From: Clostridiales bacterium | Lineage (GTDB): Bacteria > Bacillota > Clostridia > Oscillospirales > Oscillospiraceae | NCBI GenBank assembly: GCA_021205725.1 | Contig: JAJPWY010000036.1 | Coordinates: 1-64,000 of the forward strand | DNA: 64,000 nucleotides | Direction: 5' to 3' | Shown here: positions 1-64,000 of the stretch, in pieces | How positions within the stretch are numbered: the first letter of the stretch is position 1 | How the letters are laid out: every line of letters starts with the position of its first letter | Translations under genes and position numbers: made by a program | Notes under the pieces: generated by a model | Database searches by the model: none | What the model was told of the DNA's origin: nothing | Seen by the model: the letters and a program-made list of their open reading frames with translations, nothing else

Positions 1-2
1 CT

Positions 3-1595
3 CCCCCGCCCCATCACGACATCTACTCCATTGAGGACCTGGCCCAGCTGATCTACGACCAGAAAAACGCCAACCGGAACGCCCGTATCAACGTGAAGCT
101 GGTCTCCGAGGCAGGCGTGGGCACCATCGCCGCAGGCGTGGCCAAGGGCGGCGCTCAGGTGGTGCTCATCTCCGGCTATGACGGCGGCTCCGGAGCCGCT
201 CCCAAGAGCTCCATCCACAACGCCGGCCTCCCCTGGGAGCTGGGCGTGGCGGAGACCCACCAGACCCTCATCCAGAATGGCCTCCGCTCCCGCATCGTCA
301 TCGAGGCGGACTCCAAGCTGATGACCGGCCGGGACGTGGCTATCGCCTGTCTGCTGGGCGCTGAGGAATTCGGCTTCGGCACCGGCCCCATGGTGGCCAT
401 GGGCTGCGTCATGATGCGGGTGTGTAACCTGGACACCTGCCCCATGGGTATCGCCACCCAGAATCCCGAGCTGCGCAAGCGGTTCATCGGCAAGCCGGAA
501 TATGTGGAGAACTATATGCGCTACATCGCCCAGGAGCTGCGGGAAATCATGGCAAAGCTGGGCATCCGCACGGTAGAGGAGATGGTGGGCCGCTCCGACC
601 TGCTCAAGGTTCGGGAGCACATGGTCACCGACCGGGCCGCCACTGTAGACCTGTCCCGTATCCTGAACAATCCCTGGATCGACGACCCCCGGCCCCAGCA
701 CTTCGTCCCCGAGGACGTGTACGACTTCCAGCTGGAAAAGACCCTGGACGAATCGGTGCTGCTCAAGCGGATGGGCAAGAATCTGGCCAAGGGCAAGCCT
801 CAGCGCATTGAGATCGACGTGACCTCCACCGACCGGGCTCTGGGCACCATCTTCGGCTCGGAGATCACCCGTCTGTATCGCAACACCCTGCCGGACGACA
901 CCTATGTGGTCAAGTGCAACGGCGGCGGCGGACAGTCCTTCGGTGCGTTTATTCCCAAGGGCCTGACCCTGGAGCTGGAGGGCGACTCCAACGACTACCT
1001 GGGCAAGGGGCTCTCCGGCGGCAAGATCATCGTCTACCCGCCCAAGGGCAGCAAGTTCAAGGCGGAGGAGAACATCATCATCGGCAACGTGGCCCTCTAC
1101 GGCGCCACCGGCGGCGAGGCGTACATCTCCGGCGTGGCCGGGGAGCGGTTCTGCGTCCGTAACTCCGGCGCTACGGCGGTAGTCGAGGGCGTAGGCGACC
1201 ACGGCTGCGAGTACATGACCGGTGGCCGGGCGGTGGTGCTGGGCCCCACGGGTAAGAACTTTGCGGCAGGTATGTCCGGCGGCATCGCCTATGTGCTGGA
1301 CATGAAGCGGGATCTCTATATGCGGGTGAACAAGTCCATGGTGGCCATGGAGACGGTCACGGAGAAGCACGACATTATGGAGCTGAAATCCCTCATCCAG
1401 AAGCACGTCCAGGCGACCGGCTCTGAGCTGGGCAAGCGCATCCTCTACAACTTTGACGCCTATCTGCCCAACTTCAAGAAGATCATGCCTCAGGACTACA
1501 ACCGGATGCTCCAGGCCATCGCCCAGCGGGAGGAGAAGGGCATGACCCGGGAGCAGGCGGAGATCGACGCATTCTATGCGACGGTCAACCAGTAA
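3..1595 (+). CDS. gltB: Glutamate synthase (NADPH) large subunit, C-terminal part; 5' end outside the window
   Basis: Open frame runs in from the window start ([66 protein letters not shown]), FMN/3Fe-4S region [14 protein letters not shown]-terminal GXGXG beta-helix repeats; followed immediately by gltD. Confidence 0.96.
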
Positions 1596-1609
1596 AGGAG
1601 GCGTCTATC

Positions 1610-3094
1610 ATGGGTAAATTGACAGGCTTTATGGAATATGCCCGCACCGGCAACCCCGCCGTGGAGCCGCTGGAGCGCATTAAGAACTTCAACGAGTTTC
1701 ACCCCATGCTCCCCCGGGAGGAGCGGCAGGAGCAGGGCGCCCGGTGCATGGACTGCGGCGTGCCCTTCTGTCAGTCCGGCGTCCAGCTGGGCGGGATGTA
1801 CACCGGCTGTCCCCTGCACAACCTAATCCCCGAGTGGAACGACATGATCTACCGGGGCAACTGGGAGCACGCCCTGTCCCGGCTGCGCAAAACCTCCAAC
1901 TTCCCAGAGTTCACCGGCCGGGTCTGCCCCGCCCTGTGCGAGGCGGGCTGCACCTGCGGCTTCCACGATTCCCCGGTGACGGTGAAGGAGAACGAGCTGG
2001 CCCTCATCGAGTACGGCTATGCCAACGGACTCATTCAGCCCCAGGTGCCAAAGGTGCGTAGCGGCAAGCGCGTGGCGGTGGTGGGCTCCGGCCCCTCCGG
2101 CCTGGCCGTGGCCGATCAGCTGAACCACCGGGGCCACTGGGTCACGGTCTACGAGCGGTTTGACCGCATCGGCGGTCTGCTCATGTACGGCATCCCCAAC
2201 ATGAAGCTGGAAAAGCAGATCGTCCAGCGCCGGGTGGAGCTGATGGCAGACGAGGGCGTCCGGTTCGTCACCAACTGCAACATCGGCGTGGACAAGTCCG
2301 CCCAGGAGCTCATCGACGAGTATGACGCCGTGGTGCTCTGCTGCGGGGCCTCCAACCCCCGGGACCTGAACAACCCCGGCCGGGACGCCAGGGGCATCCA
2401 CTTCGCCGTGGACTTTCTCCGGGCCAACACCAAGAGCCTGCTGGACTCCGGCCTGACCGACGGGAAATTTATCTCCGCCAAGGACAAGGACGTCATCGTG
2501 GTGGGCGGCGGCGACACCGGCAACGACTGCATCGGCACCTGCATGCGCCACGGCTGCAAGAGCATCACCGCCCTGGAGATGATGCCGGAGCCGCCTCTGA
2601 CCCGGCAGGCCTCCAACCCCTGGCCCCAGTGGCCCCTGGTGAAAAAGACGGACTACGGCCATGAGGAGGCCATCGCCGTCTTCGGCAGCGACCCCCGCAT
2701 CTACCAGACCACCGTCAAGGAGTTCCATGCCGACGAGAACGGCGATCTGTGCGCCGTCACCATCGTCCACCTGGAGTCCAAAACGGACGAAAAGACCGGT
2801 CGCCGGATGATGGTGCCGGTAGAGGGCAGCGAGGAGACTCTACCCTGCCAGCTGTTGCTCATCGCCGCAGGCTTCCTGGGCAGTCAGAAGTACGTCACCG
2901 ACGCCTTCGGCGTGGAGCTGAATCCCCGCACCAACGTCAAGACGGAGGACGGAAAGTACAAGACCAGCGTGGAAAAAGTCTTTGTGGCCGGCGATATGCA
3001 CCGGGGCCAGTCCCTGGTGGTCTGGGGCGTGGCCGAGGGCCGTGGCTGTGCCCGGGACGTGGACGAGTACCTGATGGGCTACACCTTCCTGTGA
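1610..3094 (+). CDS. gltD: Glutamate synthase small subunit
   Basis: MGKLTGFMEYARTGNPAVEPLERIKNFNEF, Cys clusters CMDCGVPFC and CPALCEAGCTCG, Rossmann motifs VVGSGPSGLAVADQL and VVGGGDTGNDC; 14 nt after gltB. Confidence 0.97.
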   Translation: MGKLTGFMEYARTGNPAVEPLERIKNFNEFHPMLPREERQEQGARCMDCGVPFCQSGVQLGGMYTGCPLHNLIPEWNDMIYRGNWEHALSRLRKTSNFPEFTGRVCPALCEAGCTCGFHDSPVTVKENELALIEYGYANGLIQPQVPKVRSGKRVAVVGSGPSGLAVADQLNHRGHWVTVYERFDRIGGLLMYGIPNMKLEKQIVQRRVELMADEGVRFVTNCNIGVDKSAQELIDEYDAVVLCCGASNPRDLNNPGRDARGIHFAVDFLRANTKSLLDSGLTDGKFISAKDKDVIVVGGGDTGNDCIGTCMRHGCKSITALEMMPEPPLTRQASNPWPQWPLVKKTDYGHEEAIAVFGSDPRIYQTTVKEFHADENGDLCAVTIVHLESKTDEKTGRRMMVPVEGSEETLPCQLLLIAAGFLGSQKYVTDAFGVELNPRTNVKTEDGKYKTSVEKVFVAGDMHRGQSLVVWGVAEGRGCARDVDEYLMGYTFL

Positions 3095-3116
3095 GCCTCC
3101 CCATCTGAAATAATTG

Positions 3117-3155
3117 AACCCCCTGCTGGGCAGAAGTCCGGCAGGGGGTTCTTTG
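3117..3155. terminator. Intrinsic terminator between convergent gltD and histidine kinase gene
   Basis: GAACCCCCTGCTGGGCAGAAGTCCGGCAGGGGGTTCTTT: GC-rich stem followed by T-rich tract. Confidence 0.8.
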
Positions 3156-3167
3156 CGTCTGGGGCCA

Positions 3168-4433
3168 TTACAGGGGCAGCGTCACCGTCATCAGCAGGGT
3201 GTCTCCGTTCTGGAGGGAGGCAGCGATCCTGCCCTTGTGGGCGTTTACGATCATCTGGGCGATGGAGAGGCCGATACCGTGCCCCTCCACCTTGGCGGAG
3301 CTGCGGGAGGGGTCTCCCCGGTAGAAGCGGTCGAAGATGTGCTCCAGGCTCTCCTGGGTCACTCCCTCCGCCGTGTTGCGCACCAGCAGCCGGAGATTAC
3401 GGCCCAACTGCTCCAGCGTCAGGACGATCTCTCCCCCCTCCGGGGAATATTTCAGCGCATTGTCCAGCAGGATACCCGTGAGCTGGCGGATGGCGTTTTC
3501 GTCTCCGTGGAGGGTGAGCATGGGCTGGATACGGCTTTCGAACCGCTTGTTCTGGGTCTTTGCCAGGGCCTGGAAGGACTGGGCCGTCTCCCCCACCACG
3601 TCGGAGATGGGGAAGTCGATCATCTGGAACTGCTCCTCCCCCTCCTCCATCCGGGACAGGGCGATGAGAGCGCCGGTCAGCTTGGCCAGGCGATCCGTCT
3701 GCCGCCGGATGTCCTGGAGCCACTCGTTTTCGCCGATGTCCATCTCCAGCACCTCAGCGTCGGCGTCGATGATGGTCAGAGGGGTCTTCAGCTCATGGCC
3801 TGCGTCGGTGATGAACCGGCGCTGCTTGTCGTAGCTCTCCGCCACCGGCCGAATAATGCGCCCGGAGAACAGGATCATGAGCAGCAGCACCGCCGCCAGT
3901 CCCACGGCGGAGATGCCGCAGCTGGCCTTTAAAAAGGAGTAAAAGGTGGAGAGGTTCCGCCCGCAGTCCAGGAAGATGACCCGGGTGCCGCTCTCGTCGC
4001 TGGTGATGGCATAACGGTAGTCGGAGAGGAATCCCCGTTCGGCCCCCCGGCTCACCGCCTCCTGGGCGTACTCGATGGCGGCGGAGGTGTCCACGGCGGC
4101 GATTTTTCCCGTGTCCACCGTCTCCACCTCTCCCTCGCTGTTGAGCAGCACGGAGAAGTACCGGGACTCGTAGGGCAGCTCCGGAGACATCACCCGCATA
4201 CCGCCCAGGCCGCTGTTCGACGGCGGCACGCTTCCGTCTCCCTGCTTCTGGCTCTGGCTCTCCTGCCGGGGGAATGCGCCGTTGTTGTCCACCAGGATGT
4301 CCAGCACCTGGTCGGCGTCCTCCACGATACCCTGGTAGTTTACCAGGTTCACGCTCCCCATGATGGCCAGCAGCACCACCAGCAGGGAGAGCATGGACAT
4401 GGCGATAAACTTGACCCGGAGCTTGCGTATCAT
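3168..4433 (-). CDS. Two-component sensor histidine kinase
   Basis: Starts MIRKLRVKFIAMSMLSLLVVLLAIMGSV; two TM segments; H-box DAGHELKTPLTIIDADAEVLEM; N, G1/G2 boxes (LLDNALKYSPEG, GHGIGLSIAQMIVNAHKG); 4-nt overlap with upstream regulator. Confidence 0.93.
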   Translation of the reverse strand: MIRKLRVKFIAMSMLSLLVVLLAIMGSVNLVNYQGIVEDADQVLDILVDNNGAFPRQESQSQKQGDGSVPPSNSGLGGMRVMSPELPYESRYFSVLLNSEGEVETVDTGKIAAVDTSAAIEYAQEAVSRGAERGFLSDYRYAITSDESGTRVIFLDCGRNLSTFYSFLKASCGISAVGLAAVLLLMILFSGRIIRPVAESYDKQRRFITDAGHELKTPLTIIDADAEVLEMDIGENEWLQDIRRQTDRLAKLTGALIALSRMEEGEEQFQMIDFPISDVVGETAQSFQALAKTQNKRFESRIQPMLTLHGDENAIRQLTGILLDNALKYSPEGGEIVLTLEQLGRNLRLLVRNTAEGVTQESLEHIFDRFYRGDPSRSSAKVEGHGIGLSIAQMIVNAHKGRIAASLQNGDTLLMTVTLPL

Positions 4434-5092
4434 GGCAGCTCCTCCAGAGAGTACCCGGCGTTCCGGGTGGCCTTGATCTGGATGTTGGCATGGAGGGCGG
4501 TCAGCTTTTTCCGCAGGTAGGAAATGTACACCCACACCACGTTGATCTCCGCCTCGCTGTCGTAGCCCCAGATCTTCTCCAGGAACCGTTCGGTAGGGAT
4601 GAGCCGCTTTGGCATCTCCAGCATCTGGAACTCCCGGTTGGCCAGCCGGAAGCTCCCCGTGGGAGAGGACAGCTCAAAGGTGGCCCGGTTCAGAGTGATG
4701 TTGCCCACCTGGAGGCGGGAGTCCGGCTGGGCCGTCTGGGTCCGGGTCATGGCCCGGATGCGGGCCAGCAGCTCCCGGGAGTTGAAGGGCTTGGTCAGGT
4801 AGTCGTTGGCCCCGCTGTCCAGCCCCAGCACCTTGTCGTCGATCTCCGATTTCGCCGTGAGAATGAGGATGGGCACCTGGTTCCCTGCCTCCCGGGTGCG
4901 CCGGAGAACGGTGATGCCGTCCATTTTGGGCATCATCAGGTCTAAAATGACCCCGTCATAATCCCCGTTTTCCAGCCAGGCCAGGGCCTCCGCCCCGTCG
5001 TAGACCGCATCCACTGAGTAGTGGTTCTTCTCCAGGATGGCGACGATGGCTCTGGAGAGAGACCGCTCGTCCTCCGCCAGCAACAGGCGCAT
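4430..5092 (-). CDS. OmpR/PhoB-family response regulator
   Basis: Receiver LLAEDERSLSRA...VILDLMMPKMDGI...LTAKSEIDDKV, winged-helix C-term FLEKIWGYDSEAEINVVWVYISYLRKKL. Confidence 0.94.
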   Translation of the reverse strand: MRLLLAEDERSLSRAIVAILEKNHYSVDAVYDGAEALAWLENGDYDGVILDLMMPKMDGITVLRRTREAGNQVPILILTAKSEIDDKVLGLDSGANDYLTKPFNSRELLARIRAMTRTQTAQPDSRLQVGNITLNRATFELSSPTGSFRLANREFQMLEMPKRLIPTERFLEKIWGYDSEAEINVVWVYISYLRKKLTALHANIQIKATRNAGYSLEELP

Positions 5093-5290
5093 ACCGCTCC
5101 CCTCCCATTTTTATCATTGTATTTCAGTATATCCCGGATACCTTAAAGGGAATTAAAAGACCCTTTTCATCGGAACCATTCTACCACAACGCTCCCCATC
5201 TGTCACCTCTCTGCCCGCCAACTGTATGTCCTTTAAGGTTTGCTTATGGTTTTTCCCTTACAATTTCTTTACAGAAAGGGGTGCTGACGA

Positions 5291-6010
5291 ATGGGCACGC
5301 AGATGATCTTCCGGCGGTACGAGCTGAAATACCTGCTGACGCAGGAGCAGAAGCAGGCGGTGCAGGAGGCCATGGAGCCGCATATGGCCCTGGACCGCTA
5401 TGGGCGCACCACCATCCGTAATCTCTATTTCGACACGGACAGCTTTCTGCTGGCCCGGCACTCCATCGAGCACCCCGCCTACAAGGAAAAGCTCCGGGTG
5501 CGGAGCTACCGGGAGGCGTCCCCGGAGCTGCCGGTCTATGTGGAGCTGAAAAAGAAGTACGACTCGGTGGTCTACAAGCGGCGGCTGGCCCTGCCGGAGG
5601 AGCAGGCGGTGGACTGGCTGGCGGGCCTGAACGCCCCTCCCGTCTGCACCCAGATCGCCCGGGAGGTGGAATATTTCCGCCAGTACTACCGGACCCTGGC
5701 CCCCCGGGTCTACCTCTCCTACGAGCGGGAGGCGTACTACGACCGGAACGGCGGAGATTTCCGGGTCACCTTCGACGAGAATATCCTCTCCCGCACCGAC
5801 GACCTGACCCTGGAGGCTCCCCCCTGGGGCCAGGCGCTGCTGGAGCCGGGGCTGACCCTGATGGAGATCAAGACCTCCGGGGGCATCCCCCTGTGGATGA
5901 CCCATGTGCTCACCGAGCTCCACATCTACAGGACATCCTTTTCCAAATACGGCACCGCCTACCAGAATTTCCTTCTTCCGTGCGTCCAGGGAGGCAGACG
6001 ATATGCTTGA
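5291..6010 (+). CDS. VTC (polyphosphate polymerase-like) domain protein
   Basis: FRRYELKYLLTQEQ, LYFDTDSFLLARHSIEHPAYKEKLRVRSYRE, YVELKKKYDSVVYKRR, LMEIKTSGGIP: basic/acidic tunnel motifs of the VTC/CYTH-like fold; overlaps a DUF4956 gene. Confidence 0.88.
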   Translation: MGTQMIFRRYELKYLLTQEQKQAVQEAMEPHMALDRYGRTTIRNLYFDTDSFLLARHSIEHPAYKEKLRVRSYREASPELPVYVELKKKYDSVVYKRRLALPEEQAVDWLAGLNAPPVCTQIAREVEYFRQYYRTLAPRVYLSYEREAYYDRNGGDFRVTFDENILSRTDDLTLEAPPWGQALLEPGLTLMEIKTSGGIPLWMTHVLTELHIYRTSFSKYGTAYQNFLLPCVQGGRRYA

Positions 6011-6698
6011 TTCTCTCTTTCAGGGGCTGTTCGACAGCTCCACCACCGCCGTCATCTCGGTGACGGATTTTCTCCTCTGCGTGGGATGCTCCCTGGTCAT
6101 CGGGCTGCTGCTGGCCGGGGCCTATCTGTACCGCAGCCGTTATACGAAAAGCTTTGTGGTCACTCTGGCCATTCTCCCCGCCGTGGTCTGCGTGGTCATT
6201 ATGATGGTCAACGGCAACGTGGGAGCGGGAGTGGCCGTGGCCGGGACGTTCAGCCTGGTTCGGTTCCGCTCTGTCCCCGGCACAGCGAAGGAGATCGGGG
6301 CCCTGTTTCTGGCCATGGGGGCCGGGCTGATGACCGGGATGGGTTATCTGGGCTATGCTCTCCTGTTCACCCTCATCCTCTGCGCCGTCACCATGCTCTA
6401 CAGCCGTCTCAGCGAGGGACTGGGGAAGCGCTCCGCCCTGAACAAGACCCTCCACATCACCATCCCGGAGGATCTGGACTACACCGGGGTATTTGAGGAG
6501 CTGTTCGCCCAGTATGCCACCTCCTGGGAGCTGGTGCGGGTCAAGACCACCAATATGGGCAGCCTCTTTCGCCTGACCTACGATCTGACCCTCCGCAGTC
6601 CGGACGTGGAAAAGGAGCTGATCGACCGGCTTCGCTGCCGGAACGGCAATCTGGAGATCACCATTTCCCGGCAGGAGACGGCGGTCACCGAGCTGTAA
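6003..6698 (+). CDS. DUF4956 family membrane protein
   Basis: MLDSLFQGLFDSSTTAVISVTDFLLCVGCSLVIGLLLAGAYLYRSRYTKSFVVTLAILPAVVCVVIMMVNGNVGAGVAVAGTFSLVRFRSVPGTAKEI; start overlaps the 3' end of the VTC gene. Confidence 0.85.
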   Translation: MLDSLFQGLFDSSTTAVISVTDFLLCVGCSLVIGLLLAGAYLYRSRYTKSFVVTLAILPAVVCVVIMMVNGNVGAGVAVAGTFSLVRFRSVPGTAKEIGALFLAMGAGLMTGMGYLGYALLFTLILCAVTMLYSRLSEGLGKRSALNKTLHITIPEDLDYTGVFEELFAQYATSWELVRVKTTNMGSLFRLTYDLTLRSPDVEKELIDRLRCRNGNLEITISRQETAVTEL

Positions 6699-6712
6699 GG
6701 GGGTGCGATGGG

Positions 6713-8551
6713 ATGAAACAGCGTATTTCTCTCCTGCTGGCGCTGCTGCTGTGCCTCTCCCTGGCCCTCACCGGCTGCGAGGGTCAGGCGGCTGACACGG
6801 ACAGCGACGCCGTGACCGACAGCGACGCCGTCTCCGGCTCCGCCGACGCCGAAGCAGTCGCCCTGCTGGACACAGACGAGATGTTCACCGACCGGGACTA
6901 TGAGGTGGGCTACGACGAGAGCGAGTGCGTGGTCATCACCTTAAACGGCGACTCCGCCTCCTGCGATTCGGACAGCGTCACCGTCTCCGGCAGCACCGTC
7001 ACCATCACCGATGAGGGGACCTATCTCCTCACCGGCAGCCTCACCGACGGCATGGTCATTGTGGACGCAGACGATTCCGACAAGCTCCAGCTGGTGCTGG
7101 ACGGGGTGGACATCTGCTCCGGAACCTCCGCCGCCCTCTATATCCGCCAGGCGGACAAGGTGTTTCTCACCCTGGCCTCCGGCAGCGAGAACACCCTCTC
7201 CAACGGCGGCAGCTTTGTGGACATCGACGAGAACAGCATCGACGCCGTCATCTTTTCCAAGGACGACCTGACCCTCAACGGCTCCGGCACCCTGACCGTC
7301 CAGTCCCCGGCGGGACACGGGATCGTCTCCAAGGACGATCTGGTCATCACCAGCGGAACCTATGACATCACCGCCGACAGCCACGGTCTCTCCGGCAAGG
7401 ACAGCGTCCGCATCTCGGAGGGAGCCTTCACCATCGTCTCCGGCAAAGACGGAGTTCACGCGGAGAACGCCGACGACAGTTCCCTGGGCTATCTCTATAT
7501 CGCCGGAGGAACCTTTGACATCACCGCCGAGGGCGACGGTCTCAGCGCTGAAAGCATCCTCCAGATCGACGGGGGAACGTTTACCGTCACCACCGGCGGT
7601 GGCAGCGCCAACGGGGAGAGCGACCGGAACGACAGCTGGGCCCGGTTCGGCGGTATGCAGTACAGCGCCGACAGTAGCGACGAGGACACCGCCAGCGTCA
7701 AGGGAGTCAAGTCCTCCGGCGATCTGGTGCTCAACGGCGGGACGTTCACCGTTGACGCCGCAGACGATGCCCTCCACTCCAACGCCGACCTGACGGTCAC
7801 AGGCGGGACCTACACCCTGTCCTCCGGGGACGACGGGATGCACGCAGACGGGACGCTAACTATCACCGGCGGAACGCTGAACATCGTCACCAGCTATGAG
7901 GGCATCGAGGGCCAGAGCATCGACCTCTCCGGCGGGGTCATCTCCGTGACCGCCAGCGACGACGGACTGAACGCCTCCGGCGGCAACGACGAGAGCGGCT
8001 ATGCCGGCTTCGGCGGTGGTATGGACGCCTTCAGCGCCGACACGGACTGCACCCTCACCATCTCCGGCGGTACCCTGACCGTCACCGCCGGAGGGGACGG
8101 CATCGACTCCAACGGCAGTCTCACCGTCACCGGCGGTACCGTCTGGGTAGATGGGCCAACCGACAGCGGGAACGGGGCGTTGGATTACGGCACGGAGGCC
8201 ACCATCACCAGCGGCACCTTCGTGGCTTTGGGCACCTCCGCCATGGCGGTGAACTTCGGCAGTAGCTCCACCCAGGGCTGTATGCTTGTGACAGTCAACA
8301 CTCAGCAGGCGGGCACGGAGATTTCCCTCGCTGACAGCAACGGTACTGTCCTGGTGTCCGGAACGGCGGGCAAGAGCTATAACTCCGTCCTCATCAGCTG
8401 CCCCGGGCTGGCCCAGGGAGAGACCTATACCCTGACCACCGGCTCGGACAGCACGGAGATTACCCTGAGCAGTCTGGTCTACAGCTCTACTGGCGGCGGC
8501 ATGAGCGGCACGATGGGCGACAACCGGGGCGGCCGGGGCGAGATGCGCTGA
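6713..8551 (+). CDS. Carbohydrate-binding-domain lipoprotein (DUF4353-like, repeated GGT/TITGG beta-solenoid)
   Basis: Lipobox LALTGCEG; repeats such as ITSGTYDITADSHGLSGKDSVRISEGAFTIVSGKDGVHAEN, TVTGGTYTLSSGDDGMHADGTLTITGGTLNI; 14 nt after the DUF4956 gene. Confidence 0.83.
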   Translation: MKQRISLLLALLLCLSLALTGCEGQAADTDSDAVTDSDAVSGSADAEAVALLDTDEMFTDRDYEVGYDESECVVITLNGDSASCDSDSVTVSGSTVTITDEGTYLLTGSLTDGMVIVDADDSDKLQLVLDGVDICSGTSAALYIRQADKVFLTLASGSENTLSNGGSFVDIDENSIDAVIFSKDDLTLNGSGTLTVQSPAGHGIVSKDDLVITSGTYDITADSHGLSGKDSVRISEGAFTIVSGKDGVHAENADDSSLGYLYIAGGTFDITAEGDGLSAESILQIDGGTFTVTTGGGSANGESDRNDSWARFGGMQYSADSSDEDTASVKGVKSSGDLVLNGGTFTVDAADDALHSNADLTVTGGTYTLSSGDDGMHADGTLTITGGTLNIVTSYEGIEGQSIDLSGGVISVTASDDGLNASGGNDESGYAGFGGGMDAFSADTDCTLTISGGTLTVTAGGDGIDSNGSLTVTGGTVWVDGPTDSGNGALDYGTEATITSGTFVALGTSAMAVNFGSSSTQGCMLVTVNTQQAGTEISLADSNGTVLVSGTAGKSYNSVLISCPGLAQGETYTLTTGSDSTEITLSSLVYSSTGGGMSGTMGDNRGGRGEMR

Positions 8552-8580
8552 CATTTCCCGGGAAACGGGCAAAGAAACCG

Positions 8581-8617
8581 GCAGCGGAGGCACAGTCTTA
8601 GGCCGTGCCTCCGCTGT
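8581..8617. terminator. Bidirectional intrinsic terminator-like hairpin between convergent genes
   Basis: CAGCGGAGGCAC-AGTCTTAGGCC-GTGCCTCCGCTG. Confidence 0.6.
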
Positions 8618-8640
8618 CGTTGAATGGTGCGGCGACGCCC

Positions 8641-10131
8641 TTATTCCTCTGTCGGTTCCAGCTCCCGGTCAAGGAGCGGCAGGGTCAGCTCCACGGAGAA
8701 CACCTCTCCCCTTCGCCCGGCGGAGAAGGCTCCGCCCATTTCCTGCACGATCCGCTCGCAGGTTTTCAGGCCGATGTTGGTGCTCTCCACCGGATTGGGA
8801 TCAGGTCGAACCCTGTTTTCCAGCGTAATGCGGATACAATCCTCCTCCGCCCTCTGCCGGATGACCACAGGGCGGGATGGATCGGCGTATTTTTCGATAT
8901 TGGAAAACAGATTGTCAAACAGCCGCTTCAAAAAGACCGCATCCACCCTTATAAAGTGCTGCCCCTGGATATACTGACAATCCATCTCCCAGCCATGCTC
9001 TGTCAACAGCATCTCATGCTCGCCGATGAGCTGACCCAGCAGGACGACTGCGTCCGTCGCCTCCGGCTTCATCTCGTGGCTGCTGTGGCCAAAGACCATG
9101 AAATATTGGAACAGCTTGTCTGCCAGCTCCTTGAGCTGGTAGGCATTCTTTTTGCAGATGCCCAGGTAGCTCCGGTAATTCTCGTCCTCGCTGTAGTCGC
9201 CCTCGTCCAGCAACTCCAGGAAGCCCAGCAGAACCGTCAGCGGCGTGCGGATGTCGTGGCTCATCCGGGTAATCAGGTCACTGTTGGCATTCCACGCCTC
9301 CTGCTCCGCCCGCATCTCCTGAATGATGGAGGTGCGCATGGTGTCCACATGCTCGGCAAGGATGCCCGTCTCGTCCCGGTTTTTGACCGTGATGGCTCCG
9401 TCCAGCTTGCCGTGGGCGATCACCTCCACCTCCTGAGAGAGCTTGATGATATAGCTGATGGTTCTCTGATGGTAGAACAGCACCACCAGCAGGAAAACAG
9501 CCAGAATAACCGCATAGGAGAGGATGGTGACAAACTCATATAGCGGCTCCTCCGAATACTCTGTCACCTGAACCAGATAGGTTCCGTCGGCAAATTCCAC
9601 CATCCGCTGTCCGGTGCCATAGCCGTAGTTCTCCGCCGTTGCCTCCGCCAGAGCCTGCTCCGCGTCCTCGTCATAGGTGGTGATGGTGTCGGTATAATAG
9701 CCCTCGTCCTCCGCCTCTCCCTCGGCGGGATAGTAGTTTTCCTCGTCCCACCAGCCGGAGTCCACGATGGCACGCATCTCCACGCCATCCTCCAGGAGCG
9801 TCACCTCGTATACCATCAGATAGATCCGGTTTTGCTGCTTTGCCCAGACGGTGATATCCCGGGCCTGTGCCGCTTTCAGATCCCGCTCCTGAACAAAGGT
9901 CTCAAATTTGTCCAGGATGCTTCGGCAACGCTCCGCCATCGCCTCCTCGCTGAGATAGACGTGGTCGATCAGGGCATCCCCCACCACCATGGTCAGACTG
10001 CCCAGTCCCATACCCAGGGCCAGACCCAGCAGCAGCACCAGCAGAAATTTTGCCTGTAACGAGAGATACCGCCGCCGCTTTGACTTTTGCTTTTCTTCTG
10101 TCCTGTCAATCAACCTGGTATCCCCTTCCAT
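8641..10131 (-). CDS. Two-component sensor histidine kinase (HAMP-containing)
   Basis: N-terminal TM LLVLLLGLALGMGLGSLTMV, second TM FVTILSYAVILAVFLLVVLFY, HAMP, H-box MSHDIRTPLTVLLGFLELL, ATPase LFDNLFSNIEKYADPS. Confidence 0.92.
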   Translation of the reverse strand: MEGDTRLIDRTEEKQKSKRRRYLSLQAKFLLVLLLGLALGMGLGSLTMVVGDALIDHVYLSEEAMAERCRSILDKFETFVQERDLKAAQARDITVWAKQQNRIYLMVYEVTLLEDGVEMRAIVDSGWWDEENYYPAEGEAEDEGYYTDTITTYDEDAEQALAEATAENYGYGTGQRMVEFADGTYLVQVTEYSEEPLYEFVTILSYAVILAVFLLVVLFYHQRTISYIIKLSQEVEVIAHGKLDGAITVKNRDETGILAEHVDTMRTSIIQEMRAEQEAWNANSDLITRMSHDIRTPLTVLLGFLELLDEGDYSEDENYRSYLGICKKNAYQLKELADKLFQYFMVFGHSSHEMKPEATDAVVLLGQLIGEHEMLLTEHGWEMDCQYIQGQHFIRVDAVFLKRLFDNLFSNIEKYADPSRPVVIRQRAEEDCIRITLENRVRPDPNPVESTNIGLKTCERIVQEMGGAFSAGRRGEVFSVELTLPLLDRELEPTEE

Positions 10132-10843
10132 AGACCGTCCGGATCAGCGTAGGGTTCATCGGGTCGTCCTCCAGCTTTTTCCGAAGCCGCTGAATGTAGA
10201 CCATCACGTTGTTGTCCGAGGAGGGCATATATTTGCTCTGCCACACCGTCTCATAGATGCTCTTGATGTCCAGAATCTCGCCCCGGTGCTCCAGCAGGAA
10301 CAGGAGCAGATCCAGCTCCTTGTCCGTCAGCTTGACCTCCCGGCCATGCTTTTTCACCCGCCGGGCCTTGGCGTCCACCGTCAGGGCGTCCGCTGCGCCG
10401 CCCCACCGACCGTCGGCATCCTCTCCGTCCTCATCCGTTCCGGTACCGCCGTAGACCCGGTAGCGGCGGATGAGAGAGGCCACCTTCATCAGCAGCTCTC
10501 CCTGGGAAAAGGGCTTGGCCAGATAGTCGTCGCCCCCCATGTCGTAGGCCGCTCCCTTGTCCCGCTCGGTGTTCCGGGCGGTGAGGAACAGAATAGGTGC
10601 CTTTGTCCGCTCCCGGATCTGACGGCAGGCCTCCAATCCGGACAGCTCCGGCATCATAATGTCCAGCAGGATCAGATCCAGCTCCGGATGCTCCTCCGCC
10701 AGATCGACGGCATCCTGACCGTTGGCCGCCTCGATCACCCGATAGCCCTTGTTTCGCAGCAGGATGCGGAGGAGCTGCCGGATCTCCGGCTCATCGTCCG
10801 CCACCAGAATGACGCCGCTGTTGGCGCCCTGTTTCCTGTCCAT
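10106..10843 (-). CDS. OmpR-family response regulator
   Basis: MDRKQGANSGVILVADDEPEIRQLLRILLRNKGY...LILLDIMMPELSGLEAC...LTARNTERDK; wHTH SDNNVMVYIQRLRKKLEDDPMNPTLIRTVYGRGYQVD; 26-nt overlap with the kinase start. Confidence 0.92.
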   Translation of the reverse strand: MDRKQGANSGVILVADDEPEIRQLLRILLRNKGYRVIEAANGQDAVDLAEEHPELDLILLDIMMPELSGLEACRQIRERTKAPILFLTARNTERDKGAAYDMGGDDYLAKPFSQGELLMKVASLIRRYRVYGGTGTDEDGEDADGRWGGAADALTVDAKARRVKKHGREVKLTDKELDLLLFLLEHRGEILDIKSIYETVWQSKYMPSSDNNVMVYIQRLRKKLEDDPMNPTLIRTVYGRGYQVD

Positions 10844-10983
10844 GTGCGACTGCCCCCTTCCAGAACGGCGGCGCAGCCTGCGTACACGCCGCCTGTTTTC
10901 CATTATCTGTATTCTGACGTATTATATCAGATTTCCCCCTGCAAAGTCAGAGCATTTCGGATAAATTAAGAACTAATCAGATT

Positions 10984-11036
10984 TCGGCAAAAAAAGCCCC
11001 ATGGCAGGAGCCTTCTCCGGCTCCCGCCATGGGGCG
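10984..11036 (-). terminator. Intrinsic terminator after the lipoprotein gene
   Basis: On the minus strand GCCCCATGGCGGGAGCC-GGAGAA-GGCTCCTGCCATGGGGC followed by TTTTTT. Confidence 0.8.
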
Positions 11037-11064
11037 GCAGGTCATGCTCGTGGGACGATGGCTT

Positions 11065-11694
11065 TTACTCGTCTGTATCCAACTCCCGGAAATCCACCGC
11101 ATAGGCGGCCTCCAGAATACCCTCCACATCGGAGTAGGTGATGTGGTTGTCCCAGTCCACGAACTCGAATGCGGTATAGGATACCACGATCCCGTGGTTA
11201 TAGGTCACATGACCGTAGGCGTGGTAGGCGTCTCCGCTGGTGGCGGTGCCGTCATACTCGTAGACGAAGAAGGTCTCGCCGCCATACTCCTCATCCTCCA
11301 GCCGTTCAAAGTTCTCGCACTCCTCGGAGTAGCTCTCCTCCAGTAAGTCAAAATACTCCTCCTGGGTGTAATCCTCCCCGACGTAGTCGTAGACGCAGTT
11401 GAGCCGCAGCTCCGCCCAATCGCCACTGCTGTAGTCAAAGTCGGAGGGGTAGACGGGGAAAATGTAGTAGAAGTCATAATCGGAGTTGCTGGTCATGTCG
11501 GTGCCGTCATCAATGTGCATCTCGTCGCAGACGTACTGGTACACGGCGTACTCCTCCCCCAGGAGCGCACGTTCCCAATAGCCGTTGGCGCCGGTGTAAA
11601 CCTCCTCCTCTGATGAGCTGCACGCAGTCAGCAGAAGGCAGAGGGCACAGAGGGCGGCAAGGAGTCTTGTTCTGGTCTGTCTTTTCATGTTCAT
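11065..11694 (-). CDS. Hypothetical acidic lipoprotein
   Basis: Signal peptide and lipobox MKRQTRTRLLAALCALCLLLTACSSS; strongly Asp/Glu/Tyr-rich mature region; no family recognised. Confidence 0.75.
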   Translation of the reverse strand: MNMKRQTRTRLLAALCALCLLLTACSSSEEEVYTGANGYWERALLGEEYAVYQYVCDEMHIDDGTDMTSNSDYDFYYIFPVYPSDFDYSSGDWAELRLNCVYDYVGEDYTQEEYFDLLEESYSEECENFERLEDEEYGGETFFVYEYDGTATSGDAYHAYGHVTYNHGIVVSYTAFEFVDWDNHITYSDVEGILEAAYAVDFRELDTDE

Positions 11695-11802
11695 GGTTCC
11701 TTTCCCGGAGCAAGTGATATAATACCTCTTATATCATACTCGATCTCCCGGGAAATGCAAGCATTTTTATGAATATACACCGTTTCCAAGGCCCGGCAGA
11801 CA

Positions 11803-13635
11803 TTACTCCACCGTGACGCTCTTGGCCAGGTTCCGGGGCTTGTCGATGTCGCAGCCCCGCTGGAGGGCCACATAGTAGGCAAACAGCTGCAACGGCACCA
11901 CCGCCAGGGAGGGCAGCAGCATGGGGTGGGTGTCCGGGATGACGATGAGGGAGTCGCTGTGCTTTGCCATCTCCTCCCGCTTGCTCTCGGTGGTCACGCC
12001 CAGGACGGTGGCGCCCCGGCTCTTGACCTCCACCACGTTGCTGATGGCCTTGTCAAACAGGGGTGCGTAGGTGGCCAGAGCCACCACCAGAGTTCCCGGC
12101 TCAATGAGGGAGATGGTTCCATGCTTCAGCTCTCCGGCGGCGTAGGCCTCGGAGTGGATGTAGGAGATCTCCTTCAGCTTGAGGGAGCCCTCCAGCCCCA
12201 TGGCATAGTCCAGGTTTCGCCCGATGAAGAAGATGGACTCGTGGTTGAAATACTGGGAGGCGAAGTACTGGATCTCCTCCGTATGGCTCAAAATCTCCTC
12301 CATCTTGGCGGGGATGAGCCGCATCTGCTCCAAAATCTCCCCCACAGCCTCCTGGGACATGGTGTCCATGACCCGGGCAAAGTGAAGGCCCAGGAGGGTG
12401 AGCACCGCCAGCTGGGTGGAGTAGGCCTTGGTGGTGGCCACGGCGATCTCCGGCCCCGCCCAGGTGTAGAGGACGCTGTCCGCCTCCTTAGCAATGGAGC
12501 TGCCCATGACGTTGACGATGGCCAGCGTCCTGGCCCCCAGCTGCTTGGCCTCCCGAAGGGCGGCCATGGTGTCCAGGGTCTCTCCCGACTGGCTGATGAC
12601 CACCACCAGGGACTTCTCATCCACGATGGGGTCGGCGTACCGGAATTCCGAGGCCAGCAGCACCTCCACCGGACGGCGGAGCATCCGCTCCAGCAGGTAT
12701 TTTCCTACTACCCCCACATGGTAGGAGGAACCGCAGGCCACAATATAGAGCCGGTTCAGCTGGCGGATGAAATCGTCCTCCAGGTTCAGATCCTCCAGCT
12801 CCACCCGGTCGCCCTTGATGCGGGGGAAGGCCGCCTTGCGGTAGGCCTCGGGCTGCTCCATAATCTCCTTGAACATGAAGTGCTCATAGCCGCCCTTTTC
12901 TGCGTCGGAGATGTCCCAGTCCACGGTGGAGCGCTCCTTCTCCACCGGCTGATTCAGGTCGTTGTAGACCCGGATACCCTCCCGGGTCAGGATGGCCAGC
13001 TCTCCGTCCTCCATGTAGCTCACTGTCTTGGTGTATTTGATGAGGGCAGTGACGTCGCTGGCCATAAAGTTGCAGCCGTCTCCGTAGCCCAGTACCAGCG
13101 GGCCGTCCTTCCGGGCGGCCACCAGCTGATCCGGGGCGTCGGCGCACAGGATGCCCAGGGCATAGGAGCCCTCGATCCGGTGGATGACCTTAAAGGTGGC
13201 GTCCACAATGTCTCCCTGATAGTAGTAGTCCAGCAGCTGGGCCACCACCTCGGTGTCCGTGTCGGAGTGGAAGGTCACGCCCTGGCTCTGGAGGAACTCC
13301 TTGATCTCCATGTAGTTCTCGATAATGCCGTTGTGTACCACGGCGATCCGGCCGGAATTGCTCAGATGGGGATGGGCGTTGGTGTCCGAGGGCTCTCCAT
13401 GGGTGGCCCAGCGGGTATGGCCCACCCCCAGCGTCCCGGAGAGGGCATTGCCCCCGTCCACCATGTCGCTGAGCACCTTCAGACGGCCCTTGGACTTGAC
13501 CAGCTGCAAGCCCTTCTCCGTATCCAGCACCGCCAGGCCCGCAGAGTCATATCCCCGGTACTCCAGCCGGGCCAGTCCGTCCAGCAGGACAGGAGCGGCC
13601 TGCTCACTGCCCACAAAACCGACGATCCCACACAT
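11803..13635 (-). CDS. glmS: Glutamine--fructose-6-phosphate aminotransferase (isomerizing)
   Basis: MCGIVGFVGSEQAAPVLLDGLARLEYRGYDSAG; two SIS domains; C-term DKPRNLAKSVTVE. Confidence 0.98.
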   Translation of the reverse strand: MCGIVGFVGSEQAAPVLLDGLARLEYRGYDSAGLAVLDTEKGLQLVKSKGRLKVLSDMVDGGNALSGTLGVGHTRWATHGEPSDTNAHPHLSNSGRIAVVHNGIIENYMEIKEFLQSQGVTFHSDTDTEVVAQLLDYYYQGDIVDATFKVIHRIEGSYALGILCADAPDQLVAARKDGPLVLGYGDGCNFMASDVTALIKYTKTVSYMEDGELAILTREGIRVYNDLNQPVEKERSTVDWDISDAEKGGYEHFMFKEIMEQPEAYRKAAFPRIKGDRVELEDLNLEDDFIRQLNRLYIVACGSSYHVGVVGKYLLERMLRRPVEVLLASEFRYADPIVDEKSLVVVISQSGETLDTMAALREAKQLGARTLAIVNVMGSSIAKEADSVLYTWAGPEIAVATTKAYSTQLAVLTLLGLHFARVMDTMSQEAVGEILEQMRLIPAKMEEILSHTEEIQYFASQYFNHESIFFIGRNLDYAMGLEGSLKLKEISYIHSEAYAAGELKHGTISLIEPGTLVVALATYAPLFDKAISNVVEVKSRGATVLGVTTESKREEMAKHSDSLIVIPDTHPMLLPSLAVVPLQLFAYYVALQRGCDIDKPRNLAKSVTVE

Positions 13636-13678
13636 AGATCGGTTCCTCCTTCTGTTCTCTCAAGTCCGTCAACAGAGG

Positions 13679-13708
13679 AAAAGCAGGATCGGGAGTTCCC
13701 CATCCTGC
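13679..13708 (-). terminator. Intrinsic terminator between upp and glmS
   Basis: Minus strand GCAGGATGGGGAACTCCCGATCCTGC then TTTT. Confidence 0.6.
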
Positions 13709-13734
13709 CCCTCTTTGTTGATACAGGCAAATTT

Positions 13735-14367
13735 TTACTTGGTTCCAAAGATACGGTCGCCCGCATCCCCCAGACCGGGGACAATATAGCCGTGCTCGTT
13801 GAGGTGGTCGTCTACGGCGGCCACATAGATGTCCACGTCCGGGTGGGCCTTCTGCATGGCGGCGATGCCCTCCGGGGCGGCGAGAATGTTCATCAGCTTG
13901 ATGTGCTTGCAGCCATAGCCCTTGAGCAGCTCCACCGCAGCGGAGGCAGAGCCGCCGGTGGCCAGCATGGGGTCGACGATGATTACGTCCCGGTCTGCGA
14001 TATCGGGGGGCATTTTGCAGTAATAGGTCACAGGAGCCAGAGTCTCCGGGTCACGGTACAGTCCCACGTGACCCACCTTGGCGGAGGGCAGCATGGACAG
14101 CATCCCGTCCACCATGCCCAGGCCGGCCCGGAGGATGGGGACGATGGCCACCTTTTTGCCCGAGAGCTTTTTGCACTTGGCAATGCCCACCGGTGTCTCC
14201 ACCTCGATCTCCTGGGTGGGCATATCCCGGGTGGCCTCATAGCACATGAGGGCGGCGATCTCCCCTACGATGGTGCGGAATTCCCGGGTGCCGGTGTTCT
14301 TGTCCCGGATGATGGACAGCTTGTGATGGATCAGCGGATGGTCAAAGATGTGGACATTGTCAGACAT
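13735..14367 (-). CDS. upp: Uracil phosphoribosyltransferase
   Basis: [35 protein letters not shown] loop [19 protein letters not shown]. Confidence 0.97.
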
Positions 14368-14370
14368 GGG

Positions 14371-15081
14371 TCATTCCCCTTTCCTGTTGCGGGCCCTTTC
14401 CAGCCGCTCCCGCTCTGCCTGAGACAGGCGGATATAGTTGGCGGCAAGGCCCTGGGCGTCGGTGATCTGTCCCGCTCTGGCCTGCTCCAGGGCGGCCCTT
14501 GCCACGCCCCAGGCGGACTGAAAGCGGAGATGAGGCGGCGATAGTCTCTGCTCCGCCCCCAGCGTTCTTCCGTAATTATAGCACAGCTCCGCCCCATCGC
14601 CAACGATTATTTGACCATTTTTTCCGTCCAGCTCGGCAAACAGCTCCGCCAGAGAGATGGCCCTGTCCTCACACAGCCGCTCCAGCCGCTCCCCGTCGGA
14701 GCGGAACCGGGCGTTGTACACCTGGCTCCGGCGGGCGTCCATACAGCAGAGGATTTCCCCCCGGTGCTGAACCATTTGCCAGGCCATGGCCTCCAGGGTG
14801 GAGACACCGCAGCAGGGCTTCTCCAGGCTCCAGGCCAGGCCCTTGGCGGCGGAGAGGCCGATACGCAGCCCGGTGAACGACCCCGGCCCGGCGGCACAGG
14901 CGATCAGGTCGATCTCCTGAAGCGTTGCGCCGCAGTGCTCCAGCATGGACTGGCACATGGGCAACACCGTCTGGCTGTGGGTCAGGCCGCTGTTCTGGTA
15001 GCTCTGGGCGATGAGGCGCTCGTCCTCGCAGAGACAGACCGACGCAGCCTTGGCGCTGGTCTCGATGGCAAGAATCTTCAC
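14371..15081 (-). CDS. tsaB: tRNA threonylcarbamoyladenosine biosynthesis protein TsaB (GTG start proposed)
   Basis: (V)KILAIETSAKAASVCLCEDERL...HSQTVLPMCQSMLE...IACAAGPGSFTGLRIGLSAAKGLAW; GTG start overlaps the end of tsaE. Confidence 0.93.
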   Translation of the reverse strand: MKILAIETSAKAASVCLCEDERLIAQSYQNSGLTHSQTVLPMCQSMLEHCGATLQEIDLIACAAGPGSFTGLRIGLSAAKGLAWSLEKPCCGVSTLEAMAWQMVQHRGEILCCMDARRSQVYNARFRSDGERLERLCEDRAISLAELFAELDGKNGQIIVGDGAELCYNYGRTLGAEQRLSPPHLRFQSAWGVARAALEQARAGQITDAQGLAANYIRLSQAERERLERARNRKGE

Positions 15082-15506
15082 AGTCCCTCCGCCCCCCTGA
15101 TGGTGATGGTTCGCTCGTTGTCCCGGGCTCCTCTGCGGATGTCCACCCGGAGGGTAGTCTCGTCCCACAGCTCCTCCGCCACCTCGCTCCATTCCACGGC
15201 GCAGACGCCGTTCCGGGCCAGGTAGTCCTCCCAACCGATGTCAAACAGGTCGTCGGCGGAGGAGAGTCGGTACAGGTCGAAGTGGAACAGGGGCAGGCGG
15301 CCCCCGGTGTGCTCGTCCACGATGGTGAAGGTGGGGGACGTGACCCGGCCCTGAATCCCCAGGCCCCGGGCCAGACCCCGGGTGAAAGCGGTCTTTCCCG
15401 CCCCCAGGTCGCCGGTAAAGGCGATCACCGTCCCCGGGGTCGCCTGCGCTCCCAGCCGCTCTCCCAGGGCCTCTGTCTCCTCCGGAGAATGGGTGGTATG
15501 GGTCAT
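15078..15506 (-). CDS. tsaE: tRNA threonylcarbamoyladenosine biosynthesis ATPase TsaE
   Basis: TVIAFTGDLGAGKTAFTRGLARGLGIQGRVTSPTFTIVDEH...LFHFDLYRL; start chosen at MTHTTHSPEETEALGERL. Confidence 0.94.
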   Translation of the reverse strand: MTHTTHSPEETEALGERLGAQATPGTVIAFTGDLGAGKTAFTRGLARGLGIQGRVTSPTFTIVDEHTGGRLPLFHFDLYRLSSADDLFDIGWEDYLARNGVCAVEWSEVAEELWDETTLRVDIRRGARDNERTITIRGAEGL

Positions 15507-15682
15507 GATGCTCGCCTCTTTTCCTTCGCTCCGGCATAGTATAGCAAGTTTTTTCTCTCTTGGCAAGGGGCGGGGGTGGTAAAATGCCGACCTGCCCCGT
15601 CCACTTTTCCTTGTCACCCTCTCCCCCGCTGTGCTATAATAGGCTTCATCAGGCCCCACCGGGCCGGGAGAGGAGGCCGCCC

Positions 15683-16870
15683 ATGTCTGCCGTAAAGGAC
15701 TTTATTCTCGACGCCGTCACCCAGGCAGACCACTTGCTGCTGGCCCTTTGCGTGGCGGTCAATCTGTTCGGCATCGCCCTCATCTACTCCGCCACCCGCT
15801 ACGACGCCGACCTCCAATCCTACCCGGCAAAGCAGGCGGTCGCCATGGGCATTGGGATCGTGCTCTACTTTCTCCTCTCCCAGCTGGACATTGACGCTCT
15901 GATGAGCCGGTGGTACTGGGTCTTTCTGTTCAGCGCCGCCTTTATCGCCATTCTCGCCATCCCCAACGTGGGCCACGAGGTGGGCGGGAACCGGAGTTGG
16001 ATCGCCTTTCCCCTGTTTTCCGTTCAGCCGGCAGAGTTGGTGAAGCTGACCTTCACCATGCTGCTGGCAAAACAGATCGTCTTTCTTCAGCGCCACAAGG
16101 GGTTGAGCCATCCCGTCTCGGTGCTTTCTCTCTGCGCTCATGTGGGCTTCTTTGTCTGCCTCATCTACCTCGTCTCCGACGACGCAGGCTCCGCCCTGGT
16201 GTACGTGTTTATCTTCCTGACCATGGTCTGGGCCGGAGGGCTGAAATGGCACTGGATCCTGCTGGGGGTGGCGGTGACGGTGCTGGCAGGCTCCGCCCTG
16301 TGGCTCTATCTGCCGGAGGACAACTACTGGAAAATGCGTATTCTGGTCTGCTTCAACCATGACCTGGATCCCACCTATCGGGGCTTTCAGCAGACCCGTT
16401 CCCTGCTGGCCATCCGCTCGGGCAAGCTGACGGGCATGGGCTATCTCCAGGGCAATCTCACCCAGGCCAGCTATCAGAGCGCCCTTCCCGCCCGGCACAC
16501 CGATTTCATCTTCTCCGCCTGTTGTGAGGAGCTGGGACTGGTGGGAGCGGCAGTGCTGCTCCTGCTGCTCACCGCCATCATCCTCCGGTGTATCCACATC
16601 GCCCTCCACGCCAGCACCCCCTTTTACGGGCTGATCGCCGTGGGCTATGCCGGGATGCTGCTGTGCCAGGTGGTGCTCAACGTGGGGATGTGCCTGTTCG
16701 TGCTGCCGGTGGTCGGGCTGACCCTGCCCTTTGTCAGCTATGGCGGCTCCTCCCTCATCACCGCCTACGCCGCCATGGGCATCCTCTCCGGCATCCGGCA
16801 CCGAAAGCCGCCCAGCTGGCTCCAGGATCAGGTGAAGGACGCCTGGGCATTGGAGCCGGGCAGCCTGTAG
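15683..16870 (+). CDS. FtsW/RodA/SpoVE-family SEDS protein (RodA-like)
   Basis: Polytopic; VGGNRSWIAFPLFSVQPAELVKLTFTMLLAK, ARHTDFIFSACCEELGLVG, LPFVSYGGSSLITAYAAMGIL. Confidence 0.92.
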   Translation: MSAVKDFILDAVTQADHLLLALCVAVNLFGIALIYSATRYDADLQSYPAKQAVAMGIGIVLYFLLSQLDIDALMSRWYWVFLFSAAFIAILAIPNVGHEVGGNRSWIAFPLFSVQPAELVKLTFTMLLAKQIVFLQRHKGLSHPVSVLSLCAHVGFFVCLIYLVSDDAGSALVYVFIFLTMVWAGGLKWHWILLGVAVTVLAGSALWLYLPEDNYWKMRILVCFNHDLDPTYRGFQQTRSLLAIRSGKLTGMGYLQGNLTQASYQSALPARHTDFIFSACCEELGLVGAAVLLLLLTAIILRCIHIALHASTPFYGLIAVGYAGMLLCQVVLNVGMCLFVLPVVGLTLPFVSYGGSSLITAYAAMGILSGIRHRKPPSWLQDQVKDAWALEPGSL

Positions 16871-16914
16871 GTTCGTTCCGCTGTCCAGGCGGCATCCGCT
16901 TCGGCGCAAACAGG

Positions 16915-16983
16915 CAAAAAATCTGTGACCGCACCGGGAGTGTCTGACGTATGCGCTGCGTCAGACGCTCCCGGTGCGGTCAC
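16915..16983. terminator. Long intrinsic terminator hairpin between a SEDS gene and an XRE regulator
   Basis: GTGACCGCACCGGGAGTGTCTGACG-TATGCGCTG-CGTCAGACGCTCCCGGTGCGGTCAC, 25-bp stem with one T/C difference; T-run on the minus-strand side (AGATTTTTTGC). Confidence 0.75.
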
Positions 16984-17006
16984 GGCGTTTGTCGTCCTGC
17001 GTCGCC

Positions 17007-17237
17007 CTATTCCCTGACCGGAGGATAAGCCTCCGGCTGGTCGGTGCGCCCCAGGATATAGTCCGCAGAGACGTGATAGAGGTCGCAGAGGGTCAGCAGA
17101 TGGTGGATGGGCAGCTCGTTGGCCGCCCGCTCATAGCGGGCATACATGCTCTGAGAGGTGCCCAGCCTCTTTGCCACATATTCCTGAGTATAATCGTGGT
17201 CTTCCCGCAGGTCACGGATGCGCCTGACATAATTCAT
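17007..17237 (-). CDS. Small XRE/Cro-CI family HTH regulator
   Basis: MNYVRRIRDLREDHDYTQEYVAKRLGTSQSMYARYERAANELPIHHLLTLCDLYHVSADYILGRTDQ. Confidence 0.9.
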   Translation of the reverse strand: MNYVRRIRDLREDHDYTQEYVAKRLGTSQSMYARYERAANELPIHHLLTLCDLYHVSADYILGRTDQPEAYPPVRE

Positions 17238-17265
17238 GCTATCACTCCTTTGTGATAGCATAAAC

Positions 17266-17283
17266 TAGTATAGATATTTACTA
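17266..17283. promoter_or_regulatory. Imperfect inverted repeat upstream of the XRE gene; candidate operator 1
   Basis: TAGTATAGATATTTACTA, shares ATATTTACTAT with the palindrome at 17370-17393. Confidence 0.5.
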
Positions 17284-17369
17284 TTCGTTTTAGTTGACAT
17301 CTTAACTTGAAACGATGAATAGATTGCACTTTTGAGCTGTATAGAACGGAAAACGCCCAAGCCAAAAAT

Positions 17370-17393
17370 CAATAGTAAATATATTTACTATTG
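17370..17393. promoter_or_regulatory. Perfect 24-bp palindrome; candidate operator 2
   Basis: CAATAGTAAATATATTTACTATTG equals its own reverse complement; its 3' end overlaps a TTGACA -35 box. Confidence 0.65.
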
Positions 17394-17419
17394 ACATTTG
17401 CTGAAACTAAGCTTAAAAT
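17391..17419 (+). promoter_or_regulatory. Consensus sigma-A-type promoter
   Basis: TTGACA - 17 nt - TAAAAT. Confidence 0.75.
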
Positions 17420-17656
17420 CAAAGCATCATCTGGCTAAAAGAGACGATAGGATGTCGGAGACTGAACCGGGTTCCTGACGAGGGAGATGATGTCAAAATG
17501 TGAGGAGGTGCTGTTGCCTTGCTTAGTTAATATCTGAACTAGTCAAATGCACTATATACCAGATGAAAATGCGACCATGCGCATCCTGCGCAGCAATTCC
17601 GGCGCCTGTCCTATTTCACGCTGCCAACCGTTTTACATTTACAAAGGAGAGAATTT

Positions 17657-18301
17657 ATGAAGAAGAAGATTATTGCCTTGTTCCTGTCGTTTATACTCTT
17701 GATATCTCTGGCTGCCTGCGGTGGTAACACAGCCAAAACAGAAGATATCTCTGATAACGATACCGAGACAGCGACAGATGTAAAAGAAGTCCCTGATGAC
17801 ACTGCGGAAGCTGAGGAGGATGAATCTGAGGCCGAAGAATCTACAGAATCGGAAGTGTCCGAAAATGCAGACGACACCGCTACAGAGGACGAGGATGCCG
17901 AACAGTCCTCCGACACGGATGAGGAGTCCGATGCAGATGCTTCGGAGGAGGTAGAAGACGCCGACGCATCCACTGACAGCGAAACGGAAACTGACGATGC
18001 CGCTGACTCCACCGAGGAGTTGGTCGATGGAATGCGCCCAGAAATCAAGCAGGCAATCGATGATTATGAGGCATTCTTTGACGAATACTGCGAGTTCATG
18101 ATTACCTACAGCAACTCTGATGACCCGACAAGCCTTTTAGGTGAGTATGCAGAGTTTATGACTACCTACGTCACCACCATGGCCAGCCTGGAGGCAATGG
18201 AAGATGAAGACTTAAACGATGCAGAGATGGCCTATTTTCTGGAGGCATATTCCCGTATTATGACAGAGCTTACAGAGACAACTGCTGAAATAAGCGGTTA
18301 A
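17657..18301 (+). CDS. Hypothetical lipoprotein with long Asp/Glu/Ser/Thr-rich linker
   Basis: MKKKIIALFLSFILLISLAACGGN lipobox; acidic low-complexity region; RBS AAAGGAGAG upstream. Confidence 0.85.
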   Translation: MKKKIIALFLSFILLISLAACGGNTAKTEDISDNDTETATDVKEVPDDTAEAEEDESEAEESTESEVSENADDTATEDEDAEQSSDTDEESDADASEEVEDADASTDSETETDDAADSTEELVDGMRPEIKQAIDDYEAFFDEYCEFMITYSNSDDPTSLLGEYAEFMTTYVTTMASLEAMEDEDLNDAEMAYFLEAYSRIMTELTETTAEISG

Positions 18302-18343
18302 TTTGCTCAACAGACTTTCACTTGGGGACGCTAACAATGCGTC

Positions 18344-18377
18344 AAGCCCCCCGGCTCACACACGAGCCGGGGGGCTT
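18344..18377. terminator. Bidirectional intrinsic terminator
   Basis: AAGCCCCCCGGCTC-ACACAC-GAGCCGGGGGGCTT. Confidence 0.8.
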
Positions 18378-18400
18378 TGCTTTACCCTGCTATGCAGTTC

Positions 18401-19921
18401 TCAGTCGTCGATGAGGCTGACGCCGTCCATCTCGGCGGGCTTTTCCAGGCCCATCAGATCCAGCATGGTGGGGGCGATGTCGCACAGACGGCCGTCCTTC
18501 AGCTTCACGTCCGCGCCCACGATGCAGAAGGGCACCAGGTTGGTGGTGTGGGCGGTCATGGGGGAGACGCCGTCCTCCTGGAGCATCTGCTCGCAGTTGC
18601 CGTGGTCGGCGGTGATGAGGGAGACGCCGCCCATCTGCCGGGTGGCGGCCACCACCTGGCCCACACAGCGATCCACCGTCTCCACGGCGATCTTGGCGGC
18701 CTCCAGCACGCCGGTATGACCCACCATGTCGCCGTTGGCGAAGTTGAGGATGATGACGTCATACTTGCCGCTGAGGATGCGCTCCACGCAGGCGGCGGCC
18801 ACCTCGTTGGCGGACATATCCGGCTTCAGGTCATAGGTTGCCACCTTGGGGGAGGCGATGAGGCACCGATCCTCCCCGGGGAACACCGTCTCCACGCCGC
18901 CGTTGAAGAAGAAGGTGACATGGGCGTACTTCTCCGTCTCCGCAATGCGCAGTTGGGTCAGGCCCAGGTTGGAGATATACTCGCCGAAGATGTTGTGCAG
19001 CTTCTGCTTGGGGAAGGCCACCTCCACGTTGGGCATGGTGGCGTCATAGGAGGTGGTGCAGACGTAGTTCACGTGGAAGAAGCCGTTTCTCCGCTCAAAG
19101 CCGGTGAAGTCCGGATCCACGAAGGTGCGGGTGATCTCCCGGGCCCGGTCGGGGCGGAAGTTCATGAAGATAATGGAGTCGTTCTCCCGGATCTCGGCGT
19201 TCTCCGCAGTGATGACGGGGATGACGAACTCGTCGGTGACGCCTGCGTCGTAGCTGGCCTGCATCGCTCCCACCGGGTCGTCGATGAACCGGGCCTCGCT
19301 CTCGCCATAGACCATGGCCTTGTAAGCCCGCTCCACCCGGTTCCAGTTGGTGTCACGATCCATGGCATAGTACCGGCCGGAGATGGTGGCAATCTTGGCC
19401 CCGTACTCGTCGCAGGTCTCCTTCATCTGGGCCACAAAGCCCTTACCGGAGGTGGGGGGCACGTCACGGCCGTCCATAAAGCAGTGGACGAAAATCTTCG
19501 GGCAGCCCAGGTCATGAGCCATCTTGACAGCGGCCTGGATGTGGGTGATGTGGGAGTGGACGCCGCCGTTGGACATCAGGCCATAGATATGGACTGCGGT
19601 GCCCGCCTCTTTGGCGGCGTTCATCGCCTTGAGATAGGCGGGGTTCTGGAAGAAGCTCCCGTCCTGGATGCCCTTGGTGATTTTGGGCAGATCCTGGAAC
19701 ACCACCCGGCCTGCGCCGATGTTGGTGTGTCCCACCTCAGAGTTGCCCATCTGTCCGTCGGGCAGGCCCACGTCCATACCGGAGGCGGAGAGACGGCTGA
19801 CCGGATTTTCCGCAAACAGCTTATCCAGGACGGGGGTAGCCGCCTGGGTGAAGGCGTTGCCCGGGCCGTCCGGCGTGATGCCCACGCCGTCCATGATGAT
19901 CAGAGTAGTAGGTGTTTTCAT
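18401..19921 (-). CDS. gpmI: 2,3-bisphosphoglycerate-independent phosphoglycerate mutase
   Basis: MKTPTTLIIMDGVGITPDGPGNAFTQA...LPDGQMGNSEVGHTNIGAGRVVFQDL...HCFMDGRDVPPTSG...TADHGNCEQM. Confidence 0.97.
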   Translation of the reverse strand: MKTPTTLIIMDGVGITPDGPGNAFTQAATPVLDKLFAENPVSRLSASGMDVGLPDGQMGNSEVGHTNIGAGRVVFQDLPKITKGIQDGSFFQNPAYLKAMNAAKEAGTAVHIYGLMSNGGVHSHITHIQAAVKMAHDLGCPKIFVHCFMDGRDVPPTSGKGFVAQMKETCDEYGAKIATISGRYYAMDRDTNWNRVERAYKAMVYGESEARFIDDPVGAMQASYDAGVTDEFVIPVITAENAEIRENDSIIFMNFRPDRAREITRTFVDPDFTGFERRNGFFHVNYVCTTSYDATMPNVEVAFPKQKLHNIFGEYISNLGLTQLRIAETEKYAHVTFFFNGGVETVFPGEDRCLIASPKVATYDLKPDMSANEVAAACVERILSGKYDVIILNFANGDMVGHTGVLEAAKIAVETVDRCVGQVVAATRQMGGVSLITADHGNCEQMLQEDGVSPMTAHTTNLVPFCIVGADVKLKDGRLCDIAPTMLDLMGLEKPAEMDGVSLIDD

Positions 19922-19999
19922 AATACCTCGTGTCCTCTTTCCAATTGAAATGTACGCCCAAAGAGAGAGATCGATTCTCTCCCTTTGGCGTCGAGGAAA

Positions 20000-20773
20000 T
20001 TACTCCTGGTTGGCAGCGTTGATAATAGTGGTGAAGGCGGCGGGCTTCAGGGAGGCGCCACCGATCAGGCCGCCGTCGATGTCGGGCTGGGCCAGCAGCT
20101 CATAGGCGTTCTTGTCGTTCATGGAGCCGCCGTAGAGGATGGTCACGCTCCGGGCCACCCGTGCGCCGTACAGCTTGCGGATGACGGTGCGGATCTCGCA
20201 GTTGACCTCGTTGGCCTGCTCGGGGGTGGCGGTGCGGCCGGTGCCGATGGCCCACAGGGGCTCATAGGCGATGACCACATGGCGCATCTTCTCGGCGGGG
20301 ATGCCGGAGAGAGCGGTCTTGACCTGGAGATCGATCAGCTCCTTGGTGATGCCCAGCTCCCGCTGCTCCAGGCTCTCGCCCACGCAGATGATGGGATACA
20401 GACCGGCCTCCACAGCGGCCTTGGCCTTCTTGTTGACAATGATATCGTCGTCGTTCCAGTACTGGCGGCGCTCGGAGTGGCCGATGATGACGTACTTCAC
20501 GCCCAGGTCCTTCAGCATGGCGGCGGACACCTCGCCGGTGTAAGCGCCGCTCTCGTGCTCGGAGACGTTCTCAGCGCCCACCTGCACCCGGCAGTCCTTG
20601 AAGGCCTTCTGGGCGGCGGGGACGTTGACGAAGGGGGCGCAGATCAGGATGTCGCACCACTTGGCCTTGGGGAGCATGGTCTTCAGCTCGTCGGCGAAAG
20701 CCTTGGTCTCGGATGCGGTCTTGTTCATCTTCCAGTTGCCGGCGATGAGGGTCTTGCGATATCTTCTGTTCAT
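20000..20773 (-). CDS. tpiA: Triosephosphate isomerase
   Basis: RKTLIAGNWKMNKT...VIIGHSERRQYW...VIAYEPLWAIGTG...ILYGGSMNDKN. Confidence 0.98.
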   Translation of the reverse strand: MNRRYRKTLIAGNWKMNKTASETKAFADELKTMLPKAKWCDILICAPFVNVPAAQKAFKDCRVQVGAENVSEHESGAYTGEVSAAMLKDLGVKYVIIGHSERRQYWNDDDIIVNKKAKAAVEAGLYPIICVGESLEQRELGITKELIDLQVKTALSGIPAEKMRHVVIAYEPLWAIGTGRTATPEQANEVNCEIRTVIRKLYGARVARSVTILYGGSMNDKNAYELLAQPDIDGGLIGGASLKPAAFTTIINAANQE

Positions 20774-21124
20774 TTTGACATACCTCTTTCTATATATGCA
20801 GTGTCCTGTCCGGGGCGGGTTTTTACCCGGCAGGCACGGTTTTACAAAGCAAGCGCCGGGACTCCGGAGCGGAAAAGGCCGGAAATCTCGGTGTGATTCG
20901 GGAGCCTGGGAACCTTTTTGTTGAAAACGGTTCCGCTCCCGTCAGGCTCCCCCGCCGCCGGAGCGGCGAGGGAGCATTGGTGCAGTGGGAAATGGAAAGA
21001 ATGTGGAATCTGTTTGCTTACTTATCAAGCAGCGCAGCAGAATAGAGGATGCGTCTGCGGCGCAGAAATCCCACACGCTGCTCAAACGTGCCACCGGCAC
21101 GTTTGTCTTAACAAATAATTTTAA

Positions 21125-22330
21125 TTATTTGTCAAGAAGTGCAGCTACGCCGGGAAGCTCCTTGCCCTCCATAAACTCCAGGGAGGCGCCGCCGCCGGTG
21201 GAGATGTGGGTCATCTTGTCGGCATAGCCCAGCTGCTGGACAGCGGCTGCGGAGTCGCCGCCGCCGATGATGGTGATGGCGTCGGTCTCGCTCAGGGCCT
21301 GAGCGATGGTCTGGGTGCCCACGGCGAACTTCTCAAACTCGAACACGCCCATGGGGCCGTTCCAGATGACGGTGCCCGCGTCGGCCACGGCGGCCTTGTA
21401 CAGCTCCACCGTCTTGGGGCCGATGTCCAGGCCCTGCCAGCCGTCGGGAATTTCGCCGGTGGCGACCACCTGGGTGTTGGCGTCGGGGGAATAGGCGTCG
21501 GCGATGACGGTGTCCACCGGCAACAGCAGCTTGACGCCCTTGTCGGCAGCCTTCTTCACCATCTCATTGGCGTAATCCTCCCAGTCGGCCTCCAGCAGGG
21601 AGTCGCCGATCTTGCCGCCCTGGGCGGCGGAGAAGGTGTAGGCCATGCCGCCGCCAATGATGACGGTGTCGGCGATCTCCAGCAGGTTGTTGATGACGCC
21701 GATCTTGGAGGAGACCTTGGAGCCGCCCAGGATAGCCACCAGAGGACGCTTGGGAGCGGCCAGAGCGCCGCCGATGATGTCCAGCTCCTTCTGGATCAGG
21801 AAGCCGGAGACGGCGGGCAGATAGGCGGCCACGCCGGCGGTGGAGGCGTGGGCACGGTGAACGGTGCCAAAGGCGTCGGAGACGTACACGCCGTCCGCAC
21901 CGGCCAGGTCGGCAAGAGCCTTGGCGAAGGCGGGGTCGTTCTTGGTCTCGCCCTTGTCATAGCGCAGGTTCTCCAGCAGGAGGATCTGGCCGGGCTGGAG
22001 AGCGGCAGCCTTGGCCTGGGCGTCCTCGCCCACGATGTCGGCGGCCATAATGACCTCCTGGCCCAGCAGCTCGGAGAGGCGGGCGGCCACGGGCTTCATG
22101 CTCAGCTCCGGCTTCCACTCGCCCTTGGGCTTGCCCATATGGGAGCAGGCGATGACAGCGGCCCCCTGCTCCAGCAGGTACTGGATGGTGGGCAGAGCGG
22201 CACGAATCCGCTTGTCGTCGGTGATCCGACCGCTGCCGTCCTTGGCCATGGGGACGTTGAAGTCGCAGCGCAGCAGAACCTTCTTGCCCTTGACGTCGAT
22301 GTCAGTGACCGTTTTCTTGTTGTAGTTCAT
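21125..22330 (-). CDS. pgk: Phosphoglycerate kinase
   Basis: [17 protein letters not shown]...[14 protein letters not shown]...[21 protein letters not shown]...[15 protein letters not shown]. Confidence 0.98.
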
Positions 22331-22878
22331 ACAAAAGACTCCTTTCCTGTTTCCAAATCAGACTGAATTGCTTTTTCTGTCGGGCATACCTGCCCCTTCA
22401 TCTCGCCCTGTCCCAGCAGACCGGGAAAACCCTGCTGCCGCAGGGCCTCGTAGACCACCACAGCCACAGAGTTGGCGAGATTCAGGCTCCGGGCCTGGGC
22501 TCGCATGGGGATTCGGATGCACCGGTCATAGTGGGCCATGCGGAACCACTCCGGCAGCCCCGCCGTCTCCTTTCCGAAGAACAGCCAGCAGTCGCCGGTG
22601 AACCGGGCCTCCCCATAGTCCCGGGGTGCCTTGGTGGTCGCCAGCCAGAGATCCCGCTCCGCCTCAGGCCATTCCTGAAACAGGGCCTCCAGACTGTCGT
22701 GTACCTCCAGCTGCACCATGGGCCAGTAGTCCAGCCCCGCCCGCCGTACCCGCCGCTCTGTGATCTCGAAGCCCAGGGGACGGATGAGGTGGAGCTGTGC
22801 GCCGGTGGCGGCACAGGTTCTGGCAATGTTGCCCGTATTTTGAGGGATCTCCGGTTCCACCAGCACAATATGCAGCAT
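22327..22878 (-). CDS. trmL: tRNA (cytidine(34)-2'-O)-methyltransferase TrmL (SPOUT)
   Basis: [39 protein letters not shown]...[13 protein letters not shown]...[19 protein letters not shown]; 4-nt overlap with pgk. Confidence 0.93.
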
Positions 22879-23148
22879 TTCTCCGGCACCCCCTCTAAAC
22901 ACGGTACATTCTACCCTCTTTTTCCCGGAAAAGCAACAGTAAATCAGCGGGTTTTAAGCCATTTTTGCAGTTTTTTTTGTTCCGGCTTTGTCCAATTTTC
23001 ATAAGAAGGGGTTACGGTAAACCCCTTTCGTCCTCTTTTCTCCCCTTCCAAACAAAAAACGGGGCTGACTGCTTGCCAGACGGGGGATTCTGTGCTATTG
23101 TTTTGTATAATAGCGAATCAGTCTGAGAGAGAATGGAGATAAAACGTC

Positions 23149-23955
23149 ATGTGTGAATTGGAGCGCAAGCTGCGCATTGTCGTCAAGGTGGGCACCTCCA
23201 GCCTGACCCGGGTGGACGGGAGCCGGAACCTGCGGAATATGGAACTGCTGGCCCGGGTGCTCTCCGACCTGAAGGGGATGGGCCACGAGATCATCCTGGT
23301 CTCCTCCGGGGCCATCGGCATGGGGGCAGGCAAGCTGGGCATGACCGCCCGACCCAGCCAGCTGCGGATGAAGCAGGCCGCCGCCGCCGTGGGCCAGTGC
23401 GAGATGATGCACCTGTACGACAAATTCTTCGGGGAGTACGGCCAGACGGTGGCCCAGGTGCTGCTCACCGACGACGACGTGAAGGACCCCTTCCGTCAGG
23501 CCCACCTCTCCGGCACCTTCGCCGCCCTGCTGGGGCTGGGGGTCATCCCGGTGGTCAACGAGAACGACTCCGTCTCCGCCGCCGAGATCGAGACCGGCGA
23601 CCGAAAGGTGCTGGGAGACAACGATACCCTCTCCGCTATCGTGGCGGGGCTGTGCCGGGCGGATCTGCTCATTATCCTCAGCGACATCGACGGTCTGTAC
23701 GACAGCGACCCCCGGCAAAACCCGGATGCAAAGCTCATCCCCCGGGTCACGGAGATCGACGAGTCCGTCTACGACATGGCAGGAGGCGTGGGCTCCCGTT
23801 GGGGCACCGGCGGCATGGTCACCAAGCTGGAGGCCGCCCGGGTGGCCAACCGGCTGGGCATCGACATGGTACTCACCAACAGCAACCGGATGGACGCCCT
23901 CTACGACATCGCAGAGGGGAAGGACGTGGGGACGCGGTTTGTGGCGGCCCGATAA
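23149..23955 (+). CDS. proB: Glutamate 5-kinase
   Basis: RIVVKVGTSSLTRVDGSRN...ILVSSGAIGMGAGKLGM...VVNENDSVSAAEIETGDRKVLGDNDTLSAIVAGL; no PUA domain. Confidence 0.95.
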   Translation: MCELERKLRIVVKVGTSSLTRVDGSRNLRNMELLARVLSDLKGMGHEIILVSSGAIGMGAGKLGMTARPSQLRMKQAAAAVGQCEMMHLYDKFFGEYGQTVAQVLLTDDDVKDPFRQAHLSGTFAALLGLGVIPVVNENDSVSAAEIETGDRKVLGDNDTLSAIVAGLCRADLLIILSDIDGLYDSDPRQNPDAKLIPRVTEIDESVYDMAGGVGSRWGTGGMVTKLEAARVANRLGIDMVLTNSNRMDALYDIAEGKDVGTRFVAAR

Positions 23956-24028
23956 AATGCACTATTTTGGCATATTGCAGCATTAGTATTATTGTAATAC
24001 GTAATAAAGTAATAAAGGAGGAACCAAC

Positions 24029-25276
24029 ATGACACCCATCGAATTACAGGGACAGGCCGCCAAGACCGCCTCCCGGGTACTGGCGGTCGTCGGCACCGGA
24101 CGGAAGAACGCCGCTTTGGAGGCCATTGCCAACGCGCTGCTGGCCCACACGGACGACATCCTGGCCGCCAACGCCCAGGACATGGCGGCAGCCAGGGCCT
24201 CCGGCATGAGCGTCAGTCTCCAGGACCGGCTGGCCCTAAACGAGGGGCGCATCCGGGGCATGGCGGAGGGCGCCCGCCAGGTGGCCGCTCTGCCCGACCC
24301 CATCGGCGCTGTCACCCGGGAGAGCGTCCGGCCCAACGGCCTGCGCATCGCCCGCCGCCGGGTGCCTCTGGGGGTCATCGGCATCATCTATGAGGCCCGG
24401 CCCAACGTCACAGTGGACGCCGCCGCCCTCTGCCTCAAGTCGGGCAACGCCGTCATTCTCCGGGGGGGCAAAGAGGCGTTCCACTCCAACCAGGCCCTGA
24501 CAGAGATCATGCGCGCCGCCCTGGCCGACGCGGGCCTCCCCGCCGACTCGGTGGCTCTGGTTCAGGACACCACCCGGGCCAGCAGCACCGAGCTGATGAA
24601 CCTCACCGAGTATCTGGACGTGCTCATCCCCAGAGGGGGCCGGGGCCTGATCCGGGCGGTGGCCGCCAACGCCAGCGTCCCGGTCATCCGCACCGGAGAG
24701 GGTGTGTGCCACACCTATGTGGATCGGGCTGCCGACCTGGAGATGGCCTGCCGCATCGTTCAGAACGCCAAGTGCTCCCGTCCCTCCGTCTGTAACGCCA
24801 TGGAGTGTCTGCTGGTGGACAGCGCCGTGGCCGGGGAGTTTCTCCCCATGGTGATTCCCTATCTGGACGAGTATCATGTGGAGCTGCGCTGTGACGAGCG
24901 GGGCAAGGCCATTCTGGGCGACCGGGCCGTGGCTGCCACAGAGGAGGACTGGGACACCGAGTACGGCGACTATATCCTGGCCGTCCGGGTGGTGGACGGC
25001 GTGCAGGAGGCCATCGACTTCTGCAACCTCCACGGCACCGGCCACAGCGAGGCCATCGTCACCGACAGCTACTCTACCGCTCAGAAGTTCCTGGACGAGG
25101 TAGACGCCGCCGCCGTCTATGTCAACGCCTCCACCCGGTTCACCGACGGCGGGGAGTTCGGCCTGGGGGCGGAGATCGGCATCTCCACCCAGAAGATGCA
25201 CGCCCGGGGCCCCATGGGGCTGGAGGAGCTGACCTCCAGTAAGTTCGTCGTCTACGGCGACGGGCAGATCCGCTGA
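24029..25276 (+). CDS. proA: Gamma-glutamyl phosphate reductase
   Basis: VPLGVIGIIYEARPNVTVDAAALCLKSGNAVILRGGKEA...NAKCSRPSVCNAMECLLV...RGPMGLEELTSSKFVVYGDGQIR. Confidence 0.97.
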   Translation: MTPIELQGQAAKTASRVLAVVGTGRKNAALEAIANALLAHTDDILAANAQDMAAARASGMSVSLQDRLALNEGRIRGMAEGARQVAALPDPIGAVTRESVRPNGLRIARRRVPLGVIGIIYEARPNVTVDAAALCLKSGNAVILRGGKEAFHSNQALTEIMRAALADAGLPADSVALVQDTTRASSTELMNLTEYLDVLIPRGGRGLIRAVAANASVPVIRTGEGVCHTYVDRAADLEMACRIVQNAKCSRPSVCNAMECLLVDSAVAGEFLPMVIPYLDEYHVELRCDERGKAILGDRAVAATEEDWDTEYGDYILAVRVVDGVQEAIDFCNLHGTGHSEAIVTDSYSTAQKFLDEVDAAAVYVNASTRFTDGGEFGLGAEIGISTQKMHARGPMGLEELTSSKFVVYGDGQIR

Positions 25277-26646
25277 TGAATACAGCCTCTTCCCCGGACA
25301 CCATCGCCGCCGTCGCCACCGCCCCCGGAGCCAGTGCCATCGGTATCCTCCGGCTCTCCGGATCGGAGGCGATCTCCGCCGTCTCCGCCTGCTTTCGCCC
25401 GTCGTCCGGGAAACCCCTCACCGACTATCCCCCCAACCGGCTGGTGCTGGGGACGCTGCTGGACGGGGACGGGGCCATGCTGGATCAGTGTATGGCCACC
25501 TACGCCCGGGCCCCCCACAGCTACACCGGGGAGGACACCGCGGAGCTGCAATGTCACGGCTCCCCGGCGGTGCTCTCCGCCGGGCTGGAGCAGCTCTTTC
25601 GCCACGGGGCGAGACAGGCGGGGCCGGGAGAGTTCACGAAACGGGCCTTTCTCAACGGCCGGATGGATCTGATTCAGGCGGAGGCGGTGGCGGATCTCAT
25701 CGACGCCCAGACCCCGGACGCCGCCCGGAACGCCGCCGGTCAGCTGGGCCGGGCCATGACGGAGAAGATACAGGCGGTGGCGGACGGGCTCATCGACCTG
25801 CTGGCCCACTTCCATGTGGTGCTGGACTACCCGGACGAGGATCTGAACCCGCTGGAGACGGCGGAGATCGAGGCGACCCTGTCCCGCTCGGAGGCCGCTC
25901 TCCGGCAGATCGGCTCCACCTACCGCCGGGGACGACAGCTCACCCAGGGGGTGCCCTGCGCCATTGTGGGGCGTCCCAATGCGGGCAAGTCCTCCCTGCT
26001 CAACGCCCTGCTGGGCTATGACCGGGCCATCGTCACCCCCATCCCCGGCACCACCCGGGACACGGTGGAGGAGCGGTGCGTCCTGGGCGGCGTCCTCCTC
26101 CGTCTGGTGGACACCGCCGGACTGCGGGACACCGCCGACCCGGTGGAGCGGCTGGGTGTGGCCCGGAGCCGGGCGGCTCTGGACGAGGCGGAGCTGGCTC
26201 TGGTGCTGCTGGACGGCAGCGAGGAGCTGACCGAGGAGGACAGGACCCTGCTGGCCCTCTCGGAGCGGTGCCCTCACCGGCTGGTGCTGGTGAGCAAGTC
26301 CGACCTGCCCACCGTTCTGACCCTCCCGGAGGGGCTGGAGGCCATCACCGTCAGCTCGGTCACCGGTCAGGGGCTAGAGACGCTGGAGGACGCCGTCCGC
26401 ACCCTCTTTGCCGACCACACCCCCCGTCAGGGGGAGCTGCTTACCAACGCCCGCCAGGCAGAGGCCATCCGCCGGGCGGCGGACAGTCTGGCAGGGGCAA
26501 ATCAGGCTCTGGAGCTGGGCCTGCCCCCGGACGCCGTTCTGTCCGACGCAGAGGCGGCTCTGTCCGCCTTAAACGAGGTCACCGGACAGTCTGTCACCGA
26601 GGATGTGACCCGGCGCATCTTCCAGCGGTTCTGCGTGGGTAAATAA
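25276..26646 (+). CDS. mnmE: tRNA modification GTPase MnmE
   Basis: DTIAAVATAPGASAIGILRLSGSEA; GTPase GRPNAGKSSLLNALLGYDRAIVTPIPGTTRDTVEE; C-terminal FCVGK; TGATG overlap with proA stop. Confidence 0.97.
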   Translation: MNTASSPDTIAAVATAPGASAIGILRLSGSEAISAVSACFRPSSGKPLTDYPPNRLVLGTLLDGDGAMLDQCMATYARAPHSYTGEDTAELQCHGSPAVLSAGLEQLFRHGARQAGPGEFTKRAFLNGRMDLIQAEAVADLIDAQTPDAARNAAGQLGRAMTEKIQAVADGLIDLLAHFHVVLDYPDEDLNPLETAEIEATLSRSEAALRQIGSTYRRGRQLTQGVPCAIVGRPNAGKSSLLNALLGYDRAIVTPIPGTTRDTVEERCVLGGVLLRLVDTAGLRDTADPVERLGVARSRAALDEAELALVLLDGSEELTEEDRTLLALSERCPHRLVLVSKSDLPTVLTLPEGLEAITVSSVTGQGLETLEDAVRTLFADHTPRQGELLTNARQAEAIRRAADSLAGANQALELGLPPDAVLSDAEAALSALNEVTGQSVTEDVTRRIFQRFCVGK

Positions 26647-26653
26647 AAAGCTT

Positions 26654-26678
26654 GAGCCGTCGGCAGTTCCGGCGGCTC
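26654..26678 (+). terminator. Hairpin downstream of mnmE
   Basis: GAGCCGTCGG-CAGTT-CCGGCGGCTC; no clear T-run. Confidence 0.4.
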
Positions 26679-26687
26679 TGACAATAG

Positions 26688-26725
26688 GGCGCATCTGTTC
26701 GCATTTGCGAAACAGGTCGCCTTTT
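26688..26725 (+). terminator. Hairpin plus TTTT immediately upstream of the feoB RBS
   Basis: GGCGCATCTGTTCGCATTTGCGAAACAGGTCGCC followed by TTTT. Confidence 0.5.
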
Positions 26726-26748
26726 GGGAAAGGACAGGAAACAGATTC

Positions 26749-29097
26749 ATGACGCTGAATGAATTAGAGATCGGAAAGTCCGCCTCTATCATCACCGTGG
26801 GGGGCGAGGGTGCCCTCCGGCAGCACTTTCTGGACATGGGCCTGATTCCCGGGGCTCAGGTCACCATGGTGAAATACGCCCCCATGGGCGACCCGGTGGA
26901 GCTGCGCATCCACAGCTATGAACTGACCCTGCGCCTGGCGGACGCAGAGCAGATCGAGATCGACCGGGTCTCCCCCGCCAAAGAGAAGGCGGAGTCGGAG
27001 CGGAAAAAGGCCATTCCCCATCCCGGTCTGGGCGAGGGAGGCAAGTACCACAGCAAGGCGGACGAGCACCCCCTGCCGGAGGGGGAGACGTTGACCTTCG
27101 CCCTGGCGGGGAACCAGAACTGTGGCAAAACCACCCTGTTCAACCAGCTCACCGGCTCCAACCAGCACGTGGGCAACTTCCCCGGGGTGACGGTGGACCG
27201 GAAGGACGGCCCCATCAAGGGCTATGAGAACACCCTGGTCACCGACCTGCCGGGCATCTACTCCATGTCCCCCTACTCCAGCGAGGAGCTGGTCACCCGG
27301 AACTTCGTCCTCCATGAGCACCCTCAGGGCATCATCAACATCGTGGACGCCACCAACATCGAGCGCAACCTCTACCTGACCATGCAGCTCATGGAGCTGG
27401 ACCGGCCCATGGTGCTGGCGCTGAACATGATGGACGAGGTGCGGGAGAACGGCGGCTCCATCCTGGTCAACGAGATGGAGGCCATGCTGGGCATCCCTGT
27501 TGTCCCCATCTCGGCGGCCAAAAATGAGGGCATCGACGAGCTGATTTCCCACGCCCTCCACACGGCGAAGTACCAGGAGTGCCCGGGACGACAGGACTTC
27601 TGCGACGCCAGCGACCACGGCGGGGCCGTCCACCGCTGCCTCCACGGCATCATGCACCTGATCGAGGACCACGCCGCCGAGGCGGGCATCCCTCTCCGCT
27701 TTGCCGCCACCAAGGTGGCCGAGGGGGATCCCCTCATCCTGGAGCAGCTGGCCCTGAGCGAGAACGAGCGAGAGATGATCGAGCACATCGTCTCCCAGAT
27801 GGAGGAGGAGCGGGGCCTGGATCGGGCGGCGGCCATCGCGGATATGCGCTTCCACTTCATCGAAAAGGTGTGCGCCGCCACCGTCATCAAGCCCCGGGAG
27901 AGCCGGGAGCGGCTGCGCAGCGAGAAGATCGACCGGGTGCTGACGGGGAAATATACCGCCATCCCCTGCTTTGTGGGCATTATGGCCCTGGTGTTCTACC
28001 TGACCTTCAACGTCATCGGCTCGGGACTGGCAGACCTGCTGGACCTGCTCATCTCCTGGCTCACCGACCTGACCGACGCCACCCTGGTGTCCCTCCAGGT
28101 CAACGACGCCGTCCGCTCCCTGGTGATCGACGGCATATTCAACGGGGTGGGCAGCGTGCTCAGCTTTTTGCCCATCATCGTCACTCTGTTCTTCTTCCTC
28201 TCCCTGCTGGAGGACAGCGGCTATATGGCCCGGGTGGCCTTCGTCATGGACAAGCTGCTGCGTAAGATCGGCCTGTCCGGGCGGAGCATCGTGCCCATGC
28301 TCATCGGCTTCGGCTGCACCGTGCCCGGAGTCATGGCCAGCCGCACCCTCCCCTCTGAGCGGGATCGGAAAATGACCATCCTGCTCACCCCGTACATGAG
28401 CTGCTCCGCCAAGCTACCCATCTACAGCTTCTTTGCCGAGGCGTTCTTCCCCGACTACGCCGGGCTGGTCATGATCGCCCTGTACTTCGGGGGCATCCTG
28501 GTGAGCGTACTGATGGCCCTGCTCCTGCGTGGGGTTCTGTTCCGGGGAGAGGCGGTGCCCTTCGTGATGGAGCTGCCCAACTACCGGCTGCCCGGGGCCA
28601 AAAACGTGGCCCAGCTGCTTTGGGAGAAGGCCAAGGACTTTTTACAACGTGCCTTCACCGTCATCTTTGTGGCAACCATCCTGATCTGGTTTTTGCAGAC
28701 CTTTGACCTCCACCTGCAAATGGTCACCGACTCCCAGGACAGCATCCTGGCGGCGGCGGCCGGGGTGATCGCCCCCATCTTCCAGCCCCTGGGCTTTGGG
28801 GACTGGCGCATCTCCACGGCGCTGATCACCGGATTTATGGCCAAGGAGAGCGTAGTCTCCACCCTGTCGGTGCTGTTCGGCTCCACCGAGGTGCTGCTGG
28901 GGGCCATGACCCCCCTGACCGCCGCCTCCCTGCTGGTGTTCTGCCTGCTGTACACCCCCTGCGTGGCGGCTATCGCCTCCATCAAACGGGAGCTGGGAGG
29001 CAAATGGGCCGTCGGCGTGGTGGTCGGCCAGTGCGTCGTGGCCTGGGTAGCCGCACTGCTGGTGCGGGCGGTAGGCCTGATGCTTGGGTTCGTGTAA
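26749..29097 (+). CDS. feoB: Ferrous iron transport protein, FeoA-FeoB fusion
   Basis: N-terminal FeoA-like SH3 domain (MTLNELEIGKSASIITVGGEGALRQHFLDMGLIPGAQVTMVKYAPMGDPVELRI), charged linker, then FeoB G-domain AGNQNCGKTTLFNQLTGSNQHVGNFPGVTVDRKDG...DLPGIYSMSPYSSEE, and Gate domains with CSAKLPIYSFF. Confidence 0.95.
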   Translation: MTLNELEIGKSASIITVGGEGALRQHFLDMGLIPGAQVTMVKYAPMGDPVELRIHSYELTLRLADAEQIEIDRVSPAKEKAESERKKAIPHPGLGEGGKYHSKADEHPLPEGETLTFALAGNQNCGKTTLFNQLTGSNQHVGNFPGVTVDRKDGPIKGYENTLVTDLPGIYSMSPYSSEELVTRNFVLHEHPQGIINIVDATNIERNLYLTMQLMELDRPMVLALNMMDEVRENGGSILVNEMEAMLGIPVVPISAAKNEGIDELISHALHTAKYQECPGRQDFCDASDHGGAVHRCLHGIMHLIEDHAAEAGIPLRFAATKVAEGDPLILEQLALSENEREMIEHIVSQMEEERGLDRAAAIADMRFHFIEKVCAATVIKPRESRERLRSEKIDRVLTGKYTAIPCFVGIMALVFYLTFNVIGSGLADLLDLLISWLTDLTDATLVSLQVNDAVRSLVIDGIFNGVGSVLSFLPIIVTLFFFLSLLEDSGYMARVAFVMDKLLRKIGLSGRSIVPMLIGFGCTVPGVMASRTLPSERDRKMTILLTPYMSCSAKLPIYSFFAEAFFPDYAGLVMIALYFGGILVSVLMALLLRGVLFRGEAVPFVMELPNYRLPGAKNVAQLLWEKAKDFLQRAFTVIFVATILIWFLQTFDLHLQMVTDSQDSILAAAAGVIAPIFQPLGFGDWRISTALITGFMAKESVVSTLSVLFGSTEVLLGAMTPLTAASLLVFCLLYTPCVAAIASIKRELGGKWAVGVVVGQCVVAWVAALLVRAVGLMLGFV

Positions 29098-29114
29098 CGT
29101 GTAAAAAGGAAAAT

Positions 29115-29151
29115 GGACAATGGCCCTCAGCGCAGGCGAGGGCCGTTGTCC
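29115..29151. other. 14-bp hairpin downstream of feoB
   Basis: GGACAATGGCCCTC-AGCGCAGGC-GAGGGCCGTTGTCC (one G-U position). Confidence 0.5.
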
Positions 29152-29159
29152 ATACCACC

Positions 29160-29236
29160 AGCAGCCCCGGACGGGGCCAGAACGGTTTGCCAGTGGCATT
29201 TCCGTTCTGGCTGCTCGCAAGGGGCTGCTGTTTTCT
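29160..29236 (+). terminator. Nested hairpin with terminator-like tail downstream of feoB
   Basis: AGCAGCCCC ... CCAGAACGG ... TGCCAGTGGCA ... CCGTTCTGG ... GGGGCTGCT then GTTTTCTG. Confidence 0.45.
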
Positions 29237-29290
29237 GTCCATTGCGACAGACTTCTAGTCGCCATCGGTCAGCCGGTGGCCATATACATA

Positions 29291-29323
29291 TCAAAATGGG
29301 GAGGATGCTTTCGCATCCTCCCC
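29291..29323 (-). terminator. Intrinsic terminator of the BMP lipoprotein gene
   Basis: Minus strand GGGGAGGATGC-GAAA-GCATCCTCCCC followed by ATTTTGA. Confidence 0.7.
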
Positions 29324-29355
29324 GTTGGGTTGCAGAGCTTCTGTGGATACAGAAA

Positions 29356-30639
29356 TTACTCAATCATGTTGACGGTGACGTTGGAGTACTCCTGGCTGAA
29401 GTTGCTCTCATAGTCGCTGTCAACGACCAGCTCGCCACTGACGACGGAGGCCAGCAGAGCCTCGTAGTCCTCGACGGTGAAGTTGGTCATGGACCAGGTG
29501 TCGGTGGGCAGACCCACGGCGCCGTCAGCAGCGCCCAGGGTGGTGGTGGTGCCGCCGATCTCGTCCCAGGAACCGTCATAGTACTTGCCGACAGCATACT
29601 CGGTAGCCTCGGCCAGGCCCTTCATGGCGGAGGTGATGACGGTATCGGACTCGCTGGACTGGTCGACATCAACGCCGATCACAGCGCCGTCGTTCTCAGC
29701 AGCGGCAGTGGCGATGGAGGAGAACATGGAGCCGCCGCAGGCGAACACGACCTGAGTGCCGTTGGAGTACCAGCCGGAGATCATGGTCTGCAGGTCGGGG
29801 GAGGCGCTGTAGCTGGAGCCATAGAGCCAGGAGTAGTTGATGTTGACGGTGATGCCCAGAGCGGCAGCGGCGTCATTGGCGCCCTGCACGTAGCCAAAGC
29901 CGTAACGGCAGCAGGCGGGGTTGGTGCCGCCACCGCCGCCGGAGAAGCCCAGCTCGGTGTAGCCTTCCATGACGGCAGCATAGCCGGCGAAGTAGCCGCA
30001 CTGCTCCTCCTGGAAGTTGATGCCAGCCACGTTGGTCAGAGCGGTGTCGCCATCATACAGGGTGTAGCCGTCGATGAAGACGAACTGCACGTCGGGATAG
30101 GCGATAGCGGCCTGAGTCAGAGCGGCCTCCTGAAGGTAACCGGCACAGACAACGACCTTGGCGCCGGCGTCGCAGGCAGCGGCCATGGCGTCATAGCGGT
30201 CATCATCGGTGGCCTCGCTCTCGTTGGCGGGCTGATAATACTTGTAGGACAGGCCGTTCTCATAGGCGTACAGCTTGACGCCGTTCCAGGTGCCCTCGTT
30301 GAAGGACTTGTCCTTCAGGGAGCCCACGTCAGTGACGAAAGCGATCTCATAAGTACCGTCGTCAGAGGTCATGTTGTCGTCGATGTCGTCGGCGGAGACA
30401 GTCTCGGTAGAGGTGGTATCCTCAGCCTCTGCGTCATCGGCCTCCTCAGTGGTGTCGGCATCGCTGGTCTCCTCAGTGGTGTCGGCGTCGCTGGACTCCT
30501 CGGTGTCGTCGGTGGTCTCCTCGGTGGTATCGCTGGAGGTGTCGGTGGTGGTGCTGTCGCTGCTGCTGCCGCAGGCGGCCAGAGCAAAGCACATCATCAG
30601 AGCCAGCAGGAGAGCGAGGAGCTTCTTCATCTGTTTCAT
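29356..30639 (-). CDS. BMP/PnrA-family substrate-binding lipoprotein (nucleoside-type)
   Basis: MKQMKKLLALLLALMMCFALAACGSSS lipobox; Thr/Asp/Glu-rich linker; YEIAFVTDVGSLKDKSFNEGTWNGVKLYA...VVVCAGYLQEAALTQAAIAYPDVQFVFIDG...CGYFAGYAAVMEGYTELGFSGG. Confidence 0.9.
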   Translation of the reverse strand: MKQMKKLLALLLALMMCFALAACGSSSDSTTTDTSSDTTEETTDDTEESSDADTTEETSDADTTEEADDAEAEDTTSTETVSADDIDDNMTSDDGTYEIAFVTDVGSLKDKSFNEGTWNGVKLYAYENGLSYKYYQPANESEATDDDRYDAMAAACDAGAKVVVCAGYLQEAALTQAAIAYPDVQFVFIDGYTLYDGDTALTNVAGINFQEEQCGYFAGYAAVMEGYTELGFSGGGGGTNPACCRYGFGYVQGANDAAAALGITVNINYSWLYGSSYSASPDLQTMISGWYSNGTQVVFACGGSMFSSIATAAAENDGAVIGVDVDQSSESDTVITSAMKGLAEATEYAVGKYYDGSWDEIGGTTTTLGAADGAVGLPTDTWSMTNFTVEDYEALLASVVSGELVVDSDYESNFSQEYSNVTVNMIE

Positions 30640-30746
30640 CCGTGTGTCATCCTTTCCTGGTAATTTCCCGGTGCTGTCGCAATCCGGGGTCAAAACTGCT
30701 CAGAACCGCCTTTTCTCACAAGGGCACGAGAACTGAGTGTACTCAC

Positions 30747-30775
30747 ATTTTAACATTGCCTTTACAAAATAGCAA
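30747..30775 (-). promoter_or_regulatory. Candidate promoter for the BMP gene
   Basis: Minus strand TTGCTA - 17 nt - TAAAAT. Confidence 0.45.
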
Positions 30776-30911
30776 CCCCCAATTCGGCGAATTTTGAGCA
30801 GAATTGGCGCCAATATCAGTTGTTTTCCCAAACTCCATGCCGTTACGATTTGGGTCGGATACAGCGGCGCACCGGGCGGGGATACCATTTTCACAAATCC
30901 GGCAAAACCTG

Positions 30912-30940
30912 TTGACCGCTCTGTCAGAATGTTGTATAAT
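30912..30940 (+). promoter_or_regulatory. Consensus promoter for psuK-psuG
   Basis: TTGACC - 17 nt - TATAAT. Confidence 0.75.
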
Positions 30941-30998
30941 AAACAAAAATCAATCTAATAAGCAACTGCTTATTTGCCAGATGAGAGGAGGGGCTTCC

Positions 30999-32078
30999 AT
31001 GACCCAGCGGGAACGGGAGATTCTGAACTGGATCGCAGAGAACCCCATGATCTCCCAGCAGGAGCTGGCCGACCGGGCGGGCATCACCCGCTCCTCGGTG
31101 GCCGTCCACATCTCCAACCTGACGAAAAAGGGATACATCGCCGGAAAGGGCTACGTCCTTCGCACTGCCTCCTATGTGGCGGTGGTGGGCGGGGTAAACA
31201 TGGACATCGGCGGTCGGGCCTACGCCCCTCTGGTGGCCAGCGATTCCAACCCCGGCCGGGTGCGCATGTCCCTGGGGGGTGTGGGGCGGAACATCGCCCA
31301 CAACCTGGCCCTGCTGGGGGTGGACGTGCGGCTGCTCACCGCCTTTGGAGACGACATCTACGCCCAGAAGATCGCCGCCTCCTGCGGGGAGCTGGGCATC
31401 GACATCTCCCAGGCCCTCCAGGTACCCGGAGGCGTCACCTCCAACTACGTCTTTCTCTCCGGCCCGGACGGTGACATGGCTCTGGCCATCTCCGACATGG
31501 ACATCTACGACCATGTGACCCCGGGCTATCTCCAGAGCCGCCGGGCCCTGCTGGACAACGCCCAGATCGTCATTCTGGACACCAACATCCCCGCCGAATC
31601 GGTGCGCTGGCTGTGTGAGAACGTGAAGGCCCCCATCTTTGCCGACCCGGTGTCCACCGCCAAGGCGGTCAGGCTCCGGGACGTGCTGGGCAAGATACAC
31701 ACCCTCAAGCCCAACCGCTACGAGGCGGAGCTGCTCTCCGGGGTGTCCATCACCGACGATGAGAGCCTGGAGCGGGCGGCTCAGACCCTGCTGGACACCG
31801 GCCTCCGCCGGGTGTTCATCTCCCTGGGGAGCGATGGGGTCTACGCCGCCGACCACTGGGGGAGCCTCCGTCTCCCCTGCTATCCTGCCCGGCCGGTCAA
31901 CGCCACCGGCGCAGGGGACGCCTTTATGGCGGCTCTGGCCTGGGCCTATCTGGAGGGCAACGACCTGGAGGGCTCCGCCTGCCGGGCACAGGCCGCCGCC
32001 GCCATCTCCATCGAGGGGGCGGAGACCATCAACCCCCGGCTCTCCGGCGAGGCCATCCTGGAGCGGATGGCGCAATAA
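30999..32078 (+). CDS. psuK: PfkB-family carbohydrate kinase with N-terminal HTH; pseudouridine kinase
   Basis: REREILNWIAENPMISQQELADRAGITRSSVAVHISNLTKKGYIAGKGYVL + YVAVVGGVNMDIGGRAYAPL...NATGAGDAFMAALAWAYLEG; followed by psuG. Confidence 0.9.
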   Translation: MTQREREILNWIAENPMISQQELADRAGITRSSVAVHISNLTKKGYIAGKGYVLRTASYVAVVGGVNMDIGGRAYAPLVASDSNPGRVRMSLGGVGRNIAHNLALLGVDVRLLTAFGDDIYAQKIAASCGELGIDISQALQVPGGVTSNYVFLSGPDGDMALAISDMDIYDHVTPGYLQSRRALLDNAQIVILDTNIPAESVRWLCENVKAPIFADPVSTAKAVRLRDVLGKIHTLKPNRYEAELLSGVSITDDESLERAAQTLLDTGLRRVFISLGSDGVYAADHWGSLRLPCYPARPVNATGAGDAFMAALAWAYLEGNDLEGSACRAQAAAAISIEGAETINPRLSGEAILERMAQ

Positions 32079-32159
32079 GCCCGTGTTCCTGCCGCTACGC
32101 GGCTTTTCATAAAAAAGTTCATTCTCAAACCATTATCATATCACAGGAGGTATTGCATC

Positions 32160-33077
32160 ATGTCTCTCACCAAGTATCTGGACGTGGCCCCCGAGGTGGC
32201 CCAGGCCCTGAAGGACAACCGGCCCGTGGTGGCGCTGGAGTCCACCATCATCTCCCACGGCATGCCCTATCCGCAGAACGTGGAGACCGCCCTCAAGGTG
32301 GAGGAGATCATCCGCTCCTGCGGAGCCGTCCCCGCCACCATCGCCATCATCGGCGGCCGCCTCAAGGCGGGCTGCACCCATGAGGAGATCGAGCACCTGG
32401 GCAAGAAGGGCCAGGAGGTCACCAAGGTCTCCCGCCGGGACCTGCCGGTCATCGTCGCCAGGGGAATGGACGGGGCCACCACCGTCACCACCACCATGAT
32501 TATCGCCAACCTGGCGGGCATCTCCGTCTTTGCCACCGGCGGCATCGGCGGCGTCCATCGTGGTGCGGAGACCACCATGGACATCTCCGCCGACCTGGAG
32601 GAGCTGGCCCAGACCCCGGTCATGGTCATCTGCGCCGGGGCCAAGTCCATCCTGGACCTGGGGCTGACCCTGGAGTATCTGGAGACCAAGGGCGTCCCCG
32701 TCATCGGCTACGGCACCAGTGAACTGCCCGCCTTCTACACCCGCAAGAGCGGCTTCGGCGTGGACTATGAGCTGGACACCCCCGCCGAGGTGGCCGCCGC
32801 CTTCCGCGCCCAGCGGGAGATGGGGCTCAAGGGCGGCATGCTGGTGACCAACCCCATCCCGGAGGAGTACTCCATGGATGCGGACGTCATCAACAAGGCC
32901 ATCGACGAGGCGGTGGCCGAGGCCAACGCCCTGGGCATCCACGGCAAGCAGACCACTCCCTTCCTGCTCGCCAAGATCAAGGACCTGACCGGCGGCGACA
33001 GCCTGGACTCCAACATTCAGCTGGTGTTCAACAACGCCCGTCTGGCCTCCGCCGTGGCCACGGAGCTGTGCAAGTAA
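32160..33077 (+). CDS. psuG: Pseudouridine-5'-phosphate glycosidase
   Basis: VVALESTIISHGMPYPQNVETALKVEEIIRSCGAVPATIAIIGGRLKAGC...VFATGGIGGVHRGAETTMDISADLEELA...SVAGIKSILDLGLTLEYLET-type core. Confidence 0.96.
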   Translation: MSLTKYLDVAPEVAQALKDNRPVVALESTIISHGMPYPQNVETALKVEEIIRSCGAVPATIAIIGGRLKAGCTHEEIEHLGKKGQEVTKVSRRDLPVIVARGMDGATTVTTTMIIANLAGISVFATGGIGGVHRGAETTMDISADLEELAQTPVMVICAGAKSILDLGLTLEYLETKGVPVIGYGTSELPAFYTRKSGFGVDYELDTPAEVAAAFRAQREMGLKGGMLVTNPIPEEYSMDADVINKAIDEAVAEANALGIHGKQTTPFLLAKIKDLTGGDSLDSNIQLVFNNARLASAVATELCK

Positions 33078-33191
33078 ATCACGCATCGCCTGTTTGCAGA
33101 CCGGGCCTCCCCTTCGGAGGTTCGGTTTGCTTTTTCTGCGGGGATAGGTTACAATAGGCGCAGGAAAAATACAGGAAAGGAAGTAACGCCA

Positions 33192-34997
33192 ATGAGCACC
33201 ACCCTTCGCAAGGATGTCCCCGTCGCCGAGACCTGGGATCTGTCCCTGATCTACCCCACCGAGGAGGCCATGTACCAGGACACCCGGCGGCTCCGGGAAC
33301 TGGCCGAGAGCATGGTACAGCAGTACCAGGGCAAGCTGACCTCCCCTGAGACGATCAACGCCTGCCTGGACGACTTCCGGGAGGCGGTTCGGCTGCTGAC
33401 CCTGACCTCCAACTACTGCCACCTGGCGGTGGAGGTGGACTACACCGACACCCACAACCAGGAACGCAACGGGGAGCAGAACCGCCTGGCCGCCCAGGTG
33501 ATGAGTCAGCTCAGCTTCGTGACCAGCGAGCTGTCCCAGGCGGACGAGTCCCTGCTGACGGAGGCCGCCGCCCAGTCCGAGGCCAACTGTCACTTTCTCC
33601 GGGACATCCTCCGGGAGAAGCCCCACCGCCTCCACCCGGAGACGGAGCGTGCCCTGGCCGCCCTGTCCCAGACGGTGAACGCTCCTTATCAGATCTACAA
33701 CATGGCAAAGCTGGCGGATATGAAGTTCCCGCCCTTTACCGTGGATGGGAAGGAGTATCCCCTGGGCTACTCCCTGTTTGAGGACGACTACGAGTATGAG
33801 ACGGATGCCGCCGTCCGGCGGGGGGCCTTCTCCGCCTTCTCTGCCAAGCTCCGGGAGTATGAGAACGTCACCGCCGCCGCCTACAACGCCCAGGTGCAGA
33901 CGGAAAAGACCATGGCCGACCTCCGGGGCTACGATTCCGTATTCGACAGCCTCCTCTTTGGACAGAAGGTGGACCAGTCCCTCTATCACCGGCAGATCGA
34001 TCTCATCATGGAGCGGCTGGCCCCCCATATGCGGCGGTATGCCCGGCTGCTGAAAAAGATCCATGGCCTGGACCGGATGACCTTTGCCGACCTGAAGATC
34101 GCCGTTGACCCGGAGTACGACCCCAAGGTCACCATCCAGGGCTCCCGGGAGTACATCGAAAAGGGTCTCTCCATCATGGGAGAGGACTATGTGGCCATGG
34201 TGCGGGAGGCCTACGACAAGCGGTGGATTGACTTTGCCCGGAATCAGGGTAAGTCCACCGGCGGCTTCTGCTCCAGCCCCTATGGGAAGAACTCCTATAT
34301 CCTGCTGGCCTGGAACGAGCGGATGTCGGACGTGTTCACCCTGGCCCACGAGCTGGGCCACGCAGGGCACTTTAAGGCCTGCAACAGCGCCCAGTCCATT
34401 TTTGACACCGATGTCTCCACCTACTTTGTGGAGGCCCCCTCCACCATGAACGAGCTGCTCATGGCCCACTATCTGCTCAAGACCAGCGACGACCCCCGCT
34501 TCCGCCGCTGGGTGCTCTCCTGCATGATCCGCAACACCTATTACCACAACTTTGTCACCCATCTGCTGGAGGCCGCCTATCAGCGGGAGGTCTACCGCAT
34601 CGTGGATCGAGGCGGCAGCGTCAACGCCGACACCCTCAGCCGTATCATGAAGGAGACGCTGCAGACCTTCTGGGGCGACGCCGTGGACATCGACGACGAT
34701 GCAGCCCTGACCTGGATGCGCCAGCCCCACTACTATATGGGCCTGTACTCCTACACCTACAGCGCCGGTCTGACGGTGGCAACACAGGTGTCCAAGCGCA
34801 TCGAGACAGAGGGTCAGCCCGCCGTAGACGACTGGAAGCGGGTGCTAAAGGCAGGCAGCACCCTGGATCCGGTGGGCCTGGCAGCTCTGGCGGGGGTGGA
34901 CATCACCACCGACGCTCCCCTGCTGGACACCATCGACACCATCGGCGGCATCATCACCGAGATTGAGGAGCTGACCGCCCAGATCGAGGGCGTTTGA
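33192..34997 (+). CDS. pepF: Oligoendopeptidase F
   Basis: M3 family; TLAHELGHAGH zinc motif; KSTGGFCSSPYGKNSYILLAWNERMSDVFTLAHELGHAGHF. Confidence 0.95.
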   Translation: MSTTLRKDVPVAETWDLSLIYPTEEAMYQDTRRLRELAESMVQQYQGKLTSPETINACLDDFREAVRLLTLTSNYCHLAVEVDYTDTHNQERNGEQNRLAAQVMSQLSFVTSELSQADESLLTEAAAQSEANCHFLRDILREKPHRLHPETERALAALSQTVNAPYQIYNMAKLADMKFPPFTVDGKEYPLGYSLFEDDYEYETDAAVRRGAFSAFSAKLREYENVTAAAYNAQVQTEKTMADLRGYDSVFDSLLFGQKVDQSLYHRQIDLIMERLAPHMRRYARLLKKIHGLDRMTFADLKIAVDPEYDPKVTIQGSREYIEKGLSIMGEDYVAMVREAYDKRWIDFARNQGKSTGGFCSSPYGKNSYILLAWNERMSDVFTLAHELGHAGHFKACNSAQSIFDTDVSTYFVEAPSTMNELLMAHYLLKTSDDPRFRRWVLSCMIRNTYYHNFVTHLLEAAYQREVYRIVDRGGSVNADTLSRIMKETLQTFWGDAVDIDDDAALTWMRQPHYYMGLYSYTYSAGLTVATQVSKRIETEGQPAVDDWKRVLKAGSTLDPVGLAALAGVDITTDAPLLDTIDTIGGIITEIEELTAQIEGV

Positions 34998-35042
34998 ACG
35001 ACGGCAGGGCAGTGCCGGGCAATACACATAAGCAGAAAAAAT

Positions 35043-35078
35043 GAGCCGCCGCAGCGAGTTGCTTCGCTGCGGCGGCTC
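35043..35078. terminator. Bidirectional terminator hairpin between convergent pepF and efflux operon
   Basis: GAGCCGCCGCAGCGA-GTTGCT-TCGCTGCGGCGGCTC. Confidence 0.65.
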
Positions 35079-35081
35079 CTG

Positions 35082-35113
35082 TTATCTTGTGCCGGTGTTA
35101 TCTTGTGCTGGTA
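35082..35113. repeat. Imperfect 16-bp tandem duplication across a stop codon
   Basis: GTTATCTTGTGCCGGT GTTATCTTGTGCTGGT. Confidence 0.7.
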
Positions 35114-38100
35114 AAGCTGTAGATCAGGGTGTCTGCGTATTCGTAGTAGTAGGTGTCGCCTTGGCTCAGGCCAGAGGTAATCTCCACCAGGTCGCCGTCA
35201 GAGACGCCGGTCTCCACCTCCACCAAACCGCCCAGGGTCTCCTCCTTCTCGTCGTACTCGGTGTAGACGTAGGTCTTGCCGTCATCCTCCACCAGAGCGG
35301 CCGCCGGGACGGTGGTCTCCACGTCGCTGGAGGCCGTCTCGATCTTCACCGAGGCGTTCATCCCCGCCAGCATCTGCTCCGTCCGATCCATAGTCAGCTC
35401 CACCGTAAACTTGGTGTTGCCGCCCTCGTTGGTGCCGGTGGTGCCGATGGCGGTCACCGTCCCGGTAAAGGACTGTCCCGTCAGCGCATCCAGCGTGACC
35501 TCCGCCTCCATGCCTACGGCCAGGGAGAGGATGTCCAGCTCGTCCACGCTGATGGAGAGGCTCATGGTATCCTGGGGTGTGATGGTGAGCACGTCCTGCT
35601 CTGCGATGCTGTACTGGTCATAGGAGGCGGTCTCCTCTGTGGTCTCGGTTGCATCATCCATTCCGGACACGCCTCCGGTGATCCCAGAGATGACGCTGGA
35701 GCCGGAGCCGGTTCCGGAACCGCCACCCATACCGCTCGGCATGCCTGTGAAGCTGTCGTCGGTCTGGTCGTTGGTGCCGCCCTCCGGATTTTGCGTATTC
35801 TCATCCGCTGTGGCGGCGGCAGTGCGGAGGATTTCCACCAGCTCATAATCGCCGTCTGCGCTGTACTCCGCCGTCAGCGCAAAGGCCAGGGTATCCCCGG
35901 ACTGGAACACAGAGGCGGTAGAGCGGCTCCAGGCGGAGTCGGTATAGGTGAACACGTTCTTCGCCGTGGTGTCATACCGGTATACATAATATTCCCACTC
36001 GGCGTTTTCGTCGCTCTCCAATTTCGTCAATGCACCGGACAGGTCAGTATAGCTGCTCAGCGAGACCGGGCTGGTGTACACCTTGAGCACAGCGGAGGAC
36101 TTTCCCACGCTGGACACGGTGGCGATATAGTACACATAGGAGCTGCCTTTCTCAATGCTGTACGGCGTCGTCCTTGTATCCTCTGTTTCATCCGTGTCTG
36201 TGTCGGTGTCGGTGTCGCTGTCTGTATCTGTGTCCGTGTCTGTCTCCGTGTCCGTGTCCGTGTCTGTATCGGTATCTGTGTCTGTTTCCGTGTCCGTATC
36301 CGTGTCCGCATCGGTGTCTGTATCTGTGTCCGTGCCGGTATCGGTATCTGTTTCCGTATCTGTGTCCGTATCGGTATCTGCGTCGGTATCCGTATCAGCG
36401 TCCGTGTCTCCCACGTCCTCGTCTACCGTGGCGGTGAGGAACTGGAGCACCGCCCCCACAAGGGAGTTGTCGGCAGAGAGCTGGTCGGTGTCGCTCTCCT
36501 CCTCATCGGCGTCGTCGGCTTTGAGAATCTCCGCATCGTCCGGAACGCCGGATATCACGCCGTCCGACTCTGCATAGATGCAGCCGTCCTCATAGAGCTG
36601 GAACAGGTCGGCCATCTGCTCGTCCAGCTCGTACCGCCGGGCCAGGAGGGTCTGATAGGTCTGGCTCTCCCCGGTGTCGGTCAGGGTAAACAGGGTGTCG
36701 CCAATCTCCACCTCGTCGTCCAAATCCACGTCCACGCTGTCCACGGTGCCGTAATAGCTCGTCACCTTCAGCTCGCTGTGGATGTACAGCGTCCCGGAGC
36801 CTACGTCGTTGCCGTCCTCGTCCGTGACCGTCACCGTGTCGCCGTAGACCGCCTCCTCGTCGGAGACGGTGACGGTGGCGGTGCCGTCGCCGATGCTGAC
36901 CTGGGCCACCCGGCCCGTCTCGCTCTCTCCGTCGGAGAAGGTGACGGTGACGGAGTCACCCACGCTCAGACCGGAGCCGTCGGAGAGATCCACCGCCATG
37001 TAGCCGTCCAGGGACAGGAGCATCAGCGCTCCGTCCTCATAGATCACGTCGGCGACCTCGTCTCCCTCCTCGGCGTAAATCAGCTTCACCCGGGCGTCCA
37101 CCGTGGCCTCGATGGTGTCCTCGGTGTCCTCCTCGGCGGCCTCCTCCAGATCCTCGTCCAGTTCGTCCAGGACGGACTGCAGCTCGATGATGGCCGCAGC
37201 CACAGAGGTGGTGTTCACCGTGGCGATGGCGTCACCCTGAGAGACGGTGTCCCCGTTCTCCACATAATAGGCCTCGATCTCCACCACGTCCGGGATGGAG
37301 ACGGTCACGGTATCCTCCTCGGTCAGAGTGCCTGTGCCGGAGAGATAGGTGGTGATGGTGCCCTCCTCCGCTGTGCCGGAGAGGATCTCCGTCTCCACCG
37401 TGACGGAGGATGCGGTGCTGCTGCTCGTGGTGGGCAGCATGTAGATGACCAGCGCCAGGGCCAAAATCAGGCAGACGGGGGCGATCCAGTCCATGGGGCC
37501 ACGCTCCCGGCGGATGGCGAAATCGTCCTCCTCCGGCTCCTCCACCGTCTCGCCTGCGGCCAGGGCCTCGGCGTCCAGCTTCCGATTGATGCGGATGCGC
37601 CGCACCAGCAGGAAAATGCACACCGCATCTCCCAGGATACACACGATGAGAATGGGCAGCCAGTAGCTGCGGATGACGGTCAGGGGGGTCTGCGTGGTGG
37701 TCATGCCGGGCATCCCCGTCATATCCATCTCGGAGGCGTCAAAGCCGCCGGAGAACGCGCCGCTCTCCGTGTCCTCCGTGTCTGCTGTATCTGTCGTTCC
37801 GTCACCGGCAGCAGCGTCCTCCGAGCCCTCGAAGGCGGCAAAATCCTCCCCCGAAGCGTCCTCAGAGGCTTCTCCGTCTGCAAATCCGCCCATGCCGCCC
37901 TGGCCTCTGCCGAAGGACTCAGAGCTGTCGGCGGTCTCGCCGTCTGTCGTTCCGGTGCTGTCGCTGTCGGACGCTTCGGCGCTGTCGGCATCGGCGTCCA
38001 TTGTCTCCATGCTGTCCATATCCGGCATGGTCATCTCCCCCATGGCTCCTGCGGTGAAGCCGGAGGTGTCCGGGGTCAGAGCATAGTTGGCCAAGTCAGC

Positions 38101-38217
38101 CACCATCACCAGGGTGAACAGGACGATGAGGACGATGTAGAGCGTCCCCTTTTTCCGTTTCACCGGCTTTTTCGGTTCTGCGGGCTTGGTTTCCACCATT
38201 GTGGTTTCCTGATTCAT
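35098..38217 (-). CDS. Large membrane-fusion/efflux periplasmic adaptor-like (HlyD/RND-MFP type) protein with extended N-terminus and Asp-Thr repeat
   Basis: Lipoyl/barrel-sandwich type segments (VEIEAYYVENGDTVSQGDAIATVN; TITPQDTMSLSISVDELDILSLAVGMEAEVTLDALTGQSFTGTVTAIGTTG; VPAAALVEDDGKTYVYTEYDEKEETLGGLVEVETGVSDGDLVEITSGLSQGD); three predicted TM segments; (DT)n region. Confidence 0.82.
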   Translation of the reverse strand: MNQETTMVETKPAEPKKPVKRKKGTLYIVLIVLFTLVMVADLANYALTPDTSGFTAGAMGEMTMPDMDSMETMDADADSAEASDSDSTGTTDGETADSSESFGRGQGGMGGFADGEASEDASGEDFAAFEGSEDAAAGDGTTDTADTEDTESGAFSGGFDASEMDMTGMPGMTTTQTPLTVIRSYWLPILIVCILGDAVCIFLLVRRIRINRKLDAEALAAGETVEEPEEDDFAIRRERGPMDWIAPVCLILALALVIYMLPTTSSSTASSVTVETEILSGTAEEGTITTYLSGTGTLTEEDTVTVSIPDVVEIEAYYVENGDTVSQGDAIATVNTTSVAAAIIELQSVLDELDEDLEEAAEEDTEDTIEATVDARVKLIYAEEGDEVADVIYEDGALMLLSLDGYMAVDLSDGSGLSVGDSVTVTFSDGESETGRVAQVSIGDGTATVTVSDEEAVYGDTVTVTDEDGNDVGSGTLYIHSELKVTSYYGTVDSVDVDLDDEVEIGDTLFTLTDTGESQTYQTLLARRYELDEQMADLFQLYEDGCIYAESDGVISGVPDDAEILKADDADEEESDTDQLSADNSLVGAVLQFLTATVDEDVGDTDADTDTDADTDTDTDTETDTDTGTDTDTDTDADTDTDTETDTDTDTDTDTDTETDTDTDTDSDTDTDTDTDETEDTRTTPYSIEKGSSYVYYIATVSSVGKSSAVLKVYTSPVSLSSYTDLSGALTKLESDENAEWEYYVYRYDTTAKNVFTYTDSAWSRSTASVFQSGDTLAFALTAEYSADGDYELVEILRTAAATADENTQNPEGGTNDQTDDSFTGMPSGMGGGSGTGSGSSVISGITGGVSGMDDATETTEETASYDQYSIAEQDVLTITPQDTMSLSISVDELDILSLAVGMEAEVTLDALTGQSFTGTVTAIGTTGTNEGGNTKFTVELTMDRTEQMLAGMNASVKIETASSDVETTVPAAALVEDDGKTYVYTEYDEKEETLGGLVEVETGVSDGDLVEITSGLSQGDTYYYEYADTLIYSFTSTR
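36190..36411. repeat. Degenerate hexanucleotide repeat coding for an Asp-Thr/Glu/Ala repeat
   Basis: Repeated GTGTCC/GTATCG/GTGTCT-type hexamers on +; minus-strand translation DTDADTDTDADTDTDTDTETDTDTGTD... Confidence 0.9.
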
Positions 38218-38232
38218 TCTGTCCGCACCTCC

Positions 38233-39423
38233 TTAACCGCCGTAATGCAGCGCTTCGATGGGCGGCAGCTTGGCCGCCTTGTTGGCCGGGTACAGCCCGA
38301 ACACCACGCCGATGAAGAAGCAGAAGGCGATAGCGATGGCCACCACGTTCCAGGACATGGTAAAGGTCAGGCTCAGGCTGGACACCACCGTGCTCACCAC
38401 CTGCAAAATGGTCCAGGAGAGGAACACGCCGATGGCGCAGCCGATCATGCACAGCACCACCGACTCCAGCAGGAACTGCTGCAGGATGACCCGGCGGCTG
38501 GCGCCGATGGCCTTGCGGATGCCGATCTCCCGGGTGCGCTCCGTCACCGTCACCAGCATGATATTCATAATGCCAATGCCGCCCACGATGAGGGAGATGG
38601 CCGCAATGCCGCCCAGCAGGACGGACAGGATGGAGGTGATGCTGCTCATGGCGTCCTCCAGCACGTCCTGGGAGGAGACGGTGAAGGCATCCTCGTCCTC
38701 CTCAAACCGCTCCATCAGCAGCAGGGTCATCGCCGTCTCCGCCGTGTCCATGTCGGAGTCCGCCTCTGCGCTGACATAGAAGCTGGTGATCTCCGAGGAG
38801 ACGGTGGAGGACAGCCGCATCAGAGTGGTATAGGGGATATAGGCCACCATGGAGTCACTGGTAAACAGAGAGGTGAGAGAATCGTCGTCGTCCTCCAGCA
38901 CCCCCACCACGGTAAACTTCATGCCGTCCAGAGAGATCTCCGCCCCCAGGCAGTCGGTGTAGCCGATGAGGTTGGTGGCCGCCGCCTCGTTGATGATGCA
39001 GACGTTGGTATGGTTGTCCACATCAGAGGACTTGACGAACCGGCCCAAAAGCAGGGTCAGGGCGTTGATGGACTGATAGGCAGGGGTGGTGCCGTACACC
39101 GTCACGGTAGAGCTGGTGGAGCCATACTTTCCCGTGGCGCTGGTGGTACCCACAGGGGCGATCTCCCCGATGCCGTCCTCGTCCATCCACTCGTCCAGGG
39201 TATCCAGGGTGATGGGACTGCCCTTGTCGTCCTCCACCGACACGGTCAGTAGATCGGTGCCCAGGCTGGAGATGGTGTCCGTCACCGTTCCGGTGGCCCC
39301 GTTGACCAGGCTGACCAGCACCACCAGGGCCATAACGCCAATGATAATGCCCAGCATGGTCAGAAAGGCCCGGAACTTGTTTCCGGCAATGGATTTCATT
39401 GCCATTCTAAAAGACTGTATCAC
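38233..39423 (-). CDS. MacB/FtsX-type ABC transporter permease
   Basis: MIQSFRMAMKSIAGNKFRAFLTMLGIIIGVMALVVLVSLVNGA...GGIGIMNIMLVTVTERTREIGIRKAIGASRRVILQQFLLESVVLCMIGC. Confidence 0.94.
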   Translation of the reverse strand: MIQSFRMAMKSIAGNKFRAFLTMLGIIIGVMALVVLVSLVNGATGTVTDTISSLGTDLLTVSVEDDKGSPITLDTLDEWMDEDGIGEIAPVGTTSATGKYGSTSSTVTVYGTTPAYQSINALTLLLGRFVKSSDVDNHTNVCIINEAAATNLIGYTDCLGAEISLDGMKFTVVGVLEDDDDSLTSLFTSDSMVAYIPYTTLMRLSSTVSSEITSFYVSAEADSDMDTAETAMTLLLMERFEEDEDAFTVSSQDVLEDAMSSITSILSVLLGGIAAISLIVGGIGIMNIMLVTVTERTREIGIRKAIGASRRVILQQFLLESVVLCMIGCAIGVFLSWTILQVVSTVVSSLSLTFTMSWNVVAIAIAFCFFIGVVFGLYPANKAAKLPPIEALHYGG

Positions 39424-40091
39424 AGGCTCACCTCCGACAGCTTTCCGTCCAGAATGTGTACCACCCGGGAGGCCTGGCGGGCGATCTCATCGTCATGGGT
39501 GATGAGGACGATGGTGTTTCCCTGGTCGTGGAGCTCGTGGAAGATATCCATGATCTCGTTGGTGGTGGTGGAGTCCAGGTTGCCCGTGGGCTCGTCCGCC
39601 AAAATCAGGGAGGGCCGGGTCACGATGGCCCGGGCGATGGCCACCCGCTGCTGCTGTCCGCCGGAGAGCTCCGTGGGCAGGTGCTTGGCCCGCTTGCCCA
39701 GGTTCACCCGCTCCAGGGCCTGGGCCACCCGCTCCCGCCGCTCGGCCTTGGGCACCTTCTGGTAGATGAGGGGCAGCTCCACATTCTCCTCGGCGGTGAG
39801 CTTGTTGATCAGGTTGAAGTTCTGAAAGACGAAGCCGATCTTGTGGTTGCGAATTTCCGCCAGTTCGTCCTCGGTGTAGTCCTCGATGGGGATGCCGTCG
39901 AGCATATAGGTGCCGGAGTCCGCCGTGTCCAGACAGCCGATGATGTTAATCAGGGTGGACTTGCCGGAGCCGGAGGGGCCGATAATGCTGACGAACTCCC
40001 CGGGGTAGATGTGGACACATGCCTTGTTCAGGGCGTAGACCTTCTCGCTGCCGATCTGGTACACCCTGGTCACATTGTAGATATCGATCAT
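39420..40091 (-). CDS. MacB/LolD-type ABC transporter ATP-binding protein
   Basis: MIDIYNVTRVYQIGSEKVYALNKACVHIYPGEFVSIIGPSGSGKSTLINIIGCLD...LSGGQQQRVAIARAIVTRPSLILADEPTGNLDS; 4-nt overlap with permease. Confidence 0.96.
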   Translation of the reverse strand: MIDIYNVTRVYQIGSEKVYALNKACVHIYPGEFVSIIGPSGSGKSTLINIIGCLDTADSGTYMLDGIPIEDYTEDELAEIRNHKIGFVFQNFNLINKLTAEENVELPLIYQKVPKAERRERVAQALERVNLGKRAKHLPTELSGGQQQRVAIARAIVTRPSLILADEPTGNLDSTTTNEIMDIFHELHDQGNTIVLITHDDEIARQASRVVHILDGKLSEVSL

Positions 40092-40104
40092 GTCAGCCGC
40101 CCCC

Positions 40105-41790
40105 TTAGTTGCCGGGCATGGACATACCGCCGCCCATGTTGCCGCCGCCACCGCCGCCGCTGAAGTCGGAGCCGGAGAAGCTGCTGAAGTCGGAACCAGA
40201 GAAGCTGCTGAAGTCAGTGCCGCCGCCCATCATGCTGCTGAAGTCGAAGGAGCTGTCGCTGCTGCTTTCAAAGTAATAAACCGTATCTCCCTCGGACAGC
40301 CCGCTGGTGATCTCAATGTAGGTGCCGTTGGAGAGTCCGGTGGTCACCTCCACCATATCGCCCAGCTCACCGGTGGTCTCGTCATAGGAGGTATAGACAT
40401 AGGCGGTGGAGCTGGTCTGGCTGACGGCATCCTCCGGCACCAGCAGGGCGTTGTCGGTGCCCTCGATGGTGATGTACACCGAAGCGGTCATGCCGGAGAG
40501 CATCTGTTCCGTCTTGTCCAGGGTGACGGTGGCCGTGTAGACGGTCACGCCGCCGGAGCTGGTGGCCGTCTCGTCAATTTCGGTGAGCGTGCCGGAATAG
40601 GTGTCGTCTCCGATGGACTCGATGGTGATGGCGGCCTCCTGGCCCACCTCCAGGGAGAGGATATCCGTCTCGTCCACGCTGATGGAGACGGACATGGTCT
40701 CGTCCGGGTCGATGGTGACGATGGTCGTCTCGTCATCGGAGGACGTCGCAGTGGAAGCCGTCGTATAATAATAGCCGGATACGGACGACGAGCTGCTGTC
40801 AGAGGTGTCGGTCACACTGTCCACTGTGCCGGACAGCTCCGCATAGACCGCCCCATCCTTATACAACTTCACCAGCGTCTGATACAGCTCCTCCAGCTCC
40901 GCCCGCTGGGTGAGCAGCTGGTCATAGTTGGCGGAATAGGAGGTGTCGGTGAGGGTCAGCAGGGTGGTGGTGTCGCTCACCTTGGCGTTCAGGCTGGTCT
41001 TGACCTTTTTCACCGTCCCCGCGTAGCCGGTGACCTTCAGGGGCTCGTGGATGTAGAGGACGCTGGTATAGCTGTCGTCCACCGTCACCGTGTCCCCGTA
41101 TTCCGGGCCGTTGTCGGTGATCAGAATGGTCACGACGGTTCCGGTCACGGCGGAGACGGAGCCGGTGTAGTCGTCCCCGTCCGAGGTGGTGACGGTGACG
41201 CTGTCCCCCACCTCATAGTCGGAGGACTCGATGTCCACCGCCATATATCCGTCCAGAGACAGGAGCACCAGGGCGCCGTTTTCATAGACCACGGTGGCCA
41301 CGTCGTCCCCGGCCTCGGCGAAGATGGCCTTCACCCGGCCGGACACCCCGGCGGTGACGGTGGAGCTGACCTCGTCCTCACTGGCCTCCTCCAGCTCCTC
41401 GTCCAGCTCGTCCAGCTGGTCCTGCACGTCGGAGAGGGCGGAGAGCACCGAGCTGGTGTCTATCGTGGCCAGCAGGTCGCCCTCCTCCACGGAGTCGCCC
41501 TCCTCCACATACAGCTCGTCGATCTCCACGCCGGAGGGGATGGTCACGTCCTCCGTGTCCTCGCTGGCCAGTGTGCCGGAGCCGGAGACCGTAGTGCTGA
41601 TGCTGCCTACAGTGGCCTCCGCAGAGAGGACCGAGTCCTCGTCTGTGGTGGCGTAATTCTCCTGCACCTGCCGCTGTAAGTAGAACACTGCTGCGGCCAG
41701 CAGCAGCAGGATCGCCACAATGAGGATGATCGTATTGCGGATCTTCCGTCTCCGTCTGGCCGCCTGTCTCGGCCTCGCTGTTTCCTTCAT
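40105..41790 (-). CDS. Efflux periplasmic adaptor-like (HlyD/RND-MFP type) protein
   Basis: MKETARPRQAARRRRKIRNTIILIVAILLLLAAAVFYL; VEIDELYVEEGDSVEEGDLLATIDTS; GMTASVYITIEGTDNALLVPEDAVSQTSSTAYVYTSYDETTGELGDMVEVTTGLSNGTYIEITSGLSEGD; Gly/Met-rich C-terminus. Confidence 0.9.
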   Translation of the reverse strand: MKETARPRQAARRRRKIRNTIILIVAILLLLAAAVFYLQRQVQENYATTDEDSVLSAEATVGSISTTVSGSGTLASEDTEDVTIPSGVEIDELYVEEGDSVEEGDLLATIDTSSVLSALSDVQDQLDELDEELEEASEDEVSSTVTAGVSGRVKAIFAEAGDDVATVVYENGALVLLSLDGYMAVDIESSDYEVGDSVTVTTSDGDDYTGSVSAVTGTVVTILITDNGPEYGDTVTVDDSYTSVLYIHEPLKVTGYAGTVKKVKTSLNAKVSDTTTLLTLTDTSYSANYDQLLTQRAELEELYQTLVKLYKDGAVYAELSGTVDSVTDTSDSSSSSVSGYYYTTASTATSSDDETTIVTIDPDETMSVSISVDETDILSLEVGQEAAITIESIGDDTYSGTLTEIDETATSSGGVTVYTATVTLDKTEQMLSGMTASVYITIEGTDNALLVPEDAVSQTSSTAYVYTSYDETTGELGDMVEVTTGLSNGTYIEITSGLSEGDTVYYFESSSDSSFDFSSMMGGGTDFSSFSGSDFSSFSGSDFSGGGGGGNMGGGMSMPGN

Positions 41791-42039
41791 ATTGTCAGCC
41801 TCCTGTGTTGGGTGATATGCGCCGGGCGGCGATGGATATTTCTCCGCCGGTGAACCAAGTGTCATGATACACTCCGAACCTAAAGTGAAAATGAAATTTG
41901 GGGCCATTCGTCCCCTTTGTCCGTGAATGTTTTGTAAACAAATTGGCCCGCCCGGCCATTTGTCGCTTTTCAGGCGACCCAGCAGGCCGGGACGTCTGGT
42001 ATTCTTAAGTCACACTAAAACTGACTGGAGGCAATCACA

Positions 42040-42696
42040 ATGAAAACAACAAATCGGACTGAGCTGGTATTCATCCTGGACCGCAGCGGGTCCATGTGCG
42101 GGCTGGAGTCGGACACCATCGGGGGCTTCAACTCCATGCTGGAAAAGCAGAAGCAGGAGCCGGGGGCGGCCAACGTCACCACGGTGCTCTTTGACGACAG
42201 GTACGAGCTGCTCCACGACCGCATCGACATCCAGGGCGTGGCCCCCATCACAAACCGGGAGTACTACGTCCGGGGCTGCACTGCGCTCCTGGACGCCATC
42301 GGCCGCACCATCCGGAAGGTGGTCCTGACCCAGCGGCACACCCTGCCGGAGCAGCGGGCGGACAAGGTGCTCTTCGTCATCATCACCGACGGCATGGAGA
42401 ACGCCAGCCGGGAGTACTCCTATGACCGGGTACGGAAGATGGTGGAGCAGGAGCAGACGGAGTACGGCTGGGAATTTCTCTTTCTGGGGGCCAACATCGA
42501 CGCCATCTCCACCGCCCGGCGGTTCGGCATCGGCGCAGACCGGGCGGTGAACTTCCACGCCGACGGAGCGGGCGTCCGGCTGAACTATGAGGCCGTCAGC
42601 TGTGCCGCCAGCTGTCTCCGGGAGGGCGCCCCCCTGTCCGCCGACTGGAAGGCGGGCATCGACCGGGATTTCAAATCCCGGAAGCCCCATCGCTAA
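42040..42696 (+). CDS. Stand-alone von Willebrand factor A domain protein
   Basis: MIDAS DRSGSM in LVFILDRSGSMCGLESDTIGGFNSML; YVRGCTALLDAIGRTI; VLFVIITDGMENAS. Confidence 0.9.
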   Translation: MKTTNRTELVFILDRSGSMCGLESDTIGGFNSMLEKQKQEPGAANVTTVLFDDRYELLHDRIDIQGVAPITNREYYVRGCTALLDAIGRTIRKVVLTQRHTLPEQRADKVLFVIITDGMENASREYSYDRVRKMVEQEQTEYGWEFLFLGANIDAISTARRFGIGADRAVNFHADGAGVRLNYEAVSCAASCLREGAPLSADWKAGIDRDFKSRKPHR

Positions 42697-42710
42697 GCAG
42701 GTAAAAAAAC

Positions 42711-42758
42711 GCTGCCGGGGCAGTTGCGGTTTGGAACTGCCCCGGCAGCATTTCTTTT
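42711..42758. terminator. Strong intrinsic terminator between convergent genes
   Basis: GCTGCCGGGGCAGTT-GCGGTTTGG-AACTGCCCCGGCAGC-ATTTCTTTT. Confidence 0.85.
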
Positions 42759-42770
42759 CCCATTGTTTCC

Positions 42771-43619
42771 TCACGCCGTCCGTTTCCGGAAGCAGAAGGT
42801 CACGGCGAAGCACCCCGCCAGCACCAGGGTGATGGACGCCCCGGCGGAGGAGCCGATATAGTAGCTGACCATCAGCCCGGCAATCCCAGCAAACAACGCC
42901 AGCGCCAGAGAGCAGAGGGTGTACTGCCGCAGATTCCGGGAGACGTTTCTCGCCGCCGCCCCGGGGAGGATGAGCATGGAGTTGATGACCAGCAGACCCA
43001 CCCAGGTCATGGAGAGAGTGACCACCAGGGCCACGGCACAGTTGAACAGTGCGTCCTGCTGCCACAGCCGGATGCCCCGGCTCCGGGCCAGGGCGGGGTG
43101 GATGGCAGAGAGAGTGAGCTGGTTCAGAGAGGTGACCCACAGCACCAACACCAGCAGCAGGATGCCCCCCAGGACGGCGATTTTGGACGGCGTCACCGAC
43201 AGGACGTCCCCCACCAGCAGGCTGTTGAACTTGGTGAAGCTCTGCCCGCCCAGGGTGGACAGGAAGATGCCCAGTGCCACGGCGGTAGAGGAGAACACAC
43301 CGATTACCGTGTCCCCCGCCAGGTTGGTACGGTAGCGCACCCAGGTAAACAGCAGGGCGAAGCACACCGCCAGCGCCGCCGCGCACCAGTTGGGGTCGGC
43401 AAAACCCGCCAGTGTCCCGGCGGCGATGCCGGTAAAGGCGGAGTGCCCCAGGGCGTCGGAGAAGAAGGACATCTTCTTCTCCACTACCATGGTGGACAGC
43501 AGGCCAAACAACGGGGAGATGACCAGCACCGCCAACAGGGCGTTTTTCATAAAGTACATGCTGCCGCTCTCCGCCCACTCAAAGGGCAGCAGATCCACCA
43601 GCCAATACCAGAGGTCCAT
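42771..43619 (-). CDS. Zinc/manganese-type ABC transporter permease (ABC-3 family)
   Basis: ABC-3 fold: EKKMSFFSDALGHSAFTGIAAGTLAGF...DTVIGVFSSTAVALGIFLSTL...LSMTWVGLLVINSMLILPGAAARNVSRN. Confidence 0.9.
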   Translation of the reverse strand: MDLWYWLVDLLPFEWAESGSMYFMKNALLAVLVISPLFGLLSTMVVEKKMSFFSDALGHSAFTGIAAGTLAGFADPNWCAAALAVCFALLFTWVRYRTNLAGDTVIGVFSSTAVALGIFLSTLGGQSFTKFNSLLVGDVLSVTPSKIAVLGGILLLVLVLWVTSLNQLTLSAIHPALARSRGIRLWQQDALFNCAVALVVTLSMTWVGLLVINSMLILPGAAARNVSRNLRQYTLCSLALALFAGIAGLMVSYYIGSSAGASITLVLAGCFAVTFCFRKRTA

Positions 43620-44386
43620 CAGACATTCCCTCCTCTCTCCGCCTCTGTGCCGAAAATTTGCCGGAAGGCGGGGGAGGACAGCACCTCACGTGTGTCTCCC
43701 TGGGCCAGAATACGCTTCTGGAGCAAAATCACCTTGTCCACCCGGTTCAGGGTCTGGAAGTCGTGGGTGGACAGGAGGATGGAGAGGTCATAGGTCTCCC
43801 GGATGTGATCCAGCAGCTCCAGCAGCTGCTGCTCCCCCTCCACATCCACTCCGCTCATGGGCTCGTCCAGGATGAGCAAATTGGGGATAGGCTCCAGAGC
43901 CATGGCCAGCAGCACCCGCTGCACCTCGCCCCCGGAGAGCATGCCCACCCGCTTGTCAATGAGGCTCTCCCCGTTCACACGGGCCAGGGCCTCCAGTACC
44001 TTCTCCCGCCGCTTTTTCGGCACAGGCAGAAAGGCGGGATACCGGGTGGTGGCGGTGAGAAACAGGTCTAGGACGCTCACCGGGTCGTCCGGGTCAAAGC
44101 CGGGGCTTTGGGGGACATAGCCGATGGTGGGCTTCTGCGCCCCGTTCTCAGCAGACTGGAAGGTAATGCTGCCCTGATAGGGGATAGCCCCCAGAATAGA
44201 CTTGAACAGGGAGCTTTTCCCCGCCCCGTTGGGGCCGATGAGGGCAATCAGCTCCCCACAGTGGAGGTGAAAGCCCACGTCGTCTAAAATCAGGTCCTCC
44301 CCCAGCCGGACGGTCAGATGCTCCACCCGCAGGCAGCAGCGGCCCTCACAGCCCCCGTGACAATTTTGATGCTTCTCCCGGCTCAT
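43619..44386 (-). CDS. Metal ABC transporter ATP-binding protein
   Basis: LIALIGPNGAGKSSLFKSILGAIPYQG...MLSGGEVQRVLLAMALEPIPNLLILDEPMSGVD; N-terminal Cys/His stretch EKHQNCHGGCEGRCCLR. Confidence 0.93.
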   Translation of the reverse strand: MSREKHQNCHGGCEGRCCLRVEHLTVRLGEDLILDDVGFHLHCGELIALIGPNGAGKSSLFKSILGAIPYQGSITFQSAENGAQKPTIGYVPQSPGFDPDDPVSVLDLFLTATTRYPAFLPVPKKRREKVLEALARVNGESLIDKRVGMLSGGEVQRVLLAMALEPIPNLLILDEPMSGVDVEGEQQLLELLDHIRETYDLSILLSTHDFQTLNRVDKVILLQKRILAQGDTREVLSSPAFRQIFGTEAERGGNV

Positions 44387-45300
44387 TGATATGCCTCCCA
44401 GATGGTGGTCAGATTTTCGGTGACAGCGTCCTCATATGCCTGGACAGTGTCCCCGTCGCTGCCGCTCATGATCATAGACAGGGTCCAGACGGAGACTCCG
44501 CACTCCCGGCTGATGATGCCGGCGGCGTTGTCCGAGCCGTTGACCTCCACGAACACAGCGGGGAGGTCCTGGGCCTGGACGATGGAGATGATCTCCTTCA
44601 GCTCCAGAGCGGAGGCCTCCGCCCCCTCCTCCTCCTCGATGGCGGCGGCGATCTCCAGGTCAAAGGCCTCTGCAAAATAGGAAAATCCGTCGTGGAAGGT
44701 GATGATCTCCAGCCCCCGGACGGCCTGGCCCACATCGCTCTCCCGGAGGGAGTCGGCAAAATCCTCCAGCTCCCGGGCCACTGCTTCTCCCCGCTCCCGG
44801 TATTCCTCCGCCCGGTCCGGGTCCAGTTCCGCCAGACCGGCCGCCAGGTTCCGGGCCATCTGGGCGTATCGCTCCGGGTCCATCCAGATGTGGGGGTCGG
44901 ATTCCTCCTCGTCATCTCCGTCCCCATCATCATGGTGATGCTCGTCTCCCGTCAGCAGTTCGACGCCCCGGGAGCAGTCGATTACCGTCCGCCCCTCCAG
45001 CACGTCGTCCAGAAAGTCCTCCAGACCGGCGCCGTTGATGACCACGGCGTCCGCCCGCTCCACCGCCTTCATATCCTGCACCGTCAGGGTATAGTCGTGG
45101 AGACAGGACACCTGCTGGTCGATGACCAGCTCCGCCTCCACGCCCTCCATCTCCCCCACGATGCTGTTGGCCAGGAGATAGACGGGATAGGTGGTGCAGG
45201 CTACCGTCAGCGTCTCCGCTGTCTCGTCTGTATTCGCCGTGCTCCCGCAGCCCGTCAGCAGCAGGGCCAGGAGCAGCAGTAAAGCTGTGATTCGTCTCAT
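44383..45300 (-). CDS. Metal ABC transporter substrate-binding lipoprotein (ZnuA/TroA type)
   Basis: LLLLALLLTGCGST lipobox; TTYPVYLLANSIV; loop TGDEHHHDDGDGDDEEESDPHIWMDPERYAQMARNLAAGL; FHDGFSYFAEAFDLEIAAAIE. Confidence 0.94.
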   Translation of the reverse strand: MRRITALLLLLALLLTGCGSTANTDETAETLTVACTTYPVYLLANSIVGEMEGVEAELVIDQQVSCLHDYTLTVQDMKAVERADAVVINGAGLEDFLDDVLEGRTVIDCSRGVELLTGDEHHHDDGDGDDEEESDPHIWMDPERYAQMARNLAAGLAELDPDRAEEYRERGEAVARELEDFADSLRESDVGQAVRGLEIITFHDGFSYFAEAFDLEIAAAIEEEEGAEASALELKEIISIVQAQDLPAVFVEVNGSDNAAGIISRECGVSVWTLSMIMSGSDGDTVQAYEDAVTENLTTIWEAYQ

Positions 45301-45348
45301 GGGATTGGGTTCCTCCGTCCGGGCGGGCTTACCCGCTCTCTGGGCGGC

Positions 45349-45377
45349 ATCATAGCACAGCCGGGTTCAAAAGTCAA
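45349..45377 (-). promoter_or_regulatory. Candidate promoter of the metal ABC operon
   Basis: Minus strand TTGACT - 17 nt - TATGAT. Confidence 0.65.
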
Positions 45378-45422
45378 ACGTTTGTTCGAATCATCATATG
45401 AGCATTTTCTCATGAGACTCCC

Positions 45423-46139
45423 TCACCACCGGTTGGAGGTGAGAAAATCCGCCCCGGCCCGCTCCCACATCCGCTTGCGGAAGCCCCAGTTCACCGTCCA
45501 GACGTTCACAGTGCAGCCCTTCTGGTGGGCATAGGTTGGGAGACTCAGCCCGGTTTTCGTGGTGCGGAAGTCAATGCCGCTGTTGCCCAGGGCCGCCGCC
45601 CGATCCACTATCTCTTTTGTTCCCCGCTCCGCCAGCAACTGGACGGGGATCTGCTCTGTCAGCGTGCGGAGCTCCCGTAGACGCTCTATCTGAAAGCTGA
45701 TGCACATACACCGGTTTTCCATGCCCATGTCCCGCACCGTCTCATAGACCGCCCGAACCTCCTCCGGGCAGGAGACGCCCTTCAGCTCGATGACGGCCAC
45801 GGCCCCGTACCGTCTACAAATGTCCAGATAGGCGGTCAGGGTGGGGATGCTCCGGTCGCTGCATCGGGTCAGTCCCCGGCCCCGGTCGATGCGGCAGCGC
45901 CGGAGCTGTTGGAAGGTCATCTCCCGGATCGGTCCGACGCCATCGGTGGTTCGGTCGACGGTGTCGTCGTGGATGCAGACCAGTACCCCGTCGGCGGTAC
46001 TGTGTACGTCTGTCTCAATGCCCCACACGCCCCGCTGTCCCGCCAGCTCAAAGGCCATGAGGGAGTTCTCCGGCGCCTCGGTGCTCAGACCCCGGTGGGC
46101 AATGCTGCGGCATAGATGGCCGTTTTCCTTTTGCTTCAC
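45423..46139 (-). CDS. Glycerophosphodiester phosphodiesterase family protein
   Basis: SIAHRGLSTEAPENSLMAFELAGQRGVWGIETDVHSTADGVLVCIHDDTVDRTTDGVG; C-terminal VNVWTVNW. Confidence 0.94.
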   Translation of the reverse strand: MKQKENGHLCRSIAHRGLSTEAPENSLMAFELAGQRGVWGIETDVHSTADGVLVCIHDDTVDRTTDGVGPIREMTFQQLRRCRIDRGRGLTRCSDRSIPTLTAYLDICRRYGAVAVIELKGVSCPEEVRAVYETVRDMGMENRCMCISFQIERLRELRTLTEQIPVQLLAERGTKEIVDRAAALGNSGIDFRTTKTGLSLPTYAHQKGCTVNVWTVNWGFRKRMWERAGADFLTSNRW

Positions 46140-46163
46140 TCTTACCTCTCCCCTTCCGTCTCG

Positions 46164-46196
46164 TCCAAAAAGAACCGGGGCCCTTCCAGGCCCCGG
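46164..46196 (-). terminator. Intrinsic terminator after the YARHG protein gene
   Basis: Minus strand CCGGGGCC-TGGAAG-GGCCCCGG then TTCTTTTT. Confidence 0.75.
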
Positions 46197-46200
46197 CCGC

Positions 46201-47349
46201 TCAGTTGGCTTGGTTATAATTCATTTCCTTCTCATAGGCCACAATCAGCTCTATATTGGCGTACTCATACTCATTGAACAAATCTGTGCTGAAGTCAGCC
46301 TTTGCGATCGTTCCGTGATACCAGCTCTTGGATTCGAAATACGCCTTGACCTCTGCGTCTTCAAAAATCATGCCATGACGGGCGTAGATCTCATTCCGTG
46401 CCAGGCGACACTGCCATGCAGTCAGGCCGGTCAGATCGGAGCGAGTCAGATACCGACTGCTGCTGTCCGGCAGGATATAGTCCCCGGAGGTCTCCTCCTC
46501 CGCAGTCTCATCCTCCGTGTTCTCGGTGCTCTCCTGCTCCTCCGGTTCTTCCGTCTCCTCCGTCTCCAGAGCCAGGACGGTGACCTCCACGCTGGCCGTC
46601 TCCCCGTTGGGGCCGGTGGCGGTGGCCACCACGGTTCCGGCCGCCAGCGCCGTGAGCTGGCCGTTGCCGTCCACCTCCACGATATCCGGCTCCGAATACG
46701 TCCAGTTCACCTGGTCAGCGTTGGCCCCGATGATCTGATGGGTCATTCCCACATAGAGGGCAAGGGAATTTGTGGTCAGGGATATGTCGAGCTGTTCCGT
46801 CTGCTCTGTCTCGTCGTCGGACTCGTCCGCCGTCTCCCCGGCGTCCGTTTCGTCCTCCGTCTCAGCTTCGGGCCCGTCCTCTGTCTCCTCTGTGCCGTCC
46901 TCGGACTGCTCCTCGTCGTCCTGGGCCTCCTCCTCTACGATGGACGTCTGATTCTCCTCACCGTTCTCATCGTCAGACTGACCCAGCATTCCGTTTGTCC
47001 ACAAAACCGCCGCCAAAACGATGACCACCACCACAATGATGGCAGCGATCAGCACGCCCACCGTCCCGCCGGACTTCTTTGGCTCACTCTCCTGCTCCTG
47101 CGGCTGCTGATACTGCTCCGGCGGCGTCTGCGCTCTCCACGGCTCGTCAGCCGGTTCCGCCACAGTATCCTCCAGCCCGGGCAGATCTCGGGTCATCTCC
47201 TCCGGGATAGGCGTACCGTCCCTGGTGCAAAAGCGTATCCGGGCGGTGATGACCTCGCCGCAGGCAGGGCAGCGTGGGATCCGTCTGCCGCATTTTGTGC
47301 AAAAAGCGGCAGTATCCTCCGTTTCCTGATGGCAATAGGGACAATTCAT
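46201..47349 (-). CDS. Zinc-ribbon / TM / Ig-like (BIG2-like) / YARHG domain protein
   Basis: CPYCHQETEDTAAFCTKCGRRIPRCPACGEV; TM VGVLIAAIIVVVVIVLAAVLW; acidic linker; Ig-like NSLALYVGMTHQIIGANADQVNWTYSEPDIVEVDGNGQLTALAAGTVVATA; ARNEIYARHGMIFEDAEVKAYFESKSWY. Confidence 0.85.
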   Translation of the reverse strand: MNCPYCHQETEDTAAFCTKCGRRIPRCPACGEVITARIRFCTRDGTPIPEEMTRDLPGLEDTVAEPADEPWRAQTPPEQYQQPQEQESEPKKSGGTVGVLIAAIIVVVVIVLAAVLWTNGMLGQSDDENGEENQTSIVEEEAQDDEEQSEDGTEETEDGPEAETEDETDAGETADESDDETEQTEQLDISLTTNSLALYVGMTHQIIGANADQVNWTYSEPDIVEVDGNGQLTALAAGTVVATATGPNGETASVEVTVLALETEETEEPEEQESTENTEDETAEEETSGDYILPDSSSRYLTRSDLTGLTAWQCRLARNEIYARHGMIFEDAEVKAYFESKSWYHGTIAKADFSTDLFNEYEYANIELIVAYEKEMNYNQAN

Positions 47350-47374
47350 TTCTCTTCACTCCGTTCTCTTTGGA

Positions 47375-47938
47375 TTATGCCTCCCCGTCTGTCTCCCGGG
47401 CAGCGCTCTCATAGTCGAATCCGCAGGTGGGGCAGAACCGCACGCCCTCCTTCCGAACGGTGCCACACCGGGGACAGCTCTCCTGAGGCTGGGCCTGCGT
47501 CGGCTCCGGGGGCTGGGTCTGCTGAGGCACCCGCTCCCCGCAGGCGATGCAAAACAGCGCTCCCTCCACCAGAGATGCGCCGCAGACTCTGCATACGGTC
47601 TGCTTTCTCTGGGGCAGACGACAACCGCAGTAGCTGCAATATGGGTTCACCATCGGAACCTCCCGCCCACACTGGGGGCAGTTGGTCAGACCCAGCTTCT
47701 CCTGGAGCAGTCGTTTCCTGTCCCGGAGCTCCTCTAAGGCCCCGTCGATCTGCTGCACCACAGGGGCCAGCTCCGGCTCCGGCTCCTCCCCATGGGTTTC
47801 ATAATACTGCCTGCCCAGCTGGGCGTAGAGCTGCTCGATCTGTCGCTCCCGCTCGCCGATCTCGCCGGACAGGGCGGCATTGTCGCCCATATTCTTTGTC
47901 CCCATCCAGGTCTTTCGCACCTGATCCATGAATGCCAT
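47375..47938 (-). CDS. Coiled-coil plus three zinc-ribbon protein
   Basis: Cys pairs CPQC...CSYCGC, CRVC...CIACG, CPRC...CPTCG; N-terminal EIGERERQIEQLYAQLGRQYYETHG. Confidence 0.82.
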   Translation of the reverse strand: MAFMDQVRKTWMGTKNMGDNAALSGEIGERERQIEQLYAQLGRQYYETHGEEPEPELAPVVQQIDGALEELRDRKRLLQEKLGLTNCPQCGREVPMVNPYCSYCGCRLPQRKQTVCRVCGASLVEGALFCIACGERVPQQTQPPEPTQAQPQESCPRCGTVRKEGVRFCPTCGFDYESAARETDGEA

Positions 47939-48076
47939 GCTATTTTCCTCCCGCCGTATCAGACTGGCTCGTCCCTTCTCTGGTTTTTCTGATGCTGTAA
48001 TTCGAGGTCATTTTACCATAGGACATGGTATTTTTCAATCACGGTCGGGCCACTTTTCCATATTTTGTCTACAGGC

Positions 48077-48106
48077 AAAGCCCGGAGGCGTCGCCTCCGG
48101 GCTTTT
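48077..48106. terminator. Intrinsic terminator of the beta-galactosidase gene
   Basis: AAAGCCCGGAGGCG-T-CGCCTCCGGGCTTTT. Confidence 0.7.
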
Positions 48107-48121
48107 GGTCGTAAACTCTGT

Positions 48122-51076
<2,955 letters not shown>

Positions 51077-51189
51077 CTATGATATCCGCAATGGATAATA
51101 CTATTTTACCAAAGTATCAAAATTTGACAAGTGCTTTTGCATGATCTGTTGAAAATTTGGCATACTTTGCTTTCTTTTTGGAAAACGCA

Positions 51190-51222
51190 GAACATCCCGA
51201 ACCGTGACGGCTCGGGATGTTC
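51190..51222. terminator. Intrinsic terminator-like hairpin between amt and lacZ
   Basis: GAACATCCCGAACCGTGACGGCTCGGGATGTTC. Confidence 0.6.
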
Positions 51223-51334
51223 CGTGTCCTGCCGGGTCGTGCCATCCCGGCGGAGCATGGAGGAGTATAGGAGCAGGAGAGTATCTTCCACGGGTGTGCG
51301 GCCCGGTGAAAGCAGCTTAGGGAAACGGAGCCGT

Positions 51335-53089
51335 TTACTTCACAGGCTCAGGCAGCTCGTCGTTGGTGAGGGCGGCATAGCCCTCCTCGCCGGTGCGAAC
51401 CCGGATGACGTTCTCCACATTGTACACGAAGATCTTGCCATCCCCCAGGTTGCCGGTGTACAGCGCCATCTTAGCGGCGGCAATCACCTGATCCACAGGG
51501 ACGGTGGAGACGACCACCTCGATCTTCAGCTTGGGATGCAGGCTCATAGTCAGAGGAACGCCACGGTAGTATTCCACCTTGCCCTTCTGGGCCCCGCAGC
51601 CCATGACCTGAGTAACGGTCATGCCGGTCACGCCGATCTGGGCCATGGCGCTCTTGATCGCCTCGAACCGGTTCTGGCGGCAGACGATGACAATCTTGCT
51701 GTAGGCCCCGTAGGAGGCCCCGGAGGTGACAGTCACCGGCTCGCTCTGCTGGACGTTCTCCACCTGGACGGCGGCGTTCACGGGCACATTGCCGGTGATG
51801 ATGTCGCTGCTGTCCGTATCCCGGTCGGTGAAGTCGAAGCCGGCATAGGCGGAGGGCAGACCGTGCTCGGTGCTGTCCAGGCCGGCAATCTCCTCCTCAG
51901 GGGAAACCCGCAGGCCCACACAGGCCTTGATGACAAGGAAGGTAATGGTGATGGTCACAGCAGTCCAGGCGGCCACGGAAACCAGGCCCAGCAGCTGCTT
52001 TCCCAGCAGCTCAAAGCCGCCGCCATAGAACAGGCCCACCAGGGTATCGTTGCCGGGGGCAGAGGTGGTGGAGAACAGACCCACAGCGATGGTGCCCCAC
52101 ATACCGTTCAGGCAGTGGACAGCCACAGCGCCCACCGGGTCGTCGATGCGGAGCTTATAGTCCAGCAGCCACACGCCGAAGCAGACCAGCAGACCTGCCA
52201 CGATGCCGATGATGGCGGCACCCAGGCAGTCGGTGGTATCGCAGGGGGCGGTGATGGCCACCAGGCCCGCCAGCGAGGCGTTCAGGCACATGGACACGTC
52301 GGGCTTGCCGTACTTCAGCCAGGTGAAGATCATGCAGGTGACGGTGGCCACGGCGGGGGCGACGGTGGTGGTCAGGAAGATGGAGCCCAGCTGCTCCACA
52401 GAGGTGGCAGCGGCGCCGTTGAAGCCGTACCAGCCCAGCCAGAGGATGAAGCAGCCCAGGCAGCCCAGGGGCAGGCTGTGACCGGGGAAGCTGTGCACCT
52501 TGATGCTGCCGTCCTTCTCCTTCTTGAACTTGCCGATACGGGGGCCGAGGATCTTGGCCCCGATGAGGGCGGAGATGCCGCCCACCATGTGAATGGCGCA
52601 GGAGCCGGCGAAATCGTGGAAGCCCAGCTGTGCCAGCCAGCCGCCGCCCCAGATCCAGTGGGCCTCGATGGGATAAATCAGGCCGGAGATGACGGCGGAA
52701 TAGATGCAGTAGGAGAGGAACTTGGTGCGCTCCGCCATAGCACCGGAGACGATGGTGGCGGTGGTGGCGCAGAAGACCAGGTTGAACACGAAGTTCGACC
52801 AGTCGAAGCTCTCGTAGGCGGTGAAGATGTCCAGACCGGGCTTGCCGATCAGACCCATCATATCCTCTCCCAGCAGCAGGCTGAAGCCGATGAGGATAAA
52901 CATGACGGTGCCGATACAGAAGTCCATCAGGTTCTTCATCAGGATGTTGCCTGCGTTCTTGGCCCGGGTGAAGCCGGTCTCCACCATGGCGAAGCCCGCC
53001 TGCATCCAGAATACCAGCGCAGCGCCGATGAGGAACCAGACGCCGAAGGTCTGCTCTGAGATCATACTCAGAATCGTAGATTCATCCAT
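51335..53089 (-). CDS. amt: Ammonium transporter with fused C-terminal PII signalling domain
   Basis: Amt: GFAMVETGFTRAKNAGNILMKNLMDFCIGTVMF...GSCAIHMVGGISALIGAKILGPRIGKF; PII: YSKIVIVCRQNRFEAIKSAMAQIGVTGMTVTQVMGCGAQKGKVEYYRGVPLTMSLHPKLKIEVVVSTVPVDQVIAAAKMALYTGNLGDGKIFVYNVENVIRVRTGEEGYAAL. Confidence 0.95.
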   Translation of the reverse strand: MDESTILSMISEQTFGVWFLIGAALVFWMQAGFAMVETGFTRAKNAGNILMKNLMDFCIGTVMFILIGFSLLLGEDMMGLIGKPGLDIFTAYESFDWSNFVFNLVFCATTATIVSGAMAERTKFLSYCIYSAVISGLIYPIEAHWIWGGGWLAQLGFHDFAGSCAIHMVGGISALIGAKILGPRIGKFKKEKDGSIKVHSFPGHSLPLGCLGCFILWLGWYGFNGAAATSVEQLGSIFLTTTVAPAVATVTCMIFTWLKYGKPDVSMCLNASLAGLVAITAPCDTTDCLGAAIIGIVAGLLVCFGVWLLDYKLRIDDPVGAVAVHCLNGMWGTIAVGLFSTTSAPGNDTLVGLFYGGGFELLGKQLLGLVSVAAWTAVTITITFLVIKACVGLRVSPEEEIAGLDSTEHGLPSAYAGFDFTDRDTDSSDIITGNVPVNAAVQVENVQQSEPVTVTSGASYGAYSKIVIVCRQNRFEAIKSAMAQIGVTGMTVTQVMGCGAQKGKVEYYRGVPLTMSLHPKLKIEVVVSTVPVDQVIAAAKMALYTGNLGDGKIFVYNVENVIRVRTGEEGYAALTNDELPEPVK

Positions 53090-53103
53090 TGACTTTCCCT
53101 CCC

Positions 53104-53148
53104 AAAAAATGGGACGTGTTTCCCGCTTCTCTCCCGGAAAACACGTCC
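53104..53148 (-). promoter_or_regulatory. Terminator-like hairpin directly upstream of the amt RBS (candidate attenuator)
   Basis: Minus strand GGACGTGTTTTCCG-GGAGAGAAG-CGGGAAACACGTCC-CATTTTTT then GGGAGGG RBS and ATG. Confidence 0.6.
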
Positions 53149-53203
53149 TTGTGTTGGCAGTTACTGTTCTATTCTTTTCTCTTGCTGCAGCCTTTCAAAG
53201 CAA

Positions 53204-53241
53204 AACGGGGCCGGAAATCCTGTGTGATTTCTGGCCCCGTT
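53204..53241 (-). terminator. Terminator-like hairpin in the sfsA-amt intergenic region
   Basis: Minus strand AACGGGGCCAGAAATC-ACACAG-GATTTCCGGCCCCGTT then TTGCTTTG. Confidence 0.6.
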
Positions 53242-53256
53242 GCCTTGATGTCATGC

Positions 53257-53284
53257 AGTTTACCACATTTTTGCAGGAAGTCAA
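53257..53284 (-). promoter_or_regulatory. Candidate promoter of amt
   Basis: Minus strand TTGACT - 16 nt - TAAACT. Confidence 0.45.
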
Positions 53285-53382
53285 TAGTCAAAATTCACTT
53301 TTGGCGGATTCCATGAATTTATAGCCGCTTATTTTTGAATTTTATGCAATTTCAATTTATGTTTCCGTCATTTTAGAAAGTA

Positions 53383-54063
53383 TTATAACACAACAGGGAT
53401 ATGATAGGCGATCTCCGCCTCCCCCGGGGCCACCCGGCAGCCCAGAGCCAGGATATGTACCCCGGCGGCGTGGGCGTCCCGGAGGGCTTCGCCGAAGGCG
53501 GGGTGCGTCCCGTCGTTGGGTCGCACGGCCCGGATGCCCTCCATCTGCACCACAAAGCAGAGCCAGGAGGTAAACCCTTCGTCCAGCGCCCGGATAAGCC
53601 CCCGGATATGCTTCACACCCCGCTCGGTGGGCGCGTCCGGGAAATAGGCCACGTCCTCCCGCTCCAGGGTCACTCCCTTCACCTCGATGAGATGTCGAAC
53701 CCCTCCGTCCTCCACCAGAAAGTCAAACCGGGAGTCCCCGTGGGGATATTCCGGGCGGATGACCGCCTCAGGCCCGAACAGACCCGAGCGGGGCAGATAC
53801 TCCTCCAGGATGTGGTTGGGGGCCTGGGCGTCCATGTTGATCAGCCGTTCCCCTTTCCACACCGCCACCAAGTCGTAGGCCGTCCTGCGCCCGGGATTGT
53901 CCGACTTCACCAGGCACACCCTGGCCCCGGGCACCAGCAGCTCCCGGCAGCGGCCGGTATTTTTCACATGGACCGTCTCCTCCCGGCCCTCCAGCAGCAC
54001 CTGAGCCACGAACCGGTTGGGCCGGGACAGAAAGACCCCCTCCGTCAGATTGGGATAGCGCAT
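53383..54063 (-). CDS. sfsA: Sugar fermentation stimulation protein homolog SfsA
   Basis: RPNRFVAQVLLEGREETVHVKNTGRCRELLVPGARVCL...SRFDFLVEDGGVRHLIEVKGVTLEREDVAYFPDAPTERGVKHIRGL. Confidence 0.95.
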   Translation of the reverse strand: MRYPNLTEGVFLSRPNRFVAQVLLEGREETVHVKNTGRCRELLVPGARVCLVKSDNPGRRTAYDLVAVWKGERLINMDAQAPNHILEEYLPRSGLFGPEAVIRPEYPHGDSRFDFLVEDGGVRHLIEVKGVTLEREDVAYFPDAPTERGVKHIRGLIRALDEGFTSWLCFVVQMEGIRAVRPNDGTHPAFGEALRDAHAAGVHILALGCRVAPGEAEIAYHIPVVL

Positions 54064-54083
54064 GGCGGCCTCCTTTTTTCAAT

Positions 54084-54117
54084 AAAAAATCCGAGCGAAA
54101 AAAAGCTCCGCTCAGAT
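54084..54117 (-). promoter_or_regulatory. Terminator-like hairpin plus T6 directly upstream of the sfsA RBS
   Basis: Minus strand ATCTGAGCG-GAGCTTTTTTT-CGCTCGGAT-TTTTT then ATTGAAAAAAGGAGGCC and ATG. Confidence 0.5.
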
Positions 54118-54130
54118 GGAAAATAACCCC

Positions 54131-54159
54131 TTGACACCAGGGCCTCTTTGTTATACAAT
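54131..54159 (+). promoter_or_regulatory. Consensus promoter for rpoB-rpoC
   Basis: TTGACA - 17 nt - TACAAT, about 180 nt upstream of the rpoB start. Confidence 0.7.
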
Positions 54160-54341
54160 TAATTGCTATTGTGGATTTATATCCCCTGTTCGCCTTTTCT
54201 GCCACTGTGTGTATGATAACACAGTTCGCCCCACGGTGCAAGGGCCGTTTGGTGGATTTTGGCAACCGTGCCGGGCGTGTCGCACCTGCGCCCCGATGGA
54301 ATGTATTGGCCTTAACCAAAGTAACGGGAGTGAGAACATCT

Positions 54342-57300
54342 ATGGTCAAAGACGTGTACTTCGGCAACACCCTGCGGAAGAGCTTTATTCGCCATGACGA
54401 GATCCTCGAGATGCCCGACCTGCTGGAGATCCAGAAAAAGAGCTATCAGTGGTTCTTCGACGTGGGTCTGAAGCAGGTATTTAAGGATGTCGGCGTCATC
54501 ACCGACTATGCGGGCAATCTGGAACTGAGCTTCATCGACTTCTCCATGAACAAGCCCCCCAAATATGACGTGGAGGAGTGCAAGGCCCGGGACGCCACCT
54601 ACTCCAAGCCCATGCAGGTTCGGGTCCGTCTCCGCAACAAGGAGACGGGGGAGATCAAGGAGCAGGAGATCTATATGGGGGATTTCCCCCTGATGACCCA
54701 GGGCGGCTCCTTTGTCATCAACGGCGCGGAGCGTGTCATCGTCTCCCAGATCGTCCGCTCCCCCGGCATGTACTACGGCCGGGAGGAGGACAAGGCGGGC
54801 AACGTCATCTACACCACCACCGTCATCCCCTACCGGGGCGCCTGGCTGGAGTATGAGACAGACCTGAACAACGTGTTCTATGTCCGCATCGACAAGAACC
54901 GCAAGATCCCCATCACCTGCCTGCTCCGGGCGGTGGGTCTCAAGACCGACGGGGAGATTCTGGCCGTCTTTGGCGAGGACCCCCGCATCGTCACCACCCT
55001 GGAGAAGGACCCCTGCAAGACCTATGAGGACGCCATGCTGGAGATCTACCGGAAGCTGCGTCCCGGCGAGCCCCCCACGGTGGACTCCTGCGAGAGCCTG
55101 ATGGAGGCTCTGCTGTTTGACCCCCGTCGGTACGATCTGTCCGAGGTGGGCCGCTACAAGTTCAACAAGAAGCTGGACATTGCCCGCCGTCTGTCTGGGC
55201 AGACTCTGGCCGCACCCATTGCCGACCCATGGACGGGAGAGCTGCTGGCCGAGGCCGGCGTAACCCTGACCCGGGAGCAGGCTCAGGCCCTGGCTGCCCG
55301 GGGCGTCAACGAGGCCCTCATCGACGTGGATGGCACCGTCGTCAAGGTGTTTGCCAACAACGTGGTGGATATGTCCTCCTTTGTGGACTTCGACCCCGCC
55401 GAGGTGGGCGTCACTGAGCGGGTGCGGGTCTCCGTTCTCCGTGACCTGCTGGACAAGTACTCCGGCGAGGAGCTGAAGCAGGCAGTGGCGGACAGCCTGG
55501 ATCTGCTCATGCCCAAGCACATCACCGTGGACGACATCCTGGCCTCGGTGAACTACCTCAACTGCCTGGCCTACGGCGTGGGTCAGAAGGACGACATCGA
55601 CCACCTGGGCAACCGCCGTCTGCGCAGCGTGGGCGAGCTGCTTCAGAACCAGTTCCGCATCGGCTTTACCCGGATGGAGCGGGTCATCCGGGAACGGATG
55701 ACCATTCAGGATCAGGACATCGTCACTCCTCAGTCCCTGATCAACATCCGGCCCATCACCGCCGCCATCAAGGAGTTCTTCGGCTCCTCCCCTCTGAGCC
55801 AGTTCATGGATCAGACCAACCCTCTGGCAGAGCTGACCCACAAGCGGCGTATCTCCGCCCTGGGCCCCGGCGGTCTGTCCCGGGAGCGGGCCTCCTTCGA
55901 CGTCCGTGACGTGCACTACAGCCACTACGGCCGTCTGTGCCCCATCGAGACGCCGGAAGGCCCCAACATCGGCCTGATCTCCTACCTGGCCTCCTACGCC
56001 CGGGTAAACCGGTACGGCTTTATCGAGGCCCCCTACCGCAAGGTGGAGAAGGGCACCTGCCGGGTCACGGACGAGGTGGAATACATGACCGCCGACGTGG
56101 AGGATCAGTATATCATCGCCCCCGCCACCGAGCCTCTGGACGAGAACGGCTGCCTGGCCAACAAGCGTGTCACCTGCCGTCACCAGAACGACATTCTGGA
56201 CGTGGACCGCTCCATGGTGGACTATGTGGACGTGTCCCCCCAGATGATGGTCTCCGTGGCCACCGCCATGATTCCCTTCCTGGAGAACGATGACGCTAAC
56301 CGTGCTCTGATGGGCGCCAACATGCAGCGTCAGGCCGTACCCCTGCTGGTCACCGAGGCCCCCATCGTGGCCACCGGCCAGGAGTACAAGAACTGCCAGG
56401 ACTCCGAGGTCTGCGTCCTCGCCGAGGGCGACGGCGTGGTGGAGCGGGTGGACGCCACCCATATCGTCGTCCGTTACGACTCCGGCGAGCGGAAGGACTA
56501 CAAGCTGACCAAATTCATGCGCTCCAACCACACCACCTGCATCAACCAGCGGCCCATCGTCTCCGCCGGTCAGCGGGTGAAGTATCGTGAGACTCTGGCC
56601 GACGGCCCCTCCACCTGCAACGGTGAGATCGCCCTGGGCCGGAACATCCTCATGGGCTTTATGACCTGGGAGGGCTATAACTACGAGGACGCCGTGCTGC
56701 TCTCCGAGCGGATGGTGAAGGAGGACGTGTTCACCTCCATCCACATCGAGGAGCACGAGCTGGAGGCCCGGGAGACCAAGCTGGGCCCCGAGGAGATTAC
56801 CCGGGACATCCCCAACGTGGGCGACGACGCCCTGAAGGATTTGGACGAGCGGGGCATCATCCGTGTGGGCGCAGAGGTCACCGCCGGGGACATCCTGGTG
56901 GGCAAGGTCACCCCCAAGGGCGAGACCGACCTGACCGCCGAGGAGCGGCTGCTCCGGGCCATCTTCGGTGAGAAGGCCCGGGAGGTTCGGGACACCTCCC
57001 TCAAGCTGCCCCACGGCGCCAGCGGCATCGTGGTGGACGTGAAGGTGTTCACCCGTGAAAATGGCGACGAGCTGGGCCCCGGCGTCAACCAGTGCGTCCG
57101 GGTGTATATTGCCCAGAAGCGGAAGATCTCCGTGGGCGACAAGATGGCAGGCCGCCACGGCAACAAGGGCGTGGTCTCCCGCATCCTGCCGGTGGAGGAT
57201 ATGCCCTTCCTGCCCGACGGCACCCCCCTGGACATCGTCCTGAACCCCCTGGGCGTGCCCTCCCGTATGAATATCGGTCAGGTGCTGGAGGTTCATCTGG

Positions 57301-58043
57301 GCTACGCCGCCAAGACCCTGGGCTGGAAGGTGGCCACCCCCATCTTCAACGGCGCCAACGAGCAGGACATCCAGGCCCTGCTGCGCCAGGCCGGTCTCAA
57401 CGAGAACGGCAAGAGCTGGCTCTATGACGGCCGCACCGGTCAGCGGTTCGACAACCCCGTCACCGTGGGCTATGTCTACTTCCTCAAGCTCCACCATCTG
57501 GTGGACGATAAGATCCACGCCCGCTCCACCGGCCCCTATTCCCTGGTCACCCAGCAGCCTCTGGGCGGCAAGGCCCAGTTCGGCGGCCAGCGGTTCGGCG
57601 AGATGGAGGTCTGGGCGCTGGAGGCCTACGGCGCCGCCTACACCCTCCAGGAGATCCTGACCGTCAAGTCCGACGACGTGACCGGGCGTGTCAGCACCTA
57701 CGAGGCCATTGTCAAGGGCAAGAACATCCCCAAGCCCGGCGTGCCCGAGTCCTTCCGGGTCATGATGAAGGAGCTGCAGGCTCTCTGTCTGGACGTGCGT
57801 GTGCTGGACAAGGACGGCAATACCATCGACCTGCATGACCTGGACGACGACGATGACGGCTACGTGACCCGGGACAAGGATTTTGACGACGATTACTATC
57901 CCCAGAACGAGCAGGAGTTTGCCGACAACGGCTACACCACCGGCGAGATGGACGCCGAGGGCAACATCGTCGAGGACGAGGCTCCCACCTTCGAGGAGGG
58001 CGAGCTGTTTCTGGACGATGCCGGTACTCCGGACGATGATTGA
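54342..58043 (+). CDS. rpoB: DNA-directed RNA polymerase subunit beta
   Basis: [47 protein letters not shown]; rif region [61 protein letters not shown]. Confidence 0.99.
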
Positions 58044-58063
58044 TAAGGAGGAGGACGTTATCT

Positions 58064-61963
<3,900 letters not shown>

Positions 61964-61984
61964 GCCGCCCCTCCCCTTTCCTGT

Positions 61985-62029
61985 GAAAAAACGCTCCTGT
62001 GGCTCTTTTGAGCCGCAGGAGCGTTTTTG
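61985..62029 (+). terminator. Intrinsic terminator after rpoC
   Basis: AAAAAACGCTCCTGTGGCTC-TTTT-GAGCCGCAGGAGCGTTTTT. Confidence 0.9.
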
Positions 62030-62136
62030 AATCATAAGGTGCTCTTGTAGGAATTGATGTAGAGGAAAGGCCGGGGCTTCACGCCTTGAGAACGCCCCGC
62101 CTGATCGTTCCAACGACCATATGAACCGCAACGCAG

Positions 62137-62192
62137 TAAAAGAGCGGCCAGACACGCATCACAACGATGCGGGCTGGTTGCTCTTTTTGAGC
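62137..62192. other. Imperfect long hairpin in the rpoC-pstS-like intergenic region, terminator-like
   Basis: AAAAGAGC..CCAG..CGCATC-ACAA-CGATGCG..CTGG..GCTCTTTTT. Confidence 0.4.
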
Positions 62193-62474
62193 GTCTCCCA
62201 CTTTTTTGCAAGTCATCCCAGCATGTACATGTATAAAAGCTTATCCCCTTCCATTGATGATGAGGAAAATGCGCCTGGCAAGCGGAGTCAGGCAGAGCCG
62301 GTCGTTTTATTCTCATCTCTGCCTTTCTCCCGGCAACATCCTGCCGTATTTTACCGGAACTTTACAGGTGCCTGGTTTCGCATCTTACACAGTGGGCAGT
62401 ACAATAAAGCTGTACAGCTTTCTGCTGTGGACAGAACGACTGCAATCAGTTGAAAAAGAGAGGTAGATAACTAC

Positions 62475-63371
62475 ATGCGGAAACGGGAACGAATCCTTCT
62501 GCTGCTTCTGGCCCTGGCGCTGATACTGAGCGGCTGCGGGGCGGCGGGAGGCAGCCTGGCGGCGGTGGACGGCCTGGACGACCTGGGCGAAGTTCAGGTG
62601 GTCTCCAGAGAGGAGGGCTCCGGCACTCGGAGCGCCTTTGCGGAGCTGGTAGGCTTTGACGGGAGCACAGACGGCGAGAGCGCCGACGCCACTGTGGACA
62701 CGGCTCTGGTGGTCACAGACGCAGATGCGGTGATCGACGCCGTCGCCTCCGATTCGTCGGCGGTGGGCTATGTCTCCATGGGCGCATTGAGCAACCTGGA
62801 CGGGGCGAAGGCCCTGGCGGTGGACGGCGTGGAGGCCACGCTAGACAACGTGAAAAAGGGCAGCTATCCCCTGAGCCGACCCTTCTGCCTGGCCTGGAGC
62901 GGCAGCCTCAGCGAGCTGGAGCAGGACTTCCTGACCTATGTGCTGGGCAAGGGACAGGCGATCGTGGGCCAAGGCTATGTGACGGTGGCGGACAGCACCA
63001 CCTTCCTCTCCGGGAAGCAGTCCGGCACCATCACCATCCACGGCTCCACCTCTGCCGCCCCGTTGCTGGAGGAGCTGGCGGCGGAGTATATGACGCTCAA
63101 CCCCAACGCCACGGTCGAGGTAACGGCCTCCGATTCCACCACCGGCCTGAACGACGCCATGCAGGGCAAATGTGACTTTGGCGCAGCCTCCCGTGAGCTG
63201 AAGGACTACGAGGCAGAGCTGCTGGACTATGAGGTCATTGCGGAGGACGGCATCGCCGTCATCGTCAACGGAGAGAACCCCCTGGACGCCGTCACGCTGG
63301 AGGAACTATACGGCCTCTTTACCGGGACGATTGCGGACTGGAACACCATCAATACAGAAAGGGAAGACTGA
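62475..63371 (+). CDS. PstS-like phosphate-binding lipoprotein with apparently permuted halves
   Basis: Lipobox LALILSGCG; VQVVSREEGSGTRSAFAELVG...AVGYVSMGAL...KGSYPLSRPF...GQAIVGQGYV then TITIHGSTSAAPLLEELAAEYMTLNPNATVEVTASDSTTGLNDAMQGKCDFGAASRELKDYEAELLDYEVIAEDGIAVIVNGENPLDAVTLEELYGLFTGTIADWNTI-stop shortly after. Confidence 0.85.
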   Translation: MRKRERILLLLLALALILSGCGAAGGSLAAVDGLDDLGEVQVVSREEGSGTRSAFAELVGFDGSTDGESADATVDTALVVTDADAVIDAVASDSSAVGYVSMGALSNLDGAKALAVDGVEATLDNVKKGSYPLSRPFCLAWSGSLSELEQDFLTYVLGKGQAIVGQGYVTVADSTTFLSGKQSGTITIHGSTSAAPLLEELAAEYMTLNPNATVEVTASDSTTGLNDAMQGKCDFGAASRELKDYEAELLDYEVIAEDGIAVIVNGENPLDAVTLEELYGLFTGTIADWNTINTERED

Positions 63372-63372
63372 G

Positions 63373-64000
63373 ATGAACGACACATTACAAATTATTTTTG
63401 GTCTGTTCGGCGGACTGGCCATCTTCATTTACGGCATGAACCTGATGAGTGAATGTCTCCAGAAGGCGGCCGGGGAGCGGATGAAGCAGATTTTGGGTCT
63501 GCTGACCCGGAACCGGCTCATGGGAGTGGTGGCCGGAGCGTTGGTGACAGCGGTGCTGCAGAGCAGCAGCGCCACCACCGTCATGGCCATCGGCTTCGTC
63601 AGCGCAGGGCTGATGACGCTGCCCCAGGCCATCTCCATCATCTTCGGCGCCAACATCGGCACCACCATCACCGCCCAGATCATCGCCTTTAAGATTACGG
63701 ACTATATCTACGTGTTCATATTCGCAGGCTTCCTCGTGTCCTTCATCAGCAAGAACGAGAAGGTGAAGAACATTGGACGGACGGTGTTCGCCTTCGGTCT
63801 GCTGTTCCTGGGCATCGAGACCATGGGCGACGTGATGAAGCCCCTGGCCTCCAGCCCGGTGTTCACCGACATGATCGCTCAGGTGGCGGACATCCCGGTG
63901 CTGGGTGTGGCCGTGGGCACCCTGATGACCCTGGTGGTACAGAGCAGCAGCGCCACCATCGCCGTGCTGCAAAATTTCGCATCCCAGGCCGGCGCAGACG
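63373..64000 (+). CDS. Na/Pi cotransporter family protein (truncated by the window end)
   Basis: MNDTLQIIFGLFGGLAIFIYGMNLMSECLQKAAGERMKQILGLLTRNRLMGVVAGALVTAVLQSSSATTVMAIGFVSAG...TLMTLVVQSSSATIAVLQ: duplicated QSSSA motifs. Confidence 0.94.
   Translation, partial: MNDTLQIIFGLFGGLAIFIYGMNLMSECLQKAAGERMKQILGLLTRNRLMGVVAGALVTAVLQSSSATTVMAIGFVSAGLMTLPQAISIIFGANIGTTITAQIIAFKITDYIYVFIFAGFLVSFISKNEKVKNIGRTVFAFGLLFLGIETMGDVMKPLASSPVFTDMIAQVADIPVLGVAVGTLMTLVVQSSSATIAVLQNFASQAGAD

Follow-up and report, generated by a model that had tools for sequence, protein, structure and literature searches.

A naturally circularly permuted PstS lipoprotein encoded next to an NptA-type Na+/Pi cotransporter gene in a clostridial genome

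The stretch of DNA analysed here, 64 kb from a gut-type Clostridiales bacterium and referred to below as the window, encodes a PstS lipoprotein that is, with near certainty, a natural circular permutation, cut at the hinge between its two lobes and joined at the old C- and N-termini. The explanation that best accounts for the data as a whole, and which we put forward with moderate confidence, is that this permuted, membrane-anchored PstS has been re-partnered with the cotransporter NptA and would assist Na+/Pi symport.

Architecture and fold of the permuted PstS

The permuted pstS gene (62475..63371, on the + strand like the other window features below) starts with ATG and runs as one intact open frame of 298 aa, identified by profile matches and modelling. 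Its product opens with a lipobox, LSGC (residues 18-21; 62526..62537), which reads CTGAGCGGCTGC and whose lipid-anchored Cys21 is kept in those rows of a 19-row alignment that extend to the lipobox. The canonical second half (residues 38-172; 62586..62990), recognized by PF12849 and by the II-I order given by half-specific HMMs, is placed first and carries SREEGSGTR, GYVSMGAL and PLSRPF, followed by a linker that bridges the former C- and N-termini (residues 173-182; 62991..63020), as defined by comparison of linker lengths, and by the canonical first half (residues 183-294; 63021..63356) with GSTS, ASRELKD, DGIAVIVN and FTG.I..W. Every motif quoted in the original prediction was present in the ORF.

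The Pfam profile PF12849 (PBP_like_2) matches the protein twice, at 109 bits in two stretches against a gathering threshold of 27, with residues 179-291 corresponding to profile positions 5-125 and the N-terminal half (62589-62945) to positions 132-264, so that the halves do not follow the canonical order. Similarly, the first half of TIGR02136 falls on residues 180-294, and since the match to this profile is split in two stretches, the score of 157.3 bits stays below the curated cut-off of 206.6. The canonical PstS chains 4gd5 and 4q8r from the PDB gave a crossed, two-piece alignment with the window PstS, and 4h1x aligned end to end (residues 38-292 to 9-264, 255 residues, E 2e-54; E 2e-79 in the profile search). 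The original prediction had proposed swapped halves, to be checked by searching each half against PF12849; the crossed PF12849 and TIGR02136 matches and the 4h1x alignment uphold it, the N-half falling on profile positions 132-264 and the C-half on 5-125.

An AlphaFold2 model of the monomer, built from the 19-row alignment, was confident (pLDDT 89.2, pTM 0.82) and coincided with the solved permuted PstS 4H1X. In a Foldseek search of the PDB, 4h1x was retrieved at E 1e-30 (TM 0.80/0.92, rmsd 1.9 A), the runner-up reached E 5e-6 and the other matches listed had a TM of at most about 0.5. As a control, the procedure was repeated with the canonical PstS that this genome encodes on contig C12; its model (pLDDT 86) matched canonical PstS structures (4gd5, 1twy, 4exl and others), with 4h1x outside the top 50. 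The two models pick different structures, and the method therefore separates the two topologies; their secondary-structure elements form one series, rotated. We found 4h1x to be the sole solved structure with the permuted topology, and a viral structure library gave no meaningful match. A domain-swapped dimer, which had also been considered, need not be invoked, as the monomer, the form that was modelled, already coincides with 4H1X.

Partner gene, upstream regulation and proposed role

The gene that follows the window pstS is an nptA-type Na+/Pi cotransporter gene rather than pstCAB. It encodes 563 aa (63373..64000, on to contig position 65061), matches PF02690 in two stretches together with the PhoU domain PF01895, and starts 1 nt past the pstS stop. 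The pstCAB genes of the same genome lie on another contig with their own pstS, in a complete canonical pstSCAB-phoU operon (G000:C12:280-4543, L047).

Most permuted PstS proteins head pstCAB-phoU operons. Of the permuted pstS genes at the loci examined, 92 stand before pstC; another 38 lie immediately ahead of an nptA-type gene and 5 immediately behind one. Some places were fetched twice in these counts, and 33 NptA-linked and 93 PstC-linked proteins remain once identical ones are removed. The NptA-linked proteins form one clade of 14 rows (100/99), three of which have no adjoining nptA. On the transporter side, the PstS-linked NptA proteins likewise constitute one subfamily: they share 49-95% identity with the reference row, against 31-34% for the ordinary NptA of the order, and of 26 such ordinary proteins none adjoins a PstS. 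The Lachnospiraceae show the same split. The pairing also persists with the gene order flipped (L041, L060, L288), and coupling of a binding protein gene to a secondary transporter gene is conserved across genomes. Linked-type NptA without an adjoining pstS was seen in L253, where the clade PstS of that genome is on another contig, and in L254, which looks frame-broken. No PstS-NptA fusion was found among the genomes searched (the order, the NptA search and the Lachnospiraceae), the largest open frames listed being a 661-aa NptA and, the tandem form described below apart, a 514-aa permuted PstS. An attempt to establish independence from PstCAB through the absence of PstC failed, PstC being encoded in 21 of 21 NptA-linked or same-clade genomes tested.

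Some members of the NptA clade adjoin CorA or another gene. At four loci from close relatives, a CorA-type Mg2+ transporter gene replaces nptA directly after the permuted pstS, an assignment made by Pfam for L026 and by resemblance for L019, L021 and L027. As a separate observation, L041, L042 and L043, from Clostridium fessum, Blautia luti and Holdemanella biformis, carry the nptA-permuted pstS pair near an ssb-like gene, in 7-10 kb of DNA with an identity of at least 99.8%, which points to recent mobility of the pair, perhaps on an integrative element.

Upstream of the window gene, motif scanning and upstream conservation identified a Pho-box-like direct repeat, TTTACCGGAACTTTACA (TTTAC-N6-TTTACA; 62350..62366), the sole match to this pattern in the 64-kb window (0.00 expected), arranged like the pneumococcal Pho-box published as TTTACACAATCTTTACA (PMC4913102). 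A weak sigma-70-like promoter, TTCGCA-17-TACAAT (62377..62405), was found by consensus scan, one such match against 0.5 expected. Related permuted pstS genes have a Pho-box-like repeat at the matching position: TTTAC-N6-TTTAC precedes 10 of 33 NptA-linked genes (0.04 in shuffles) and 45 of 92 PstC-linked genes (0.13 in shuffles), counts that come from related rather than independent sequences, with the motif common to divergent members. More distant NptA-linked loci carry TTTAC-N6-TTAACA. As far as sequence can tell, the Pho-box points to induction of the window operon under phosphate limitation, and hence to uptake.

Given this arrangement, we picture the chain as running from the canonical second lobe through a linker of 10-12 residues to the canonical first half, ending at the hinge, with the two lobes still making one cleft that would hold the phosphate contacts of PstS. 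In most relatives the permuted PstS would serve the PstCAB ABC importer, while the window clade appears re-partnered, its pstS probably co-transcribed with the dedicated NptA subfamily under the Pho-box. The lipid-anchored PstS would most likely capture phosphate at low concentration and hand it over to NptA, for whose part as the functional partner we see about even chances.

A less probable but serious alternative is that the window protein is an extra Pho-induced binding protein for PstCAB, the co-transcription of nptA then being co-regulation of two parallel Pi routes. As PstC is present in all genomes tested, a window-type PstS could indeed feed PstCAB, and sister permuted PstS proteins are encoded in pstSCAB operons. 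Moreover, phosphate and other residues vary little between the groups: few residues, mostly conservative in their differences, separate the NptA-linked from the PstC-linked permuted PstS, and no docking signature is therefore evident. Against this alternative, a canonical PstS is already provided by the pstSCAB-phoU operon of the same genome, and the pairing is with one specific NptA subfamily, survives the flip in gene order and marks out a single clade among the PstS as among the NptA proteins.

PNaS proteins with a PhoU domain, E. coli YjbB among them, are reported to export Pi, and the C-terminal PhoU domain of the window NptA could accordingly suit a Pi-responsive surface sensor or buffer, or a PstS that recaptures Pi released by a Pi-exporting NptA. 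We consider this improbable, as the Pho-box suggests induction under Pi starvation, when export would be counter-productive, and as the NptA of S. pneumoniae imports Pi (PMC4913102). Assistance of Na+/Pi uptake by the permuted PstS remains our preferred reading.

Phosphate site, distribution and origin of the permutation

Phosphate-contact loops of PstS are present in both lobes of the window protein. The loop SREEGSGTR (residues 44-52; 62604..62630) was located by conservation of contact residues and supplies the equivalents of E. coli PstS R135, S139, G140 and T141, which are invariant in the 33 NptA-linked and 93 PstC-linked permuted PstS; the loop GSTS (residues 190-193; 63042..63053), located by contact comparison and alignment, covers the E. 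coli T10/F11 region. The same 33 and 93 proteins also retain the equivalents of T10 (S or T), F11 (S here) and S38, and G190, S191 and S193 are invariant in the 19-row alignment. These equivalences derive from our own alignment to the known E. coli PstS sequence. Judging from these residues, the ligand of the window PstS is very probably phosphate. The position of E. coli D56 is occupied by Ser, followed by Arg, in permuted PstS, a site unlike that of E. coli PstS that might instead accommodate another oxyanion or a phosphate ester. Such a ligand is, nevertheless, very unlikely: the same substitution (ASRDLK) is found in the C. perfringens PstS 4gd5, whose structure was solved with bound phosphate, and the Pho-box and the neighbouring Na+/Pi cotransporter also fit phosphate.

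Each of the 7 genomes searched from the genus has the permuted gene, and copies at 87-91% identity occur in independent MAGs. Counted from the match listings, near-full-length permuted PstS gave 105 matches, distributed over 103 of 395 genomes from the order, and permuted PstS was present in 18 of 399 genomes of the phylum sample; the sample from the phylum of Holdemanella contained it in 4 of 195. A cut-off of E <= 1e-60 gave matches, almost all of them full-length, in 88 of 299 Lachnospiraceae genomes. The original prediction had expected such arrangements elsewhere in the Clostridia behind generic annotations, and was right on this point. Half-specific HMMs assigned the ORFs of the fetched loci to 177 permuted (II-I), 62 canonical (I-II) and 2 tandem (I-II-I-II) arrangements, counts in which some loci are the same place fetched more than once. 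On this cross-genome evidence an artefact is next to impossible, be it a frameshift, a false join in the assembly or the decay of two tandem copies: no frameshift or join was detected, the ORF is intact, the same full-length gene recurs in all genus members searched, the 177 ORFs share its order and a homologue has been solved.

A tree of 83 rows places 45 permuted sequences, 4h1x and the window PstS among them, on one side of a branch (99/86), and the proposal of a permuted binding protein is thereby supported in phylogeny as well as in sequence and predicted fold. Two Bacilli-type permuted rows (L248, L250) group with canonical PstS; a single origin of the permutation is not rejected (AU p 0.32), and these two may stem from a second event that independently permuted the protein at this hinge. 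At L248, L249 and L250, in three genomes of Holdemanella's phylum, the permuted PstS gene stands before a pstC-like gene and after that of a PhoR-like kinase.

Two genomes from another genus of the phylum encode, ahead of pstC, a tandem PstS-PstS lipoprotein of 527 aa (L175:1102-2685 and L176:1102-2685, both on the - strand), with two complete canonical copies each. The copies are 74% identical and the II-to-I junction measures 12 aa, equal to the median linker of the 177 permuted proteins. Cutting such a protein at both hinges would yield the arrangement in the window, and we infer that the permutation most likely arose when pstS was duplicated in tandem and the outer halves were then lost. 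The tandem proteins sit among canonical PstS in the tree and are therefore not the actual ancestor; rather, they may bind phosphate at two sites and serve as a model for a route by duplication and trimming.

Comparison with known systems

Canonical PstS (PF12849, TIGR02136; 4GD5, 1TWY, E. coli PstS) shares with the window protein homologous halves, the phosphate loops and, in Gram-positives, the lipoprotein nature, but has the halves in opposite order, and Foldseek gives no end-to-end alignment of it with the model. The closest structure, 4H1X (PstS 2, SP_2084, of Streptococcus pneumoniae TIGR4, released 2012-10-17), has the permuted order, agrees in fold end to end and lies inside the permuted clade of the tree, yet is 38% identical; SP_2084 lies in a pst ABC operon instead of one with nptA. 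In the papers searched, largely outside the subscription journals, nothing was found on PstS permutation or 4H1X. The permuted fold is thus already known from the PDB yet apparently undiscussed in this literature, which also seems to lack any description of the NptA-linked clade, of the Pho-box that goes with it or of the tandem lipoprotein.

Natural permutation of binding proteins has rarely been documented, and permuted PstS is frequent across a whole order; its tandem-duplicate counterpart offers an example of how permutations of this kind come about. A precedent is TpMglB-2 (Tp0684), a circularly permuted glucose-binding lipoprotein termed 'Type Ic', which is likewise membrane-tethered and present in many Gram-positives, but which has a Type I sugar-binding fold, only a few strands moved and an ABC transporter as partner (PMC4990184). 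The window NptA has the PF02690 and PhoU domains of known NptA/PNaS Na+/Pi cotransporters; these have been described without a binding protein, and the subfamily of the window is set apart by its 31-34% identity to ordinary NptA.

For the pair as such, we propose by analogy a PstS-assisted Na+/Pi symporter with TAXI-GltS as its closest analogue. In TAXI-GltS, the binding protein is translationally coupled to a Na+/glutamate symporter, with fused forms in Lachnospiraceae; before its description, TRAP and TTT alone were known as binding-protein-dependent secondary transporters (PMC12344293). Both systems couple a binding protein gene to a Na+ symporter gene instead of the usual membrane partner, and they differ in that TAXI-GltS employs a TAXI protein, handles glutamate and includes fusions, none of which were found here (PMC12344293). 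Its authors asked why so few kinds of secondary transporter work with binding proteins and suggested that an elevator mechanism may be required (PMC12344293). Elevator models exist for NaPi-II cotransporters (PMC6325988), so that the pstS-nptA pair would offer a ready test of this requirement.
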